Positions 1 to 64,000 of a stretch of DNA of 64,000 bases are shown here, in pieces (positions within the stretch are counted from its first letter, which is position 1; every line of letters begins with the position of its first letter). Where the stretch lies: assembly GCF_018837975.1 (NCBI RefSeq), contig NZ_JAGSOY010000001.1:1-64000 (forward strand). The letters are read 5' to 3'. The DNA comes from Zooshikella harenae. Lineage in GTDB: Bacteria; Pseudomonadota; Gammaproteobacteria; Pseudomonadales; Zooshikellaceae. A model generated the notes under the pieces. The model searched no databases. It worked only from the letters and a program-made list of their open reading frames with translations, and was not told the origin of the DNA. The position numbers and the translations under genes were made by a program.

Positions 1-8
1 GAGACTTT

Positions 9-632
9 TTATTTAGCTTTTGAGGGGGATGAAAAAAAGAGCCGGTATAACCAATTGTTACCCCAGTAGAACCAACGAATAAATAGTAATCCCGCCAAAA
101 TCACTGAATACATGACAGGCTCCCCAACATCAGTTCTGGAAAGCCAAAAAAAATGGACCATAACCAATACTGCTATAACATAGATAATGTTGTGTAGTTT
201 TTTCCAAGATTTACCTAATCGTCGAACCATTGCTTTTGGGGAAGTCACACCCAAAGTAATTAACCCAAGCAGCGCTATAAAGCCAACAACAATATAAGGA
301 CGCTTAACCAGATCTTGTAGTAAATCATTCCATTGCCACGCCAGCATAAAAGCTAAATAAGCCAATACATGCAAAACCGCATAAAAAAGACTAAATAACC
401 CCAGCATACGGCGATAACGAATAACAAAGGACTTTTTGAGTATTAGCTTGATGGGCGACAGTGCCAGAGTAACCCACAGAAAGTTTAATGCCCATGTTGC
501 TAAAAAAAGCACAACCTCTTTAGCTGGATCGGGTCCTAACTGTTGTCCAATGATCAGCCAGATTAAATACCCCGCGGGGAAAAGTGCCAAACTAAATACG
601 GCTATTTTATCAAGCTTAATGGTTAAACCCAC
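9..632 (-). CDS. msrQ: MsrQ, haem-binding membrane subunit of the MsrPQ methionine sulfoxide reductase
   Basis: MsrQ is an inner-membrane b-type cytochrome that passes quinone-derived electrons to the periplasmic reductase MsrP, which repairs oxidised methionines in envelope proteins. The protein (207 aa) is almost entirely hydrophobic with about six membrane helices. Histidines typical of the ferric-reductase-like fold are at about residues 88, 147 and 160, in the contexts AVLHVLAY, KLHNIIYV and VMVHFFW. I chose the GTG at 632 because a GGGAG ribosome site lies 6 nt upstream and the N-terminus then aligns with known MsrQ; a GTG at 659 would add nine residues. It follows msrP closely, so the two are probably one transcript. 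Very likely correct. Confidence 0.9.
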   Translation of the reverse strand: MGLTIKLDKIAVFSLALFPAGYLIWLIIGQQLGPDPAKEVVLFLATWALNFLWVTLALSPIKLILKKSFVIRYRRMLGLFSLFYAVLHVLAYLAFMLAWQWNDLLQDLVKRPYIVVGFIALLGLITLGVTSPKAMVRRLGKSWKKLHNIIYVIAVLVMVHFFWLSRTDVGEPVMYSVILAGLLFIRWFYWGNNWLYRLFFSSPSKAK

Positions 633-664
633 ATGACTCTCCCAGATTTTAAAACCCACTCAAT

Positions 665-1714
665 TTAAAAGTATTTCCTTAAATCCATTCCTTTATAGAG
701 AGACGCCACCTCATCGGCATATCCATTAAAAGGCATAGTATCGATATAATTTGGTGCAAAAAGGGACGACGGTAAGCGTCGTTCTCGCTTTTGGCTCCAA
801 CGTGGGTGATCTACAGCTGGATTAACATTGGCATAAAAACCATATTCATTGGGAGCCAGACTCTGCCATGTTGTCTTCGGCTGCATATCGGTGAAGGTAA
901 TTTTGACGATAGACTTAATACTTTTAAAGCCATACTTCCAAGGCAACATTAAACGAAGTGGAGCACCATTTTGCGGTGGCAGCGTTTTACCATAAAGCCC
1001 AACCACCATCATAGCCAGAGGATGCATAGCCTCATCAATACGCAGCCCCTCAACATATGGCCAGTCAATTAAACTAAATTGGCTTCTTTGACCAAGCATC
1101 TGCTCTGGATCATACAATGTTTCAAACAGTACATATTTTGCTTTTGAGGTAGGCTGAAATCTACGCAATAAATCAGCCAACGAAAAACCAAGCCAAGGCA
1201 CTACCATTGACCAGGCTTCTACACAACGAAATCGATAAATACGCTCTTCAATGGCATGAACTTTTAAAATATCTTCTAATAAATACCTGCCCGTTTTTTC
1301 GGCCTCACCTTCCACTGTCACAGACCAGGGATCAGTAATAAAGTCCTTTGCGAGTCGAGCAGGATCTTTTTTACCAGTACCAAACTCATAAAAGTTGTTG
1401 TAGGAAGTAACATCCTGATAAGGCGTTAATGGATCGCTAGCTCGAAAGTGAGAGGGTTTGGCTTTTGATACGTGCTGTTGTAACCAATCTGGAGCAGGAT
1501 ATTGCTTTCCTGCCAAGTGAATTTTGTCCAATAGAGCTACCGGCGTTGCTTCAACTGCTTGTGAAGGCTCATCAGCTTCGCCACATCCAGCCAACACGGC
1601 AGAAGCACCTAAAATGAACTGACCACTACGCTGCATGAACTGTCGGCGGTTTACATAAGCTCGCTCAGAGGTTATTTCATAACTACGTACAGGGGATGGC
1701 TTCTTGATAATCAT
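665..1714 (-). CDS. msrP: MsrP, periplasmic molybdopterin methionine sulfoxide reductase catalytic subunit
   Basis: Molybdenum-cofactor enzyme of the sulfite oxidase family that reduces methionine sulfoxide in periplasmic proteins with electrons from MsrQ. The 349-aa product has a twin-arginine signal (RRQFM at residues 23-27) and the conserved [12 protein letters not shown] segment, whose Cys164 should ligate molybdenum. The segments [10 protein letters not shown] and [11 protein letters not shown] also match the family. Unusually, the signal region ends in LAGC (Cys44), a lipobox, so the protein may be a Tat-exported lipoprotein rather than a free periplasmic protein. A strong hairpin lies only 15 nt upstream of the start, so the msrPQ promoter may sit inside pssA or the hairpin may act in the leader. 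Confidence 0.93.
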
Positions 1715-1728
1715 AAGCTTTAACCTAA

Positions 1729-1754
1729 AAAAAGGAGCAATGCTGCTCCTTTTT
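1729..1754 (-). terminator. Bidirectional intrinsic terminator between pssA and msrP
   Basis: An 11-bp perfect stem, AAAAAGGAGCA pairing with TGCTCCTTTTT around an ATGC loop, carries A and T runs on its flanks. Read leftward it would end the pssA transcript. It lies so close to the msrP start that it is also part of any msrP leader reading through from pssA. Confidence 0.75.
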
Positions 1755-1780
1755 AAGAACGGGTTAAGGCTAATTATATT

Positions 1781-2617
1781 TCATGAAGTCGTTTTCGACC
1801 TTTTCCATAGCCGCCAAAGTGCTAGTGCAGGACCTGAAGTTGCGTAAAGCATAAATACTGAAAGCAGTGTTCTCGGTGGATCAATTGATACAACAGCAAA
1901 TATCAGCACTAAAGCAAAAATCATCACAAAAGGCACACGCCCTTTGATGTCCAGATCTTTAAAGCTGTGATAGCGCACATTGCTAACCATCAAGATACCC
2001 ACACCTGCGGTTATCAGTGCTGCCAATATACTGATTCCTGGTTCTGCTGGATAAAAGCCAAAATCAGTACATACCCAGGTCATTCCTGTTACTACAGCCG
2101 CAGCCGAAGGACATGGCAGACCTGTAAAGTAACGCTTGTCAGCCGAACTTATTTGCGTATTAAATCTTGCCAACCTAAGTGCAGTACACGCTACATAAAT
2201 AAATGCGACCATCCATCCGGCCTTTCCAAGACTATGCAAGGTCCAGCTATAACACAAAATTGCTGGCGCAAAGCCAAAGGCAATCATGTCAGATAAACTA
2301 TCGTATTCAGCGCCAAATGCACTTTGTGTGTTCGTCAGCCGTGCAACACGTCCGTCCAAACCATCAAGAATCATCGCCACAAAAATAGCTATTGCTGCAT
2401 GCTCAAACTTAAATTGCGTGGCAGCAACAGCACTATAGAAACCACAAAACAAGGCTGCCGTTGTAAATAAATTGGGTAATAAGTAGACCCCACGACGTCT
2501 AACCTTACGACCGTTTTCCGCTACCTCTTCTACATGCTCATCAATGGGTAAAATGGTTTCTCCAATCTGTTCTTCATGCTCATCATTACTAGTAACAGAG
2601 TGCTTTTCCTCGTTCAT
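1781..2617 (-). CDS. pssA: CDP-diacylglycerol--serine O-phosphatidyltransferase
   Basis: Makes phosphatidylserine from CDP-diacylglycerol and serine, the committed step toward phosphatidylethanolamine, at the inner membrane. This is the integral-membrane type II enzyme. The CDP-alcohol phosphotransferase signature is complete: D85 and D88-G89, A92-R93, G102, D106 and D110 in the expected spacing. About seven hydrophobic helices follow, after an acidic 40-residue cytoplasmic N-terminus. The length (278 aa) is usual for Pseudomonas-type PssA. Its neighbours (msrPQ to the left, ilvY/ilvC to the right) match the order in Pseudomonas. A hairpin terminator follows the gene. Confidence 0.95.
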   Translation of the reverse strand: MNEEKHSVTSNDEHEEQIGETILPIDEHVEEVAENGRKVRRRGVYLLPNLFTTAALFCGFYSAVAATQFKFEHAAIAIFVAMILDGLDGRVARLTNTQSAFGAEYDSLSDMIAFGFAPAILCYSWTLHSLGKAGWMVAFIYVACTALRLARFNTQISSADKRYFTGLPCPSAAAVVTGMTWVCTDFGFYPAEPGISILAALITAGVGILMVSNVRYHSFKDLDIKGRVPFVMIFALVLIFAVVSIDPPRTLLSVFMLYATSGPALALWRLWKRSKTTS

Positions 2618-2717
2618 AGGTCAATATCTTCTGCCAGAAAATGAATCAGGGATTATAGCAAACCCCACTCAAATGTATCGGTACTCATCACAACAAGTGC
2701 CGTTTTAACCGATTAGC

Positions 2718-3608
2718 TTATTCTGTAGATAAACATGCCACATCCCAAAATGCTTTAACCAAGGGGTCCTGCAGCCGTTTAGTCTGCACGCAGACACCAA
2801 TAGCAAACGGCTCCAAAGGCGGATCAACAGTCAAAGTACGAATCTTAGCTGAAGCTGGGCTATTCACCACAACCAATTCAGGCACCACCCCCACTCCTAA
2901 CCCTAAGTTCACCATACTTACAATGGCTTCATGCCCACCCACTTGCGCATAAATATTGGGTTTTATTCCTTTTATGCGAAACCAGTATTGTAGCCTTTTT
3001 CGAGACAGCCCTTGCTCAGCAAAAATCATTGGTACTTTTCGCCAGTCTATCTCGGACTGTTGTATTGTTAAATCTCTAACCAGCCCTGGTTGCTGGGGGG
3101 CAATAAACTGTAAGGGTGTATGAGCAATGGTTTTAAAGTATAAATTGCTAGAAAGATGATCTGGTTTAGCAGCAATAGCTAAGTCTTCTTCACCGTCCTG
3201 TACTTTTTGTAGCGCTAACGCCGCATCCCCCGTTCTTAACTTAATCTCAATACTTGGATAGCGTTGACGAAAGCGCATCAACAACTCTGAAAGGAAACTA
3301 TAACTGGCCGTTACCGAGCAAAATAAATTAACCTCACCCTGTAGAAGCATGGTTTGCTCATGGACTCGACTTTGCATTTCCTGCCATAGCTGAAGGACTC
3401 GTTGTGCATAAGTTTGAAACTCCCTACCTGCAACGGTAAGCACAACCGATCGATTATCACGCTCAAATAACACTTCCCCAACTTCATCTTCCAATCGCCT
3501 AATGGCACGACTTAATGTCGAGGGACTGACATGGCAAGCTTGACTCGTTCGCGCAAAGTGAAGCGTATCAGCTAAGTGTAAAAATAACCTCAAGGCATGA
3601 TGATCCAT
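2718..3608 (-). CDS. ilvY: IlvY, LysR-type activator of ilvC
   Basis: LysR-family transcription factor. In the known system IlvY senses acetolactate/acetohydroxybutyrate and activates the divergent ilvC. The 296-aa protein has the N-terminal winged helix-turn-helix (about residues 2-60, including TSQACHVSPSTLSRAIRRLE) followed by an effector-binding domain. Assignment to IlvY rather than another LysR protein rests on its divergent position next to ilvC, separated by an intergenic region that contains an AATATTGC/GCAATATT inverted repeat suitable as an operator. Confidence 0.9.
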   Translation of the reverse strand: MDHHALRLFLHLADTLHFARTSQACHVSPSTLSRAIRRLEDEVGEVLFERDNRSVVLTVAGREFQTYAQRVLQLWQEMQSRVHEQTMLLQGEVNLFCSVTASYSFLSELLMRFRQRYPSIEIKLRTGDAALALQKVQDGEEDLAIAAKPDHLSSNLYFKTIAHTPLQFIAPQQPGLVRDLTIQQSEIDWRKVPMIFAEQGLSRKRLQYWFRIKGIKPNIYAQVGGHEAIVSMVNLGLGVGVVPELVVVNSPASAKIRTLTVDPPLEPFAIGVCVQTKRLQDPLVKAFWDVACLSTE

Positions 3609-3624
3609 AACACAGGTATCTCAC

Positions 3625-3678
3625 AATATTGCAAAATATGACATGTAGTATTTCAAATATATCATTTTACGCAATATT
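3625..3678. promoter_or_regulatory. Candidate IlvY operator in the ilvY-ilvC intergenic region
   Basis: A perfect inverted repeat, AATATTGC (3625-3632) and GCAATATT (3671-3678), lies just upstream of ilvY. The left arm continues as TTGCAAAA, resembling the TTGCAA half-sites reported for IlvY. It is an operator by position and symmetry; binding is inferred. Confidence 0.5.
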
Positions 3679-3857
3679 TGTTTTACGCTAGGCTACATAC
3701 AGCTTTTAGCCCAAGGCTGTAGCCATATCAATCCTAAAATAACTTAGTCGTTCAGTTTTGACGCAACAAAACCGAATTAATAACTAAGGAGTGTCTACCA
3801 CAGGTTACTGCACAGCAAAACTATAATTAGTGCAATTTAACTGTGGTGCTTTATGTC

Positions 3858-3902
3858 CTTGTCGAGGCAAGGCCAGTCACTTGCCTCGACAAGACTGCTT
3901 TT
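3858..3902 (+). promoter_or_regulatory. Long hairpin with T-run in the ilvC leader (possible attenuator)
   Basis: A perfect 14-bp stem (CTTGTCGAGGCAAG at 3858-3871 with CTTGCCTCGACAAG at 3880-3893, loop GCCAGTCA) is followed five bases later by TTTTT. It lies about 45 nt before the ilvC start and looks like an intrinsic terminator inside the leader. I found no leader peptide rich in branched-chain residues, so its control mechanism, if any, is unknown. Confidence 0.55.
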
Positions 3903-3946
3903 TACAAAAATTATCGCCACTACTTTTTATTGCCAGGAGCCCACTC

Positions 3947-5416
3947 ATGAATTACTTCAATAGCCTGCCTCTGCGCATTCAATTAGAAGAGTTAGGTAAA
4001 TGCCGTTTTATGGATCGCAGCGAGTTTGCGGATGAAACCCAAAAACTCCAAGGTAAAAAAATTGTTATTGTTGGCTGTGGCTCCCAAGGCCTTAACCAAG
4101 GACTGAACTTACGTGATAGCGGCTTAGATGTTTCTTTTGCGCTTAGAGAATCAGCGATCACAGAAAAACGCCAATCCTGGAAGAATGCTACAGATAATAG
4201 CTTTACTGTAGGCTCTTATGAGACATTGATTCCTCAAGCAGACCTTGTATGTAACTTAACGCCAGACAAACAGCACTCTAGTGTTGTTGAGCAAGTGATG
4301 CCCCTAATGAAGAAAGGTGCAACCCTTTCATACTCTCACGGTTTTAATATCGTTGAAGAAGGCATGCAAATTCGTCAAGACCTAACAGTTATCATGGTTG
4401 CACCTAAGTGTCCTGGCACAGAGGTTCGCGAAGAATACAAGCGTGGTTTTGGTGTTCCAACACTGATCGCTGTCCACCGGGAAAATGATCCACAAGGTGA
4501 AGGTCTTGAGTTAGCCAAAGCCTATGCAGCTGGCTTAGGAAGTCACCGTGCTGGCGTCCTGGAGTCTTCTTTTATTGCAGAGGTGAAATCAGATCTACTG
4601 GGTGAGCAAACTATTCTTTGCGGCATGCTGCAAACAGGTTCAATACTATGCTATGAAAAAATGATCGTCGAAGGTGTTGAGCCAAGTTATGCATCCAAGC
4701 TTATTCAGTACGGTTGGGAAGTCACAACTGAAGCGCTGAAAATTGGTGGTATCACCAACATGATGGATCGCTTAAGCAACCCAGATAAAATTCGTACTTT
4801 CGAGCTTTCTGAAGAACTTAAAAGCATCATGCGTCCACTGTTCCAGAAACATATTGACGACATCATTAGTGGACATTTCTCTTCTACCATGATGGCCGAC
4901 TGGGCAAATGATGACGCAGACCTGCTTCGCTGGAGAGCTGAAACGGCTGAAACGGCATTTGAAAAGTCCACCTCAACAGATGCAGACATCCCTGAACAAG
5001 AGTACTTTGACCATGGCTTGCTGATGGTAGCAATGGTTAAAGCAGGTGTTGAACTGGCTTTTGAAGTTATGACTCAGTCAGGCATTATTGCCGAGTCTGC
5101 TTATTATGAGTCACTGCATGAAACACCACTTATTGCTAATACAATTGCACGTCGCAAGCTGTACGAAATGAATGTAGTCATTTCTGATACGGCTGAATAT
5201 GGTTGCTACTTGTTTGCGAACGCTTGCGTACCTTTACTGCAAGACTTTATGAAAAAGGTTGATGCAACGATCATCGGCAAAGGTACAGCTCAAGCAAGTT
5301 TCTCTGTAGATAATGCAAAACTTGTTGAAGTAAATGATGCCATTCGCAACCATCCCGTTGAAGTAACTGGCCGTGAGTTACGCAGCTACATGAAGGATAT
5401 GAAGAAGATTATCTGA
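3947..5416 (+). CDS. ilvC: Ketol-acid reductoisomerase, class II (long form)
   Basis: Converts acetolactate or acetohydroxybutyrate to the dihydroxy acids of valine and isoleucine synthesis, using NADPH and magnesium. The product is 489 aa, the enterobacterial-type class II enzyme with a duplicated C-terminal domain, rather than the ~330-aa class I form common in Pseudomonas. The Rossmann motif GCGSQG is at residues 43-48. I placed the start at ATG 3947, preceded by AGGAG, because the protein then begins like known class II enzymes; the open frame upstream lies in the leader hairpin. Expression is probably activated by the divergent IlvY, and a T-tailed hairpin follows the gene. Confidence 0.96.
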
Positions 5417-5500
5417 TAAACATTTCACTGATGTAATCAGCTTACCAATAGGCGTTAATTTAGCGCCTATAAAAAAATCCCTAAAAGTCTGACTGACCCT

Positions 5501-5524
5501 GAGCGCATTTATGCGCTCTTTTTT
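5501..5524 (+). terminator. ilvC intrinsic terminator
   Basis: The stem GAGCGCA/TGCGCTC with loop TTTA is followed directly by six T residues. It lies about 85 nt downstream of the ilvC stop codon. Confidence 0.85.
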
Positions 5525-5556
5525 ATCATTCTGAACTTTTAAAAATTAATACCCAT

Positions 5557-5587
5557 AAAAAAGGCAGTGATTAACACTGCCTTTTTT
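5557..5587. terminator. Bidirectional terminator between convergent ilvC and ilvH
   Basis: The arm AAAAAAGGCAGTG pairs with CACTGCCTTTTTT around ATTAA. A and T runs on both sides let it work in either direction. It should end the leftward ilvIH transcript and back up the ilvC terminator. Confidence 0.85.
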
Positions 5588-5622
5588 ATTTCTGTATTTT
5601 GCCTGGTAATAACACAAAAGCA

Positions 5623-6114
5623 CTACAAACTGAGCACTTTTTCTCCTCTTGCTATACCAGAAACACCCGTACGCACTACTTCAAGAACAGTGGACGAGCC
5701 AATAGCCTGAATAAAGGCATCCAACTTAGCGCTATCACCCGCGAGTTGTACAACATAAGTATTCGCTGTGACATCAACAATTTGCCCACGGAAAATATCT
5801 GTCGTACGTTTCACCTCTGCTCGTTGTCCACCTGTAGCTTTCACTTTAACGAACATCAGTTCACGCTCAATGTGGGCACCTTCAGTCAGATCAACTACCT
5901 TCACAACATCAATTAATTTATTGAGTTGTTTGGTGATTTGCTCAATTTTATGATCAGCGCCAATTGTCGTGAGTGTTAGCCGAGATAATGTTGCGTCTTC
6001 AGTTGGAGCAACATTAAGGCTTTCAATATTGTAGTTACGCTGAGCAAATAACCCTACGACCCGAGATAATGCACCTGGTTCGTTTTCCATTAATACTGAA
6101 ATAATATGCCGCAT
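5623..6114 (-). CDS. ilvH: Acetolactate synthase small (regulatory) subunit
   Basis: Regulatory subunit of acetohydroxyacid synthase III. It binds valine through its N-terminal ACT domain (about residues 4-75, starting HIISVLMENEPGALSRVVGLF) and stimulates the IlvI catalytic subunit. The C-terminal ALS_ss_C domain follows (about 83-160). At 163 aa it has the same length as the E. coli protein. Its ATG overlaps the ilvI stop by one base, indicating translational coupling. A terminator lies just downstream. Confidence 0.96.
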   Translation of the reverse strand: MRHIISVLMENEPGALSRVVGLFAQRNYNIESLNVAPTEDATLSRLTLTTIGADHKIEQITKQLNKLIDVVKVVDLTEGAHIERELMFVKVKATGGQRAEVKRTTDIFRGQIVDVTANTYVVQLAGDSAKLDAFIQAIGSSTVLEVVRTGVSGIARGEKVLSL

Positions 6115-7838
6115 TAGGTTCGCTCCGTCTTACTTAACCACATATCTCTCATAGAGCCATCTTTAATTTGCATAGGGTATACATGCTCGTTAGGGTCAAC
6201 CCGAATATCTAAAAAGACCAAGCGATCTTTTATCGACAGCGCTTTTTCCATAGCAGGCTTAAGCTCTTCAGGTTTTTCGACCCGGATGCCTACATGACCA
6301 TAAGCTTCTGCCAACTTCACAAAGTCAGGTAGTGAATCCATATAAGAGTGAGAGTAACGGCTGTTGTACTGCATATCCTGCCATTGACGCACCATACCCA
6401 GCGCCTGATTATTCAAGTTAATAATCTTGATGGGCAAGTCATACTGCATACAGGTAGACAGCTCCTGAATATTCATTTGAATACTCCCCTCTCCTGTTAC
6501 ACAGACCACCATCTCATCAGGGAAGCTTAACTTCACCCCCATTGCGGAAGGTAAACCGAACCCCATCGTGCCAAGCCCACCAGAATTAATCCAATGATTG
6601 GGCTTATCAAATTTATAGTACTGTGCGGTAAACATCTGATGCTGACCAACGTCAGATGTTACATAAGCTTTGCCTTTAGTCACCTCACACAAAGTTTCAA
6701 TAACCATTTGTGACTTAATGACTGAACCATCACCTTTATCATAAGGAAATGTGCCACGAGACGAACGCCATTCTTCGATTTGCTTCCACCAGGCATTAAT
6801 TGCCTCTTCATTTAGAGCGCTTTTACCCTCTTTCAACAGTGAGAGCATCTCGCTTAAGACAGGTTGTACAGGTCCCACAATGGGTATATCTGCACGAACA
6901 TTTTTAGAGATACTTGCCGGATCAATATCGATATGAATTATTTTTGCTGTTGGGCAAAATTTAGAAATACCATTAGTCACCCTGTCATCAAAGCGAACAC
7001 CGACAGCTAAAATCAGGTCACTATGGTGCATAGCCAGGTTTGCTGAATAGCTGCCATGCATTCCTAACATGCCTAAAAATTGGTTGTCTGTGCCCGGAAA
7101 ACCACCCAGCCCCATTAACGTATTGGTCACAGGTAAACGAAGCTGTTTAGCTAATTGAGTAAGTTCATTCGCTGCTTTGCCAAGGATTACGCCACCACCG
7201 CTATAAATAATTGGCCGCTTAGCTTCAAGCAGCATATTTAGTGCTTTGCGAATTTGTCCTGAGTGACCTTTAAGTGGTGGTGTATAAGAACGAAGTTTGA
7301 CTTTTTTAGGATAAATATACTCGTACTTATCACTGGGATTGGTAATATCTTTTGGGATATCCACCACAACAGGCCCTGGCCGCCCAGATTGAGCAATATG
7401 AAATGCTTTTTTAATTGTGGCTGGAATGTCTTGGGCCTGTTTCACTAGAAAACTATGTTTAACGATTGGACGAGAAATACCCACCATGTCCGTTTCCTGA
7501 AACATATCTGTACCAATAAAATCTGAAGGTACCTGCCCAGAAATTATAACCATAGGTACAGAATCCATATAAGCCGTGGCAATACCGGTAATGGTATTTG
7601 TCGCTCCAGGCCCGGATGTCACTAATACCACTCCAGCCTTTCCTGAAGCACGCGCATAGCCATCAGCCATATGCGTCGCAGCCTGCTCATGGCGAACTAA
7701 AATATGAGTGACTTTATTTTGCTGGAATAAAGCATCATACACATGGAGTAAGGCTCCTCCAGGATAGCCATAAATATACTCCACTCCCTCATCCGCTAAT
7801 GCGCGGATAACCATTTCTGCACCAGATAATAGCTCCAC
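6114..7838 (-). CDS. ilvI: Acetolactate synthase large (catalytic) subunit
   Basis: Thiamine-diphosphate enzyme that condenses two pyruvates, or pyruvate with 2-oxobutyrate, at the first common step of branched-chain amino acid synthesis. It forms the holoenzyme with IlvH. The N-terminal ThDP-binding part contains the catalytic glutamate in [18 protein letters not shown], and the C-terminal part has the cofactor motif around [10 protein letters not shown] chose the GTG at 7838: AGGGG precedes it by 6 nt and the product is then 574 aa, the E. coli length. An in-frame TTG at 7874 would add 12 residues. The long upstream region contains paired segments (see that entry). Confidence 0.95.
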
Positions 7839-8410
7839 GAAATACCCCTTTCCAAACGTGATATTTTCCAACAAATACTACACTTGCATTCTATACTGCC
7901 AGATATAGTTGAGCGAGGCTGGGCTTGGTTAGGATAAACGGGTATCGCTTGCTCAGGAACTCACGCAACCTCGCTATAACTCATGAATGCTAATTATCCA
8001 ATGGATTACCAGACACTATCATTTAAATGAAGTGACATATAATTAGCAGAGCTATTCAGTTAAAACAAATACACGGGTACGTACCTGTTTTCCCGACCCG
8101 AGGTAACGTGGTCTAGGGAATCAGCCAGATATCGGGTTACGACTCTGGGCCTGACAGAAAATTGATAACATAGCCATCAACACATACATGTTATTGTCCA
8201 GCAATAATATGTCAATAGAGGAAAAGAGCTATGTGTGTTTCATTATGATAGTAACCAAGCCCATAAAACATCTTGGCTTTTAGGTGAGTGGCAATGGTTT
8301 AACACAAATTCAGTTAGATCTTGCTTCACTATTTAGCAATAATTTTCTATACACTATACTTTAATCTGTCTGTACAGCTGCGTACTTCAGTGATAACAAT
8401 AGGCCCCCGT
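7839..8410. other. Long divergent intergenic region between ilvI and a DUF4124 gene, with inverted repeats
   Basis: There is no coding gene here. On the ilvI leader strand AGCGAGGTT (7975-7967) can pair with AGCCTCGCT (7920-7912), allowing one G-U, and encloses about 46 nt. A GC-richer stretch at about 8091-8157 contains ACCCGA (8095-8100) pairing with TCGGGT (8132-8137). The DUF4124 side should hold its promoter near 8340-8370 (TATA-rich). I found no leader peptide rich in Ile, Val or Leu. The structured parts may belong to an ilvIH leader RNA or a separate RNA. Confidence 0.35.
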
Positions 8411-8869
8411 ATGAGACCATTTTTGTTAGCCAGCATTGCTTGCCTTGTTTTTTGCTTGCAAATTCAGCCATCCCATGCAGATACCTTTTATAAGTGGGTA
8501 GATGACCAGGGTGTAACCCACTATGGTACACGCCCTCCAGAAGGATCCAGTGCGGAATCAGTTAATACCCATGCTCAAAAACCTTCCAACCAAGAAAAGG
8601 CTACCAAACAGCTAGAAGAAACAAAGGCAGAACAAGCCTATCAAACAAAGGAAGAGGAAGAAGAAGAGCGCTTCCAAAAAGATTTAGCTGCGGCTAAACA
8701 GGAGCGTAAAAAACAGTGTGAAGAAGCAAGACAAAATAAAGTCCAGCTAACATTAAAAAGCCGAGTCAAAATGAAAATGGAAGATGGCTCAGTAAAAATG
8801 TTGAGTGAAGAAGAGCGTCAGAAGCAAATTAAACAGGCTGATAATGCGATTAAGGAGTTTTGCTTGTAA
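8411..8869 (+). CDS. DUF4124-domain periplasmic protein, coiled-coil rich
   Basis: Exported protein of unknown function. The N-terminus MRPFLLASIACLVFCLQ is a signal peptide, probably cleaved after SHA. It is followed by a DUF4124 motif (FYKWVDDQGVTHYGTRPP), a short beta-rich module found near the N-terminus of many exported gammaproteobacterial proteins. The rest is a charged, Glu/Lys-rich coiled coil with two cysteines in the last 60 residues. I chose the ATG at 8411 because it begins the signal peptide. It is a paralogue of the product at 34178-34648, with a similar C-terminus (basic segment, SEEER/SEKER, final Cys). The role is unknown; the call is to the domain only. Confidence 0.8.
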   Translation: MRPFLLASIACLVFCLQIQPSHADTFYKWVDDQGVTHYGTRPPEGSSAESVNTHAQKPSNQEKATKQLEETKAEQAYQTKEEEEEERFQKDLAAAKQERKKQCEEARQNKVQLTLKSRVKMKMEDGSVKMLSEEERQKQIKQADNAIKEFCL

Positions 8870-8940
8870 CAACCTTTGACACTCATCTTGCAAGACACTC
8901 TTTAAAAGCTAAAGCAGAAGACTACCAAAACCACTAGAAC

Positions 8941-9399
8941 TCAGTACCCTGGAGGACATTTCAGGGTTACAACAAGTTTACCTCGATAATAAATAGCCGG
9001 GTCAGTTTTAAGCGCAACACTAAAGTGCTTCGATTTCCCAGGTAATGGTGCAACTAACCGGGATACTTCCCAATTCATAGTTTTTTGTAGCCCCTTATTT
9101 TGGCTACTCACAACTTCTTGTAACCGATAATCCAATAAAAAAGAATCACATCCACACTGCTTGAGTGGCTCCATTGAATACAACACCCCTTCGAGAAAAC
9201 TACCTTCTCTACGGTGTACAACCTGCCTTGGCGCCATGACTACACAATGATCAACATAATTTCGAATCGTTAGCTTTGAAAGCCATTGCTGATTTTTCCC
9301 CACTGTAGAAATAGGCTTGCTTGATGTTGGGAATAAACAACCAGTCAATGTAGAACAGATAAAACCCAGCAATAGCAAGCTCCTTTGCTTAATGATCAT
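8941..9399 (-). CDS. Small lipoprotein of unknown function
   Basis: The 152-aa product has a lipoprotein signal, with hydrophobic residues 7-17 followed by the lipobox LTGC (Cys21). The mature part has several cysteines (around HCVVMAP, QCGCD and the C-terminal KCPPGY) that could form disulfides in the periplasm. I do not recognise a family. It follows the YqcC-like gene by 7 nt and is the last gene of the leftward mrcB-lpoP-yqcC series, so it may share their transcript and be linked to the envelope. Confidence 0.7.
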   Translation of the reverse strand: MIIKQRSLLLLGFICSTLTGCLFPTSSKPISTVGKNQQWLSKLTIRNYVDHCVVMAPRQVVHRREGSFLEGVLYSMEPLKQCGCDSFLLDYRLQEVVSSQNKGLQKTMNWEVSRLVAPLPGKSKHFSVALKTDPAIYYRGKLVVTLKCPPGY

Positions 9400-9406
9400 A
9401 GCGCTA

Positions 9407-9724
9407 TCACTGAATAATGAGTTGATCGACTTTTTTGATTAAGACTAGCAGCTGAGTTGAATCGACCATCATCGACTTAAAATACTCTTCCGCTAAGACA
9501 TGGATATCACTGGACTTGGGTAAAGCTGCATTGCGATCTAAAAGCGATTCTATTTTTGGTATGAAAACCCACTGTAGCCACTGGGTAAATTCCAAAGTAT
9601 CAATACAAAAAGGCTGGTCACTAGCAAGTGCTTCTGCAGAAGGAGGCTCCACTTCCCAGAGTTGGAGTGCCTCCATTTCATCTTGAATAGCTTGGAGCAG
9701 GTGTCGTAAGTTTGTGGTTTTCAT
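9407..9724 (-). CDS. YqcC family protein
   Basis: Small soluble protein (105 aa) of the YqcC/DUF446 family, whose role is not established. Family features are the N-terminal helix LRHLLQAIQDEMEALQLW, then PSAEALASDQPFCIDTLEF and the segment QWLQWVFIPKIESLLDRNAALP, all close to the family pattern. I start at the ATG at 9724 because the family begins here; an in-frame start further upstream would overlap the lpoP stop region. In E. coli yqcC lies next to truC; here it sits in the mrcB cluster instead. Confidence 0.75.
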   Translation of the reverse strand: MKTTNLRHLLQAIQDEMEALQLWEVEPPSAEALASDQPFCIDTLEFTQWLQWVFIPKIESLLDRNAALPKSSDIHVLAEEYFKSMMVDSTQLLVLIKKVDQLIIQ

Positions 9725-9785
9725 AATTTGCTCTGGCACTACCTTATGTATAACGATGTGACAGAGCAAATTATGTGTGCTTGCT

Positions 9786-10496
9786 TTACCCCTGAGTAGC
9801 AATAGTCTGCGATTCTCGAATTAAATCTCGAAAACGCGCTTTCATACCTGCATCCCGGGTCAAAGTTAAGCCTCTACGGGCTAATTGCTCTGCCTGACGG
9901 TAATTGTGCTGCATGAGTCTAACAGAAGCTAGCTCATAGTAAACATTTGGATCTTGAGGAGATACCCGAAGTGCTCGCTCAAGTGTTGCGGCTGCGCCAC
10001 CTAAATTGCCTTCAGCACGTTGACGCTTCGCCGTATTAATTAACTTGCGAACTGCAGAATTACTTGATGTTGTTGACTCAGGACGAGACACATAAGCATA
10101 GCGGTCACGTTCTACCTGAGAAACACTGGCACGACGATCATACTGATCATAAGGCTGCTGTGAGTTGGCATTTTGCTCAACAGTATAACCACCATTGGTA
10201 TCCCCTCGAGACTGTGGATACTCTTGAGAAGGTGGTGCCTGATTATAACGATCATCAGGATAACCCTGTTGAGGATACTGTTGCTGTGGTTGCTGTTGTG
10301 GGTAACGTCCATGCTGATCTGTTGGATAACGTGACTCAACTGGAGCCTGCTGATAACCACCTTGTCCTGGCACCATACCTGTTCCAGGATCACGATCAGC
10401 AGGCACCAGGTAAGGGTTTGATCGACAGCCAGCTAAAGCTACCAATATGCCCAACACAATCATTAGCTTTGAATGCTGTCCATGAATTGACTGCAT
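9786..10496 (-). CDS. lpoP: TPR-containing outer-membrane lipoprotein, probable PBP1b activator LpoP
   Basis: Lipoprotein (236 aa) with the lipobox LAGC (Cys24), then a low-complexity Pro/Gln/Tyr-rich linker (residues about 30-125, long enough to cross the periplasm), and a C-terminal tetratricopeptide domain (about 147-230: AEGNLGGAAATLERALRVSP, then DPNVYYELASVRLMQHNYRQ). A TPR lipoprotein encoded directly downstream of the PBP1b gene matches LpoP of Pseudomonas, which activates PBP1b in place of enterobacterial LpoB. Its ATG has a good AAGGGGA ribosome site and lies 11 nt after mrcB. The name rests on architecture and position. Confidence 0.75.
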   Translation of the reverse strand: MQSIHGQHSKLMIVLGILVALAGCRSNPYLVPADRDPGTGMVPGQGGYQQAPVESRYPTDQHGRYPQQQPQQQYPQQGYPDDRYNQAPPSQEYPQSRGDTNGGYTVEQNANSQQPYDQYDRRASVSQVERDRYAYVSRPESTTSSNSAVRKLINTAKRQRAEGNLGGAAATLERALRVSPQDPNVYYELASVRLMQHNYRQAEQLARRGLTLTRDAGMKARFRDLIRESQTIATQG

Positions 10497-10507
10497 TTGT
10501 CTTCCCC

Positions 10508-12883
10508 TTATCTAAAAATAGACTTAAACCAATCAATAACTTTATTTGAACGACGGCGCTGAGGATAACCGTTGCGTCTATCATAGCCATCATTAGCACG
10601 ATAGCAGCCCGCCTCCTGAAGTGGCTCAAACCCTGACACAAAAGGCAGGTACCGAGCACCAGGGCAACGTTCTTCACTTCTTAACCCTGTTGCCTCATCA
10701 ACCCATAAGTAGTTTACACCCTCAGGAGTAATAGGCTGCAAAGAACGTACATTTGCCTTCTTCATAAAATCAGCCCACACTTTTAGCGCTCCAGAACTAC
10801 CTGTTAATGGTGTTGACTTATTATCATCTTTCCCTATCCAAACAACACTTAATAAATTCTCACCATACCCAGCAAACCAGCTATCACGCCTGTCATTAGT
10901 TGTACCCGTTTTACCTGCTAGCCTTAAGTTTCTTGGCAATACACTATAAGCTCCTCGCCCAGTGCCCTCACGCATTACTTCTTGCATAGCATATTGAACA
11001 AGGTGGACAAAACGCTCATCGACTTTCTGTTCCAACGCTAATTCATAACGTTGCAGTGTAATGCCATTCGCGGTTAATACTGCACGAATTGTTCGCATTG
11101 GGGTTTGGAAACCACCTGCTGCAACCGTTTGATAAACTTGAGCAACTTGTATGGGGGTTAAATTAATGGCGCCTAATAACATTGCCGGAAAAGGCTTAAG
11201 CTCTTCACCTACCCCAAGCTGTTGCAAGGTATGAATGACTTCTGTTAAGCCAACTTCCATACCAACTCGCACTGTACTTAAGTTATAACTTTTCGCTAAA
11301 GCTCGGTGTAAAGGCACCCAGCCATGACTTTTACGGTCATAGTTTTTAGGCTCCCACACATCGCCTGTATCAGACCTAATTGTTATAGTGTCATCATCAA
11401 TTAAAGTGGCTAAGTTGAACTGCTCAGGAAAACTTAACGCTGTCAAATAGACTGCAGGTTTGACTAAAGAGCCTATGGAACGTTCAGCATCCAGTGCACG
11501 ATTAAAACCTGCATAACCAGGTTTAACTGCACCAACAATTGCAAGCACATCTCCACTATTAGGAGCAGTAACTACCATAGCCCCTTGTAAGTCTTTATGT
11601 TTAGGATAAGCTTTTTTTAGTCTACCAATAGTTTGACTAACACTTGTTTGTGCTTTCATTTGGATAACAGGATCCAAATTAGTAAAAATGCTCAGTCCTT
11701 CTGAGGTTAAGTCTTCATCGTTGTATTCTTCACGAAGTTGTCTTTTCACAAGATCAAGGTAAGCATACGCATTAGCTAAGTAAGACTTATTGGACTTTAC
11801 AATATCCAAGGGCTTTTCAATGGCTTTTTTGGCTTGCTCTTGTGTGATATGACCTAGTTTAGCCATAACCTTTAAAACAAGATTACGACGCTTGAGTACT
11901 TTTTCAGGATGACGTCTTGGGTCGTATTCTGAAGGACCTTTTACAATACCGACTAATAGCGCTACTTGATGTAATTCCAGCTCACTAATTGGCTTACCAA
12001 AATAAAATTGGCTGGCCAACCCAAAACCATGAATTGCACGTTTACCCTCTTGTCCTAGATAGACTTCATTAAGGTAGGTTTCTAAGATATCGTCCTTGCT
12101 GTAATGCATTTCCAGCAAAAAAGCCATAGCGGCTTCTGATAGCTTACGCTTTAACGATCGCTCACTACTTAGATAGAAGTTTTTAACCAACTGCTGCGTT
12201 AAAGTACTTCCACCTTGTACCGTTGATCCTGAGCGGAAGTTAATCCATGCAGCACGAGCAATAGCTTTAAATGAAACACCATAATGTTGATAAAATTTAC
12301 GATCTTCTACAGCAAGCAGTGTAGGAATTAACATATCCGGAAGCTCTTCCAGCCGGGTAATAATCCGGTCTTCATTACTATCTGGATAAATTCCACCAAT
12401 GAGTAAAGGCTCCAGTCTTAGCAAAGCAACTGGCTTTCCTTCAGTATTTTTAAGCGCCTTTACACTATGCTGGTTAAAGTTCACTGTAACCAGCTGAGCA
12501 GGCTCCGCACCATCTTCAAACTGAAAACCACGCGTATACAGCGTATATGTTGTGCCCTTTCTCATCACTTCACCAGGGCTATCAACAGTGTCTTTGCGTT
12601 GATAACCTAGCTGCTTAAGCTGAAGGGCAAATGTATCTGGCGACAGTTGTAATCCTTCATAAAGCTCTAAAGGGCGAGCATATACTTTGGCTGGAATATC
12701 CCACTTTTTGCCTTCAAACTTTGCTGTGACAACAGCATCAAGACGATAAAGGTATACCCCACCAACAACGCCTATCACTAACATAACCAGCAAACAAAGC
12801 TTGATCAGTGTACGGAAAAGACGGAATTTTTTTATGGGCTTTTGAGGTTGGGAATTTTTACTGTTAGGGTCTGATTTGCTCAT
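10508..12883 (-). CDS. mrcB: Penicillin-binding protein 1b, bifunctional peptidoglycan synthase
   Basis: Class A PBP that polymerises lipid II and crosslinks stem peptides at the inner membrane. The 791-aa order is: cytoplasmic tail, one membrane helix (about 23-47), a UB2H regulatory domain (about 60-150), GT51 glycosyltransferase with catalytic Glu193 in VEDRKFYQHYGV and the GGSTLTQQLVKN motif, then transpeptidase with SLVK (Ser472), SYN and KTGTT. All catalytic motifs are present. UB2H is the docking site for LpoB in E. coli; here a TPR lipoprotein follows immediately. The gene probably leads the leftward mrcB-lpoP-yqcC-lipoprotein transcript. Confidence 0.96.
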   Translation of the reverse strand: MSKSDPNSKNSQPQKPIKKFRLFRTLIKLCLLVMLVIGVVGGVYLYRLDAVVTAKFEGKKWDIPAKVYARPLELYEGLQLSPDTFALQLKQLGYQRKDTVDSPGEVMRKGTTYTLYTRGFQFEDGAEPAQLVTVNFNQHSVKALKNTEGKPVALLRLEPLLIGGIYPDSNEDRIITRLEELPDMLIPTLLAVEDRKFYQHYGVSFKAIARAAWINFRSGSTVQGGSTLTQQLVKNFYLSSERSLKRKLSEAAMAFLLEMHYSKDDILETYLNEVYLGQEGKRAIHGFGLASQFYFGKPISELELHQVALLVGIVKGPSEYDPRRHPEKVLKRRNLVLKVMAKLGHITQEQAKKAIEKPLDIVKSNKSYLANAYAYLDLVKRQLREEYNDEDLTSEGLSIFTNLDPVIQMKAQTSVSQTIGRLKKAYPKHKDLQGAMVVTAPNSGDVLAIVGAVKPGYAGFNRALDAERSIGSLVKPAVYLTALSFPEQFNLATLIDDDTITIRSDTGDVWEPKNYDRKSHGWVPLHRALAKSYNLSTVRVGMEVGLTEVIHTLQQLGVGEELKPFPAMLLGAINLTPIQVAQVYQTVAAGGFQTPMRTIRAVLTANGITLQRYELALEQKVDERFVHLVQYAMQEVMREGTGRGAYSVLPRNLRLAGKTGTTNDRRDSWFAGYGENLLSVVWIGKDDNKSTPLTGSSGALKVWADFMKKANVRSLQPITPEGVNYLWVDEATGLRSEERCPGARYLPFVSGFEPLQEAGCYRANDGYDRRNGYPQRRRSNKVIDWFKSIFR

Positions 12884-13351
12884 GGGCTGGATTATACGGA
12901 CTCAGTCACTTACTCCATAATGTTCTTAGCTGATTCGAGAACTTCTACCCGTTATTGGTTCCTTAAGCAGTGGCTCAAAATGCCACCAAACAGACATTAA
13001 AAATGCCTTACAACACCAATAACCGTTGAAATTATTAAGTTTAATTCACATACGGCTAGTCATAAAATCACCAATGCATCAAACAATCAACAAAACATCC
13101 TGACTAGTGATTTAGTCTATGAAGTAATAAAAATGTTTTAAACTCATGTGGTTATATAGAAACACCCTATCATCAGGGCATATTCTTGAAGGTTATTTTA
13201 CCAAAATGAAATAAGAATTTAGTGTAATTAACAAACAGTTTTGAATTATTGGCTATTATTAGAACAAGAGTGCTCCCTGATCGCCTTATTCATAACAATA
13301 ACTATACGCTTCTTCATTTGCTGGTTATTCATTCGGGCAAGGATAATGACA
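12884..13351. other. Intergenic region between divergent mrcB and the TfoX-C gene
   Basis: About 470 bp of AT-rich sequence without a convincing gene, terminator or repeat. It must hold the promoters of mrcB (leftward) and of the small rightward gene. I see no strong operator symmetry. Confidence 0.4.
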
Positions 13352-13627
13352 ATGGCTACCGACTTAATCGAATTGAAAAACCTGGGTAAAACATCTGTAC
13401 AGTGGCTTAATGCTGTAGGTATTAGAGATAAAGAAACCCTAGAACAGATAGGCTCAGTTGAAGCTTATCGAAAAATCAAAACTCGAGGCTTCAAAGTCTC
13501 TAAAGTATTGCTTTACGCACTGGAAGGTGCACTGCTTGATGCACACTGGAATCAACTAGCCCCTGACCTTAAAGCCAAACTAATTAAAGAGGCAGAAAGT
13601 AATGGGCAACACCAGCCAGAAAACTGA
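13352..13627 (+). CDS. TfoX C-terminal-domain protein
   Basis: Small cytoplasmic protein (91 aa) made only of the TfoX/Sxy C-terminal domain, seen in LIELKNLGKTSVQWLNAVGI, then DKETLEQIGSVEAYRKIK and LYALEGALLDAHWNQL. Full-length TfoX/Sxy proteins regulate competence with CRP, but single-domain proteins of this kind are widespread and their role is unknown; the fold is related to helix-hairpin-helix domains. I start at ATG 13352, with AAGGA 8 nt upstream; the in-frame TTG at 13241 would add a hydrophobic stretch unlike the family. Confidence 0.75.
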   Translation: MATDLIELKNLGKTSVQWLNAVGIRDKETLEQIGSVEAYRKIKTRGFKVSKVLLYALEGALLDAHWNQLAPDLKAKLIKEAESNGQHQPEN

Positions 13628-13715
13628 GCTAACGACATCTTTTCATTTTTAATAGGCCAAAAAGTCCTTATTTTTCACGACCTCAAAAAAAGTGTACTAC
13701 ATAAGAATTAATTGC

Positions 13716-13744
13716 TTGACTCTGATAATGAGAATTATTATCAT
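13716..13744 (+). promoter_or_regulatory. Fur-controlled promoter of the PrrF-like small RNA
   Basis: A -35 TTGACT (13716-13721) and -10 TATCAT (13739-13744) are separated by 17 bp. A Fur box, GATAATGAGAATTATTATC (13724-13742), overlaps them and matches the 19-bp consensus at 17 positions. Iron-loaded Fur would block this promoter, so the RNA should be made under iron starvation. Confidence 0.85.
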
Positions 13745-13749
13745 TTAAA

Positions 13750-13872
13750 CCGTTGTCACATGGCAACGGTAATCTGTAAACGGCTTTACTTGGCGGTAAA
13801 CAGCTAAACAGATTATCTCCTCATCAGGCTAATCACGGTTTAAGCTGCCTCTAACCCAGGCAGCTTTTTTTT
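13750..13872 (+). ncRNA. prrF: PrrF-type iron-responsive small RNA
   Basis: About 122 nt from the Fur-controlled start to an intrinsic terminator (AGCTGCCT/AGGCAGCT followed by eight T). It begins with a CCGTTG/CAACGG hairpin (13750-13769). The segment at 13811-13841 contains TCTCCTCATCAGGCTAATC, the core I remember as conserved in Pseudomonas PrrF1/PrrF2, which base-pairs with mRNAs of iron-containing proteins to spare iron. In P. aeruginosa the prrF genes lie near the phu haem-uptake locus, and here too haem transporter genes are close. Only one copy is present, not a tandem pair. The exact 5' end is inferred from the promoter. Confidence 0.88.
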
Positions 13873-13944
13873 GCCTTAAAAATACTGCAAGTTTACCGTA
13901 ATAAATATGGCCGAACCTTTAACGCTTCGCGCTTTCAAACTGTG

Positions 13945-15009
13945 TTAATAAGACTCTTCTTCCATATCATCAGCAAAAATTAGTTCATCATCAAATAACT
14001 CAGACTGGAAGACTTCCACATGACGTGCAATTTCTGAAACTTTCTCATAAAGCGCCACATGGAATAATGCTTCTCCTTCGTTAACGAGCGGTATATTGGT
14101 CCTTGCAATCACAATACCTGAAGCAGGAGCTAGTACAGTAAGCTCTGCGTCTCCAAAGGGAGCACTAATGGTTGCAAGTGGTTGATGTTTTTTAACACTG
14201 GCACCAAGTTCAACAAGGGGGCGAAATACACCATCTGTTTCTGCTCGCACCCACTGAGACTGGTTAGCTATGACGGGACTTCTATTCGATTTTTTCTTCG
14301 ACTTATGAGACCGTAACATACCCAACATACGCATTACATTAATAATGCCTCGAATACCCGCATAAATAGACAGCTCATTAAAACGTAAAGCTTCACCCGC
14401 TTCATAAGTAATGACAGGTATATTAATACTCTCAGCAAAAGACCTTAATGATCCATCAGGTAGCGTGGCATCTAATACCACAGGTGTACCAAATGCGCGA
14501 GCCATTTCATTAGAGCCACTACTGTTCATGGCTCCCCATACTTGAGGTAAATTAGACCGGTGGACAGCACCTGTGTGTAAATCAACAACATGAGTACATT
14601 TACGCACAACACTTTCACAAAAAAGATTAGCGATTCGAGCACCCAGAGATCCTTTTTTAATGCCAGGAAAGCATCGATTTAAATCACGTCGGTCTGGTAA
14701 ATAACGTGAGCGCTGAATAAAACCAAATACATTAACAATTGGTACTGCCACAAGTGTTCCCTTTAATTGAGACATCACTTTTAGCTTTAGTAAACGACGA
14801 ATAATTTCGACGCCGTTCAGCTCATCTCCGTGAATAGCTGCACATACTAAAAGCACAGGACCATCTTGCCGACCATGAACAATTTGTACTGGTATATTAA
14901 GAGGGGTATGGGTATACAGCTGGGCCACAGCCAAGTCTACAGTTGCACGCTTGCCTGCCTCCACTTTTACACCATTTATTTCAAACGGAGCACGTTGCAT
15001 CCCATCCAT
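13945..15009 (-). CDS. Succinylglutamate desuccinylase/aspartoacylase family zinc hydrolase
   Basis: Predicted zinc-dependent amidohydrolase or carboxypeptidase of the AstE/AspA family. Likely zinc ligands are His60 and Glu63 (HGDELNG) and His145 (VVDLHTG). The C-terminal third (from about 245) forms a beta-rich extension with APASGIVIARTNIPLVNEGE, like the lipoyl/RnfC-type domain of other family members. It ends in a very acidic tail. The substrate cannot be read from the sequence; neighbours are iron- and haem-related and no arginine succinyltransferase genes are nearby, so AstE proper is unlikely. The start could also be the ATG three codons in. Confidence 0.8.
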   Translation of the reverse strand: MDGMQRAPFEINGVKVEAGKRATVDLAVAQLYTHTPLNIPVQIVHGRQDGPVLLVCAAIHGDELNGVEIIRRLLKLKVMSQLKGTLVAVPIVNVFGFIQRSRYLPDRRDLNRCFPGIKKGSLGARIANLFCESVVRKCTHVVDLHTGAVHRSNLPQVWGAMNSSGSNEMARAFGTPVVLDATLPDGSLRSFAESINIPVITYEAGEALRFNELSIYAGIRGIINVMRMLGMLRSHKSKKKSNRSPVIANQSQWVRAETDGVFRPLVELGASVKKHQPLATISAPFGDAELTVLAPASGIVIARTNIPLVNEGEALFHVALYEKVSEIARHVEVFQSELFDDELIFADDMEEESY

Positions 15010-15248
15010 CCTATTACTTTCTTTTTTAAAGCACGTTAGTTACTGCGAGTTATCACCCAACTTTTATCTAGGTAAAACAAAACAACTGTCGACCATCCTC
15101 AACCATCAAAAACGGGCCTGATAGCATAACGAGTTATTATAGGGTTGCGATACAGTGAAAGAATTGAGTCATCATTAAGTGGTTCACAACTCTGGTAAAT
15201 GATAATCAACTTTTCACATTAGTTGAGCAGTCTTTATACAAGTGGTGT

Positions 15249-16019
15249 TTAGTTGATCACGACAAATGAAAAATCTCTGTCTGGATGAGACATGATTGTC
15301 ACATCAAGCGAGAAAACATTTGCGATTTGTTCAGGTATGAGGACATCCGCAGGCTTTCCCCAGGCAACAGCTTTACCTTCATTTAGCAATAAAACCTTAT
15401 CGGCAAAACGCATGGCCATATTCATATCATGCAGTACCATTACCACTACATGACCCGCATGAGCAAACTGTCTTGCTTCATTCATAAGCTGCAACTGATG
15501 TTTAGGGTCCAGTGCAGCGAGTGGTTCATCTAGTAATAAGCATCTTGTATCAGTTTTTTCTGCCTGCAACTGTACCCAAACTCTTGCCAGCTGAACCCGC
15601 TGCTGCTCCCCACCAGAAAGTGAAAGGTAGTTACGATTTTGTAGATGGATAATATCAAAACACTGCAAGGCTAATTTAACCCATTGAAAGCTTTCTGTAG
15701 AAGATGTATTCCATGGCAAGCGACCTAAAGCGACCACTTCTTCAACGGTAAATGCAAACTGCAACTGATGCTGCTGCCCTAAAAGCGCAATATGCTGAGA
15801 TTTAAACTGACGAGATAACTGTGTGTAAGGTTGTTGTTGCCAGTAAAGGTCTCCTGCGCTATCAGGTACTCCTCCTGCAAGACAATGTAATAGCGTTGAC
15901 TTACCCGCTCCATTAGGCCCAAGTAATACAACAAGTTCACCAGGATTAAAGGTCACACTGACAGGGTGTAGTAAGGTTTTATTAAACCTGTGAACTGAAA
16001 CATTTGTTGCTTGCAACAT
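15249..16019 (-). CDS. hmuV: Haem ABC transporter ATP-binding protein
   Basis: ATPase of a haem/FecCD-type importer. The 256-aa protein has Walker A GPNGAGKST (about residues 35-43), the signature LSGGEQQRV, Walker B CLLLDEP and the switch histidine in VVMVLHDMN. The HmuV/PhuV assignment rests on the short form, the FecCD-type permease 3 nt upstream and the iron-regulated surroundings; a siderophore or cobalamin ATPase of the same family is the main alternative. Expected to work at the cytoplasmic face of the HmuU permease. Confidence 0.85.
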   Translation of the reverse strand: MLQATNVSVHRFNKTLLHPVSVTFNPGELVVLLGPNGAGKSTLLHCLAGGVPDSAGDLYWQQQPYTQLSRQFKSQHIALLGQQHQLQFAFTVEEVVALGRLPWNTSSTESFQWVKLALQCFDIIHLQNRNYLSLSGGEQQRVQLARVWVQLQAEKTDTRCLLLDEPLAALDPKHQLQLMNEARQFAHAGHVVVMVLHDMNMAMRFADKVLLLNEGKAVAWGKPADVLIPEQIANVFSLDVTIMSHPDRDFSFVVIN

Positions 16020-16022
16020 TTA

Positions 16023-17114
16023 TTAACTAACCATGCGTTGCCGTTGTTGAATTAAAAGCCAAATAAAAACGGGGGCACCTATCAGCGCTGTTACAATTCC
16101 AATTGGTAACTCTAAAGGGGCAAGTAACCAACGCGATAAAGTATCCGCGATCAACAACAACCAAGCACCACCCAGTGTCACAGCTGGCAGTAACGTCTGA
16201 TGGTTAGGGCCAGCACACTGACGCACAATATGCGGTACCACTAATCCAACAAATGCCACAATGCCCACTGCGGCTACAGCAACACCAACGCCTAACGAAG
16301 CAACACAAATCACCGTCCGCTTTAACTTCTCAACAGGAACGCCTAAATAACCTGCTTCCTGCTCTCCTAGCAATAAAGCATTCAACCCCTGGCCTAGCCA
16401 TGGAATAAGCAAGACCTGTAAAACCAAAACGGCTAAGCATGTTGAAACTGCCCACCACTGTGCACCACTCAACTGCCCCAGTTGCCAGTACATAAAGGAA
16501 CGAAGCGTTAAGTCATCAGCCAAATAGTTTATAGCGGCTAGAGCAGCCATAGCCATGGAAGAAATAGCAACCCCCGCCAACAGCATAGTGGGTACTGAAA
16601 TACCCCAAATTGTTACTCCCAGTCGATATACCACCCAAGTAGCCAACGTGCCACCTAAAAAAGCAAAACAAGGCACAAGGAGGCTACCCAGCGTTATCGC
16701 CACTGAAGGAAAAAGCTGATTGAGAATTAACATCGCCAAAGCTGCACCCACAGCGGAGCCACTAGAAATACCCAAAACCCCTGGATCAGCCAATGGATTC
16801 CGTAGTAATCCCTGCAATAGGGCACCACTATTGGCCAAAATAGCTCCAACCACAAGTGCAAGCAGAACTCTTGGTAAGCGAATCTCAAAGATAATGGTAT
16901 TAATATGGGCAGGTAGCTGCCCCCGGCTCTTCTCTGAACCAGGCATCAAAATACTGCTCCATGGCGTTTCAACCACTCCAATGCTAAGCGACCAAAAAAC
17001 GGTTACTAACATCACAAGCAAAAATGAAATCCACCACCATCTTTTGTTATGACACAATCTCATAAAACATTTTTCTTTTAATTTGGCACATAAGCCTTTC
17101 GAATAATTACGCAT
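16023..17114 (-). CDS. hmuU: Haem ABC transporter permease, FecCD family
   Basis: Inner-membrane permease with about ten helices. FecCD family landmarks include RLPRVLLALVVGAILANSGA, GLLRNPLADPGVLGISSG and, near the C-terminus, VGIVAFVGLVVPHIVR. It pairs with the ATPase directly downstream. The first 17 residues may be extra: an ATG at 17063 starts nearer to the family N-terminus, and neither start has a clear ribosome site. A periplasmic haem-binding protein (HmuT) and an outer-membrane receptor, normally encoded alongside, are absent here, so they must lie elsewhere or the substrate differs. Confidence 0.85.
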   Translation of the reverse strand: MRNYSKGLCAKLKEKCFMRLCHNKRWWWISFLLVMLVTVFWSLSIGVVETPWSSILMPGSEKSRGQLPAHINTIIFEIRLPRVLLALVVGAILANSGALLQGLLRNPLADPGVLGISSGSAVGAALAMLILNQLFPSVAITLGSLLVPCFAFLGGTLATWVVYRLGVTIWGISVPTMLLAGVAISSMAMAALAAINYLADDLTLRSFMYWQLGQLSGAQWWAVSTCLAVLVLQVLLIPWLGQGLNALLLGEQEAGYLGVPVEKLKRTVICVASLGVGVAVAAVGIVAFVGLVVPHIVRQCAGPNHQTLLPAVTLGGAWLLLIADTLSRWLLAPLELPIGIVTALIGAPVFIWLLIQQRQRMVS

Positions 17115-17137
17115 TTTCTATGCATACATAAAATCCG

Positions 17138-17152
17138 AGCAATTACATTGCT
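17138..17152. promoter_or_regulatory. Palindromic operator candidate between hmuU and the Rieske gene
   Basis: A perfect 6-3-6 palindrome, AGCAAT-TAC-ATTGCT, is centred in the 95-bp region between two divergent genes. It is not a Fur box. Its position suggests control of one or both genes by an unidentified dimeric regulator. Confidence 0.35.
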
Positions 17153-17209
17153 AACCTAAATCAGCAGCGTCACAATAGTGAAAGATGCTCTCAAACAAAC
17201 CGTTTTTTT

Positions 17210-17554
17210 ATGAACGAAGAAACCATTACGCTGTGCACAATAGATGAGATTCCCACAAATTCCAGCAAGGGCTTTACCGTTGGCAAGCACACTATCTTTG
17301 TTGTGAACCATGCAGGGCAGTTTCATGCCTACCTAAACCGGTGCCCTCACTTGGGCATTCGCCTGGAGTGGCAACCTGATCAGTTTTTGGATACTGATGC
17401 ACGGCTCATTCAATGCGCTACTCATGGTGCTCTATTTTTAATAGAAACAGGTCTCTGTATTGCGGGTCCTTGTGCAGGGCAACGCCTAACCAAGTTAGCT
17501 TGTCACTTAGCCAACCAGCAACTTTGTGTAACACTGCCCTGTTCACCTACTTAA
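17210..17554 (+). CDS. Rieske [2Fe-2S] ferredoxin-like protein
   Basis: Small soluble protein (114 aa) with a complete Rieske cluster site: Cys45-Pro-His47 (RCPHLGI) and Cys69-x2-His72 (CATHGALF). These residues bind a [2Fe-2S] cluster. It has the size of stand-alone Rieske ferredoxins and NirD-like subunits, which deliver electrons to oxygenases or reductases. No partner enzyme is adjacent, so the electron acceptor is unknown. It is divergent from hmuU and converges on sfsA. Confidence 0.85.
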   Translation: MNEETITLCTIDEIPTNSSKGFTVGKHTIFVVNHAGQFHAYLNRCPHLGIRLEWQPDQFLDTDARLIQCATHGALFLIETGLCIAGPCAGQRLTKLACHLANQQLCVTLPCSPT

Positions 17555-17560
17555 GTTTTA

Positions 17561-18331
17561 TTAAGCCTTATCGAATAAGGCTTTCAATTCCGGATCATAA
17601 CTTAAATAAACAGGAAGCTGTCGATCTAAAACAAGTGAAGATAGGGTTATGTTAACGCCATAAGCATATACCTCAACGCCAGCTGCAACAGCCTCACGAA
17701 GCGCTTTGCCATAAGCACTGTCTATATGGTCAGCAGGAGCCACTTGCTCAATCAAGGTATTTTGCACACAAAAAACCAATACAGCTCTATGCCCTTCTGC
17801 ACACATAGCTGACAGCTCACGAAGGTGCTTTGTTCCTCTTGCAGACACTGCGTCAGGAAAGAGCCCCCACCCATGGCCTACCGCCAAGGTAACACTCTTA
17901 ACTTCTACATAGCATGAAGGCTTACCAACTGACTCAAGCAGTAAATCAATGCGGCTTTTTTCAGAACCATATTTAACTTCTTTGCGAATTGTTTCATAAC
18001 CACTAAGAGGCTCAATAACACCCGCCTGAATCCCTTCATAGACAACAGTATTCGCCCGTCCAGTATTAATACAGGCGAGTCCTTTACTTTGGCCACTTTC
18101 ACCTGGCTCAGCTTGAACTTCAACAAGCTCCCAAGTACCCGGATATTTGCGCTTTGGATTATCAGACCAGGAAAACCAAACCTGACTTTCAGGCTTGGCA
18201 CAGTTCAACATAGAACCCGTATTTGGGCAGTGAAGTGTTAACTTTTTTCCACATGGTTGACTAATATCTGCTAAAAAACGTTTATAGCGTTTAATTAGTA
18301 CACCGTTTTTTAATGGCTGCTCAAACTTCAA
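17561..18331 (-). CDS. sfsA: SfsA family protein (sugar fermentation stimulation protein)
   Basis: Member of the SfsA family, named for an effect on maltose metabolism in E. coli. It combines an N-terminal OB-like domain with a nuclease-type fold and may act on nucleic acids; its precise role is unsettled. Conserved parts are the start [38 protein letters not shown], and the YVEVKSVTL segment with nuclease-like acidic and lysine residues (SRIDLLLE...CYVEVKS). The length is 256 aa, slightly longer than the 234 aa of E. coli. It lies upstream of dksA, as in many gammaproteobacteria. Confidence 0.93.
17563..17583. terminator. Hairpin at the convergent end of the Rieske gene and sfsA
   Basis: The perfect 9-bp stem AAGCCTTAT/ATAAGGCTT has loop CGA. 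It overlaps the last codons of sfsA and is flanked by short T and A runs. It probably ends transcription of the Rieske gene and possibly of sfsA. Confidence 0.55.
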
Positions 18332-18500
18332 AATTAATTACCCACAAACTGAATTACAACCTAATTGAACAGTCTATAGCGTTTGTTATGAACAAAAAAT
18401 ATTGCAGCTATAGCAAAATGCGATTAACTATACATGATGTTTTTTGTTTGACGACAAAAAAATATTGAAATACCAGTAGCGTCTTTTAATGGTATCTGGT

Positions 18501-18522
18501 AATTTCACCGCTTCGTGAAATT
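18501..18522 (+). other. Hairpin upstream of dksA
   Basis: AATTTCAC pairs perfectly with GTGAAATT around CGCTTC, about 100 nt before dksA. A T6 run follows 14 nt later, so it is not a standard terminator. It may be part of the dksA 5' leader or the end of an upstream transcript. Confidence 0.3.
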
Positions 18523-18621
18523 TAAGCTGGTCATTTTTTCAGCATTTTCACGATTTTACTGCGCTATTAAAGTATTTAAGCGCGCCTTAAGGAAAATGTT
18601 CACTTTTGTGAGGCTGTAAAA

Positions 18622-19065
18622 ATGTCAGCACAAAACAAAACTGAATCCAGTTATTTAATGAAAACATTCACACCTTACGAATTAAAAGAAGGTGAGGAAT
18701 ACATGAATGAGCAGCAGCGTGCTCACTTTTCAGACATCCTTCGTAACTGGAAACAGGAGCTCATGGAAGAAGTGGACCGTACGGTTACTCACATGAAAGA
18801 CGAAGCGGCTAACTTTCCTGACCCTGCCGACCGTGCAAGCCAGGAAGAAGAGTTTAGCTTAGAGCTTCGCGCACGGGACCGTGAGCGCAAACTGATAAAA
18901 AAAATCGAGCAGACACTTACACGTATAGATGAAGACGACTACGGCTTTTGTGATACCTGTGGTGTTGAGATTGGTATTCGCCGTTTAGAAGCTCGTCCAA
19001 CTGCAACATTGTGTATTGACTGCAAAACCCTGGCAGAAATAAAAGAAAGACAAGTCGGCGGCTAA
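18622..19065 (+). CDS. dksA: DksA, RNA polymerase-binding transcription factor
   Basis: Works with ppGpp in the secondary channel of RNA polymerase to control rRNA and amino acid promoters in the stringent response. The 147-aa protein has the coiled coil with tip residues Asp67 and Asp70 in FPDPADRAS, and the four-cysteine zinc finger Cys110, Cys113, Cys131, Cys134. All the key residues are present. It sits between sfsA and gluQ, the same order as in E. coli and Pseudomonas. Confidence 0.97.
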   Translation: MSAQNKTESSYLMKTFTPYELKEGEEYMNEQQRAHFSDILRNWKQELMEEVDRTVTHMKDEAANFPDPADRASQEEEFSLELRARDRERKLIKKIEQTLTRIDEDDYGFCDTCGVEIGIRRLEARPTATLCIDCKTLAEIKERQVGG

Positions 19066-19262
19066 TAGCAGCTGTCACTTAACTTTTACAGGGCGTTATA
19101 TTCATAGAGGCTATCAGCATCCTACGCTGAGGATTTGCTACAGATGCTGATTGAGACTAATTTACAATAACTTCACCCGTTATTAATAGAAGGGCTATGA
19201 TAAGCCAAAAGAGCTAGCGCTCTTATCCAGGCAACCACTTCAATAAAACCTCATTTTTTATT

Positions 19263-20177
19263 ATGGTAACGACCATGAGTAAGGTACGTTATCGAGGGCG
19301 CTTTGCCCCATCTCCAACAGGACCTCTGCACTTTGGCTCTCTGGTCAGTGCCCTTGCCAGCTATTTGGATGCTAAAGCCAACCAAGGTGAATGGTTGGTG
19401 CGTATCGAAGATATAGACCCACCCCGAGAACAAGCTGGTGCAACTGAATGTATTCTCAAAGCGCTGGAATGTTACGGTTTGCACTGGGACCATTCCATTA
19501 TTTATCAGTCATCACGCCAAACCATTTATCAGGAGCACATTGATCAACTTTGTACACAGCAGCAAGCCTACCCCTGTACCTGCTCTCGCAAAGAACTAAG
19601 TGCTTATAATGGCCAATATCCAGGTACCTGTCGAAGTCAGCGTAAAACACCAACTACCCCATTTGCTATCAGACTCAAAACCCACCCCACCGCCATTGAG
19701 TTTGTTGATGGTATCCAAGGTAAGCAATCTTTTAACTTAGAAGAAGCTGGTGGTGACTTCATTATTAAACGTAAAGATGGCCTATTTGCTTATCAGTTAG
19801 CTGTTGTTGTTGATGATTTTCTACAAGAAATAACCCACATTATTCGCGGATCAGACTTATTGGACTCAACGCCACGACAATACTACCTTCAATCTGTCTT
19901 AGCGTTTTCACATCCAAATTATGCCCACATTCCAGCGATCATCGCCAATGATGGAAAAAAGCTGTCTAAACAAAACCTAGCCGATCCACTTCCACTGAAG
20001 CAACCCCAACCCTTGTTATTACGAGCACTACATGCGCTTAACCAACATCCTCTCCCAGAGCTTAGTGATGCAACAGTGTCTGAAATTTTACAATGGGCCA
20101 CAACCCACTGGAATGCGAGTGCAATTCCACAAACTTTGACCATTCCAGAAGCCTGCTTGCCCACAATAGTCGTATAA
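19263..20177 (+). CDS. gluQ: Glutamyl-Q tRNA(Asp) synthetase
   Basis: Truncated glutamyl-tRNA synthetase paralogue (304 aa) that attaches glutamate to queuosine in the anticodon of tRNA(Asp). It has the class I catalytic core only: the HIGH-like HFGS at residues 23-26, the KMSKS-like KLSKQN, and the zinc site with Cys105, Cys107, a tyrosine and Cys123 (YPCTCSRKEL...GTC). No anticodon-binding domain follows, as expected. The ATG at 19275 is an alternative start. It lies downstream of dksA, its usual place. Confidence 0.95.
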   Translation: MVTTMSKVRYRGRFAPSPTGPLHFGSLVSALASYLDAKANQGEWLVRIEDIDPPREQAGATECILKALECYGLHWDHSIIYQSSRQTIYQEHIDQLCTQQQAYPCTCSRKELSAYNGQYPGTCRSQRKTPTTPFAIRLKTHPTAIEFVDGIQGKQSFNLEEAGGDFIIKRKDGLFAYQLAVVVDDFLQEITHIIRGSDLLDSTPRQYYLQSVLAFSHPNYAHIPAIIANDGKKLSKQNLADPLPLKQPQPLLLRALHALNQHPLPELSDATVSEILQWATTHWNASAIPQTLTIPEACLPTIVV

Positions 20178-20294
20178 AAATACTATTCTCAGTTCAATAA
20201 AATTTCTTCTGAGTCATTAGAATCAGTTGCAGCTTTGCAAGACAAACACTTCTTGCAGTACTATCGAAAGACTAATTATCTATATACGACACTT

Positions 20295-20471
20295 ATGTAT
20301 ATATATCGCCTTGTTCTCTTATTGGTAGTAGGGATTTACTTGTTTTCCCCAGCCATCATGGAGTGGTGGATTGAAATGCCTACGCTTTGGTATAGACCCT
20401 ATCTGTTGTGGATAGGCCTCATTATTGTCGGTTATATTCTACACCGGCAACGAGGTGCTGATGACATTTGA
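20295..20471 (+). CDS. Small membrane protein upstream of and overlapping cbrA (CbrX-like)
   Basis: A 58-aa protein with two hydrophobic segments (RLVLLLVVGIYLFSP and PYLLWIGLIIVGYIL) and a Trp-rich loop. Its stop overlaps the cbrA start by 11 nt, so the two are probably translationally coupled. Pseudomonas has a small gene in the same place, which I recall being called cbrX. The start is uncertain: ATG 20295 lacks a clear ribosome site, and an in-frame TTG at 20235 would add 20 residues. Probably a companion of the CbrA sensor; function unknown. Confidence 0.65.
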   Translation: MYIYRLVLLLVVGIYLFSPAIMEWWIEMPTLWYRPYLLWIGLIIVGYILHRQRGADDI

Positions 20472-23400
20472 GCTAAGTCATCTGGTTATTATCAGTATCA
20501 GCTATCTGCTGCTGTTATTTTTAACGGCATTTGCAACTGAACGAGGTTATCTCCCAGCCAAAATTGCCAACCACCCTGTTACCTATGTTTTGTCATTAGG
20601 CGTTTATGCCAGTGCATGGGCTTTTTATGGCACGATTGGTTTAGCTCATCAATATGGTTTTTTATTTTTAGCTTATTACTTGGGTATATGCGGTGCTTTT
20701 CTATTAGCACCTGTCCTGTTAATCCCCATCCTCAGAATTACACAAACTTATCAGCTTACGTCTTTAGCTGACCTTTTTACTTTTCGTTTTCGTAGCAGCT
20801 GGGCAGGCACACTAACCACACTTTTTATGTTACTTACCGTGCTACCGCTTTTAGCGCTACAAATACAAGCCGTTACTGATACAGCACAAATCCTCACCCG
20901 ACATGCTATGCCGGAAAAACTCGCACTGGGCTTTTGCCTAATTATTATCACTTTTGCGATTTTATTTGGGGCTCGACATATTGCCTGTGGCAAAAAACAT
21001 GCTGGTTTAGTCGTAGCGATTGCCTTTGAAACACTCATTAAGCTCATCGCCATTTTGATTATTGGTGGTTATGCTTTATTTGTCGTGTTTTCAGGGCCTA
21101 CTGACATGCAAGGCTGGCTAAATGACCATACAAGTGCACTTGCAGCGTTGCAAACACCATTAGATGAAGGGCCATGGCGCACTCTACTACTGGTCTTTTT
21201 TGCTTCAGCTATTGTGATGCCACATATGTTTCATATGTGTTTTACTGAGAATCAAAGTCGGAATGCGTTATCAGTCGCTAGCTGGGGTCTACCACTTCTT
21301 TTGTTACTCTTAAGTATCTCGATTCCTCCCATACTGTGGGCAGGACTCAAACTCAACAACCCAACACACCCTGAATACTTTACTATAGGTATCGGCTTAG
21401 CAAGTCAGGCTCCATGGCTGTCATTACTTGGCTATATTGGCGGATTATCTGCAGCAAGTGCGCTTATCATTGTGACCACACTAGCATTATCCGCAATGGT
21501 TCTTAACCATATTGTACTGCCAACAGTACAGCCTCAGGGCAACCAAAATCTTTATCAGTGGCTGCTCAATGTCAGGCGTATTCTCATAGTCCTCATTATT
21601 CTTGCAGGGTATGGTTTTTACCGCCTTTTAGGAGCAGAGCAAGACTTATCAAACTTAGGAATTGTTGCTTTTGTTGGTGCACTTCAGTTTTTACCTGGCG
21701 TACTCAGCGTACTGTATTGGCCTCAAGGTAATCATAAAGGCTTTATCTGTGGTTTAATCATTGGTTTTATTGTCTGGGTCATTACTTTACTGGCACCACT
21801 CCTAACTGACCTTCCACAACCCAGCCTAATAAATTCCTTATTGAATTACTGGGGACTGGGCTCAAATACTGAGCCTTGGCATATTGCGGCAATTGGCTCA
21901 CTTCTAATTAATACCTTGGTATTCATAGTAGTATCGCTGATTACCCACATGCCTGATGCTGAACTCAGTGCCGCAAATGCCTGTGCTGTTGATAATATAC
22001 ATCGACCAGCCCGTAAAGAACTTGTTGTATGTACACCTCAGGATTTTCAAGCTGCTCTCAGCAAACCTCTGGGTTCTCACATGGCTCAACAGGAGGTTGA
22101 CCGAGCGCTTGGTGACCTTAGCTATTCCTATGATGAAAGAAGGCCTTATGCATTACGTCGGTTACGGGATCGGTTAGAAGCAAATCTATCAGGATTAATG
22201 GGACCCGCTGTTGCAAAAGATATTGTTGATACTTTCCTGCCTTTTAAGCACAACAGCGAAGGCTATGTATCAGAGGACATTCAGTTTATTGAGAGCCGCT
22301 TAGAGCGTTATCGTTCCCAACTAACAGGCTTAGCTGCTGAACTTGATGGCTTACGCCGTTATCACCGACAAACTTTGGAATCATTGCCTTTAGCGATTTG
22401 TACGTTAGGTAAGGATAATGAAGTGTTGATGTGGAATGAGGCCATGAGCCAACTCACAGGTATTAAAACCCACCAGATTATTGGCTCCTATCTCGAAGAT
22501 GTCAGTGAACCTTGGCAATCACTACTACATCGTACTATTCAAGATACCAACAACCATTTACACAAACAGCAGCTTGTCATCAATAACGAACCTCGCTGGA
22601 TAAACGCACATAAAGCAGCAATTCCTTCAATAACAAGCTTTTCCAGCCAAAACTCAATGACCGCAAACTCTCATCAGGAAGCGCCTGACCAAAATACCTC
22701 TCTCCAACAAGTCAATATTGGAGGTTTTGTCATCCTATTAGAAGACCAAACAGAGGCTCAGCTCATGGCTGAAAAGCTACTGCACAGTCAACGACTAGCA
22801 TCTATTGGTCAGCTAGCTGCGGGCGTAGCTCATGAAATAGGTAACCCCGTCACAGCGATTGCTTGTTTAGCTCAAGAGCTTGAAGCTGAATCAACAGACC
22901 CAGTAACAACAGAAATGGCAGGCCAGATTGTCACCCAAACCAAACGCATCAGTAATATTGTGCAATCTCTGGTCAACTTTGCACATTCAGGTTCAACCCC
23001 CAAGCTCATTCCTAATGTTGAACAAGTTAACTTATCCACAACCATTGATGAGGCAATAAAACTTATCTCATTAAAACAACAGGACAAAGTTGTTCATTTT
23101 ACGAATGCGTGTGATCGATCCATTGTGATTAAAGGCATTGCCCAGCGACTACTACAAGTATTCATTAACTTACTTAACAATGCTCGGGATGCATCTCCTG
23201 ATCAGGGAAAAATCACCATCACTAGTAGTATTTACCAACAAGGCTTATCTACACAGCTAAAGAAATACGCCATCATCAGTGTAATTGATCAAGGGGGTGG
23301 TATTTCTGAGGCCAATCAACGCCATGTTTTTGAGCCTTTCTTCACGACCAAAGACCCAGGAGAAGGCACAGGATTGGGACTTGCTATGGTATTCAACATT

Positions 23401-23505
23401 GTCCGAGAACATTCTGGTAGAATAACCATAAAGAGTCCATTACAGCAGACTTCCCCCTTAGGTACTCAGGTCAGTGTCTGGCTGCCTATTGACATGGAGC
23501 GTTAG
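20461..23505 (+). CDS. cbrA: CbrA, transporter-like sensor histidine kinase
   Basis: Sensor of the CbrAB two-component system that adjusts carbon/nitrogen use. The 1014-aa protein begins with about 13 membrane helices of the sodium/solute symporter (SLC5) fold, then a STAC-type linker (about 540-620), a PAS domain (about 635-760, LESLPLAICTLGKDNEVLMW), a HisKA domain with His791 in GVAHEIGNP, and a HATPase domain (NLLNNARDAS, VIDQGGGIS, GEGTGLGLAM). I chose the ATG at 20461, which has GAGG 5 nt upstream and overlaps the small upstream gene. cbrB follows after about 75 nt. In Pseudomonas CbrA responds to histidine and carbon/nitrogen state; the ligand here is inferred by homology. Confidence 0.95.
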   Translation: MTFELSHLVIISISYLLLLFLTAFATERGYLPAKIANHPVTYVLSLGVYASAWAFYGTIGLAHQYGFLFLAYYLGICGAFLLAPVLLIPILRITQTYQLTSLADLFTFRFRSSWAGTLTTLFMLLTVLPLLALQIQAVTDTAQILTRHAMPEKLALGFCLIIITFAILFGARHIACGKKHAGLVVAIAFETLIKLIAILIIGGYALFVVFSGPTDMQGWLNDHTSALAALQTPLDEGPWRTLLLVFFASAIVMPHMFHMCFTENQSRNALSVASWGLPLLLLLLSISIPPILWAGLKLNNPTHPEYFTIGIGLASQAPWLSLLGYIGGLSAASALIIVTTLALSAMVLNHIVLPTVQPQGNQNLYQWLLNVRRILIVLIILAGYGFYRLLGAEQDLSNLGIVAFVGALQFLPGVLSVLYWPQGNHKGFICGLIIGFIVWVITLLAPLLTDLPQPSLINSLLNYWGLGSNTEPWHIAAIGSLLINTLVFIVVSLITHMPDAELSAANACAVDNIHRPARKELVVCTPQDFQAALSKPLGSHMAQQEVDRALGDLSYSYDERRPYALRRLRDRLEANLSGLMGPAVAKDIVDTFLPFKHNSEGYVSEDIQFIESRLERYRSQLTGLAAELDGLRRYHRQTLESLPLAICTLGKDNEVLMWNEAMSQLTGIKTHQIIGSYLEDVSEPWQSLLHRTIQDTNNHLHKQQLVINNEPRWINAHKAAIPSITSFSSQNSMTANSHQEAPDQNTSLQQVNIGGFVILLEDQTEAQLMAEKLLHSQRLASIGQLAAGVAHEIGNPVTAIACLAQELEAESTDPVTTEMAGQIVTQTKRISNIVQSLVNFAHSGSTPKLIPNVEQVNLSTTIDEAIKLISLKQQDKVVHFTNACDRSIVIKGIAQRLLQVFINLLNNARDASPDQGKITITSSIYQQGLSTQLKKYAIISVIDQGGGISEANQRHVFEPFFTTKDPGEGTGLGLAMVFNIVREHSGRITIKSPLQQTSPLGTQVSVWLPIDMER

Positions 23506-23580
23506 AACCTGACTACTTAACTTTTGGAAAATATGTATCCCTAGCGACTTAACCTTTATTAGAGACAACAGGCTGTGGCT

Positions 23581-24961
23581 ATGAAGCAAATTTTGATTGT
23601 CGAAGATGAAAAGGTTATCCGTGCAGCACTAAAGCGGTTATTAGAGCGGCACAAATATGCGGTTGAAGAAGCTGAGTCGGTACAACATGCACTCGAAACA
23701 TTCAACCTGGATAGCTTCGACCTTGTGATTACTGACCAGCGGCTACCAGGTGGCCAAGGAACAAATCTGATTGCCCACGCAGGTGATACCCCTGTGTTGG
23801 TAATGACCAGTTATGCCAGTTTGCGATCAGCAGTGGAAGCCATGAAAAAGGGTGCCATTGATTATATTGCCAAGCCTTTTGATCACGATGAAATGATTAC
23901 GACAGTTACAGGTATCATCGAGTCAAACCCCAAAGCACCTACTCAACATGGCACTCATAGCGTGGGTGAAACGGTATCAACGGGGAAAGACAATCAACAA
24001 ACCAGTCAAAGCCATATTATTGGCAAGTGCCCTGCCATGCAGGAGCTTTCACGGCGCATACAAAAAGTCTCCCCAACAGATTCCACAGTACTTATTTTAG
24101 GAGAGTCTGGCACAGGAAAAGAACTAGTGGCCAAAGCCATTCATGACCAAAGTAAACGGCAGCATGCACCAATGATATCTGTAAACTGTGCAGCTATCCC
24201 TGAAACACTGATTGAGTCTGAATTATTTGGTCATGAAAAAGGGGCTTTTACAGGAGCCACTGCAGCACGCCATGGCTTAGTAGAAGCGGCTGATGGCGGC
24301 ACCTTATTTCTGGATGAAATTGGTGAACTCCCCCTAGAAGCTCAAGCACGCCTACTTCGGGTTCTACAGGAAGGTGAAATTAGACGAGTCGGTTCTGTTA
24401 ATTCACAACGGGTCAGTGTCCGGCTGATCGCAGCAACACACAGAAATTTAAAAAGTCTTGCGCAAAAAGGTGAGTTTCGAGAAGACCTATACTACCGGCT
24501 AAATGTTATTGAAATTCGCTTGCCTCCCTTACGTGAGCGCGGCAGTGATGTCACAGATATTGCCGAACGTTTTCTTGAAAGACAGTGCGCTAAACTTGGT
24601 CGTAAGAGACATTACTTCGCTCCTGAGACCTATCAAGCGATTAATGAGTACGACTGGCCAGGCAATGTAAGGGAGCTTGAAAACGCTATAGAACGAGCAG
24701 TGATTTTATGTGATAGCGACATAATCAGCCCTGACCTTCTAAGTATTGATATTATCAAACCAGCTACTGACTTCTCACCAGATATAACCAGAGTAGAACA
24801 GCATGAAGAACTCTCATTGGAAGACTACTTTCAGCACTTTGTTTTAGAGCATCAGGATCAAATGACTGAAACAGAACTTGCTCAAAAACTTGGTATCAGC
24901 CGAAAATGTTTGTGGGAGCGGCGCCAACGTCTGGGAATTCCACGCAAAAAAAACAGCCTGA
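23581..24961 (+). CDS. cbrB: CbrB, sigma-54-dependent response regulator
   Basis: NtrC-family activator phosphorylated by CbrA. Receiver domain with Asp52 (LVITDQRLP); AAA+ domain with Walker A GESGTGKE, the sigma-54 contact motif GAFTGA and Walker [15 protein letters not shown]-terminal Fis-type helix-turn-helix ([20 protein letters not shown]). The ATG at 23581 has AGG 8 nt upstream and begins the receiver; a GTG at 23575 would add two residues. Its best-known target is crcZ, which here follows directly with a sigma-54 promoter and CbrB-like repeat. The coding frame runs to about 24966 including the stop. Confidence 0.95.
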
Positions 24962-24985
24962 ACTAATACACATCGATTGGTCTCC

Positions 24986-25006
24986 TGCCCCAATATTTTC
25001 GGGGCA
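24986..25006 (+). terminator. Hairpin downstream of cbrB
   Basis: The stem TGCCCC/GGGGCA encloses AATATTTTC about 20 nt after the cbrB stop. No strong T run follows, so it may be a weak terminator or an mRNA end-stabilising hairpin separating cbrB from crcZ. Confidence 0.5.
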
Positions 25007-25107
25007 AACATTCCATATCAAATAACCAGTAAAATGAGACCAAGCACTCACTTTTATTCTGTTAAGCAATAGCATATTCCAAATTGATGCATGAAAAAAC
25101 GCTCATT

Positions 25108-25167
25108 TGTTACCGTTGCAGCTGATAAGTAACACATACAAGCGTACAAGTACGTAGAAAGGTAACA
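25108..25167 (+). promoter_or_regulatory. CbrB upstream activating sequence of crcZ
   Basis: The inverted repeat TGTTAC (25108-25113) and GTAACA (25129-25134) is spaced by 15 bp, and a further GTAACA follows at 25162-25167. The half-sites match the CbrB recognition sequence as I remember it from Pseudomonas crcZ. It lies about 150 bp upstream of the predicted start, a normal distance for sigma-54 enhancers. Confidence 0.75.
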
Positions 25168-25250
25168 CTTAATAAGTATTTATACCTATAAGAGCGCTCG
25201 TTTTTTAGCTGTTTTTTATAACCCATTGTTTTTATTGAAAAATAAAAAAC

Positions 25251-25266
25251 TGGCACACTGCCTGCA
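25251..25266 (+). promoter_or_regulatory. Sigma-54 promoter of crcZ
   Basis: TGGCACACTGCCTGCA has the invariant GG and GC exactly 12 bp apart (25252-25253 and 25264-25265), as in the -24/-12 consensus TGGCAC-N5-TTGC. The start would be near 25277. Confidence 0.85.
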
Positions 25267-25276
25267 ATATATTCAG

Positions 25277-25577
25277 TATAAAAACAATAAAAACAATACT
25301 TACTAACAATAAGAATAATAATTTGGACTCAGTAACAATAATAATAACAGGAGTCCGCAAATTGATTGTTTTGGCGAGCGGTCTTTTTAAGTGGTACGAA
25401 ATCCTCACCACTCCGTCTCCAAAAGAATCCGTTTGCACTATGCAGGGAACCCCGCTTGGTTCCAGGATGAGGTCAAAATAACAGTAAGGGATGTAATTCC
25501 TGTTACCTATAAAAATAATAATGAAAACAATAACAACAGCTTTAGCTTTCCTCAAAAAGGGCATATGCCCTTTTTTT
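25277..25577 (+). ncRNA. crcZ: CrcZ, Hfq/Crc-sequestering small RNA
   Basis: About 300 nt between the sigma-54 promoter and a perfect terminator (AAAAAGGGCAT/ATGCCCTTTTT, T run to 25577). It carries repeated A-rich AAnAAnAA motifs: 25281-25297, 25305-25321, 25334-25348 and 25510-25539. The third is displayed in the loop of a GGACTC/GAGTCC stem. A second hairpin, GGAACC/GGTTCC, is at 25446-25463. In Pseudomonas CrcZ lies in the same place between cbrB and pcnB and titrates Hfq with Crc, lifting repression of catabolic mRNAs. Position, promoter type and motifs agree; the sequence is shorter than P. aeruginosa CrcZ. Confidence 0.9.
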
Positions 25578-25777
25578 ATTGCTTAAAACTTAGTAAATCA
25601 CTTAGCTTATGAGTGATATCCTTCTGTATTTAGCATTCCTGGCGCCAGCGCTTACTATTAAGAGTAAACACTTCACTTAAAGAAAACTGGCATCCATCAT
25701 GAACAGTGTTATCATAGCCGCTCTTTTTTTGAACCTTAGGTTATTTTTAGCGACACTGTGGATGTTTTCTGACTTTC

Positions 25778-27184
25778 ATGAAGCTCAATGAACGGTTTGG
25801 CTGGCTGAATGCCCTGTTAAGTAAAATACCTGGTAAAACTGGCAAAACAGCCCCTCAACAGAAGCCTACTTTTACCAAGTTTACTCGCGAAAATCACTCT
25901 GTCTCTCGTAAGCAGATCAGTCATAATGCACTGAAGGTGATTTATCGTCTACAAGATGGTGGCTATGAAGCCTACCTAGTCGGTGGCTGTATACGCGACT
26001 TATTACTTGGTAAGCAGCCAAAAGACTTTGATGTAGTCACCAGCGCAACACCTGAAGAAGCTCGACGCTTATTCCGTAACTCCCGGCTGATCGGTCGGCG
26101 CTTTAAGCTAGTGCACGTGCAGTTTGGGCGGGAGATTATTGAAGTAGCGACATTCCGTGCCCATCACAGCACTAATAACGAGCTTGATCAAACCTCTTCT
26201 AAGCATGCTCTGCAAGCAGAAACTGGACGTATACTACGAGATAACGTCTACGGCACCATTGAAGATGACGCCATGCGTCGCGACTTCACCATGAATGCCT
26301 TGTATTACACAACACGAGGCTTTGCCATCCATGACTATGCTAATGGTGTCAAAGATATCCAGGCTCGCACAGTTCGCCTGATTGGTGACCCTACAACCCG
26401 CTACCAGGAAGACCCTGTGCGCATGCTACGGGCCATTCGCTTTGCGGCCAAACTAGACTTTACCATTGAGCGATCAACAGCAGCCCCGATCCCTGAGCTG
26501 GCAAGCTTGCTCAGTGATATACCTTCTGCTCGCTTATTTGATGAAGTATTAAAGCTTTTCCTTGGCGGCGCAGCAGAACAAACCTTTCACATGCTTCGTA
26601 AGTATGGGTTATTTAAACAGCTCTTCCCAATGACGGATGCACTGATTGATCAGGATGACGGGTTTGGTTTGCGCTTCATTACCTTGGCTCTAAAAAACAC
26701 TGACCAGCGTATTCGCCAGAATAAAACCGTGCACCCTGCATTCTTGTTTGCAGCTTTATTATGGGTACCTATGGTTCACTATGCCCATGATATTCGCCAT
26801 CAAGGTGTTCCACCGATTCCAGCAATGATTCAAGCCGGTCTGCATGTAATCGACAGTCAGTCAGCACATACTGCTATTCCTAAGCGGTTTGCGATCCCGA
26901 TGAGAGAGATTTGGGAAATACAGCATCGCCTGACTGTTCGCCACGGCAAGCGAACAGAGGCAACTTTGAACCATCCCCGCTTTCGTGCTGGATATGACTT
27001 TTTACTCATTCGTGAACAAGCGGGTGAACAGCTGGATAACTTAGGACAATGGTGGTCTCAATATCAACAGGGTAATGAGCAACAACGCCGACAAATGCTG
27101 AAAAAACTCAATCCTCAGCCTAGAAAACGTCGTCGCACCACTCATCGTCGCCGTCCTTCACACCTTTCAAAACCTAGTTCATGA
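25778..27184 (+). CDS. pcnB: Poly(A) polymerase I
   Basis: Adds poly(A) tails to RNA 3' ends, promoting decay by exonucleases. The nucleotidyltransferase core shows VGGCIRDLLLGKQPKDFDVV, with the catalytic aspartates Asp83 and Asp85 and the GG motif at 69-70. The RNA-binding arm follows (DPVRMLRAIRFAAKL), and the tail ends in an Arg/Lys-rich stretch typical of the family. The product is 468 aa. It overlaps folK by 4 nt (ATGA), so the two are translationally coupled. Confidence 0.95.
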   Translation: MKLNERFGWLNALLSKIPGKTGKTAPQQKPTFTKFTRENHSVSRKQISHNALKVIYRLQDGGYEAYLVGGCIRDLLLGKQPKDFDVVTSATPEEARRLFRNSRLIGRRFKLVHVQFGREIIEVATFRAHHSTNNELDQTSSKHALQAETGRILRDNVYGTIEDDAMRRDFTMNALYYTTRGFAIHDYANGVKDIQARTVRLIGDPTTRYQEDPVRMLRAIRFAAKLDFTIERSTAAPIPELASLLSDIPSARLFDEVLKLFLGGAAEQTFHMLRKYGLFKQLFPMTDALIDQDDGFGLRFITLALKNTDQRIRQNKTVHPAFLFAALLWVPMVHYAHDIRHQGVPPIPAMIQAGLHVIDSQSAHTAIPKRFAIPMREIWEIQHRLTVRHGKRTEATLNHPRFRAGYDFLLIREQAGEQLDNLGQWWSQYQQGNEQQRRQMLKKLNPQPRKRRRTTHRRRPSHLSKPSS

Positions 27185-27699
27185 TTAGTAGCTATATTGC
27201 ACTAGGCAGTAACCTTGATGAGCCTTTAACCCATATTATTGCCGGACTTCAAGGCCTACACCAGTTACCTGACACCACGATTGAAGCGGTATCAGGGCTT
27301 TACTCTACCCCGCCATTAGGTCCAGAAGGACAACAAAATTACCTAAATGCTGTTGCTCAAATAAATACCACTCATCCACCACTAGCTCTGCTCGATGCAT
27401 TGCAATCAATTGAACAGCAACAAGGTAGAAAGAGGCTAGTACGTTGGGGACCACGTACTCTTGACTTAGATATTCTGCTTTATGGTAATCAGGTGATTAA
27501 CCACGAACGGCTTGTAGTGCCTCATGCTGAGATGAACAATCGGAGCTTTGTCTTACTTCCATTAGCGGATATAGCCAAAGACTTAGTGTTACCTTCGGGA
27601 ACAACTGTCCGACAACTAGCCACAAACATAGATAAAACTGGCATTACTCTGTTACCAACCAATCTTATAACATTAATGAAGACAGCCCAGGAACAGTAA
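27181..27699 (+). CDS. folK: 6-hydroxymethyl-7,8-dihydropterin pyrophosphokinase
   Basis: Transfers pyrophosphate from ATP to hydroxymethyl-dihydropterin in folate synthesis. The 172-aa protein has the family motifs YIALGSNLDEPL, LYSTPPLGPEGQQNYLNAV and the signature VRWGPRTLDLDILLYG, with the magnesium-binding aspartates in DLDI. It is coupled to pcnB by a 4-nt overlap. About 150 nt separate it from panB, a region that probably holds the panB promoter. Confidence 0.95.
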   Translation: MISSYIALGSNLDEPLTHIIAGLQGLHQLPDTTIEAVSGLYSTPPLGPEGQQNYLNAVAQINTTHPPLALLDALQSIEQQQGRKRLVRWGPRTLDLDILLYGNQVINHERLVVPHAEMNNRSFVLLPLADIAKDLVLPSGTTVRQLATNIDKTGITLLPTNLITLMKTAQEQ

Positions 27700-27848
27700 C
27701 CCTATTACCAATGTAAAGGATTGCTTTTTCACGGGTGTATTGCTGTTAGTCAGTGTGTTTATTGGATCAACTGTTACCAGCCACTCGGAATCTGTAACAT
27801 TTGGCGTATAATCAGCCTAATAAGCACAGTTACACATGAGAGTTAAGC

Positions 27849-28643
27849 ATGGCCAAAATCACTCTTACCACATTAAATAAAATGAAAGCCAGCCGTGAGA
27901 AGTTTTCTGTACTCACCTCGTACGATGCCACATTTTCCCATGTCGTCAGTAATGCGGGCATTGAAGCTATATTAGTAGGCGACTCATTGGGTATGGTATT
28001 ACAAGGCCATGATAGTACATTACCTGTCACCCTGGAGGCGATGGTATACCACACTGAGTGTGTAAGCCGGGGTAATCAGGGAGCTCTGATTATTGCCGAT
28101 ATGCCCTTTATGTCGTTTGCCAATCCAGAAATGACTCTTCTAAATGCGGCTAAACTCATGGCTGTAGGAGCCAATATTGTGAAGCTCGAAGGTGGAGCAT
28201 GGCTCAAAGATACCGTTCAACAACTTAATCGCAATGGTATTCCCTGCTGTATTCATATGGGTTTAACCCCTCAATCGGTTAATGTTTTTGGCGGTTATAA
28301 AGTGCAAGGTCGAGGCGGTGCTGCAGCTCAATTATTAGCCGATGCAGAGCAACTAGCAGAAGCGGGTGCAGCTTTATTCGTTCTGGAGTGTGTACCCTCT
28401 CCATTAGCCAAACAAATCACTGAACGAGTCAATGTTCCCGTCATTGGTATTGGCGCAGGACCTGATACTGATGGACAAGTATTAGTACTACACGACATGC
28501 TCGGTATTTCTCCCGGAAAGCCTGCACGCTTTGTTAAAAACTTTTTAGCAGAAGCTGATTCTATTCCTGCAGCAATTAAAGCTTTCGCCCTGGCAGTGAA
28601 AAGCGGAACCTATCCTGCAGAAGAACATGGGTTTCAAGAATGA
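27849..28643 (+). CDS. panB: 3-methyl-2-oxobutanoate hydroxymethyltransferase
   Basis: First committed step of pantothenate synthesis: it adds a hydroxymethyl group from methylene-tetrahydrofolate to 2-oxoisovalerate, making ketopantoate. The 264-aa TIM-barrel protein has the conserved [33 protein letters not shown] (metal-binding aspartate) and [20 protein letters not shown] segments. It overlaps panC by 4 nt (ATGA). Its substrate comes from the valine pathway whose ilv genes lie earlier in the window. Confidence 0.96.
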
Positions 28644-29488
28644 AAACAGTCCACTCCATTCAAGCCATTCGAGATTTTGTGCAAGCAGCTAAGGCTGAGG
28701 GGAAGAGCATTGCTTTTGTACCCACGATGGGTAATTTGCATGCTGGCCACTTATCCCTGGTTCATAAAGCACAAGAGCAAGCTGATGCGGTGATTGTCAG
28801 TATTTATGTGAATCCTCTGCAGTTTGGTGCCAGTGAAGACTTAGAGTCCTACCCCCGCACGCTGGCAGAAGATCAGGCCCAATTAAAAAATGAGAAAGTA
28901 GATCTACTGTTTGCACCCAGTACTGAAGAAATTTACCCAGAGGGTATGGATCACCATACCACTGTTGCTGTAGACAGTTTGTCCAATATGCACTGTGGCA
29001 AAAGCCGACCAGGCCATTTTACTGGGGTAGCGACTATTGTGTGTAAGCTGTTAAATATTGTTCAGCCTGATATTGCTGTATTTGGTATTAAAGACTTTCA
29101 GCAGCTAGCCGTTATTCGAAAAATGGTGGATGACCTCTACATTCCCATTAAAATTGTTGGCGCCGATATTGCGCGCGATGAGCATGGGCTTGCCTTAAGC
29201 TCTCGTAATGGTTATCTAACCCAAGAAGAATTAGCCATAGCCCCCAAACTATATGCCACTTTATGTGATGTAAAAGAAGCGATAAAAACCGGCATCCCTT
29301 TTGATATCATCCTTAAAGATGCAACTGCCAACCTGGCTCGGGCTGGCTTTAAACCCGACTACATAGATATCTGCAATCAGCATTCTTTATTACCCGCCTC
29401 CTCCAAAGATAAAGAACTCGTTGTCTTGGCTGCTGCTTATTTAGGTAAAGCTCGCTTAATTGACAATATTGTGATTAATCTGAACTAG
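28640..29488 (+). CDS. panC: Pantothenate synthetase
   Basis: Joins pantoate and beta-alanine with ATP to make pantothenate. It has a class I nucleotidyltransferase fold with the HIGH-like site His34-x2-His37 ([13 protein letters not shown]), the pantoate-binding segment [15 protein letters not shown] and the KMSKS-like LSSRNGYL. The length, 282 aa, is usual. It is translationally coupled to panB and 14 nt upstream of panD, completing the pan operon. Confidence 0.96.
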
Positions 29489-29502
29489 TGGAAAACTAAA
29501 CA

Positions 29503-29883
29503 ATGCAAACAACGATGCTTAAGGCCAAGCTGCATCAAGCGCGTGTGACTCACGCAGTACTCGAGTATGAAGGCTCATGTGCCATTGATGGTAAATTACT
29601 AGATATGGCAGGTATACGAGAGTATGAGCAAATTCAGATTTACAATATTGAAAATGGTGAGCGTTTTACAACCTACGCTATTCGTGGTGAAGATGGCTCC
29701 GGCATTATTTCAGTAAACGGAGCCGCAGCACATAAAGCTCAGGTGGGTGATCGTGTAATTATTTGTGCCTATGCGCAATACGACGAGAGCGAACTAACAG
29801 AGTTTAAACCTGCCTTAATTTACCTGTTAGAAGACAACGCTGTCAGCCATAGTGCGAACGCCATCCCTGTACAAATTGCCTGA
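29503..29883 (+). CDS. panD: Aspartate 1-decarboxylase precursor
   Basis: Makes beta-alanine from aspartate for PanC. The pyruvoyl cofactor arises by self-cleavage between Gly24 and Ser25, seen in YEGSCAID. The protein is 126 aa, typical. Its presence in one operon with panB and panC gives the organism the full route to pantothenate. No separate maturation factor gene (panZ/panM) is in the window. Confidence 0.96.
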
Positions 29884-30055
29884 AATCAACTTGGTGGGTT
29901 TTGTTACTTAGTGTTACTAGGCCCACCCCCCTTCTGTTGCCTATAATCACCTTGCCTTCTACGCTTTCCCAGCTATTTTTATGGTTTTGTAGGGGCTTTT
30001 TTCTGCACACTCGTGCATTAATCCTGATTAACATAACCAAAGAGAAACTGTGTCA

Positions 30056-31726
30056 ATGATGAACAATCGTACGCTGCAAGGGCCAACACCTCTTGATGCT
30101 TTTGCTCATAATGAGGACCTGTTAAAACAACGTGAGTTGCTCCAACAAACCACCCTCAAACAGTTATTTGCAGAAGACCCGGATCGCTTTAATCGATATT
30201 CATTACAAGCCGCATCGCTGTTTCTCGACTACTCAAAAAACCTGATTACAGAGGATACCTTCAAAGCCCTCATCAATCTTGCCAACGATGCTAAGCTCAG
30301 CGATGGTATTCAAGCGCTATTTAACGGCGAAAAAGTGAATAACACAGAGCATCGGCCAGCACTACACACGGCACTGCGTAATCGTGGTGACCGTGAAATC
30401 AAGGTTGATGGTCAAGATGTAATGCCAGCCATTAAAGACACCTTACGCCGTATGCAGGCTTTGACTGAAAAAGTGCATAGTGGCGAATGGTTAGGCTACA
30501 CAGGCAAGCCTATTAAACACATTATCAATATAGGTATTGGTGGTTCTTTCCTTGGCCCGAAAATGGTTATTGAAGGACTGACCCCCTACATTAAAGAAGG
30601 CATTAAGCACCACTACATTGCCAACGTTGACCCCAGTGACGCAGCTGAAGTTCTCAAACAAGTAGATCCAGAAACGTCACTGTTCATCATCGCATCAAAA
30701 TCGTTTTCCACCTTGGAAACTAAATTAAACGCCGAAACCTGTCGCCAATGGTTAATTGATCAAGGTGCTAAACAAGAAGATGTTCAAAAACATTTTCTTG
30801 CGGTTTCCAGTAATGTTGAAAAAGCCGTTGCTTTTGGTATTTGTGAAGAAAATATTTACCCGATGTGGGACTGGGTCGGTGGCCGCTACTCTTTATGGTC
30901 AGCTATTGGTATGCCTATTGCGCTAACCCTTGGCTTTGACAACTTCCTTGCGTTATTGGAAGGTGCTTATGCAATGGATGAGCACTTTCGTACCGCACCA
31001 TTAGCTGAAAATATGCCAGTACTCATGGGCTTATTGGGTGTTTGGTATCATAACTATATGGGAGCAGCCTCTCATGCTGTACTACCCTATGACAAGTACC
31101 TCGGTGAGTTACCAAATCATTTACAACAGCTAGATATGGAAAGTAATGGTAAATCTGTCAATAAAGCAGGTGAAACCGTTACTTATACCACAGGTCCTGT
31201 CATTTGGGGTGATGTGGGTACCAATGGACAACACGCTTACCACCAGTTACTTCACCAAGGCACTGCTTTAATTCCAGTGGATTTCGTTGCACCTGTTGAA
31301 ACTCACAACCCAATGGGTGAGCATCATCGTTGGCTTTACGCAAATGCACTAAGCCAAAGCCGTGCACTAATGACAGGAAAAAGTCTGGATGAAGCTAAAG
31401 CAGAACTTTTGGCTGCAGGGAAAAGCGAGACTGAAGCGGATCAAATTGCATCACACAAAGTTCACCCAGGTAACCGTCCAAGCAACATGCTAGTACTACC
31501 CAAAGTAACACCTGAAGTCATGGGTGCACTCGTTGCACTTTATGAGCACAAAGTCTTTGTGCAAGGACACATATGGCAAATCAACTCTTTCGACCAATGG
31601 GGTGTCGAGTTAGGTAAACAACTTGGTGACACCATCTACCCTACACTATTGGCTGGTGCTGAAGCCCCTGAATTTGACAGTTCAACCAATGCACTAATCA
31701 ATATGTTTCGGGAAAAAAATGACTGA
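30056..31726 (+). CDS. pgi: Glucose-6-phosphate isomerase
   Basis: Interconverts glucose 6-phosphate and fructose 6-phosphate. Family signatures are INIGIGGSFLGPKMV, the glutamate/arginine segment YPMWDWVGGRYSLWSAIG, FKGNGQ-like GDVGTNGQHAYHQLLHQGT and the C-terminal SFDQWGVELGKQLG with the catalytic lysine. I start at ATG 30056 (556 aa); a GTG two codons upstream and an ATG one codon downstream are also possible. It lies between panD and acs, as in Pseudomonas, and ends at a strong terminator. Confidence 0.96.
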   Translation: MMNNRTLQGPTPLDAFAHNEDLLKQRELLQQTTLKQLFAEDPDRFNRYSLQAASLFLDYSKNLITEDTFKALINLANDAKLSDGIQALFNGEKVNNTEHRPALHTALRNRGDREIKVDGQDVMPAIKDTLRRMQALTEKVHSGEWLGYTGKPIKHIINIGIGGSFLGPKMVIEGLTPYIKEGIKHHYIANVDPSDAAEVLKQVDPETSLFIIASKSFSTLETKLNAETCRQWLIDQGAKQEDVQKHFLAVSSNVEKAVAFGICEENIYPMWDWVGGRYSLWSAIGMPIALTLGFDNFLALLEGAYAMDEHFRTAPLAENMPVLMGLLGVWYHNYMGAASHAVLPYDKYLGELPNHLQQLDMESNGKSVNKAGETVTYTTGPVIWGDVGTNGQHAYHQLLHQGTALIPVDFVAPVETHNPMGEHHRWLYANALSQSRALMTGKSLDEAKAELLAAGKSETEADQIASHKVHPGNRPSNMLVLPKVTPEVMGALVALYEHKVFVQGHIWQINSFDQWGVELGKQLGDTIYPTLLAGAEAPEFDSSTNALINMFREKND

Positions 31727-31760
31727 TTGATGATTTAAAATAGTCAGTATTCTTTTTGAG

Positions 31761-31788
31761 AACGGCAGGTTAATTCCTGCCGTTTTTC
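31761..31788 (+). terminator. pgi intrinsic terminator
   Basis: AACGGCAGG pairs with CCTGCCGTT around TTAATT and runs into TTTTTC, about 35 nt after the pgi stop. Confidence 0.88.
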
Positions 31789-32100
31789 TTTGCATTTCAG
31801 TTTTCTCTCGCTAACATGGAACACTCAGGCTCTGTTAACGCTTTCTACTCATAGGTATTTTATCGCTACCCCAAAAAAATATACACAATGATGGGTATAC
31901 CTATAGTGTTAAATCATTCTATTACAAAGCAATTTTATTAAGTTATTTAGGTAATCTCAGCAGAGAACCACACTATATTTACACAACAAAGATTAAATAA
32001 TTGAACACACAATAAACTAAAATAGTATTAACAGAACTTTTCTTAATAAAAATAATACATAAGAAATACAACGAGCGATGTAAACCCTCGCCAAGGGGTT

Positions 32101-32111
32101 AACAACAAGGA
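32101..32111 (+). promoter_or_regulatory. Hfq/Crc-type A-rich motif overlapping the acs ribosome-binding site
   Basis: AACAACAAGGA places the AAnAAnAA motif AACAACAA (32101-32108) across the Shine-Dalgarno AAGGA (32107-32111), 6 nt before the acs ATG. In Pseudomonas, Hfq with Crc represses translation through such motifs, and CrcZ relieves it. crcZ lies 7 kb upstream in this window. Repression of acs is inferred. Confidence 0.6.
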
Positions 32112-32117
32112 TACGAC

Positions 32118-34049
32118 ATGTTTAAAATAAAAAATCATGCGATAAAGGAATCCTTTAAATCCGCATATATTAATGAGCAGAACTACCAAGAGCTGTACCA
32201 GGAATCAATCAACAATCCAGATGCATTCTGGGGCGAGCAAGCAAAAGTTCACCTCCACTGGTTTTCACCTTGGGAAAAGGTATTTGAAGGGGACTTTGCT
32301 CAAGGCAACGTGTCCTGGTTTGTTGGTGGCAAACTCAATATCACCTACAACTGTATTGACCGTCACTTACCCACCAAAGCCAATCAAACTGCGATTATTT
32401 GGGAAGCCGATGAACCCGGCCAGTCACTGAACATTACCTATCAGATGTTGTATGACAACGTATGCCGTATGGCTAATGTATTAAAAGAACGTGGTGTTAA
32501 AAAAGGGGATCGGGTTTGTATTTATATGCCCATGATCCCAGAAGCAGCCTATGCCATGTTAGCCTGCGCCCGCATAGGCGCTATTCACTCAGTGGTATTT
32601 GGTGGTTTTTCTCCAGAGTCCTTGAAAGAACGTATTTTAGATGCCGATTGCTCTGTCGTCATTACTGCTGACGAAGGCGTTCGTGGTGGTAAATTCATAC
32701 CACTGAAACAAAATACAGATGCAGCCTTAGAAAGCTGCCCTGATGTTCATTCAGTGATTGTTATCAAACGCAATGGTGGGAACATCGCCTGGAAAGCGAA
32801 TCGAGATGTGTGGTATCACGAACTTGCTGCAAAAGTAGCCTCCAGTTGCCCTCCAGAGACGATGGATGCTGAAGATCCACTATTTATTCTTTATACGTCA
32901 GGTTCTACAGGCAAGCCGAAAGGGGTGCTTCATACAACAGGTGGTTACCTGCTCCAAGCAACCATGAGTTTCAAATATATCTTTGACTATCAGCCTGGTG
33001 AAATTTACTGGTGTACCGCTGATATCGGTTGGGTTACAGGTCATTCTTATATTATTTATGGACCACTCGCTAATGGTGCAACCACCTTAATGTTTGAAGG
33101 TGTACCAACCTACCCTACTCCAGCCCGCTGCTGGGAAATCGTCGACAAACACAACGTTAATATTTTTTACACAGCACCAACAGCCATCCGTGCCCTCATG
33201 GCTCAGGGACATGAGTATGTAACCCCCTCATCTCGTGAGTCGCTTAGACTGCTTGGTACTGTTGGAGAACCCATAAACCCTGAAGCCTGGGAGTGGTACT
33301 ACCATGTCGTTGGTGATGGACGTTGCCCTATTGTTGATACTTGGTGGCAAACTGAAACAGGCGCTATTCTGATCTCGCCATTCCCCGGAGCAAATACACT
33401 CAAGCCAGGTTCTGCTACTAAGCCTTTTTTTGGCGTAAAACCTGCACTTGTGGATAACAATGGTAAGCTTCAGGAAGGTGCAGCTTCAGGTAATTTAGTG
33501 ATTACAGGTAGCTGGCCCAGCCAAATCAGAACAGTCTATGGCAACCACCAACGCATGCTAGACACTTACTTTTCCTCGTATCCTGGCTACTACTTTACAG
33601 GGGATGGAGCAAAACGTGATGAAGATGGAGATTACTGGATAACAGGGCGCGTTGATGATGTACTCAATGTTTCAGGTCATCGTATGGGTACAGCAGAAGT
33701 TGAAAGTGCACTCGTGTTACACGATGCCGTTGCTGAAGCGGCAGTGGTGGGCTATCCACATGATATTAAAGGACAAGGAATTTACGCATTTATCAGCCCA
33801 ATGCATGATATTGAGCCAAGCCCACAGCTGGATGCAGAGTTACGGAGTTTTGTCGCCAAGGAAATTGGCCCTATTGCCAAACCAGACGTTTTGCACTGGG
33901 CACCTGCATTACCCAAAACACGCTCAGGAAAAATTATGCGGCGGATTTTACGAAAAATTGCCTGTAATGAACTCGACTCACTGGGCGATACTACTACACT
34001 TGCAGATCCTGATGTAGTAAACAACCTTATCGAAGAACGCCACGAATAG
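32118..34049 (+). CDS. acs: Acetyl-CoA synthetase (AMP-forming)
   Basis: Activates acetate with ATP and CoA to acetyl-CoA for growth on acetate. The 643-aa adenylating enzyme has the P-loop [12 protein letters not shown], the segment [13 protein letters not shown], the hinge region [20 protein letters not shown] and the C-terminal [11 protein letters not shown], whose Lys605 is the residue controlled by reversible acetylation in the family. The start ATG has AAGGA 6 nt upstream, overlapped by an Hfq/Crc motif. The 390-bp region before it contains the pgi terminator and then AT-rich sequence that should hold the acs promoter. Confidence 0.96.
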
Positions 34050-34074
34050 ACTTAGCCTTGTTAGGTTTAAATAA

Positions 34075-34100
34075 GTGTGCCTGATACTCAACAGGCACAC
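34075..34100 (+). terminator. Hairpin downstream of acs
   Basis: The perfect 9-bp stem GTGTGCCTG/CAGGCACAC encloses ATACTCAA 26 nt after the acs stop. It lacks a strong T tract, so termination efficiency is uncertain. Confidence 0.55.
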
Positions 34101-34177
34101 CTATTAAAGAAATCATCACCGATTAATTGCTAAAAGAACTCTAAATAAATGACTGATAATTTAAAAGCCAACCTAAA

Positions 34178-34648
34178 TTATTGAGCACAATATTGCTGTA
34201 CTTGCTCTCTCAACTGTTTAGCTTTCGCTTCTCGCTCTTTTTCCGATATATTTACAGGATTACCTTCTTTATCCAGTAGCTGAACAGGCCCTTCTAATGT
34301 CTTCAATCTACTTCTTAGTTTTTGACACAGATTGAGTTTTTGTTTTTCCTGTTTTTCCTGTTTGCCCTTTTCTTCACCAACAAGCTCATCACGTACACTT
34401 TTATTCTGCTCTTGTCGACGCAATGCTTCCATCCTGCTTTCATCCATGTAGTCAAAGTCATTATTTTTAACCCTGATATCAACTTTATCTACCTGTTGCT
34501 CAGCACTAGCAGGCGGCTTATCACTATAATGAACTCGCCCTTGTTCATCACGCCATTGATACATTTCTGCCTGAACCAAGCAGCTAGCCACTAATAGCAA
34601 CACGGACACTACTACTTGTTGACAGCTTTTAGGCATTTTATTAACCAC
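34178..34648 (-). CDS. DUF4124-domain periplasmic protein
   Basis: A 156-aa exported protein. The N-terminal signal peptide (VVVSVLLLVASCLVQA) is followed by a DUF4124 motif (MYQWRDEQGRVHYSDKPP) and then a Lys/Glu/Gln-rich coiled coil with two cysteines (NLCQKLR and the C-terminal YCAQ). It is a paralogue of the gene at 8411-8869 in size, order of parts and C-terminal pattern. The function is unknown. The start may be the ATG at 34636, four codons later. It stands alone between acs and a DUF805 gene. Confidence 0.78.
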   Translation of the reverse strand: MVNKMPKSCQQVVVSVLLLVASCLVQAEMYQWRDEQGRVHYSDKPPASAEQQVDKVDIRVKNNDFDYMDESRMEALRRQEQNKSVRDELVGEEKGKQEKQEKQKLNLCQKLRSRLKTLEGPVQLLDKEGNPVNISEKEREAKAKQLREQVQQYCAQ

Positions 34649-34890
34649 TTTGCCCTACTCCTGCACAAACTAATCTGGTCTTGCTGTTCTTGCCTACTTA
34701 TAAAGTATGCTGACTCATTCCCATATTGCCAAGTAAAACTCGCTTTGATTTTTATAACTCATATTAATGAATCCTCAACAAACAATTTTAGGGGTTAGCT
34801 TGTTAAGTTATAGGAAGTTGCAACAGCCTAAAAGCATAGGGAGTTTAGAAGTAGTTCTCGAAGGATATAGTCTTAACTCAAACCGTTACT

Positions 34891-35433
34891 TTATAACATG
34901 CTCACTAATAAGCCATAGTAAACAAGTGTCCGACTTATTTTATAAATGAAGAATAATGGCAAGGCCATAAACATGCCAAATATGATGTAGGTTCGCGGAG
35001 AGTTCGGCTTGGGCAAAGGCCCAAATTGATTAATTTCACAAGAACCAGACCTAGCCAGAAGAAGATATAAAATATAAAGGTTATAACCTGGTATAAGTAA
35101 CGTCCAAACCCACCACCCCGAACGATTAAGATCATGAAACCGCATCAAGGCAATAGGCAAGAGAAAAACAACCACATAACCCACAAGGTAAGGCCAAACA
35201 AGGTATAAATAAATCTCGACCAGTTTGCTGTACTGCGTTTCTTTAGCAATACTCGCCACATCCACCGCCATCAGCACTGGTGCAATGATAAGCAAAAAAT
35301 AGGTTGCGAATCGTAATCTACCTATACGGCCAATTCTCAACCACTTTTGCGTATGGATATCACAATGATTATCAGACCTAGTTGCTGTGATCTGATCTGA
35401 CTCACTGCCTAATACGGGATCACGGCGTACCAC
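34891..35433 (-). CDS. DUF805 family membrane protein
   Basis: A 180-aa protein with about four membrane helices. The DUF805 hallmark is ALMRFHDLNRSGWWVW, here between helices two and three, and the segment NQFGPLPKPN matches the usual G-x-x-G-x-N end motif. DUF805 proteins are small inner-membrane proteins of unknown role. The predicted start is a GTG with an indifferent ribosome site, so the polar first 45 residues are less certain. There is no partner in an operon. Confidence 0.75.
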   Translation of the reverse strand: MVRRDPVLGSESDQITATRSDNHCDIHTQKWLRIGRIGRLRFATYFLLIIAPVLMAVDVASIAKETQYSKLVEIYLYLVWPYLVGYVVVFLLPIALMRFHDLNRSGWWVWTLLIPGYNLYILYLLLARSGSCEINQFGPLPKPNSPRTYIIFGMFMALPLFFIYKISRTLVYYGLLVSML

Positions 35434-35556
35434 TACTTATTATCCACTTACCTTAATGTTATTACTTTTATTTAACATGCAGTGTTTGCTGTCTTGGTGT
35501 TACTTGGCAAGTGTATTCTATTCAGCTGTTCAAGAGAGATAATTGGCTAGCAAAAT

Positions 35557-35767
35557 AAAAAAAAGGCTATCTGTTACAGATAGCCAAACATCAACGCTAG
35601 GTTTAGGGAAGTAAATAATTACAGGAGGAGGTTTAAAGCTAAAATACTTTAACAACGATTCATCAACTGGCTAGCTGATCTCTCTCAATCATCAGCTAAT
35701 CCAAATTAGTAGTGAAATAAGTGCTACAAAAACAGTGATTAGCACTTCGAACCACCTGATAAACTAT
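35557..35767 (-). ncRNA. Candidate small RNA, leftward, with three hairpins and a CU-rich loop
   Basis: No gene on this strand explains the intrinsic terminator GGCTATCTG/CAGATAGCC (35565-35585) followed, reading left, by eight T (35564-35557). Upstream on the same strand are two more perfect 8-bp hairpins: TAGCTGAT/ATCAGCTA at 35672-35698 and AAGTGCTA/TAGCACTT at 35719-35747. Between hairpin two and the terminator the RNA would read CCUCCUCCU (35632-35622 region), complementary to ribosome-binding sites. A TATAAT-like -10 box is at 35774-35779 on this strand, giving a start near 35767 and a length of about 210 nt; no good -35 is seen. Family unknown. Confidence 0.55.
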
Positions 35768-36090
35768 ACGACAATTATAGTAGATCAGTGGGATAAAACC
35801 GCTAACCAGTTCAAATTATTGGCATTCGTTATAACTAATATCAATAAAAAACTTATTGTCCAAAAAATATACATATAAGTATTGCACATTTTCAAGAAGC
35901 TAAAGCATAACAACATGCTCCAGCTACAAGGAGTATAGTGGGTAATATGTTTACTCTGTGCTTTACTTATAAATACCTCAGCAAAAAAAAATTATGAGGA
36001 AACATTCTACATTCAATTATAAGAAACAGGGGTTCAATGTTATTATTTTTGATTAATGATTAAATCTTCAACTCATAAATATTTAACTCT
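35768..36090. other. AT-rich intergenic region before the GH3-like gene
   Basis: Very AT-rich sequence without a gene. It should hold the promoter of the GH3-like gene and, on the other strand, that of the small-RNA candidate. I see no further repeats or terminators. Confidence 0.35.
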
Positions 36091-37308
36091 ATGTTCAAAA
36101 CGGCTATTAATGCACTATGGTACCTTGGCAATATTCCTAACTCTTATGCATTCAGAAAAGCAGCACTTCATCCTGAACGAGTTCAACTTGCCAAATTATT
36201 CCACTACCTCAAAAGCAATGCATATACCGAATTTGGCCAGCAACATAATTTTAAACACATAAAAACCTTTAGCGATTATCAAAAGTGTGTTCCTATTAGG
36301 GACTACAATGAGTTTAGGCCTTGGATACAGAACATCATTGAAGGAAAAGCAAATATCCTAACCTCAGATAATGTACTTTGCTTAATGCCAACCAGTGGTG
36401 CAACTGGAGATATAAAACTAATTCCCTACACCCATGAGCTCCAAAAGGAATTTAGCCAAGGGGTTGCGCCTTGGATCAATAATGTTTTCAAATTAAAGCC
36501 AACCATTATGTCAGGTTCATCTTATTGGTCTATTGCACCTAATTTAATAGAATATAATCAAAAGTCAGCCGTGAAAATTGGTTACGCCGAAGAAAGCACT
36601 TACCTAACCAACAAAATCCACGAACTCATAAACTCTGTTATTGCTGTACCCAATTCACTTATTAAACTCAGCTCTGTTGATTCATTTAATTATTTGACAT
36701 TACTTTATCTAATAGCATGCAATGATCTCCGTTTCATCTCAGTTTGGCATCCATATTATTTTTCTCAACTATTAGAACAATTAGAAGGTTACTGGCAATC
36801 CTTACTTCATGATCTTGCTACAGGGTCTATTTCACTCAATGAAAAAATAGATATTAAAGAGTTTCGAATTCAACCAGTACCAAAACGTAGTGAAGAGTTA
36901 GCTAAGCTTTCAGCCAACCAATACAGCCGCATTTGGCCAGAGCTTTCCTTAATAAGCTGTTGGGGAGAAGGTAACAGTGTCTATGCATTAAAAAGTTTAG
37001 CGCAAAAATTCCCTCAAGCGATTATCCAAGAAAAAGGGCTTATAGCTACAGAAGCATTTATTTCATTTCCACTAGGCGTTAACCAAAATATTAAACCTAT
37101 TAGCGTGAACTCACACTTTTTTGAGTTTATTAATGATAAAGGACAATCAAAGCTCGTCAATGAGTTACGACAAGGAGAAGAATATAATTTGGTTGTCAGC
37201 ACGGCAGGTGGACTATACAGATATTTTCTACAAGATCGTATAAAAGTCGTAGATTTTTTCTATAATTTACCCTGTCTTAGATTTATTGGAAAGCCTGCTG
37301 TAAACTAA
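36091..37308 (+). CDS. GH3-family acyl-adenylating protein, shortened at the C-terminus
   Basis: Resembles the GH3 (JAR1-type) superfamily, adenylate-forming enzymes that conjugate acids to amino acids in plants; bacterial roles are largely unknown. The ATP-binding motif LMPTSGATGDIKLIPYT is at residues 98-114, and the GGLYRYFLQDRIKV motif, equivalent to YRYRLGD in GH3, is near residue 375. The protein stops at 405 aa, right after LPCLRFIGK, where GH3 proteins normally continue into a 100-150-residue C-terminal domain. I found no continuation in another frame. Codon use is AT-rich relative to the core genes. It may be a remnant, or an enzyme that works without the mobile lid. Confidence 0.65.
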   Translation: MFKTAINALWYLGNIPNSYAFRKAALHPERVQLAKLFHYLKSNAYTEFGQQHNFKHIKTFSDYQKCVPIRDYNEFRPWIQNIIEGKANILTSDNVLCLMPTSGATGDIKLIPYTHELQKEFSQGVAPWINNVFKLKPTIMSGSSYWSIAPNLIEYNQKSAVKIGYAEESTYLTNKIHELINSVIAVPNSLIKLSSVDSFNYLTLLYLIACNDLRFISVWHPYYFSQLLEQLEGYWQSLLHDLATGSISLNEKIDIKEFRIQPVPKRSEELAKLSANQYSRIWPELSLISCWGEGNSVYALKSLAQKFPQAIIQEKGLIATEAFISFPLGVNQNIKPISVNSHFFEFINDKGQSKLVNELRQGEEYNLVVSTAGGLYRYFLQDRIKVVDFFYNLPCLRFIGKPAVN

Positions 37309-37386
37309 CTCTCACTCTATATACTCTTTATTGTTGATATTTTTTTGATACTGCACACTTAAACTAATAAATAAAGAATGCTGTAT

Positions 37387-38550
37387 TTAACCCAAGATAA
37401 TATGAGGTAAATAACGGGATAAATCCTGTGTCACCAAAGAACTGTCTTCTCGGACAGAAATACCTGCAGGTTCATCATTAATAAGCCATGAACCAATAAG
37501 CGTGTAATTGTCACCAAACTTTGGTAATGGATAATATCCTTGAATAATTTTTCCCTCTTCCCCATAAGGTCCATCTACAATAGCTGTTTGTTTACCATCT
37601 TGGTAAACTTCGATATTACTGCCTTCCCGTGAAAAAATGGGTTTAACCACATAATGTTGCAAATCTATATTCTTATCACCTTCAAAATAGCTAGGTAATA
37701 AATTGGGGTGATTGGGGAATAAACGCCAAAGCATTGGTAATAATGCTTTATTCGATAGAATAGACTTCCAGGGTGGCTCTAACCAAGCTGTTTTATTATC
37801 AAGTAAATGTGGCGCATATTCTTCCCTTAACATGAACTCCCACGGGTAGAGTTTAAACATCCAGCGCACAGCATGATCTTCAAGATCGGTGAAATCACCT
37901 TCCTCTGAAAGACCAATATCTTCCATATAGACAAAATAGGTATCAATGCCAGCCTGTTCTGCACAGTCTTGTAAATACTGTACTGTTCCTCGATCTTCAT
38001 CAGTATCCTTACTACATGAAAAAAACAAGGGTGATCCCACACGCTCCTTTGCAAGTTCAACAAATCGGTTAATTAGTTTTTCTTGTAAAGAATTAAACTG
38101 ATCAGCCTGGCGAGATAACTTACCAGAATTTACACACTCTTCTAACCACAGCCACTGCCAAAATCCCGTTTCATATAAACTGGTGGGTGTATCTGCATTA
38201 TTTTCATATAACTTAGCTTCACCTTTTCCGTTGTAGGCAAAATCCAATCTTGAATACAGACAAGCGTCTTTTCGTTGCCAGGATGAAGCAATAAAATCCC
38301 AGTGAGTTTCTGGAATACAGAATCGCTGCATTAACGCTTCTGAGCGTATAACTTTATCCACCACATCAAGACACATTTCATGAATTTCTGCAGTCGGATC
38401 TTCTATATCTTGCTCAATTTGTTGTAGTGTGAATTGATAATAGGCTGTTTCATCCCAATAAGGCTCACCATACATAGTATGAAATTTAAAGCCAAACTCA
38501 TCTGCTCTTTTTCGCCAATCGGCACGTTCTGCTATCGGAATCCGTAACAT
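37387..38550 (-). CDS. Glutathionylspermidine synthase-like ATP-grasp protein (YjfC/YgiC family)
   Basis: ATP-grasp ligase homologous to the synthetase domain of glutathionylspermidine synthase; it probably forms an amide bond on a peptide or amine, but the substrate is unknown. Visible features are [19 protein letters not shown] at the start, the [20 protein letters not shown] segment with ATP/Mg-binding residues, [19 protein letters not shown] and the glycine-rich loop [14 protein letters not shown]. The length of 387 aa matches YgiC and YjfC. It is the last gene of the PspA operon, in the place of yjfC in E. coli. Confidence 0.88.
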
Positions 38551-38602
38551 ATAAATACAACCATTAAGCTTGTGTTACTTCACGTTATGGGTTGGCTGGA
38601 GA

Positions 38603-39208
38603 CTAACCGCCCCAACCTCCACTCGATGATGAACGCGAACTCCAGGAAGACGTTGCTTTAGCTTTAGAGCCAAAACCACCACGACTAATCGTGCGTGTTA
38701 CTTTAGGGGGTTCCTTTTTAAAGGAGTCTTTTGCAACATAAACGCTTTTGTTATATCGGCTACCATAAGTACGTCCATCCGTCGTCATCCAATGGTCCCG
38801 AATATCCGAATATGGCGAATATGATGTGATTAAAGGACGACTATAATGAAAGTCTAAATCCCTATCATTATTTAATGCTTTCGCCAGGGCAAAGCCTGCC
38901 ATTAACGGAATCCAATTATCACTTTTCGGATGTTGAATACACTGTCCGTAGCCAAACTCATACTCACAATCAGCTAAGCTTGTATATTGGGGAGCTGTTT
39001 TATACAACGATTTTAATGCACGTTGATACGCAAATTCACATTGAGACTCATAATTTGGATTTGCTGTCTTACATTCATCTAAGGTTCGATAAACCACTGC
39101 GTTAGGTTGATCTGAGCAACCTACTAACAAACTCGTACCAAGCCCAATGCTGCCAAAAGTCTTAACTTTGCGCATCACCTCTAAATTTATAAAACGAGTG
39201 CGTTTCAT
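38603..39208 (-). CDS. DUF1190 (YgiB/YjfM) lipoprotein
   Basis: A 201-aa lipoprotein with signal region GSIGLGTSLLVGC (lipobox LVGC, Cys31). It matches YgiB/YjfM: VVYRTLDECKTANPN, CEFAYQRALKSLYKTAPQY, DCEYEFGYGQCIQH, and a Gly/Ser-rich C-terminus ending SSSGGWGG. The four cysteines of the mature domain probably form disulfides. A GAGGAGG ribosome site precedes the start. In E. coli the homologue is also paired with a YgiC/YjfC-type ligase, so the tail could be that enzyme's substrate, an inference from linkage. Confidence 0.85.
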   Translation of the reverse strand: MKRTRFINLEVMRKVKTFGSIGLGTSLLVGCSDQPNAVVYRTLDECKTANPNYESQCEFAYQRALKSLYKTAPQYTSLADCEYEFGYGQCIQHPKSDNWIPLMAGFALAKALNNDRDLDFHYSRPLITSYSPYSDIRDHWMTTDGRTYGSRYNKSVYVAKDSFKKEPPKVTRTISRGGFGSKAKATSSWSSRSSSSGGWGG

Positions 39209-39224
39209 GCTTCCTGCCTCCTCT

Positions 39225-39635
39225 TTAGTAAGTCATGCAGGCAGCATTAAGAATGCCTATTGCGATAGATACGCCCCCAAGCACAATACCTGCAGATACT
39301 TCAGCCTTTTCAATACGAGAAGCAATTAACGGCATAAGCACACGCACAATTAAATAAGCTAGCACTTGTGTAATTAGCGCAACGACAGCCCATACGATAA
39401 AATCAACATAATTTACCGAGTTTTTTGCTGCACTACCCAAAGCAATCGCATACCCAATGAGTGTTCCTGTTAAGGCAATCGCTGCTGCTGAATTATTACT
39501 CTTAACCAATGCCCACTCATCGTAAGGCGTAATCATCGTATAAATAAATTTAAATGCTAATAACACAACAACCGAGCTGATAAAGTAAAGCGCAAAGCCC
39601 CCCAGCCCTTGGATTGAGGTAATAATCATGTCCAT
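39225..39635 (-). CDS. DUF350 (YjfL) membrane protein
   Basis: A 136-aa protein with about four membrane helices, matching the DUF350 pattern in which NNSAAAIALTGTLIGYAIALGSA is the conserved second module. Family members are encoded with PspA, ATP-grasp ligases and membrane stress proteins; the molecular role is unknown. It is 12 nt from the DUF2491 gene and 16 nt from the YgiB-like gene, inside one operon. Confidence 0.87.
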   Translation of the reverse strand: MDMIITSIQGLGGFALYFISSVVVLLAFKFIYTMITPYDEWALVKSNNSAAAIALTGTLIGYAIALGSAAKNSVNYVDFIVWAVVALITQVLAYLIVRVLMPLIASRIEKAEVSAGIVLGGVSIAIGILNAACMTY

Positions 39636-39647
39636 GCTTGGTTCCCC

Positions 39648-40298
39648 TTAACCAATAATTTCAATATCTGATGATGTGATATTAATGCCTACTGATTCTA
39701 CTAAACAACGACCATATTGATTATCAATAATTTTTTCTTCACCAGAAACTAACAAAAATTCAAATAAATTATCGTCAACCTCTCGCTCATAAAGCATGAT
39801 AAACTGGTCAGTAATTGAGGTTGAACCATCTTGCATATACGTCTTTTCTGTCATCGCCACCGGCGGAGATGACTCCCCCATTTCTTCCCATACACGAGTA
39901 AATGTGTGGTTCTCTAATAAATAGGTAGGTTGACTAACATGCTCATCAAGCACCTTATCCCATTGACTTTGAGAAGAAATACCTTGTGTATTATGGAAAA
40001 AAAACAATTTCACATCATCAATATGATTTTCTGTTAAACCGCCTTTACACACAACTTGCAAAAAGCCATCATCATCCGTATAGAATCGTAATAATGTCGT
40101 ACTTTCATCCAGTTTTACTTCGCCAATAGCTTGAATTAATTGATTCCGATGTGCATTAGCAAATGTCAGCTTATCTTCAATCAACCGTAACTTGAGATCA
40201 TTTAACTGGAAAGATCCATTAATATATAAGCCCATTATTTCAGGTGCTTTAACCTCAGCAGACTCCTCTTTTTTCTTTTTCTTAAAGAAATCAAACAT
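39648..40298 (-). CDS. DUF2491 (YjfK) protein
   Basis: Cytoplasmic 216-aa protein matching YjfK/DUF2491: after a lysine-rich start (FFKKKKKEES) come EIMGLYINGSFQLNDLKLRL, DDGFLQVVCKGG and YMQDGSTSITDQFIMLYERE. The function is unknown. Its start overlaps the end of the channel gene by 8 nt, indicating coupled translation. In E. coli yjfK follows the PspA-like yjfJ directly; here a channel gene is inserted between them. Confidence 0.85.
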   Translation of the reverse strand: MFDFFKKKKKEESAEVKAPEIMGLYINGSFQLNDLKLRLIEDKLTFANAHRNQLIQAIGEVKLDESTTLLRFYTDDDGFLQVVCKGGLTENHIDDVKLFFFHNTQGISSQSQWDKVLDEHVSQPTYLLENHTFTRVWEEMGESSPPVAMTEKTYMQDGSTSITDQFIMLYEREVDDNLFEFLLVSGEEKIIDNQYGRCLVESVGINITSSDIEIIG

Positions 40299-41334
40299 GA
40301 CTTAACGTCTCCCAGTTAATCTGTAAAACTCTTTTTTCTGCAATATAGTAAACTCGATTACCTGGTAATACTTGATGATCTAGGGCAGGATTAACCATAA
40401 GCTGACCATCTTGTTCAAGACCAATAGCTGTTGCTTTATGCTTTTCTTTAAAAACATGAAATATTTTACTGAATGCAATAGAAGTGCATCCTTCTGGGTA
40501 GGTTACGGAATACTGGGTCATACCATGTGCTACGCTTAGTAATTGGTGGTGAAGCTGGCTTGAACCAGGATCCATCGCAGATTTGACCATTAATTCCGTC
40601 GCTATAGAAGGCATACATTCAGCCCTAGGGCAATGCAGTTTAAGCAGTTCGCTTAACTGTTCTTCTTGAAAATAAGCAATTAAATTAGCTGTGGTATTTA
40701 CTTTTGCACAGTACAAAGCTGTCGTTAGTGTTGTATCATCCGCCTCAGTATCAAGAATAATAATGTCAGCATCTGCAACACAAGCTCTTTGTAGCTCTTT
40801 ACTGCTACTGAAGCTTTCAACTTGAACGAATTGAACTCTATCAGGAAGTGGGTTTTCTATTGCTTTGTCTACACATAACACGACTTTTCTATGTAAGTTT
40901 TGCTGTGTCTCTCGCAATAACAGCTCTAATAAATGAATTGTCCGTTGCCCTCGCCACCCAAGGACAAGGATGTGATTTTTCATACTCAACGCTCTCAGTC
41001 CATTTATGCTTTTTTGCCACTGATCTAGTGCTAATGCTGCAACTTTTCCAACGGTCATGGCAAACATACTTAGCCCACAGGGTATGACAAAAGCTGCCGT
41101 AAATAACTGACCTCCTGAGGTAGTAGGTGAAAAATCACCATACCCGACAGTAGACGCGGTAACCAATAACCAGTAAAAAAATACAGGTATTTCAGTAATC
41201 GCTTTTTCTTGGAAAAAATTAAGCCCGATCCAGCTGATCAACATATAAGCAAAGAGGGTTAAAAATAACCCTCGTACGCTCATTTGAATTACATGATTTA
41301 CAAAAAAGCTTCTTAATCGTTGTATAATAACCAT
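40291..41334 (-). CDS. Two-helix potassium channel with RCK/TrkA-N domain
   Basis: A 347-aa inner-membrane channel with two membrane helices (about 20-38 and 72-98) around a pore loop whose selectivity filter TVGYGD is at residues 62-67. The cytoplasmic part (from about 118) is an RCK/TrkA-N Rossmann domain: ILVLGWRGQRTIHLLELLL, a variant of the GxGxxG loop, then VLCVDKAIE and DADIIILDTEADD. Such channels conduct K+ and are gated by ligands or nucleotides. It lies 3 nt from pspA and overlaps the next gene, so it belongs to the stress operon and may respond to loss of membrane potential. Confidence 0.9.
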   Translation of the reverse strand: MVIIQRLRSFFVNHVIQMSVRGLFLTLFAYMLISWIGLNFFQEKAITEIPVFFYWLLVTASTVGYGDFSPTTSGGQLFTAAFVIPCGLSMFAMTVGKVAALALDQWQKSINGLRALSMKNHILVLGWRGQRTIHLLELLLRETQQNLHRKVVLCVDKAIENPLPDRVQFVQVESFSSSKELQRACVADADIIILDTEADDTTLTTALYCAKVNTTANLIAYFQEEQLSELLKLHCPRAECMPSIATELMVKSAMDPGSSQLHHQLLSVAHGMTQYSVTYPEGCTSIAFSKIFHVFKEKHKATAIGLEQDGQLMVNPALDHQVLPGNRVYYIAEKRVLQINWETLSHV

Positions 41335-41337
41335 TGA

Positions 41338-42024
41338 TTACTGTTTTTTTGCTTTCAAGCGCTCTAAGACACTTTGTGCACTTTGATTTTCCACAATACC
41401 TGCAGCTTTAAGCTTTTCTTGTAAACCTCGCCCTTCTTCCTCAGAAGCAAGATCATTAGCCGCCTCAATTTCTGCCGCGCGTTGTTTCTGCTTTTCTTGA
41501 ATCCGTTGTAGTGACTCAGCAGCCGTTTTCATCTTTGAGTTAGCGCCCAGGTGACGAGAAGAAACCGCTTCTTGCGCTTTATGTAACGAAGCTGTCGCTT
41601 TAATATTATCAACTTGGGTCTGCATCTGTCGTAGTTTTAATTTAGCATCTTTTATTGATGCTTTCAGTGATCTGACCGAACTATTTAACTGGTCAAGCAT
41701 GCCTTGCTCAGTCGTCAAAGCGCCCTCAAACTCAGCAATTTTTTCAGCAATTTCAACCGCCAAGGCTTCATCGCCTTTCTCCATGGCTTGCATAGCATAA
41801 TTTTCATGTTCTGCAATTGAAGCTTTTAGATCTTTTGTCTTCTGATCAGCTAACTTTTGTTTAGCCAGTATAGTGGTTAGTGACGCTTCCGACCTACGCA
41901 ACTGTTCCTTTGCTTCTCTCATTTCCTGGTCAAGAATGCGCAATGCTTGGCTGTCAGCAACTGCCTCAGCCGCCTCATTTGCACCACCTTTAATTGCAGT
42001 AAATAACTTTTTCCAAACACTCAT
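41338..42024 (-). CDS. PspA/IM30 family protein (YjfJ-like)
   Basis: ESCRT-III-like membrane-remodelling protein (228 aa) that is almost entirely coiled coil: VWKKLFTAIKGGANEAAEAV at the start (amphipathic helix), then long charged helices to about residue 200. PspA proteins bind stressed membranes and limit proton leakage. The cluster resembles yjfIJKLM-yjfC of E. coli, making this the YjfJ branch rather than the pspABC branch; pspB, pspC and pspF are absent here. It is between the DUF2170 and channel genes. Confidence 0.9.
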   Translation of the reverse strand: MSVWKKLFTAIKGGANEAAEAVADSQALRILDQEMREAKEQLRRSEASLTTILAKQKLADQKTKDLKASIAEHENYAMQAMEKGDEALAVEIAEKIAEFEGALTTEQGMLDQLNSSVRSLKASIKDAKLKLRQMQTQVDNIKATASLHKAQEAVSSRHLGANSKMKTAAESLQRIQEKQKQRAAEIEAANDLASEEEGRGLQEKLKAAGIVENQSAQSVLERLKAKKQ

Positions 42025-42063
42025 GACGACAACCTCAATTAAAAAAATTCTTAGATAAAGTTA

Positions 42064-42453
42064 CTATTTCAAGAAATGCTCGTAACTTTCTAACATACCT
42101 TCAACATTGGTAAACAACATATCAAGCTCCAACACAATGCTATCTGCTTTGGAATTTGCTGATAAAGCCCCAAATGCTGAGTAATACTGTTCACCATTAA
42201 TGGTTTCAAGTGAAATAGTTGTCAATGGGAACAGTTTATGTGTCTCAAGAATCGTTTTATTTAATTCGTCACAGTTATTAACTTGTGCGACAGGAAACAA
42301 AAGTGATTCAACTAATATTTGCTCTCCACTTACTGTCAAAAAAGCTTCAATTTCTTCTTCATTTTTAACTTTTATGACATCACCTTCCTGAGTAACACTC
42401 CAACGAGGATCTTCAGCAAGCAGCTTTTCAATATCGTTTAAAGTCCATGCCAT
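42064..42453 (-). CDS. DUF2170 (YjfI) protein, first gene of the PspA operon
   Basis: A 129-aa cytoplasmic protein of the YjfI/DUF2170 family: WTLNDIEKLLAEDPRW, then INGEQYYSAFGALSANSK and ELDMLFTNVEGMLESYEHFL. The function is unknown, but the family is found beside PspA-like proteins. A start preceded by GGAGATC and the absence of an upstream leftward gene make it the head of a seven-gene operon (YjfI, PspA, channel, YjfK, YjfL, YgiB, YjfC). The promoter should lie in the 780-bp gap to its right. Confidence 0.82.
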   Translation of the reverse strand: MAWTLNDIEKLLAEDPRWSVTQEGDVIKVKNEEEIEAFLTVSGEQILVESLLFPVAQVNNCDELNKTILETHKLFPLTTISLETINGEQYYSAFGALSANSKADSIVLELDMLFTNVEGMLESYEHFLK

Positions 42454-43234
42454 TCTTGATCTCCTACTCTAAAACTAGAAATGAATTAAAAATATTTACA
42501 CACAACAACGTTAGCTGAAAAGGATAGCATTCATGTTAAGCTCTACTTATTAGATGAAGAGAGTCTCTTGAAAATACATACTGACACGTCCGACATATTA
42601 TGTCAACAACCGTTAGCCGCTAGTATTTCAAGCCCCAGCAGTTTATTAGCTTAAACTTAATAAGACTCTCCCCCCTCCATACACTAGGTATGCCTGTAAC
42701 ATGGCATTATTGACAGATAACTTAGAGAAAAGTTTTTAACCACCGTTTATCCAAAGAGCTCTACTTGGTTGTAATTGGGGACTCATTCTTGACGGCTGCC
42801 CCCTTGTGCCCTAAGGGTATAGATAACCTCTTCCCAATGATTTTTTTCAAAAACTGATGTAATTCAGTGCCAAACAATTAACTCAACTTGTTGAAAGTAG
42901 TATCTTCTGGATTATTATTCGTTTCTTAACTTTGAACTAAGCTCTAGGAATATCATGAGTGTTGGCAAACCTGGAGAGATAAGTTGATTTTTTTTATTCG
43001 CTTTAAATATTGGCTCAGCATATTATCTAAAACCATTATTAGCAATAACAGCCAACATTACGATCAAGGTGTGCTTAACATACATAAAAGCTAGTTTTTT
43101 GTACCAAATAAATATTTATGTAAGTTAATAAATATTGCAGTTATAGATGTTAGTTGAACGTATACCCACTGTAACTTCTTCACTGTAGGTATATTACGTC
43201 AATACCCGTTGCTATCCCTACAATACCATCGACA
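42454..43234. other. 780-bp intergenic region between the PspA operon and the DUF4124 protease gene
   Basis: There is no gene of convincing size. It contains the first copy of a 33-bp intergenic repeat (42789-42821), itself flanked by ATTGGG (about 42774-42779) and CCCAAT (42833-42838), which could close a longer stem. The remainder is AT-rich and should carry the promoters of the PspA operon and the protease gene. Confidence 0.4.
42789..42821 (+). repeat. Intergenic repeat, copy 1
   Basis: This starts TTGACGGC and contains CCCTTGTGCCCTA followed by a GGGTATA end. It matches the copy at 56475-56507 at 29 of 33 positions, in the same orientation. CCTT and AAGG within it can pair. It is not inside a gene. 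Confidence 0.7.
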
Positions 43235-45367
43235 ATGTATGACTTAAGAAAAATTTACTCACAGCTCAGGCATTATGCGCGGTGCACTTGTATCATAACT
43301 TTCACCTACATTATCACCTGCTCGACGAATGCAGGTGTTTATAAATGGGTTGATGAGCAAGGCAATATCCATTTTTCTGACTCTCATCCCGAAGCATCAA
43401 GTGCTGACCAAGGGTTTGAAACAGTTAGATCGAATAAAACACTCTCAAGATTACCCTCTGTCAAAGTATTTTATCCAAAAGCTTATAATAAAAATATCCC
43501 AGCTTCCCCCTTGGCTGTAGCGCCACTCAAAGTAGAACTACCTGATGCACAATATGGTGAAATTTCTGTTGGTACTCAATGGGCAGGGTACCAGTGTGAT
43601 AAAAGAATAGGGCATTTCGTCTGGAAAGCAGGTAACAGTTATTTAGCCGATGAATCTCTACAAAAAATGATTAAGGATGCCCTTATCAAGAATAATTATA
43701 GAGTCACAGATAATTTCGAAACACGCTTTCTATTAGCAAGTAAACTAAAAAAAATTATTGTGGACACCTGTGATGACTATAATGAAGGCACCGTAACAAG
43801 TGATGCTTTTGTGCATATTGAGTGGTCAGTTTTTGATTCTTTATATAGGAAAAAGCTTGTCTCTATAGAGACAGATGGTGCGAGCTATGCCTCCTCATAT
43901 GGAAATACAAATCAGAATACATCTCAGGCTATTCTTTCTGCAGCCCAAGTTGCCTTTGATAATTTTCTAGCAAATGAGCAAGTGGCAGACGCTGTTGCAA
44001 TCAATATTAAATTATTGGATACCCCCAATAAATTTGAACTCATTAAAATTCCTTTAATTTATCCAGAAGAAGAATTCACCTTTAAGCAGCGCAGTGCAGT
44101 TATTAAAAAAACAGCGGCTACGATACGTAATGTTTCAGGTCATGGCAGTGGTGTTCTTATCAGTTCACAAGGGCATATATTGACCAATGCCCATGTCATT
44201 TCAGAAGGAGAACAGTTTTTAGTTTTTTTAAATAACGAAGAGTATATAGCACAATTATTAAGAAAAGATGTGAAGCGAGATGTTGCATTACTACAAACAA
44301 CAACACCTCCTAACATAAACTCAACGGTTATTAGCCAAGCATTACCCGAAGTGGGAGATACAATTTATGTAGTTGGCTCTCCCCTTTCGGAGTCACTGAA
44401 ATATACAGTAACCAGTGGTATTATTTCCGCACAACGAGAGCGAAAAGGCCTGAGCTACTATCAAACCGATACTGTTATTCATCCTGGTAATTCAGGTGGA
44501 CCCGTTTACAATAAGCAGGGTGAACTCATAGCAATTAGTGTTTCAGGACTCATAAGCAAAGCAGGAACATCAATGGGTATTAATTACCTCATTCCCATTA
44601 ATGATGCACTTGCGACCTTGGGCATAATTCAAGGAGAAGCTTCAGAAAAGGCTGGCTATGAAACAAACGGCATAGAAGGACAAGCTAAATCAGCATTTGG
44701 ATTTAAAACAACTCATGCAGCTAAAACGAAAAGCCCCCCATCGAGCAAAACCCACAGTCAAAATACCTCGGAATCAACAACGTTATCCAGTAATAGCACG
44801 ACTGCTGAAGATAAAGCCTTCGATCTATACCAAAGTGCACTGAACGCGAAAACAAATAAAGAGTTCCAACGTGCAATACATTTACTGCAACAGGCTTTAG
44901 AAGTTGCAACAATAAAACAAAGACAGGTGATCTTTGATGAACTGTATATCGATACGCCTTATGCGTACGGGCAGTATCTCATTCAGCAACGAAACATTGA
45001 TGAAGTAACCGCTATCATACACAGGATGAAAAAATACGTTTCACAAACAAGAAACCGTATGGCAAATTTAAAGAAAATTGAGCAGTTAGAAACTACGTTA
45101 CAACACCTTAGTTATGCTGCACAAACAAACATGAAGGCAACCTTATCTCCCGTAAAACTTACTATCATTGAAGCCTATTTAGCGACGGGTCTCACACCTC
45201 AAACTTTAAACGAAATGAGACTTTTTTTTATAAATAATATTAGTAATGATATAACCTCAAAATTCACGATTTCAAATTATGACCGTAAGGGCAACTCTAT
45301 TCATATTACTTTTGCAGATCATTCAGGAAATGAAACGACACTTAACTTTACACTCCCTTCTCAATAA
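43235..45367 (+). CDS. DUF4124-trypsin-like serine protease fusion
   Basis: A 710-aa exported protein. The N-terminal signal (IITFTYIITCSTNA) is followed by DUF4124 (VYKWVDEQGNIHFSDSHP, about residues 33-55), an unassigned domain (about 90-280) and an HtrA/DegP-like trypsin domain with a complete catalytic triad: His320 (TNAHV), Asp349 (RDVALL) and Ser420 (GNSGGP). No PDZ domain is visible; after a Ser/Thr-rich linker (about 490-525) comes a helical region with repeat-like AFDLYQSALNAKTNKEFQRA, similar to TPR. It probably acts in the periplasm on misfolded or specific substrates. It is divergent from the PspA operon. Confidence 0.82.
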   Translation: MYDLRKIYSQLRHYARCTCIITFTYIITCSTNAGVYKWVDEQGNIHFSDSHPEASSADQGFETVRSNKTLSRLPSVKVFYPKAYNKNIPASPLAVAPLKVELPDAQYGEISVGTQWAGYQCDKRIGHFVWKAGNSYLADESLQKMIKDALIKNNYRVTDNFETRFLLASKLKKIIVDTCDDYNEGTVTSDAFVHIEWSVFDSLYRKKLVSIETDGASYASSYGNTNQNTSQAILSAAQVAFDNFLANEQVADAVAINIKLLDTPNKFELIKIPLIYPEEEFTFKQRSAVIKKTAATIRNVSGHGSGVLISSQGHILTNAHVISEGEQFLVFLNNEEYIAQLLRKDVKRDVALLQTTTPPNINSTVISQALPEVGDTIYVVGSPLSESLKYTVTSGIISAQRERKGLSYYQTDTVIHPGNSGGPVYNKQGELIAISVSGLISKAGTSMGINYLIPINDALATLGIIQGEASEKAGYETNGIEGQAKSAFGFKTTHAAKTKSPPSSKTHSQNTSESTTLSSNSTTAEDKAFDLYQSALNAKTNKEFQRAIHLLQQALEVATIKQRQVIFDELYIDTPYAYGQYLIQQRNIDEVTAIIHRMKKYVSQTRNRMANLKKIEQLETTLQHLSYAAQTNMKATLSPVKLTIIEAYLATGLTPQTLNEMRLFFINNISNDITSKFTISNYDRKGNSIHITFADHSGNETTLNFTLPSQ

Positions 45368-45493
45368 ATCCCTGCTTACTACAGGTCATCGCTATTTAAA
45401 ACTGCTGAAAAAATTCCCTCTTTTTTTGCTATTTTACTTCATTTAATTTCTATTCTCTCCTCCAAAATACCTTGGCAAAAAAAGAGCATACTG

Positions 45494-46003
45494 ATGAATA
45501 CGGATATTGATTATACTTCTAAAACTTGCGCAACCTGTGCTGACACAATGGTAAAAGCGTCGCCCATTTTAACACTGGTAAACTGTACATCTTATTTACC
45601 ACTCGATATGTCATTACGGCATATTTTACTACCCCAAGGCATGGCATTAGCTAAAACACCGCGTTTAGTCGTCCCTAGTGGTGAAACCATTGAAACTTAT
45701 ATCGTTTCAAACAACGAGTCCAAAGTACAATTTTCCTTAAGCCATGTTGTATATGATTACCCAGCAAACTATAAAACTATTGTCTTCATTAGTTACGAGT
45801 GGCAACCAACATCAGGTGAACGGCTAGATGTACAGTATGATATATGGAAAGGCACAAACCGAATTGCCACCGAGAAAAGACGCGTACAAAAGAACTATAT
45901 GGTAGATATGTACAATGATAATTATAACCTACGTATATTGACTATTATGTCAGTGGACCAGATTGCAGTTGCCCTTGCACCTTGGGACAAAAGCTGGCGT
46001 TAG
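45494..46003 (+). CDS. Protein of unknown function, 169 aa
   Basis: I recognise no family. There is no signal peptide or membrane helix. Residues 1-25 contain three cysteines (KTCATCADTM). The middle is beta-rich, with alternating hydrophobic residues (VQFSLSHVVYDYPANYKTIV, then VFISYEWQPTSGERLDVQYD), which suggests a beta-sandwich. It lies about 125 nt after the protease gene on the same strand and is followed by a strong terminator, so the two may be one transcript. Confidence 0.65.
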   Translation: MNTDIDYTSKTCATCADTMVKASPILTLVNCTSYLPLDMSLRHILLPQGMALAKTPRLVVPSGETIETYIVSNNESKVQFSLSHVVYDYPANYKTIVFISYEWQPTSGERLDVQYDIWKGTNRIATEKRRVQKNYMVDMYNDNYNLRILTIMSVDQIAVALAPWDKSWR

Positions 46004-46024
46004 AATTATCATTACTTCTAAAGC

Positions 46025-46052
46025 AAAAAAGAGCGGAGAACCGCTCTTTTTT
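46025..46052. terminator. Bidirectional terminator between the orphan gene and hemY
   Basis: AAAAAAGAGCGG pairs perfectly with CCGCTCTTTTTT around AGAA. It sits between convergent transcripts and should end both the rightward protease/orphan unit and the leftward hem unit. Confidence 0.9.
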
Positions 46053-46080
46053 ATTGCAGCGCTTAAAAATTAACTACCCA

Positions 46081-47334
46081 TTAAGCAGCCGGCTGCTTAG
46101 CAATAGGGATAGGATACTTAGTGACATCTGAACGCGCTACTAAGGCTAATCCTTCTCTAAAGTACTCAGTACTTTGCTGATGATCCCCCAAATGTGCTAA
46201 CAAGCGTCCTAATTCATTATACACTTCAGGTGTCTTACGTATTTTTAATGTTGACTCAAAGTAATTTCTTGCTTTTCCCCACATTTCACTACGTAAACAT
46301 AAGCGACCCAGTGCTAACATTATTTCTGGGTTATCAGAATAACTTGCCAATAACTGATCGCACAAAGCCAACTGTTTTTTCACATCTTTTCCAGCTGTTA
46401 ACCCATAAAGCTTAATGAGTCGATCATCATACTTACGGTTAAGTGTCTCACGCACCACTTTTTCAGCAACAACATGAGCATTCAGTTTTAATAAACAACG
46501 TACATAGACTTCAACAACAGACACTTCATGCTTTGCTTGGCGTGGAAAACTATCCCAAACTGCTTGAATGGCAGATGCTCTATCTTCCTCCTTATCCTCA
46601 GCTTTATTGCGCTGACATGCTCGCTCAAGCAATGCTTTCCAAGTTCGTTGCTGTAAGTCTTTCAGCTCATCATCTGAAATCACTTTTCGGCGTTCTAATA
46701 TGGGTAACAGTTCTGCAAGTTGATCCCAGTCATTGAGACGAATACATACCTGTTTCAAGAGTTTCAATACATATTGATGCCTGGGGACTTTACGGCGCAA
46801 CTCTTGTAAAGTTGCCAAAGCTTGCTCAAATTGTCCTGCTGATAACTGGAGTTGTGCTTGGGCTATTCCTACCCCGACTTTAGCACCAGATACACTTTTA
46901 TCTGCCTTTCTTAAATATTCACTGACACTGTCACTATCACCCGCTTCAAATGCTGCTCGCGCTGCAGCCAGATAATTAATTAAAGGGGCTTCACCTTGTT
47001 CTGCAGACTTTGATAGCAATCGTTGAGCATTATCCCACTGCCCATTTATAAGACAGTTTAATCCTCTGACTGACTGTCGCTTGGCACGTTGTTGACGGCT
47101 TGATGAAGTGATTGGCACAACCCAGCCCGTTGTGTTTAATAGCAGCGCTATAAGCCAACGCAGCACTTTGTAACCAAGAAAGGTAATGCCAATAAAGACA
47201 AAGAACATCCAGACAGTACTTTCAAAGACCATTCCATCCCAAGCTATGCGAACATAGCCTTGATCCTGGTTCATACCAGTAATAACTGCAGCTATAGACA
47301 GTAATAACAATAAAAAATAAAAGAATATTTTCAT
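46081..47334 (-). CDS. hemY: HemY, haem-cluster inner-membrane TPR protein
   Basis: A 417-aa protein with two N-terminal membrane helices (about 1-20 and 40-62) and a long helical domain with tetratricopeptide repeats (for example NPEIMLALGRLCLRSEMWGK and TPEVYNELGRLLAHLGDHQQ). This HemY is not the Bacillus protoporphyrinogen oxidase of the same name; its gammaproteobacterial role is tied to haem synthesis by linkage and is still poorly defined. It follows hemX by 12 nt. Confidence 0.92.
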   Translation of the reverse strand: MKIFFYFLLLLLSIAAVITGMNQDQGYVRIAWDGMVFESTVWMFFVFIGITFLGYKVLRWLIALLLNTTGWVVPITSSSRQQRAKRQSVRGLNCLINGQWDNAQRLLSKSAEQGEAPLINYLAAARAAFEAGDSDSVSEYLRKADKSVSGAKVGVGIAQAQLQLSAGQFEQALATLQELRRKVPRHQYVLKLLKQVCIRLNDWDQLAELLPILERRKVISDDELKDLQQRTWKALLERACQRNKAEDKEEDRASAIQAVWDSFPRQAKHEVSVVEVYVRCLLKLNAHVVAEKVVRETLNRKYDDRLIKLYGLTAGKDVKKQLALCDQLLASYSDNPEIMLALGRLCLRSEMWGKARNYFESTLKIRKTPEVYNELGRLLAHLGDHQQSTEYFREGLALVARSDVTKYPIPIAKQPAA

Positions 47335-47346
47335 TTTACCCCGCCC

Positions 47347-48753
47347 TTAATTTAGTGTCCGTTGTACTTCAGACATTAAGGCGTTGCTATTGCTGGCCTC
47401 AGCAGAAGTGTCACTATCTGATTTGTTTTTAGGTAATTTACCTTCATGGTAACGGTGTAAATTATCAATATAAGCTTTTATAGCCTTCAAAGAACCAGAA
47501 ATATCAGGCATTTTTTGTGTAAGCTTAACGTCTTGCAGTTCATCTAACTGCCCCAACATAGACTCTGCATCACGATTTGAAAGTGAGAAGTAAGTTTTTA
47601 TCCACAGCTCAGCTTTACTTAAACTATTCAAATAGATTTCCTGCTGTCCCTGTAACAAAGCAAGCTGTGCCTGTTCCAGCATTAACCGTAAATTATGGCG
47701 TAAATAAAGCTCTTCGTTAGGGGTTAAAAGTAACTCTACTGGCTTATCGCGGTCTGTGGAAAAACGAAAATACTGTGTAAATCCATTCCATAAGCCTTCA
47801 ATACGGCTTTTGGCGTGTTCTAATATGCCTTTCTCTCCACTTTCTTCATTGATAGCTGCAACTTGAGCCGGTGCTTCTGGCTCATAACCTGCGGGTGGTA
47901 TCAGCGGTAACCTAGTAATGGCCCCTTCTAATGCTGACAACTGTAAATAGAGTCCTTCAAGATCAATACTGGGAATCGCACGAACCGCCACTAAATCCTT
48001 GGCAAGCGCTTCACGAACAGGATAAAGTGAGTAATTATCCAAACCCGCTAATATCTTATCTGCACTCGCCAGAATAGCTTCTACACCGTTAGCATCTTTT
48101 TCAGTCAGAAGCCTCTGATTCGCTAGTCGTAACATATACTCCACTTCAGCTAACTGCCAATCATCACGACTTGTGCCTTGCATTTGATTAAACTGTTGGC
48201 GCAGGTTGCTCAAACTTTCTGATAAATCATTTGCCTGATTACGCACCGATTGCGTTTGTTGCTGTTGCTTGTTCACCAGTTGTTGTAATTGTTGTTGCGA
48301 TTGACGGCTCACATTTTTAATTTGCTGTATATCTCCACCCACTTTCTTATCTAATTGATCAACCGCTGTTGATGCCGCTAACTCAGGGTTGAACTTTGTC
48401 CCTTCATGCTTAAGGTAATAACCCACATCATAATCAATGTAAGCTATCGCACCCACCAAACCCAATGTGATGACACTGGTTGTAAGTGCAATAAAACTGA
48501 CTAAATTACGTTTTTTAGGCAATTGCCCTGCTGTGACTGGCTGCTCAGGAGGCGTACTTTGTGCAGATGTTTGCTGATTAGTAGATACAGTTGACTGGGG
48601 CGTCTGTTGACTTGTAGTTTGCTCCCCTTGCTGTGGCTGATCGACCTTTTTTGGGTCTACTGTATCCGCCTGTTCATTGGCATCATGCTTTCCTTTTGCA
48701 CCTGAACTCGATGCCTCATTCGGCGTGTTATTTCCATCTTTCTTCGTTGTCAT
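47347..48753 (-). CDS. hemX: HemX, haem-cluster membrane protein
   Basis: A 468-aa protein with a long polar, Gln/Thr/Ser-rich cytoplasmic N-terminus, one membrane helix (LVSFIALTTSVITLGLVGAI), then a periplasmic coiled coil with Gln-rich heptads and the family core DWQLAEVEYMLRLANQRL. In other bacteria it is fused to or annotated as uroporphyrinogen methyltransferase, but it lacks that catalytic domain. I start at ATG 48753; an in-frame TTG at 48780 would add nine residues. It is preceded by about 250 nt without genes, then hemD. Confidence 0.9.
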   Translation of the reverse strand: MTTKKDGNNTPNEASSSGAKGKHDANEQADTVDPKKVDQPQQGEQTTSQQTPQSTVSTNQQTSAQSTPPEQPVTAGQLPKKRNLVSFIALTTSVITLGLVGAIAYIDYDVGYYLKHEGTKFNPELAASTAVDQLDKKVGGDIQQIKNVSRQSQQQLQQLVNKQQQQTQSVRNQANDLSESLSNLRQQFNQMQGTSRDDWQLAEVEYMLRLANQRLLTEKDANGVEAILASADKILAGLDNYSLYPVREALAKDLVAVRAIPSIDLEGLYLQLSALEGAITRLPLIPPAGYEPEAPAQVAAINEESGEKGILEHAKSRIEGLWNGFTQYFRFSTDRDKPVELLLTPNEELYLRHNLRLMLEQAQLALLQGQQEIYLNSLSKAELWIKTYFSLSNRDAESMLGQLDELQDVKLTQKMPDISGSLKAIKAYIDNLHRYHEGKLPKNKSDSDTSAEASNSNALMSEVQRTLN

Positions 48754-49004
48754 GAGCAAATTACCAAACTTTACATTCAAAAAAACTGCTGAACAGGTTC
48801 AACAGATTCAATTGTACATTAATCTTTCACAACTCGATGTGGACATATTTTAACTCAGGAAAACTACACTCGCTGTGAAAGGCTGACCAAGCCTATCGCA
48901 AACTATACGCTTGCTTTTTTTATTCGCATGACTCTTACATACTATTACTGGCTGAACTGGGCAGCTAGAGAGAAATACACATTCCAAAAAGGTCAAATTT
49001 GGAT

Positions 49005-49751
49005 TTAAAGAATATGTCGTTGTATGCATTTCAAAATAGCTTGGTCACTTGCCCCCTCTGCCACAAAAATATCAGCCCATTGCTGTTTTTGCTGGAGTAA
49101 TGCCACACGCTCACTTGGTACAATGAGTTGCAAATTGGCAGCCATCGTCCCGTCAATATACTCTAATAAGTTACTGGCGATTTCTCCACTTGTGGCAATT
49201 ATGGTTGTGACGCCTTGGTCTTTAATGAGTCGTTCAACATCTTGAACATGATATAAGGGCTCAACACGCTCATACACACAACACGTTGTCACATCAGCCC
49301 CTCTCGACTCAAGCGTTTGTTGAATCAGTGAACGTCCTCCTTTTCCCTTAATAAGCAGAACTCGTTGCTGTTGTACGTCTTGTAATACAGGCAAAGCTAA
49401 CAATGCTTCGCTATCAACGCCTTGGTCTGATAAAGCACTATCAATTGACAACTGTCGCATAACAGCTGCCGTTGCTTGACCAATGGCAAACCACGCTAAA
49501 CCAACAGGCCACTGTGGCCAATACTGCTCAGCTTGATACAAACCAATTTGTGCTGCAGCAGTACTGGTTACAATTACTTTATCGAACTGAGCTAAATTCT
49601 GCCAAGTTGCTCGTAGCTGAGCAGACTCTGGTAATGGCTGAATAGCAATCATGGGTAAAGCAAGCGCACAAAGTCCAGCCAACTCCATGCTATGGACCAG
49701 TTGACTGGCTTGAGGTTCGGGACGAGTCACTAAAAATACTGGCGTAGTCAT
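49005..49751 (-). CDS. hemD: Uroporphyrinogen-III synthase
   Basis: Closes hydroxymethylbilane to uroporphyrinogen III with inversion of ring D. The 248-aa protein has the usual weakly conserved two-domain form: VFLVTRPEPQASQLVHSMEL at the start, DKVIVTSTAAAQIGL in the first domain and TIIATSGEIASNLLEYI in the second. Identity is strongly supported by its position 38 nt downstream of hemC. Confidence 0.94.
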   Translation of the reverse strand: MTTPVFLVTRPEPQASQLVHSMELAGLCALALPMIAIQPLPESAQLRATWQNLAQFDKVIVTSTAAAQIGLYQAEQYWPQWPVGLAWFAIGQATAAVMRQLSIDSALSDQGVDSEALLALPVLQDVQQQRVLLIKGKGGRSLIQQTLESRGADVTTCCVYERVEPLYHVQDVERLIKDQGVTTIIATSGEIASNLLEYIDGTMAANLQLIVPSERVALLQQKQQWADIFVAEGASDQAILKCIQRHIL

Positions 49752-49789
49752 AATTTTATCAGTTATGTGCTATCTTCCAGATTGAAGGC

Positions 49790-50737
49790 TTATTTTTTAT
49801 CCAGTGGATTAGTCCAATTCTCCAATAATTTCTGCAAAATATCACCCGCTCCTTGCTTTATTAAATCTTTTGCGACAGTTTCACCTAGCAGTTTAGCTTG
49901 GCTGATATCGCCTTCAATCTCACTCATATGCACTTTACTAGCATCAGGCTCTGCAACAATCGCTGTCAAACTAAGCTTGTCATGGTGTAGGGTTGCGTAA
50001 GCACCAATTGGAACCTGACAGCCACCTTTCAAAAATGTCACGACAGCACGTTCTGCAGTAACACATGCGGCCGTCTCAGAATCATGTAAGACACTTAGTG
50101 CATTTTTCAGTTCGGTATCAGCTTCACGACACTCAATGCCTAAAGCACCTTGACCTGCAGCAGGAATCATATTATTTGGAGATAAATAATCCGTTATGCG
50201 CGCTTCCAGCTCCAACCTTTTCAATCCTGCGGCTGCAAGGATAATTGCGTCATATTCGCCAGCGTCCAGCTTACCCAAACGCGTATTCACATTACCACGC
50301 AAAAAATTAACTTTTAAATCGGGCCGGTGCATTAAAAGCTGACATTGTCGGCGCAGGCTGGATGTTCCTACAACAGCCCCTTGTGGCAACTCGTTTAAGC
50401 TGCTCGCACAGTGACTGACAAACGCATCACGGGGATCTTCTCGCTGACCAATGACCGGCAAGCACAGTCCTTCAGGAAACTCCATTGGAACATCTTTCAT
50501 GGAGTGAACTGCAATATCCGCTTCTCCAGAAAGTAGTGCTTTTTCTAACTCTTTAACAAATAACCCTTTACCCCCTATTTTGGCTAAAGGCGCATCAAGC
50601 AGTTTATCCCCTTGACTCATCATTGCGACAAGCTCAACGTTTACTTCTGGATAAACATTTTCAAGTTGTTGTTTAACATGATTTGCTTGCCAAAGGGCAA
50701 GTGCGCTTTTACGGGTGGCAATTCGAATGGTTTTCAC
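49790..50737 (-). CDS. hemC: Porphobilinogen deaminase (hydroxymethylbilane synthase)
   Basis: Condenses four porphobilinogens into hydroxymethylbilane. The 315-aa protein has the dipyrromethane cofactor attachment Cys240 ([12 protein letters not shown]), the substrate-binding segments [15 protein letters not shown] and HSMKDVP, and the arginine-rich [11 protein letters not shown]. It heads the leftward hemCDXY group and is preceded by algR on the same strand after about 115 nt, as in Pseudomonas. Confidence 0.97.
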
Positions 50738-50852
50738 GTCAACACTTCCGGTTAAGAGCTATTCACACCGTTAGTGTAACAATTTGAGCCATAACAAACA
50801 GCCCAGGTAATTCTGAGCTGTTCAATAAACACAAACAAATATTAAGGAAGTG

Positions 50853-51599
50853 TTATAAAGACTTTAGCAATCGACGCATTTCTGCAACATGCCGACGGCT
50901 AACCTGTAACGGCTTCATAACATCACGTAAATGAATTTCATAAGAACCTTGATCATTACGCGTCATACTTTCAATTGCACGACGAGCAACTAAAGCATTT
51001 CGATGAATTCGAACAAATACATCAGAAAACTCATTTTCTAATTCTTTTAGTGTTTCATCAATTAGTACCTCACCTTTGATATGGTTTACGGTCACATATT
51101 TATTATCCGCCTGAAAAAAACGCACATCATTCAATGGAATGAGTTCAATGCCTTTATAAGTTCGTGCACTGATATGTGTTCTTTTTTGTAGCTCATTTTC
51201 TGAAAGTCGTTCATTTAAAGCTGCTAATTGGGAGCGGTTGGTACGTTGTGCATTTTGAAGTGCTTTGCAAAGGGCATCTTGCTTAACAGGCTTTAATAAA
51301 TAGCCCACAGCCTGTACATGAAACGCTTCTAAAGCATACTGATCGTATGCAGTGCAAAAAATAATGGCTGGAGGGCAGTCCATTTGACACAACGCCATAG
51401 CAGCTTCCAACCCATCCATCATTGGCATACGAATATCTAACAGAACAACATCAGGTTTGCGCTGATGAGCAATTGCAATTGCCTCAGCCCCTGTTCGCGC
51501 TTCATCTTCGAGGACACAATACCCCTCAATGCCCTCTGTCATACGGCGCAAACGGTCCCTGGCTAAAGGCTCATCATCAGCAATCAACACTTTGATCAT
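50853..51599 (-). CDS. algR: AlgR/LytR-type response regulator
   Basis: A 248-aa regulator with receiver domain (phospho-acceptor Asp55 in VVLLDIRMPM) and a LytTR DNA-binding domain (about 145-245: IPLNDVRFFQADNKYVTV, then FVRIHRNALVARRAIESM). In Pseudomonas AlgR controls alginate, type IV pili and virulence genes. Here the targets are unknown and alginate genes are not in the window. Its partner kinase AlgZ lies immediately upstream with a 6-nt gap, so both are one transcript. Confidence 0.93.
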   Translation of the reverse strand: MIKVLIADDEPLARDRLRRMTEGIEGYCVLEDEARTGAEAIAIAHQRKPDVVLLDIRMPMMDGLEAAMALCQMDCPPAIIFCTAYDQYALEAFHVQAVGYLLKPVKQDALCKALQNAQRTNRSQLAALNERLSENELQKRTHISARTYKGIELIPLNDVRFFQADNKYVTVNHIKGEVLIDETLKELENEFSDVFVRIHRNALVARRAIESMTRNDQGSYEIHLRDVMKPLQVSRRHVAEMRRLLKSL

Positions 51600-51605
51600 T
51601 ACTGC

Positions 51606-52697
51606 TCACTCTCCCCGACCAGCCTCAACTCCTGGCTGGCATGGATATTTTAACTCCGTCACAAACATATTGTCGGACTTGCTAGCAGACAGCAGGGCTC
51701 GATACCCATACAGGGCTTGTAAACGGGCTTGAATATTAGCCATCGCTAAACGATTACCTTTTCCCGGCTGTTGTTGATAATACATAGCTAACGGGTTAAC
51801 AACACGCAAGAGAAGTAGACCATTTAAATATTCTAACGTGACCTCTATCACACCTCCATCTGGGATTGGTTGAATTCCATGCAGTATCGCGTTCTCTAAA
51901 ATAGGCTGGATGGTTAACAAAGGAATTGGTAAATCCATTGGCACACCATTCATATGCCATTTCACAGTTAAACGCTCCCCAAACCGGTGCTGTTCAATTC
52001 GAACATACTGCTGACAAATTTCAACTTCCCGCTGTAATGTGACTTCCAAGGTTACATCATCAAGTGTAGCTCGAAGCAACCCCGCCAAGTCCTCAACAGC
52101 TTGTTCAGCTTTATCAGGGTTTATTACTATCAGGCTAGCAATACTATTGAGACTATTAAACAAAAAATGTGGATGAATACGCGACTGAAGCGCTTGTAAT
52201 CGAGCCTGCAACTCTGCTTGTTGTTGATAGTATAGTTGTTGGTGAACGTAAAAATAACGCAAAAATAAACTGGCTAATATCACTGCCAGCAGTACATGCT
52301 TACCCAGCTTTGTAAAATCAATGCCTTGCCAAAAAGGTTGAAACCCCCTTGGTAAATATAATGCCCATTCTGCTGCTAAGGCAAACGTTACAGTAACGAA
52401 AACCACAATGCTATAGCAGCACGCCAGTGTAAGCCATAATGGTTTTCTAGCTAACCAAGCACGAAGCCAACAAAGCAGTGCCGCACTCACCAACACAATC
52501 CACTGAACAAAAAAAGATGCCAACGCCAACCGATTCCAATCAAATGTAGCTTCCTGTGGAAGTGCAAGCACCCAAACAAATACAATGAGTTCTGCCAAAA
52601 GGACCAATAAAAATACAGCTTTTGTAGTGCACAAGTCTGGCAAAAAAAAGTCATCTTTCAATGTACCCGCTTGTTCTAAATCAGTTTTATGCGCCAT
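51606..52697 (-). CDS. algZ: AlgZ/FimS, LytS-family sensor kinase
   Basis: A 363-aa inner-membrane protein with about four N-terminal helices (residues 27-150) and a LytS-type His kinase domain: His175 in RIHPHFLFNSLNSIASL, followed by an HATPase-like C-terminal domain (PILENAILHGIQPIPDGG). Like the Pseudomonas protein it lacks some conserved kinase boxes, so the phosphorylation status is not certain. It is divergent from argH, the Pseudomonas arrangement. Confidence 0.92.
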   Translation of the reverse strand: MAHKTDLEQAGTLKDDFFLPDLCTTKAVFLLVLLAELIVFVWVLALPQEATFDWNRLALASFFVQWIVLVSAALLCWLRAWLARKPLWLTLACCYSIVVFVTVTFALAAEWALYLPRGFQPFWQGIDFTKLGKHVLLAVILASLFLRYFYVHQQLYYQQQAELQARLQALQSRIHPHFLFNSLNSIASLIVINPDKAEQAVEDLAGLLRATLDDVTLEVTLQREVEICQQYVRIEQHRFGERLTVKWHMNGVPMDLPIPLLTIQPILENAILHGIQPIPDGGVIEVTLEYLNGLLLLRVVNPLAMYYQQQPGKGNRLAMANIQARLQALYGYRALLSASKSDNMFVTELKYPCQPGVEAGRGE

Positions 52698-53085
52698 AAA
52701 AAAATAACTTACTTAGTGGATGAGTGTTGGCTATAAATGGGTATTCTTTAGAACGAATATTCCAGTTAATAGCTTAGATACTCTGTTGTTTAACAGCGAA
52801 AGATATTCCACTTAGAGTACATAATGCATCTCAAAAGAGTTTCTACATGGATATTTTAATCGTGTTATAGAATAACTCTAAAAAATAACTAATTTTTCAA
52901 GGTGATATCATTGTCACCCTATAAAGACAGAATACCTTAGTGACCTGATGATCACCTAACAAAGCCACAAATAAAAAGCGTACTTTTAAAAGCTCCAAGG
53001 TTTTGGCAGATTAGAAATATACGTTATTATCATTCCTCTACGGTGGAGTGCGATCAGAACAAACGCAGATATAAAGGCCAACTTA
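52698..53085. other. Divergent promoter region between algZ and argH
   Basis: About 390 bp of AT-rich sequence without a gene. It must hold the algZR promoter (leftward) and the argH promoter (rightward). I see no strong operator or terminator. Confidence 0.4.
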
Positions 53086-54525
53086 ATGAGTAACTCAAAT
53101 AAAACACAAACCCATCAGTCTTCAACTAATCAGCAGTGGGGCGGACGGTTCAGTGAAGCAACTGACGCCTTCGTTGCCGCATTTACGGCCTCTATTCATT
53201 TTGATCATCGCCTCTACCGACAAGACATTAATGGCTCGATTGCTCATGCAAAAATGCTAACGAAAGTAGGCATCTTGACGGAGACAGAGAGTGACGCAAT
53301 TATTTCTGGCTTACAAGAAATAGCAGATGAGATAGCCTCAGGTAAAATTGAATGGTCAATTGCACTTGAAGATATTCATATGAATATTGAGGCACGTCTT
53401 ACTGATAAAATTGGTATTGCAGGAAAAAAACTTCATACCGGACGCTCAAGAAACGATCAGGTTGCTACAGATATACGACTGTACTTGCGGGACCAAATTA
53501 ATGACATTTTGTTCGCTATTACACGAGTTCAGCAAGCACTTGTTGAGTTAGCAGCACAAGAAGCAAATACCATCATGCCAGGTTTTACCCATTTACAAAC
53601 CGCCCAACCAGTTACCTTTGGCCACCACTTAATGGCATGGTATGAAATGTTAGAACGTGACTATTCACGACTTGAAGACTGTCAGCGTCGGATGAACCAA
53701 TGTCCTTTAGGTGCTGCTGCGCTTGCAGGAACAACATATCCAATCGATCGGCATTATACAGCACAAGCACTCAATTTCGATCAACCCACTGGCAACTCAC
53801 TAGACTCAGTAAGTGACCGTGATTTTGCAATTGAGTTTACGGCTGCCGCCAGTATCATCATGATGCATTTATCTCGTATGTCAGAAGAACTGATTATCTG
53901 GACATCAGCACAGTTTAATTTTATTGATTTGCCTGATCGTTTTTGTACTGGTTCTTCAATCATGCCACAAAAGAAAAACCCTGATGTGCCTGAACTTATT
54001 CGGGGTAAAACAGGCCGTGTTTATGGGCACCTCAATGCATTATTAACATTAATGAAAGCGCAACCACTCGCCTATAACAAAGATAACCAAGAGGACAAAG
54101 AACCTCTTTTTGATACAGTGGATACTCTGCTTGGTTGTTTGAGAGCCTATGGTGATATGATTCCAGCGATACGTGCTAACAATGACATTATGTACGAAGC
54201 TGCCCGCAAAGGCTTTGCAACTGCAACAGATTTAGCCGATTACTTAGTCAAAAAGGGTGTTGCCTTCCGTGATGCACATGAAATTGTCGGTCAATCTGTC
54301 GCTTATGCACTCAAAAAGCAACAAGATCTTTCAGAGTTATCCCTAGAAGAACTACAACAATTTTCGACAGTGATAACCAATGACGTTTACGATGTCTTGA
54401 CACTAGAGGGTTCTGTCAGTGCACGTAATCATTTTGGCGGAACAGCACCCTCACAGGTAATAGAGGCTACACAACGTGCCGAAAAAAGCCTCACTAAACG
54501 TTTAGCTCCCCTCTCTAACAATTAG
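53086..54525 (+). CDS. argH: Argininosuccinate lyase
   Basis: Last step of arginine synthesis: argininosuccinate to arginine and fumarate. The 479-aa protein belongs to the fumarase/aspartase superfamily, with [18 protein letters not shown] at the start, the substrate loop [21 protein letters not shown] and the signature [20 protein letters not shown]. The N-terminus carries about 12 extra polar residues. No other arg genes are nearby. It ends at a very long hairpin. Confidence 0.97.
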
Positions 54526-54561
54526 CATTATGGAATAGCGCCTTAACTTTAAATAATAGAA

Positions 54562-54603
54562 AAGCAACAAGAATACTCACTTTGAAGGGTATTCTTGTTG
54601 CTT
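54562..54603 (+). terminator. Long perfect hairpin downstream of argH
   Basis: A perfect 15-bp stem, AAGCAACAAGAATAC (54562-54576) with GTATTCTTGTTGCTT (54589-54603), encloses 12 nt. No T run follows directly, so it may stabilise the mRNA end or act with Rho. Confidence 0.55.
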
Positions 54604-54734
54604 GCTCAATAGCGCTACCATCAAAGTGTCATCATAATTTTATCTGAATGCAATATAGCACTATACTGTTAGTACAACCTCTCGTTGGAAAAATATTGAT
54701 AGCAACAATCTTTTGTAACCAGGAGTAGTACGGT

Positions 54735-55508
54735 GTGAAACCGGCTCAACATCAAACGCAGATCCACGCTTTTTTAAATTTAAGCTCAACCCAAATTGAT
54801 CGTTTTACCCTTTGTTCACAAGAACAAAGTAAGCTTCCTAAAGGCTTTTTAGCTATTGAACCTTATATACAGCAAAAAACACAAAAAGGGGTTCTTCAGT
54901 TTTTTTTCCAGACAGATAATCAACGCGCTTTCATTTATTGCAGTGATGAAATGGGTGAGTTTTATTATTTTCATGTGCCGTACATTAATCACCACTTATT
55001 TCTCAATAAACTACAACGCTTTATTAGTCACTGGCTAGAGCAAAGGGATGCTGATCTAAAGCCAGGAACACCCATACAAAAAGTACAGTTCTGGGAGATT
55101 GAGAGCTTAAATAATGACCAACCCAAGATTACACCTATCACCATAAAAGGCTTTTATGAAAATACTTACAATGAGTTTGATATACAAGTGAAAGTCATAC
55201 TTGATCATACAAAAAAGATTTCATTAAAAATAAGCTGTGGTCATAAAGAGTATGATCAATATCACCTAGGAAAAGTGACATTCATTAAGGTCGCACAAGA
55301 AATTTTAAACCACCGAGAAATGTCTCTACCCTACCCAGTTTATATTGCTAAACTTGATTTGTCACCTTTACAACACACCGTATTTAAAGGAGTATTTCCC
55401 AGTATTATTGACCATATACAATACAAATTACTGGTTGAACAACTTCTCAATGCAGCCTTGCAAAAAGAGGCTATGCAAACGCCAAGCGATATTGAATTAC
55501 CAGAATAA
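54735..55508 (+). CDS. Stand-alone C-terminal region of a class I adenylate cyclase
   Basis: A 257-aa protein whose last third resembles the C-terminus of CyaA: KISCGHKEYDQYHLGKV for YCDHQEFS-like, then LPYPVYIAKLDLS and HIQYKLLVEQLLNAALQ, in the same order as in Pseudomonas-type CyaA. The catalytic nucleotidyltransferase domain that starts CyaA is absent; the 200 bp upstream hold only the argH hairpin. The GTG start has AGGAG 9 nt upstream, so the gene looks translated as it stands, not a recent deletion. cyaA is often near argH, consistent with a reduced or split copy. It could be a regulatory partner of a full CyaA elsewhere. Assignment from pattern, moderately sure. Confidence 0.55.
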   Translation: MKPAQHQTQIHAFLNLSSTQIDRFTLCSQEQSKLPKGFLAIEPYIQQKTQKGVLQFFFQTDNQRAFIYCSDEMGEFYYFHVPYINHHLFLNKLQRFISHWLEQRDADLKPGTPIQKVQFWEIESLNNDQPKITPITIKGFYENTYNEFDIQVKVILDHTKKISLKISCGHKEYDQYHLGKVTFIKVAQEILNHREMSLPYPVYIAKLDLSPLQHTVFKGVFPSIIDHIQYKLLVEQLLNAALQKEAMQTPSDIELPE

Positions 55509-55600
55509 AGCCTAGTGGTTAGAAAGTCATTTTAACTGACAAGTAGAAAAGCTATTTGTAAAATAGCCATAGAATTAAAAAAAATAAAGTACATTTCTAA

Positions 55601-56170
55601 TCAGTGCACAAACATTTCCCAATGAGGCCTATTACTAAATCTATTTCTCAAAAACTCCATTTGATCCACTAATACGTGGTGATTTGCTAAATATAAAAAC
55701 TCATAAATATTAGGTTGAAAAGGCACAGCTAATAATTCCATATCAGCTTCTTCAGGCGTTTTATTGCCCTTACGCATGTTACACCGCTTACAAGCAGTAA
55801 CAACATTTGTCCAATGATCTTTTCCACCTAAACATTTTGGTTTGACATGATCTCTTGATAAATCACTGTAGCCAAATTGTTTACCACAGTACATACAAAT
55901 GAAGTAATCACGCCTGAATAGATATATATTTTTGAGAGGAGGTGCGTTACTTTTATCCTGCACTTTACCATCAACAGCCATAATACTTGGTAGGTAAATG
56001 ATTGAACGCTGTCCAGTGCGAGATATCCCTCCTCTCATTACAAATGTTTTTTCACCTATGCTCCATAAAATTTGCTGCTTAACATGTAAGATAACGGCTT
56101 CTTCAGTTGTAAGCCATCGCACAGGTTTTCCTGATTTATCGAGTTTCAGTATTTTATGGGCCGTATCCAT
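55601..56170 (-). CDS. HNH endonuclease
   Basis: A 189-aa protein with a zinc-ribbon HNH domain: Cys92-x2-Cys95 (CMYCGKQF), the DH pair Asp107-His108 (LSRDHVKPKC), Asn122 and Cys127-x2-Cys130 (ACKRCN). Such enzymes nick or cut DNA; this size and layout is common as a chromosomal single gene in gammaproteobacteria, and no restriction partner is adjacent. I start at ATG 56170, preceded by AAAGG; an in-frame start at 56200 would add ten residues. Confidence 0.87.
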   Translation of the reverse strand: MDTAHKILKLDKSGKPVRWLTTEEAVILHVKQQILWSIGEKTFVMRGGISRTGQRSIIYLPSIMAVDGKVQDKSNAPPLKNIYLFRRDYFICMYCGKQFGYSDLSRDHVKPKCLGGKDHWTNVVTACKRCNMRKGNKTPEEADMELLAVPFQPNIYEFLYLANHHVLVDQMEFLRNRFSNRPHWEMFVH

Positions 56171-56203
56171 AACGCTACCTTTTATTTCACAAATAAGCAC
56201 TCC

Positions 56204-56238
56204 AAATAAAAAAGCCCAGTGAGAAAACTCAACTGGGC
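56204..56238 (-). terminator. Leftward terminator between the TelA operon and the HNH gene
   Basis: GCCCAGT(T)GAG pairs with CTCACTGGGC around TTTT, with one bulged base, and is followed on the minus strand by TTTTTTATTT. It would end transcripts arriving from the right (the TelA operon), 34 nt before the HNH start. Confidence 0.7.
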
Positions 56239-56661
56239 CTTAAACAACAGCCAAGACAGATGATATGCCTGTAAGCATCATACTGGAGCATAACGATTTC
56301 AACTTGACTTAACATGTTTAAACCTACTTACTGGTATAACCACGTATTCCACTTATACACTCAGTGATGTACCTCTACTTAAAGGTATACCCTTCACGAA
56401 TCATTTTTAGGGTTTGTTGTCAGCGTTCTTCACCCCAGTTCACTTATTAATATAAGCTCCTGAGGCTTCATCACTTGACGGCCACACCCTTGTGCCCTAG
56501 GGGTATAAAAACCCTTCGTTATGGATATATACATCATATCTTAGTTATTTTTTAGCGTTATTATTGCAACACTTATATTACATAAGTATATATTGCTTTT
56601 AGCTAGTCGTGTATATAGAAATCAGAAATATACCGGTTTTATCCGGTACATCTCTTTTTTA
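56239..56661. other. Intergenic region downstream of the TelA operon
   Basis: About 420 bp without a gene. It holds the second copy of the 33-bp repeat (56475-56507) and otherwise AT-rich sequence. It lies between the last operon gene and the leftward terminator, so it would be transcribed as a long 3' region. Confidence 0.4.
56475..56507 (+). repeat. Intergenic repeat, copy 2
   Basis: TTGACGGC, then CCCTTGTGCCCTA and GGGTATA with the same spacing as the copy at 42789-42821; 4 of 33 positions differ. CCCTAGGG in this copy is a perfect palindrome. Confidence 0.7.
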
Positions 56662-57708
56662 TTACAATTTATTATCAGCAGCCATTTTCATATATTTATC
56701 TATAAAGCGAAGCTTAACATTCTTCTTATTACCTAACACTTCACCATTAGAAAATTCTATTCCGACAAAGTCTGGAGAAGAAGCATTTGCGCCAAATAAA
56801 CCTTTATCAAATGAAAACTGTCTAACGTGCTCCATGGTCTTCTTCACATCACCACTGTTCGCTAGCTCTGAAGCTTCTTTTGCTGTATAAAACATGCGAG
56901 TTGTCTTTAACTGCGCATTAAACTCTGCTTCTGTAGCACCGGAATTACTCGCCATAAACTGTATAGCTTCTTTCCCTTCTTTATCACGCTTAGACATAAT
57001 CGCCATTGTTTCATACCAGGCACCCGTTAATGCTTTCTTTAATCGCTCATCAGCGCCGGTTTTAACGATCATTAGATCTAAAATTTCACCTGGGATTTTT
57101 GAAGAGTCAAACACCAGGTTTGCACCTTTACTATTTCTTACTTGCTGCAAAGGTGGATTCCAAGTGACAGTCGCTGCATTTTCATTGGCTATAAAAAGTG
57201 AAGCTATATCAGAATCTGAAGTATTCACTACCTTAACATCCCGCTCTGACATGCCATTCATGTCAAGTGCTCTTGCTAAAAGATAGTGGGAAACAGAAAG
57301 CTCAACCAAAGTTACTTTACGATCTTTGAGATCTTTCACTGATTTGCCATTTTTAAGCACAATACCATCATTACCATTCGAGTAATCGCCAATGATAATA
57401 GCTGTTGAATCAATTCCACCTACGGCAGGTATAGTTAAGGCATCCATATTTGTCATCGAGCAAGCATCAAACTTACCTCCGGTATAGAGATTGATTGACT
57501 CTATATAGTCATTTACCAGGGTCAGTTTAATTTCAATGTCATATTTATCAGCCCATTTTTTTAAAATACCTTTTTCTTCTGCAAATGCCCAAGGCTCCCA
57601 GCCAGTGTAGTGAGACCAGGCAACATTAAACGTATCTGCAGCCTGTATTAATGTACTTAATAGCGATGCTGCGCCAAAGAGAATAGCCTTTTTACAAAAT
57701 TTAATCAT
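56662..57708 (-). CDS. Free periplasmic substrate-binding protein (NMT1/urea-carboxylase-region type)
   Basis: A 348-aa exported binding protein: signal peptide ILFGAASLLSTLIQA, then a two-lobe fold with WSHYTGWEPWAFAEEKGIL at the start, GGKFDACSMTNMDAL and SHYLLARALDMNGM. It resembles the nitrate/sulfonate/thiamine-precursor (NMT1/THI5) class and the group annotated as a putative urea-type binding protein. The ligand cannot be read. No ABC permease or ATPase is encoded nearby. It is the last gene of the leftward operon, 30 nt after telA, and has a good AAGGAG ribosome site. Confidence 0.85.
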   Translation of the reverse strand: MIKFCKKAILFGAASLLSTLIQAADTFNVAWSHYTGWEPWAFAEEKGILKKWADKYDIEIKLTLVNDYIESINLYTGGKFDACSMTNMDALTIPAVGGIDSTAIIIGDYSNGNDGIVLKNGKSVKDLKDRKVTLVELSVSHYLLARALDMNGMSERDVKVVNTSDSDIASLFIANENAATVTWNPPLQQVRNSKGANLVFDSSKIPGEILDLMIVKTGADERLKKALTGAWYETMAIMSKRDKEGKEAIQFMASNSGATEAEFNAQLKTTRMFYTAKEASELANSGDVKKTMEHVRQFSFDKGLFGANASSPDFVGIEFSNGEVLGNKKNVKLRFIDKYMKMAADNKL

Positions 57709-57738
57709 TTTTGCTCCTTAATTTTTTCATAAAATCTT

Positions 57739-58947
57739 TTAGCGACCATTTTCGACATCAACTATTTCTAGACCAAATTCTTGCTCAACAGCTTTACCTT
57801 TTTGGAGTTTTGCAATAGCTTTACCTGCTCTTTCATTTAATTGATCCATCTCCAATACTGTTTTTGCCATTTTTGGAAGTGCTTCTTGACGGAAAGTAGA
57901 TAAGTCTTCAATTGCAGCATTCACATCATCAAATGCTTTTTTCAATGTTTCCATATTTAATTGCGTGGATGCTGCTTGCTTATGAATTTCAGCTCCCTGC
58001 TGACGTAAACGTGCGGCAGTACCTGCTATAAGGTTGTTGGTAGTTTCATTAACAGCTGCAACCTTCTTAAGCACTATACGCTGATTTTCCAATGCAAGCG
58101 CTAATGTCACAGCAACCTGCAATGCCTGTACCGTAACGCTTACAGCACGGTTAACACCACGAATTAATTCTTTATTATTTCGAATAATCACTTCAATGGT
58201 GAGAATACCTTGTTGATTAACAGCAAGCTGCTGTTGCAAGTCCATAATACGCTGAGTCAACGGAAACAAAATTTCTTCTTTAATAAAGTTATGTTTTGGA
58301 TCATCTGTTGGGATTTCTGTTTCCAGCTTTTCATTCAGCTTATCTGCTATTGCTTGCGCTAACGAAATAGCTTTTTTCAAACGTACCGTGAGATCATGCA
58401 TAGCTGTCTGATCTTTTTGCAGCGTAATATTATCTCGCTTCAGTTGTTCACGGCCTTTTTCCAAGCTTTCAACAATGTCATCAATAACACGTCCCGAGCT
58501 TTGATACATTGCAAAATAGCGCGCTAAAGGAGACCCCACAAAAGGCAGTTTACATAACAGTCGACGAATAAAACTGGATGAAAATTCAAACTTATTTGGA
58601 TCAAGTGATTCTACTGTATTACGTAGCTGCAACAATGAATCAGCAACAGGCCCGCCATCTTCACCCGCTTGCGCTAAACTATGAATGGGTTGCTTTAACA
58701 TATCAGAACGCGTAGCAGCTTCACGTTGAAGCTTTCCGCCAACCTGCTCAACTGCAGCTATTGCTTGATTTTTCTGATTTAAATCTGCAGGGCTCACGCT
58801 AAGTAAATTATCAACAACAGATGCCGCTTGTATCATTAACTCACTGGATACATCTGTTTTTTCCGCTTCATCTCCAGTCATTAATTCTTTACGAACGGTA
58901 TCCACATCAAAGGTATTCAACGATTGCTCAGTTGACACTTGTACCAT
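57739..58947 (-). CDS. TelA family protein (toxic anion resistance family)
   Basis: A 402-aa mostly helical cytoplasmic protein of the TelA/YaaN family, first linked to tellurite resistance and since to broader envelope stress; the molecular function is unknown. Family parts visible are LCKLPFVGSPLARYFAMYQSS, VESLEKGREQLKRDNITLQK and AVTLALALENQRIVLKKVA. I chose ATG 58947 because GGAG lies 9 nt upstream; an in-frame TTG at 58962 would add five residues. It follows the XpaC-like gene, the pairing seen in Bacillus (xpaC-yaaN). Confidence 0.88.
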   Translation of the reverse strand: MVQVSTEQSLNTFDVDTVRKELMTGDEAEKTDVSSELMIQAASVVDNLLSVSPADLNQKNQAIAAVEQVGGKLQREAATRSDMLKQPIHSLAQAGEDGGPVADSLLQLRNTVESLDPNKFEFSSSFIRRLLCKLPFVGSPLARYFAMYQSSGRVIDDIVESLEKGREQLKRDNITLQKDQTAMHDLTVRLKKAISLAQAIADKLNEKLETEIPTDDPKHNFIKEEILFPLTQRIMDLQQQLAVNQQGILTIEVIIRNNKELIRGVNRAVSVTVQALQVAVTLALALENQRIVLKKVAAVNETTNNLIAGTAARLRQQGAEIHKQAASTQLNMETLKKAFDDVNAAIEDLSTFRQEALPKMAKTVLEMDQLNERAGKAIAKLQKGKAVEQEFGLEIVDVENGR

Positions 58948-58962
58948 AACTATATGCTCCAA

Positions 58963-59772
58963 CTATTGCTGCAAATTATAATCTGTTGCGCGCTCTGCTA
59001 CTTGTTGTAACTCTTGCATTGCTATATCCATATCGACTTTGGCTCTCCCACTCGTTGTCTTAATATTTGCAAGCTGGGTCGAGACATTATCAATTTGAGT
59101 TAACGCTTGTTCATTCGTCACTAACAAATCATGCATTCGTTGCAACTGACTTTCATACATATCCAGACGACTTTGCAACGTTTTTCTTTCCAATTCAGAA
59201 TTTGCTGAGCCGTCTTCATTTAACTTAACGATCTTTTTACGTAAGCTTTCAGTATCCATTGCACTTACACTTTTCAAGCCAAGTGCCACGCCTTCTAAGT
59301 TATCCAATCCAGCCAAAAATACCTGTTCAGCAATCGCCAAGTATCGACTAAACGTCAACTCGGTTGAAGTAAACTTTTTCTGTAAGATATCCTGAAAATT
59401 ATCAAATTTCTTTTTAAATAATTCTAATTGTCTAATCCCCTCTTTTGAGTCAACGCTACTCAGTTCACTCTCCAGTTTTTTGAGCATTTCATTGCGTTTA
59501 ACAACCATGGATTCATGGATTTGCCCTAAAAAAGCAATAATATGATTGTTCTCTTGGATAAAATATTCATATATCCACCCTAAGGATGCACCCGCAAAGC
59601 CCGTAATTGCACCCACTAATGCAATGGTTGAAAAGTCAAAAAATAACATTGCTGCAGTGGAGAGTACCCCCACAACGGTGGGGTATAATAAAAATGGACT
59701 TTGTAAAGAACGCTTTAAAACCGCTTTACTAATTGCCTTTTTAGATAGGTCTACTTTTTTACCTACCAACAT
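58963..59772 (-). CDS. XpaC-like membrane-anchored coiled-coil protein
   Basis: A 269-aa protein with two N-terminal membrane helices (about residues 27-46 and 49-70: LYPTVVGVLSTAAMLFF and IALVGAITGFAGASLGWIY) and a long C-terminal coiled coil (about 85-260). Architecture, size and position directly upstream of telA match XpaC, which is paired with TelA in Bacillus; I did not verify sequence similarity. It probably anchors or partners TelA at the inner membrane. A 98-nt gap before it may hold an internal promoter. Confidence 0.6.
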   Translation of the reverse strand: MLVGKKVDLSKKAISKAVLKRSLQSPFLLYPTVVGVLSTAAMLFFDFSTIALVGAITGFAGASLGWIYEYFIQENNHIIAFLGQIHESMVVKRNEMLKKLESELSSVDSKEGIRQLELFKKKFDNFQDILQKKFTSTELTFSRYLAIAEQVFLAGLDNLEGVALGLKSVSAMDTESLRKKIVKLNEDGSANSELERKTLQSRLDMYESQLQRMHDLLVTNEQALTQIDNVSTQLANIKTTSGRAKVDMDIAMQELQQVAERATDYNLQQ

Positions 59773-59870
59773 GAGATATACCTACTGTTATATACTTCAG
59801 CAATCATCGCTTTCATAATGCCTATAATTTTTTTGTGTGATCTTTATAGTTCATTCTGCATGAAATTGCG

Positions 59871-61418
59871 TTAAAAATTCTCACCCACTAATACAAGTTC
59901 AACACGAGGTAACCTATAATAATAGGCTCTAGAAGACTCACCTGGACGCTTAGCAAGTGGTTTTGTTCCTCCAAACCCTTTTGCACGTATACGATGTTCA
60001 TCAATGGCATGAGTAATTAATAAATAACGACGAACGGCATCAGCACGTTCTTGAGAGAGCCTTAAATTAGCCTCTTTGTCGCCTCTCGTAGATGTATGAC
60101 CACGAACCTCAATACGAAAACGAGGATAGTGCTTTAAGTTTTCTGCAGCACGATCAAGTTGCTCTTTCCCTTCCAAGGTGAGTTGATCTGTACCCGACGA
60201 AAATACGACAGGACGCACTTTTAAGGTACCCACTCCCACCAAACGATCCCACTGCTTATCCGTTAATGCTGTAAATGTCGGGGTTGCCATATTTTGAGGT
60301 GCATGTTCCAGTTGCCCTTGCTGTGAAAACTGATCGAATAAGCTGGCTACAAACTGGCTGTTGGTAATCCGATAAGGGTCTTCATCTGGTAAAGGATTCT
60401 GGGTAACATCTCCATACTCCCGCAAGATATCAATTGTGCCTTCAATGGTATTGATTAATGCTTCATTCGCATAACCTTGAGCATGAGTACCAAACCAAAT
60501 ACGCGCATTATCAGTCAATGAAATCCAGCGCACCCCATCAAGCACAGTACTAATTTCATCGTCATCAAGCCGTAGGCTTTTTTTCAAATCTTTTTGTAAC
60601 TGTTTAGGATTATCACGATAATACTTTTGTGTTTGATAGTAGGCTTGTAAAAATAATTTTACTTTTTCAGGTTGGTCTTTTGATAATTCTCTATTTACCA
60701 AAAGGACATCCACTATTAATTGCGCAGTTTGGTCACTCCCAAGTATTCGAATAATACCATCTTCTTTTAATGCTTTACTGACATGTGGTTCCCAAAGCAC
60801 TGCAGCATCTACATCACTGTCTAACAAATGATCCAAAGCTTGTGATGAACCTTCCGCAGTTACTGCCCAATCATCCCTCTGGCGAAGATGGGGAATATCA
60901 AAGTGAACTGAAAGCGCCTTGAGTAAATGATCACTGGGTGAGTCAGGTGTAAATGCAATTCTTACATTAGTTTTCGTTTTTAATTCATCCAATGATGCCA
61001 ATTTATTTTCTCGTGCAACCAGCGCATCTCCCCCCTTTGACTCATCAATCACATTGATAATGGTTCCAGGGTAATTCGCATCACTTCCAGTAAGTACATA
61101 AGCATCAACCGTAGCCACAGCAAAATCCAGCTTACCTTTAGCGAGACCTTTCATCCGTTGGGCATAATCGGCCTTATCATTTATACAGTTTAACCGATAA
61201 CCTTCCTGACGCAGTCGTGACTTAATATGAGGTGAGCATAATGGAAAATAACCCACCCAGTCATCAACAGCAATACTGATTTCACCTTTAGTTTCCCGTG
61301 CATCACTTGTCTTCTTTTGCTCCCATTCCGAAAACCAGGGTTTTATCAGGCTGGTTATTCCCATAACAATCAGCCCTAAAATTATTAAAAAAATGGTTGC
61401 TTTAACGTGCTTTGACAT
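59871..61418 (-). CDS. Membrane-anchored substrate-binding protein fused to an OmpA domain
   Basis: A 515-aa protein with an N-terminal membrane anchor (FLIILGLIVMGITSLI, residues 10-25), a periplasmic NMT1-type binding domain (about 45-300: ISIAVDDWVGYFPLCSPHI, KGLAKGKLDFAVATVDAY, VDAAVLWEPHVS), a linker, and a C-terminal OmpA peptidoglycan-binding domain (about 400-513: IEVRGHTSTRGDKEANLRLS, then RADAVRRYLL). It therefore joins the inner membrane to the cell wall with a ligand-binding module between. It starts 2 nt after the vWA gene ends. The ligand is unknown. Confidence 0.85.
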   Translation of the reverse strand: MSKHVKATIFLIILGLIVMGITSLIKPWFSEWEQKKTSDARETKGEISIAVDDWVGYFPLCSPHIKSRLRQEGYRLNCINDKADYAQRMKGLAKGKLDFAVATVDAYVLTGSDANYPGTIINVIDESKGGDALVARENKLASLDELKTKTNVRIAFTPDSPSDHLLKALSVHFDIPHLRQRDDWAVTAEGSSQALDHLLDSDVDAAVLWEPHVSKALKEDGIIRILGSDQTAQLIVDVLLVNRELSKDQPEKVKLFLQAYYQTQKYYRDNPKQLQKDLKKSLRLDDDEISTVLDGVRWISLTDNARIWFGTHAQGYANEALINTIEGTIDILREYGDVTQNPLPDEDPYRITNSQFVASLFDQFSQQGQLEHAPQNMATPTFTALTDKQWDRLVGVGTLKVRPVVFSSGTDQLTLEGKEQLDRAAENLKHYPRFRIEVRGHTSTRGDKEANLRLSQERADAVRRYLLITHAIDEHRIRAKGFGGTKPLAKRPGESSRAYYYRLPRVELVLVGENF

Positions 61419-61420
61419 AA

Positions 61421-62242
61421 CTACTCACCAAACGTATCAAGCGGAAAATCCTCTGACTCAGCAAGCACTTGCTCTAAACTACGCTGTAAACTTTGCGGAT
61501 TATTTGCGGCTTTATAGTCAATAATACCGGGTTGATTCAATGAGTGAGCTTCATTAATACAAAACCCTATAGTATGAATCATAATGGGAGATTCACGTCC
61601 AATTTTTTCAACTATTGACTCAGGTTCTTCACCAAGATTTGCTTCACCATCAGTAACAATCACTAAGTGATATTCACCGTACCCTAACTGTGCTTTTGCT
61701 TGTTGTGACAGCGCTTGATAACCCGTACGAATGGCTGATAGTAAAGGCGTACCCCCTTCAACAATGACAGACTTGACGGCTTTCACGAACTGATCGTTGT
61801 TATTAGAAGATAATGCAACCCGCTCAGAGAGCCCAGCTTTATCAAATACTAATAATCCCAAATTAGCACTGACGGGGATCTGGCTGGCAAATACTTCTAA
61901 AGCATCCATAGCTGCATATATTTTTAGTTTTCCACCACCGCATTCCCCACCCGCCATTGAGCCACTACCATCAAGCACAACATAATAATTTGTTTGTAAT
62001 AAATCCTCAGCTACTCGATTATTTTCTGGCAGCGTTGGCCAAGTGTTGAGTAAAGGCTGCATATTATAGGGACGTCCATCATCACGCGTTGACTGGATAG
62101 ACTGACTATCGCCCTCATGAGCAGCAGAAGTTGTTGCTGGACTACTTGCGGCTGAATTATTTTGTGCTGTGTTTGTTCCTGACTCTTCACAAGCCGTTAG
62201 CCAAAACGACAACACAAGCAGTATAAATAAGCGTTTATCCAT
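61421..62242 (-). CDS. von Willebrand factor A domain lipoprotein
   Basis: A 273-aa lipoprotein with lipobox LTAC (Cys18), a Ser/Ala/Asn-rich linker and a vWA domain from about residue 85. The metal-ion-dependent adhesion site is complete: Asp91-Gly-Ser93-Gly-Ser95 (VLDGSGSM), the GGTPLL threonine and the IVTDGEANL aspartate. vWA domains bind partner proteins through the metal. A CGGG pair (GECGGGK) follows the MIDAS loop. It lies between the two binding-protein/OmpA fusions, 36 nt from the first and 2 nt from the second. Confidence 0.88.
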   Translation of the reverse strand: MDKRLFILLVLSFWLTACEESGTNTAQNNSAASSPATTSAAHEGDSQSIQSTRDDGRPYNMQPLLNTWPTLPENNRVAEDLLQTNYYVVLDGSGSMAGGECGGGKLKIYAAMDALEVFASQIPVSANLGLLVFDKAGLSERVALSSNNNDQFVKAVKSVIVEGGTPLLSAIRTGYQALSQQAKAQLGYGEYHLVIVTDGEANLGEEPESIVEKIGRESPIMIHTIGFCINEAHSLNQPGIIDYKAANNPQSLQRSLEQVLAESEDFPLDTFGE

Positions 62243-62278
62243 GTGACCATTCCTTACCTTGACTACTTTTCAGATTGC

Positions 62279-63982
62279 CTATAATGGCCTAAACACGGAT
62301 GACTCTGCTTCTACTTGCAAAATTCTAAACTGCACCCGCATATTTGACCGCCATTGCTTTTCTGTTTTTGGTACACAAGGATCAGCGCCACACACTCCTG
62401 TTTTTGGAGCACTAATACCATGGCCGATAACAGCAAACTGGGAAGGATCTAGTGAAACACCTTTATTTTTTGAAAAATCAATAATGTTATCACGCACTTC
62501 TTGCGCCCGACTCAAACTTAAATTACGTGCAGCTTGTTTTATCCGACCTAATACCATTCGCGAAGCATTAGCTTTTCGCTTTCGCAAATAATTCATCGGA
62601 TCACTGTGCCCTTCTATGGTGATAATAGCGCCACCATAAGTACTGGCTAAATCCATTACCTTTTTAAATGCATCTTCATACAATTCAGCAGAAAAAGTTT
62701 TTTGGTTTGGCTTAAAGAATACTTCAAAAGAAAATAACTCTCCTTGATCAAGACTTCCCTGTTGCTGTTTTTGAGTAACCAGTGCAGCGACCTTGCTTTC
62801 ATCAAACTTAGGCACTTCAGCCACATTTATTTGTGATAATCCCTTTTTAAGCTTGTCATAATCCCATCTTGCTTGTGCAACTTCTTGTTGTTGCTGTAAT
62901 AAACCGACTTGATGTAATCCATGTTGACTTTCTTTAACAATAACTGCAAAGCGGCGAGGGTAAGCATTGTTTTTAAAAAACTTAACATTTCCATCATATC
63001 CCACATGGCGAGCATCCTGATACATGCCCTCAGCATCAGCAAGTGCCTGCTCACTATCCAGCAGCCCTTTCGCTGCTGCCCGCATCATTTGTTCATACGC
63101 TTTGCTATCCGCTGTACGTTGCTGGACAACATTACTCATAGACTCTTGTCCAAGTAATAAGCTGCGTGCAAATTTTTCTACCACATCACGATGTTGTTTG
63201 AAAAAATCGCTACGCACTGCATAAACATCTGCAATTACTGTATCTGCAGTTTTTGTAGATAATAAAATTTTTGCACCTTTAACTGAATCCTCTGCACCTG
63301 TTCCTACACTACCACCAGAGGTCAGTGCCAATGCATCAGGAATAATAACAAATGCAGCATCAATATCTTTTTCATATAATGCAGCCATAGGACTATTGTC
63401 AGTACCTGTTAGATCTTTGACCCAACGGACATTAATATCCTTAAACGTTAAACCTGCATCAGCAAGAATCCGTGATAAATAATCAACATGAGGACCATAA
63501 GCTTGTAATACGACTGTTTTGCCTCTTAAATCTTTAACCGTTTTAATCCCGGATTTAACGACAAGTGCATCCCCACCAGCTGAATCGGTTAATTTGTAAA
63601 TAACAATGGGCTTTGTCTTAGCGTCTTTACTAATAACATCCATTGCCATGTTCAACATACCAATAGTGCCTCGGAGAAAAGGTGAATCACCCTTCAAATA
63701 ATGTTGAACTTGTTTTGCAAAATCATCTTCACGGGTTAACTTTAATTTGAGTCCCTGCTGTGAAACAATCGAATTTGCTTGAGTAGAAAGGTTATTACCA
63801 TTGGCATGAATAACGGCAATGTCTCCCCCCCAACTAATAAAAGGCACCTGCAATACATCACCTTCCACAGGCCCTACTTGGGCTGACACCACTTGGTTTA
63901 AAGGCTTAATATTTATGTATTCAACCGCTACAGCTAAACTGCTTAATAGTAGGCTTGCGGTCACTACTAATGCTCGCAGCAT
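62279..63982 (-). CDS. Exported substrate-binding protein fused to an OmpA domain
   Basis: A 567-aa periplasmic protein with signal peptide LRALVVTASLLLSSLAVA, an NMT1/phosphate-type binding domain (about residues 30-330: DSAGGDALVVKSGIKTVKDL, DIDAAFVIIPDAL), a helical linker (about 330-410) and an OmpA peptidoglycan-binding domain (about 415-560: SFEVFFKPNQKTFSAELYED, IEGHSDPMNYL, LSLSRAQEVRDNI, and MRVQFRI for the usual RRVE). I chose ATG 63982 because AAGGAGAGG lies just upstream. Whether another gene precedes it cannot be seen, as the window ends 18 nt further on. Confidence 0.85.
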   Translation of the reverse strand: MLRALVVTASLLLSSLAVAVEYINIKPLNQVVSAQVGPVEGDVLQVPFISWGGDIAVIHANGNNLSTQANSIVSQQGLKLKLTREDDFAKQVQHYLKGDSPFLRGTIGMLNMAMDVISKDAKTKPIVIYKLTDSAGGDALVVKSGIKTVKDLRGKTVVLQAYGPHVDYLSRILADAGLTFKDINVRWVKDLTGTDNSPMAALYEKDIDAAFVIIPDALALTSGGSVGTGAEDSVKGAKILLSTKTADTVIADVYAVRSDFFKQHRDVVEKFARSLLLGQESMSNVVQQRTADSKAYEQMMRAAAKGLLDSEQALADAEGMYQDARHVGYDGNVKFFKNNAYPRRFAVIVKESQHGLHQVGLLQQQQEVAQARWDYDKLKKGLSQINVAEVPKFDESKVAALVTQKQQQGSLDQGELFSFEVFFKPNQKTFSAELYEDAFKKVMDLASTYGGAIITIEGHSDPMNYLRKRKANASRMVLGRIKQAARNLSLSRAQEVRDNIIDFSKNKGVSLDPSQFAVIGHGISAPKTGVCGADPCVPKTEKQWRSNMRVQFRILQVEAESSVFRPL

Positions 63983-64000
63983 ATGCCTCTCCTTCATTTT

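Follow-up and report, generated by a model that had tools for sequence, protein, structure and literature searches.

Genomic context of the locus

What brings a TelA protein, a vWA-domain protein and three solute-binding modules together in one gene cluster? The question is raised by the right end of the window, that is, the whole 64,000-nt stretch of Zooshikella harenae contig NZ_JAGSOY010000001.1 analyzed here, where six open reading frames (ORFs), all on the minus strand, are read from gene 1 (63997) to gene 6 (56662). The initial annotation had described six same-strand genes including SBP-OmpA fusions (SBP, solute-binding protein), a vWA protein, TelA and a free SBP, and both ORFs and domains were confirmed. 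Pfam recognizes NMT1 and OmpA domains in gene 1 (the latter below the cut-off, 22.4 versus 27.2 bits), vWA in gene 2, NMT1/phosphonate-binding and OmpA domains in gene 3, and TelA (PF05816; 237 bits versus a cut-off of 30) in gene 5, while the Pfam domain scan assigned no family to gene 4. Gene 6 matches TIGR03427 with 519 bits (cut-off 334). The features, in order of transcription, are:

contig 66061-65228, minus strand, beyond the window: TauC-like ABC permease, upstream of the ATPase
contig 65216-64320, minus strand, beyond the window: ABC ATPase, upstream of SBP-OmpA1
62279..63997, minus strand: gene 1, SBP-OmpA1; signal peptide (by eye), NMT1/TauA-like solute-binding domain, C-terminal OmpA-type domain
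61421..62242, minus strand: gene 2, vWA protein; intact MIDAS motif, lipobox LTAC in the window copy
59871..61418, minus strand: gene 3, SBP-OmpA2; N-terminal membrane anchor (by eye), NMT1-type solute-binding domain, OmpA domain
58963..59772, minus strand: gene 4, membrane coiled coil; two N-terminal TM-like helices, then long helices
57739..58962, minus strand: gene 5, TelA (PF05816), divergent subfamily
56662..57708, minus strand: gene 6, free periplasmic SBP; TIGR03427 (urea-carboxylase-associated ABC SBP)
56624..56655, minus strand: 13-bp hairpin directly 3' of the final stop codon; candidate terminator, although the T tail is poor

The unit is thus larger than six genes, with the ATPase and permease adjoining upstream, just past the window edge. 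Genes 1 to 6 are separated by 36, 2, 98, 0 and 30 nt; the zero gap corresponds to a TTG start of TelA, and the next ATG would leave ~15 nt. The ATPase lies ~320 nt from SBP-OmpA1 on the same strand, a distance that we count against the assembly proposed below and because of which co-transcription in the window is only putative. Comparable hairpins number 5 in the region versus 5.4 expected from shuffles. A single 9/12 site in the gap ahead of SBP-OmpA1 was considered as a sigma-70 promoter and rejected, the region having 6 such sites versus 11 in shuffles. An Rfam search of positions 1-8700 of L002, the 20-kb locus around the right end of the window, gave no riboswitch match, guanidine or other, at E ≤ 1.

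Conservation and spread of the gene set

Profile search with gene 1 alone yielded 56 genomic loci from many phyla, 35 of which have at least 9 kb downstream. All eight parts are present in 27 of the 35 loci, and 20 of these 27 share a fixed order: SBP-OmpA, vWA, SBP-OmpA, 2-TM coiled coil, TelA or a PspA/Vipp1-like protein, free SBP, permease and ATPase. Because the same set recurs elsewhere, its composition is far beyond chance; the co-occurrence check proposed with the initial annotation was strongly positive, although the search had used gene 1 only. The combination of SBP, permease and ATPase is found in 30 of the 35 loci, and locus L073 carries a transporter-only form consisting of SBP-OmpA1, SBP, permease and ATPase. 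Three sufficiently long loci (L050, L052, L091) have no transporter nearby, and TelA with the coiled coil occurs as a pair lacking the remaining parts in L123, L129, L130 and L132; both observations were counted against the assembly. Zooshikella ganghwensis DSM 15267 (locus L042), a relative, carries this operon as well. The eight-part set is rare (3 of 369 sampled genomes of the class), and gene 4 was found in none of three genomes from another genus of the family.

No regulator was seen to recur with the unit; among the recurrent unassigned ORF families, Pfam identified only an AAA+ protein, which displays one AAA domain and is linked in 25 of the 56 loci (18 strong). The profile of this AAA+ protein found nothing in the window or L002, and the AAA+ search of the window genome gave three matches, confined to the AAA domain and away from the operon.

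TelA and a putative PspA/Vipp1-like protein occupy the same slot

In a sister clade, the slot of TelA is occupied by a protein whose residues 68-249 match Vipp1/PspA (E = 7e-7); all of its four top matches are Vipp1/PspA. PF04012 is the family matched by most members of this clade (7/16 at E ≤ 0.5, best E = 5e-4), the two members with printed scores falling below its cut-off. The two proteins never occur together (0/56 loci), and a quick tree splits the TelA and PspA versions by a single branch (SH-aLRT 100). Pfam scans of the eight proteins of the window unit, in which TelA holds that slot, found no PF04012, and the PspA-like profile found nothing in the window or L002; the lack of a PspA-like protein and of the cassette AAA+ at this locus was counted against the assembly. 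Since TelA and the PspA-like protein exchange while the other parts are kept, the proposition that TelA does what PspA does becomes directly testable. According to a passage of PMC12791056, how TelA acts in tolerance to tellurite and nisin is not known.

Sequence comparison of TelA with the PspA-like protein shows no similarity, leaving the possibility that TelA is a distant PspA unsupported at the sequence level. The TelA structure model is poor (pLDDT 65); a fold search with this low-confidence model recovered no solved fold (the best match, E = 0.004, being a designed bundle) and no PspA among the 50 matches listed. Gene 4 is better modeled (pLDDT 84) and likewise found no solved fold (best Foldseek E = 0.09); its VIA match to a designed helical repeat (Z 12.9, rmsd 3.4, 135 aligned) was discarded as within the chance range for helical proteins. 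The missing TelA/PspA similarity and the missing solved folds for TelA and gene 4 are also entered on the debit side of the assembly.

The gene 4 coiled coil is drawn from a single family in both versions of the unit (hhalign E = 4e-16). Its designation as XpaC-like reflects topology and position: there is no match to XpaC (PF10112) at E ≤ 1, one of 28 relatives matches at E = 0.012, and hhalign comparison with the XpaC neighbors of canonical TelA is weak (E = 0.002 with 13% probability, and E = 0.0005 with 32%). As in the TelA-XpaC pair, TelA adjoins a membrane coiled coil. However, among 31 TelA loci, 21 have a PF10112-type neighbor (3 by Pfam and 18 by similarity to those 3), with SBP-OmpA in none of the 21; nine others have the cassette-type coiled coil and one (L122) has neither.

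Envelope and transporter components

The initial annotation regarded both OmpA fusions as tethered to peptidoglycan. This fits SBP-OmpA1, in which the aspartate of the OmpA motif is kept in 63/63 sequences and the arginine in 62/63 (one gap), and is doubtful for SBP-OmpA2, which lacks the aspartate in 52/54 sequences, L038 and L057 being the exceptions. MIDAS residues of the vWA protein are present in 57-58 of 58 sequences. Its description as a lipoprotein fits the window copy, in which an export signal and a lipobox are seen by eye, and does not extend readily to the relatives, with a lipobox called in just 6 of 51.

The ATPase motifs (Walker A GK, signature SGG, Walker B DE and H loop) are present in all 42 sequences scoring above 300 bits, including that of the window; with a BPD permease and an SBP, the unit thus has the components of a NitT/TauT ABC importer. 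As for the solute, 9 of 10 scanned large ORFs adjoining relatives of the free SBP are urea carboxylase pieces. The TelA branch is tied to urea carboxylase through the SBP family and not through neighborhood, and none of 11 urea carboxylase matches in the window genome is above the cut-off, which was counted against the assembly. For the TelA branch at any rate, the solute might be a small nitrogen compound resembling urea or guanidine.

Relation to known systems

One section of Ravi et al. 2024 (PMC11237479) describes PspA/TM-Snf7/AAA+ operons with an ABC ATPase, a permease and a PBPB-OmpA protein, and already suggests a link between membrane remodeling and solute transport. The likeness comprises the PspA-like protein (sister clade), membrane coiled coil, AAA+ protein (in the 25 relatives), ABC transporter and SBP-OmpA, the TM-Snf7 and two-AAA proteins of that section being putative counterparts of the 2-TM coiled coil and AAA+ protein. 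In contrast, the window has TelA for PspA and no AAA+ found, and adds the vWA protein, a second SBP-OmpA and the free TIGR03427 SBP. In the literature searched, which did not extend to the supplementary tables of PMC11237479, that section was the sole close match to the phage or TelA version, and neither a TelA/vWA version nor the fixed gene order was described.

Ter stress systems (TelA, TerF vWA) also combine TelA with a vWA domain, whereas an export signal is recognizable by eye in the present vWA protein and Pfam scans of the eight proteins revealed no partner of the TerB, TerC or TerD type. TauABC and Uca-type (urea carboxylase-linked) importers share the TIGR03427 free SBP, TauC-like permease and ATPase; unlike them, the present unit has no urea carboxylase and carries the extra SBP-OmpA, vWA and coiled-coil parts. 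Zorya was considered and rejected: the OmpA domain alone matches ZorB, and ZorA is missing from the set of six genes plus HNH.

A putative envelope-spanning importer

Our preferred reading, to which we give even chances, is that the genes function together as a single unit: a NitT/TauT-type ABC importer within a trans-envelope assembly scaffolded from the cytoplasm by the TelA/PspA-like module. The sequences show the ATPase, permease, free SBP, two more SBP domains, vWA protein, 2-TM coiled coil and cytosolic coiled coil (TelA in one clade, PspA/Vipp1-like in the other); one extra SBP domain sits on an OmpA-type domain with wall-binding residues kept, the other behind an inner-membrane anchor. 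The anchored SBPs may keep captured solute near the permease across the periplasm, and the vWA protein would dock the outer parts in a metal-dependent manner. At the inner face of the membrane, to which the 2-TM coiled coil would bring it, TelA (or PspA) could form a scaffold of the ESCRT-III/PspA kind, clustering the transporter, stabilizing the surrounding membrane or both, and the AAA+ ATPase, in relatives having it linked, would remodel this scaffold. The unit also points to a physical organization of some ABC importers by membrane-remodeling proteins and the cell wall.

A rather doubtful alternative is that the unit defends the envelope, shielding the inner membrane or barring toxic ions, peptides or rival phage DNA in a Ter/PSP-like fashion, with the transporter supplying or pumping a needed solute. 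Apart from the exchange with PspA-like proteins, parts of the literature point this way: TelA/XpaC genes are upregulated under envelope stress in Gram-positives (PMC12791056, PMC3139573), TelA has been proposed to belong to a barrier beneath the membrane that counters phage or xenobiotics (PMC7824862), and huge phages are said to encode membrane proteins possibly affecting infection by other phages (PMC7162821). The patchy spread, from 3/369 genomes of the class and none of the three genomes from another genus (gene 4) to Vibrio megaplasmids and giant phages, would also fit. However, none of the eight proteins is a Ter partner, PADLOC (six genes and HNH) gives the six genes just a weak TerY match and, for the OmpA domain, ZorB matches, and the constant partner is an intact importer.

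The model of the initial annotation, in which the three SBPs detect a solute or the state of the wall and pass a signal by way of the vWA lipoprotein to XpaC/TelA, with no transport involved, is unlikely. Sensing would be compatible with anchored SBPs and a docking protein of the vWA type, but no regulator was recognized in the unit, and the permease and an ATPase with intact motifs belong to it. That annotation held that these two genes, if found to the right, would make the locus an ordinary transporter; both are there and conserved, which speaks against the sensor, yet the accompanying vWA protein, second SBP-OmpA and pair of coiled-coil proteins set the locus apart from an ordinary transporter. 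Neither label, orphan sensor or ordinary importer, therefore suits the unit. Accidental neighbors of a urea/taurine-type importer are very improbable: its free SBP, permease and ATPase come from common families (TIGR03427 exceeds the cut-off in 46/398 genomes of the phylum, and 19 such places examined have no SBP-OmpA1, vWA or TelA), but identical neighbors in identical order recur across many phyla, plasmids and a phage.

Plasmids and giant phages

All eight parts are carried by Vibrio megaplasmids and by a 595-kb phage, and Lak-type megaphages repeatedly contain a shorter form made up of coiled coil, SBP-OmpA, permease and ATPase. Extending the envelope-spanning importer, we tentatively propose that TelA might be a functional stand-in for PspA/Vipp1, that both, with the 2-TM recruiter, could build an ESCRT-III-like inner-membrane scaffold around an ABC importer with wall-fixed receptors, and that giant phages may have taken up the full or short form of this uptake machine to keep control over a long-infected host's envelope and uptake.

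A PspA identity of the megaphage 2-TM coiled coil is only tentative: PF04012 is matched by 5 of 15 members (best E = 2.9e-6), but no PspA chain is among the 60 PDB matches listed, and hhalign did not link it to the bacterial families. Terminase is encoded in 4/4 named phage records and in 0/4 of the IMG/VR records checked, which are possibly fragments; the viral nature of the latter therefore rests on IMG/VR. In the record of Bacillus phage G (JN638751), gp243-gp250 include an ABC permease, an ABC transporter and two OmpA/MotB proteins, all named and adjacent, whereas the SBP halves, coiled coils and kinship to the bacterial unit are left unnamed. A search with the megaphage SBP-OmpA retrieved 16 IMG/VR contigs (15 different), 15 of which encode both transporter genes; the four genes of the short form lie side by side in 12 of the 16, extending the idea of an organized importer to giant phages.

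Gene content of the locus

The contig comprises 229,687 bases with the window at its start, and beyond the window an ABC ATPase and a permease lie directly upstream of the six studied genes, giving eight parts on one strand. The membrane coiled coil is the sole one of the six genes without a Pfam or NCBIfam name.

Genes of the eight-part set (contig coordinates)
66061-65228, minus strand: TauC-like permease, upstream beside the ATPase
65216-64320, minus strand: ABC ATPase, directly upstream of SBP-OmpA1
63997-62279, minus strand: SBP-OmpA1 (gene 1), binding protein with OmpA domain
62242-61421, minus strand: vWA protein
61418-59871, minus strand: SBP-OmpA2, second binding protein with OmpA domain
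59772-58963, minus strand: membrane (2-TM) coiled coil (gene 4)
58962-57739, minus strand: TelA
57708-56662, minus strand: free SBP

The OmpA match in gene 1 falls below the Pfam cut-off (22.4 vs 27.2 bits); the gene 1 profile nevertheless matches a structurally solved OmpA domain (E 1e-4). Genes past the permease look unrelated by eye (surface-type and glycolytic). Among named relatives, Zooshikella ganghwensis DSM 15267 is closest, with 93% identity in gene 1. An HNH endonuclease gene (PF14279; 55601-56200, likewise on the minus strand) follows the operon about 460 nt after its 3′ end; it is probably outside the unit, and its product resembles IscB/Cas9d/PtuB through the HNH domain only. On the plus strand (54735-55508), behind a gene that looks by eye like argininosuccinate lyase, a 257-aa ORF aligns with class I adenylate cyclase only within that enzyme's C-terminal 200 residues (NCBIfam E 1e-19, well below the full-length cut-off); it is predicted to be a free-standing CyaA C-terminal-like domain.

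Conservation of the eight-part set

A gene 1 profile built from the window, two Vibrio plasmids and one phage was run on a genome collection of 84,980 species. In this collection, 68 stretches fit the pattern and 56 loci encode a gene 1 relative, a lower bound because the pattern scan misses distant relatives; most of these loci are MAGs, in which misbinned contigs are possible. Profiles expanded from the eight window proteins served to identify the neighbouring genes; since loci were chosen on gene 1 alone, the presence of the other seven parts is independent. At the 35 of 56 loci with at least 9 kb downstream of gene 1, we found vWA in 34, SBP-OmpA2 in 33, the membrane coiled coil in 31, TelA or a PspA-like protein in 30 (TelA 12, PspA-like 18, both 0), SBP with permease and ATPase in 30, and all eight parts in 27. 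Across all 56 loci, cut contigs included, the corresponding counts are 49, 45, 41, 37 (15 and 22), 34 and 29. The order SBP-OmpA1, vWA, SBP-OmpA2, coiled coil, TelA/PspA-like, SBP, permease, ATPase is exact in 20 of the 35 loci (12 with PspA; 8 with TelA, of which one has its coiled-coil ORF split); an order that starts with permease and ATPase, as in the window, occurs in three, one being Z. ganghwensis. Among evenly sampled genomes of the window's class, 3 of 369 carry gene 1, the window's own counted.

Exchange of TelA for a PspA-like protein

In loci of the PspA clade, a gene for a protein of 270-280 aa separates the coiled coil from the free SBP. The profile of this protein has Vipp1/PspA as its four best PDB matches (E 7e-7 to 7e-6), colinear across ~180 residues; as a control, Vipp1 was absent from the matches listed for profiles of other coiled coils in these loci. 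The family matched by most members is the PspA family, PF04012 (7/16, best 5e-4). No sequence similarity was found between TelA and the PspA-like protein; the membrane coiled coils that accompany them belong to a single family (hhalign E 4e-16). A quick tree was built from 63 SBP-OmpA1 sequences (62 different). Leaving uncounted 19 rows with neither TelA nor PspA, 18 TelA rows are split from 26 PspA rows by a branch with SH-aLRT 100, and a single exchange is enough to account for the pattern. On the same tree, chromosome, plasmid and phage labels require at least three changes. Phyla are mixed in both the TelA clade (Pseudomonadota, Thermodesulfobacteriota, Elusimicrobiota, Bacteroidota, Sungbacteria) and the PspA clade (Planctomycetota, Verrucomicrobiota, Acidobacteriota, Omnitrophota, Sumerlaeota, Myxococcota and others), which suggests that the operon spread horizontally.

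Functional residues and candidate solute

The MIDAS residues of the vWA protein are kept in 57-58 of 58 sequences, and its lipobox is recognizable in 6 of 51, with start sites uncurated. The ATPase retains the Walker A GK, signature SGG, Walker B DE and H loop in all 42 sequences above 300 bits, with the usual variation (S/T, L/M) next to the motifs. The D and R of the OmpA motif, which we take to be the peptidoglycan-binding residues after Acinetobacter OmpA (PDB 3td3), are present in 63/63 and 62/63 SBP-OmpA1 sequences (>450 bits), respectively, whereas SBP-OmpA2 (59871-61418) has D in 2/54 and R in 54/54 (>300 bits), the aspartate missing in 52/54. From these counts, SBP-OmpA1 is expected to bind the cell wall, and SBP-OmpA2 may not do so in the usual way, R without D possibly denoting a non-classical wall contact. 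Columns conserved at 0.8 or above number 85/279 in the SBP domain of SBP-OmpA1 vs 36/138 in its OmpA domain; the SBP domain being at least as conserved, SBP-OmpA1 most likely still has a ligand.

The free SBP exceeds the cut-off of TIGR03427, the urea-carboxylase-associated ABC SBP family, in the window and one scanned Vibrio plasmid, and is below it in phage LR756511 (132 bits). TIGR03427 proteins above cut-off occur in 46 of 398 genomes of the phylum; in 20 stretches of 12 kb around TIGR03427 places (19 above cut-off, L158 below), no SBP-OmpA1, vWA or TelA was seen. Nine of ten scanned large ORFs beside these SBPs, picked by hand, are urea carboxylase pieces, cut by stretch ends and hence below the full-length cut-off; the remaining one, at L158, encodes a glutamine synthetase. 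In a quick SBP tree carrying a long-branch warning, TelA-branch cassettes adjoin urea-carboxylase-linked SBPs and PspA-branch cassettes lie apart. The window genome contains no urea carboxylase above cut-off, so a urea- or guanidine-like solute would be a guess by kinship.

Recurrent neighbours

Clustering of unassigned ORFs yielded an AAA+ protein as the commonest further family (27 loci), with one AAA domain recognised in the C-terminal half of the four members scanned. By profile it is found in 25 of the 56 genome loci, 18 strongly (>160 bits) and seven weakly (49-84 bits; L047, L048, L051, L052, L054, L055, L056), the latter possibly reflecting AAA-domain similarity only. In PspA-clade loci the gene precedes or trails the unit on the same strand; in eight TelA-clade loci it is on the opposite strand, seven upstream and one downstream. 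Two further common clusters (11 and 10 loci) run antisense to it in the examples listed. The profile had no match in the window or in the 20 kb around its right end, and a search of the window genome recovered AAA domains elsewhere only. A 402-aa ORF family, with a Cys cluster resembling by eye that of radical-SAM proteins, adjoins the cassette in five loci (L054, L058, L069, L071, L093).

Reduced loci and possible mechanism

Eight of the 35 loci are incomplete. Within the at least 9 kb read downstream, the transporter is absent from L050, L052 and L091, TelA from L053, the free SBP from L069, and permease and ATPase from L080; the L070 coiled coil scores below the threshold used. L073, a Gammaproteobacteria MAG, holds just SBP-OmpA1, SBP, permease and ATPase, a transporter-only form; its history appears mixed, with SBP-OmpA1 in the PspA clade and the free SBP on the TelA side. 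Among 31 TelA-bearing loci read, L123, L129, L130 (coiled coil within a 1102-aa ORF) and L132 have TelA and the coiled coil without the rest, L128 these two and the free SBP only, L125 lacks the free SBP, and L124 is cut. Reduction in both directions suggests two sub-modules, an importer and a membrane scaffold.

Beyond the gene content, order, motifs, TelA/PspA exchange and distribution established by sequence, a mechanism would involve a scaffold, clustering, docking by vWA and the solute. TelA and XpaC homologues of Listeria rise alongside PSP genes under bacteriocin exposure, and a cited telA mutant is 4-fold more sensitive to nisin and 2-fold to tellurite (PMC12791056); both homologues also rise in Lactococcus on membrane-protein overproduction (PMC3139573). 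Ravi et al. 2024 (PMC11237479) describe PspA and TM-Snf7 with AAA+ as members of longer operons that also hold ABC ATPase, permease and PBPB-OmpA, and propose a remodelling-transport link; in the article text, the words TelA and vWA have 0 occurrences.

Plasmids and phages

Gene 1 has matches in nine plasmid records. In six of them, all from Vibrio and 240-320 kb long, coverage is at least 80% at 45-47% identity, and the two of these that were read carry all eight parts. Those two (L039, L040) have the operon flanked by conserved hypothetical genes, with a PRTRC-system region on one side and an RctB-domain replication gene on the other. In the stretch read of a seventh Vibrio plasmid, V. coralliilyticus p380, SBP-OmpA1 and vWA occur without transporter or TelA (L041 11863-14908); this SBP-OmpA1 is distant and the vWA protein has 476 aa.

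Phage LR756511 (595 kb, terminase above cut-off) encodes SBP-OmpA1, vWA, SBP-OmpA2, the coiled coil (55 bits), PspA-like protein, SBP, permease and ATPase. The cassette is also found on IMG/VR contigs L098/L099 (identical), L101 and L102, and L100 is cut. On L102, a 359-kb viral contig, TelA precedes an SBP-OmpA1 split over two ORFs (9005-11688), through either decay or assembly error.

In a tblastn search with the SBP-OmpA of a 735-kb phage, 20 records were covered at 80% or more (15 Lak, 2 phage G, 2 735-kb phage and the 38-kb MT835556), and LR756500 at 59%. All seven phage loci read (L036, 735 kb; L037, G; L038, L159 and L160, Lak; L161, LR756500; L162) have the permease and all but L162 the ATPase; ORFs were called with table 11, and Lak phages recode TAG. 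A profile from three phage loci retrieved 16 IMG/VR loci, 15 different (L171 = L175), of which 14 have the same 2-TM coiled coil (13 directly upstream), 16 the permease, 15 the ATPase and 12 all four genes adjacent. In 7/7 loci examined, the 2-TM coiled coil is preceded by a soluble one (208-242 aa). The phage coiled coils may be PspA relatives: 5/15 members match PF04012, but neither hhalign comparison with the bacterial families nor the PDB matches listed gave support. OmpA and ABC transporters are unnamed in the main text of the huge-phage and Lak papers; the phage G record names parts one by one. Phage G carries permease gp243, ATPase gp245, coiled coils gp246-247 (by eye) and SBP-OmpA gp249-250. 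Conserved across the megaphage loci (L036, L038, L159-L178) is a set of genes for a soluble coiled coil, a 2-TM coiled coil of ~345 aa, SBP-OmpA, permease and ATPase, predicted to form ABC importers that the phages encode and whose SBP is OmpA-tailed.
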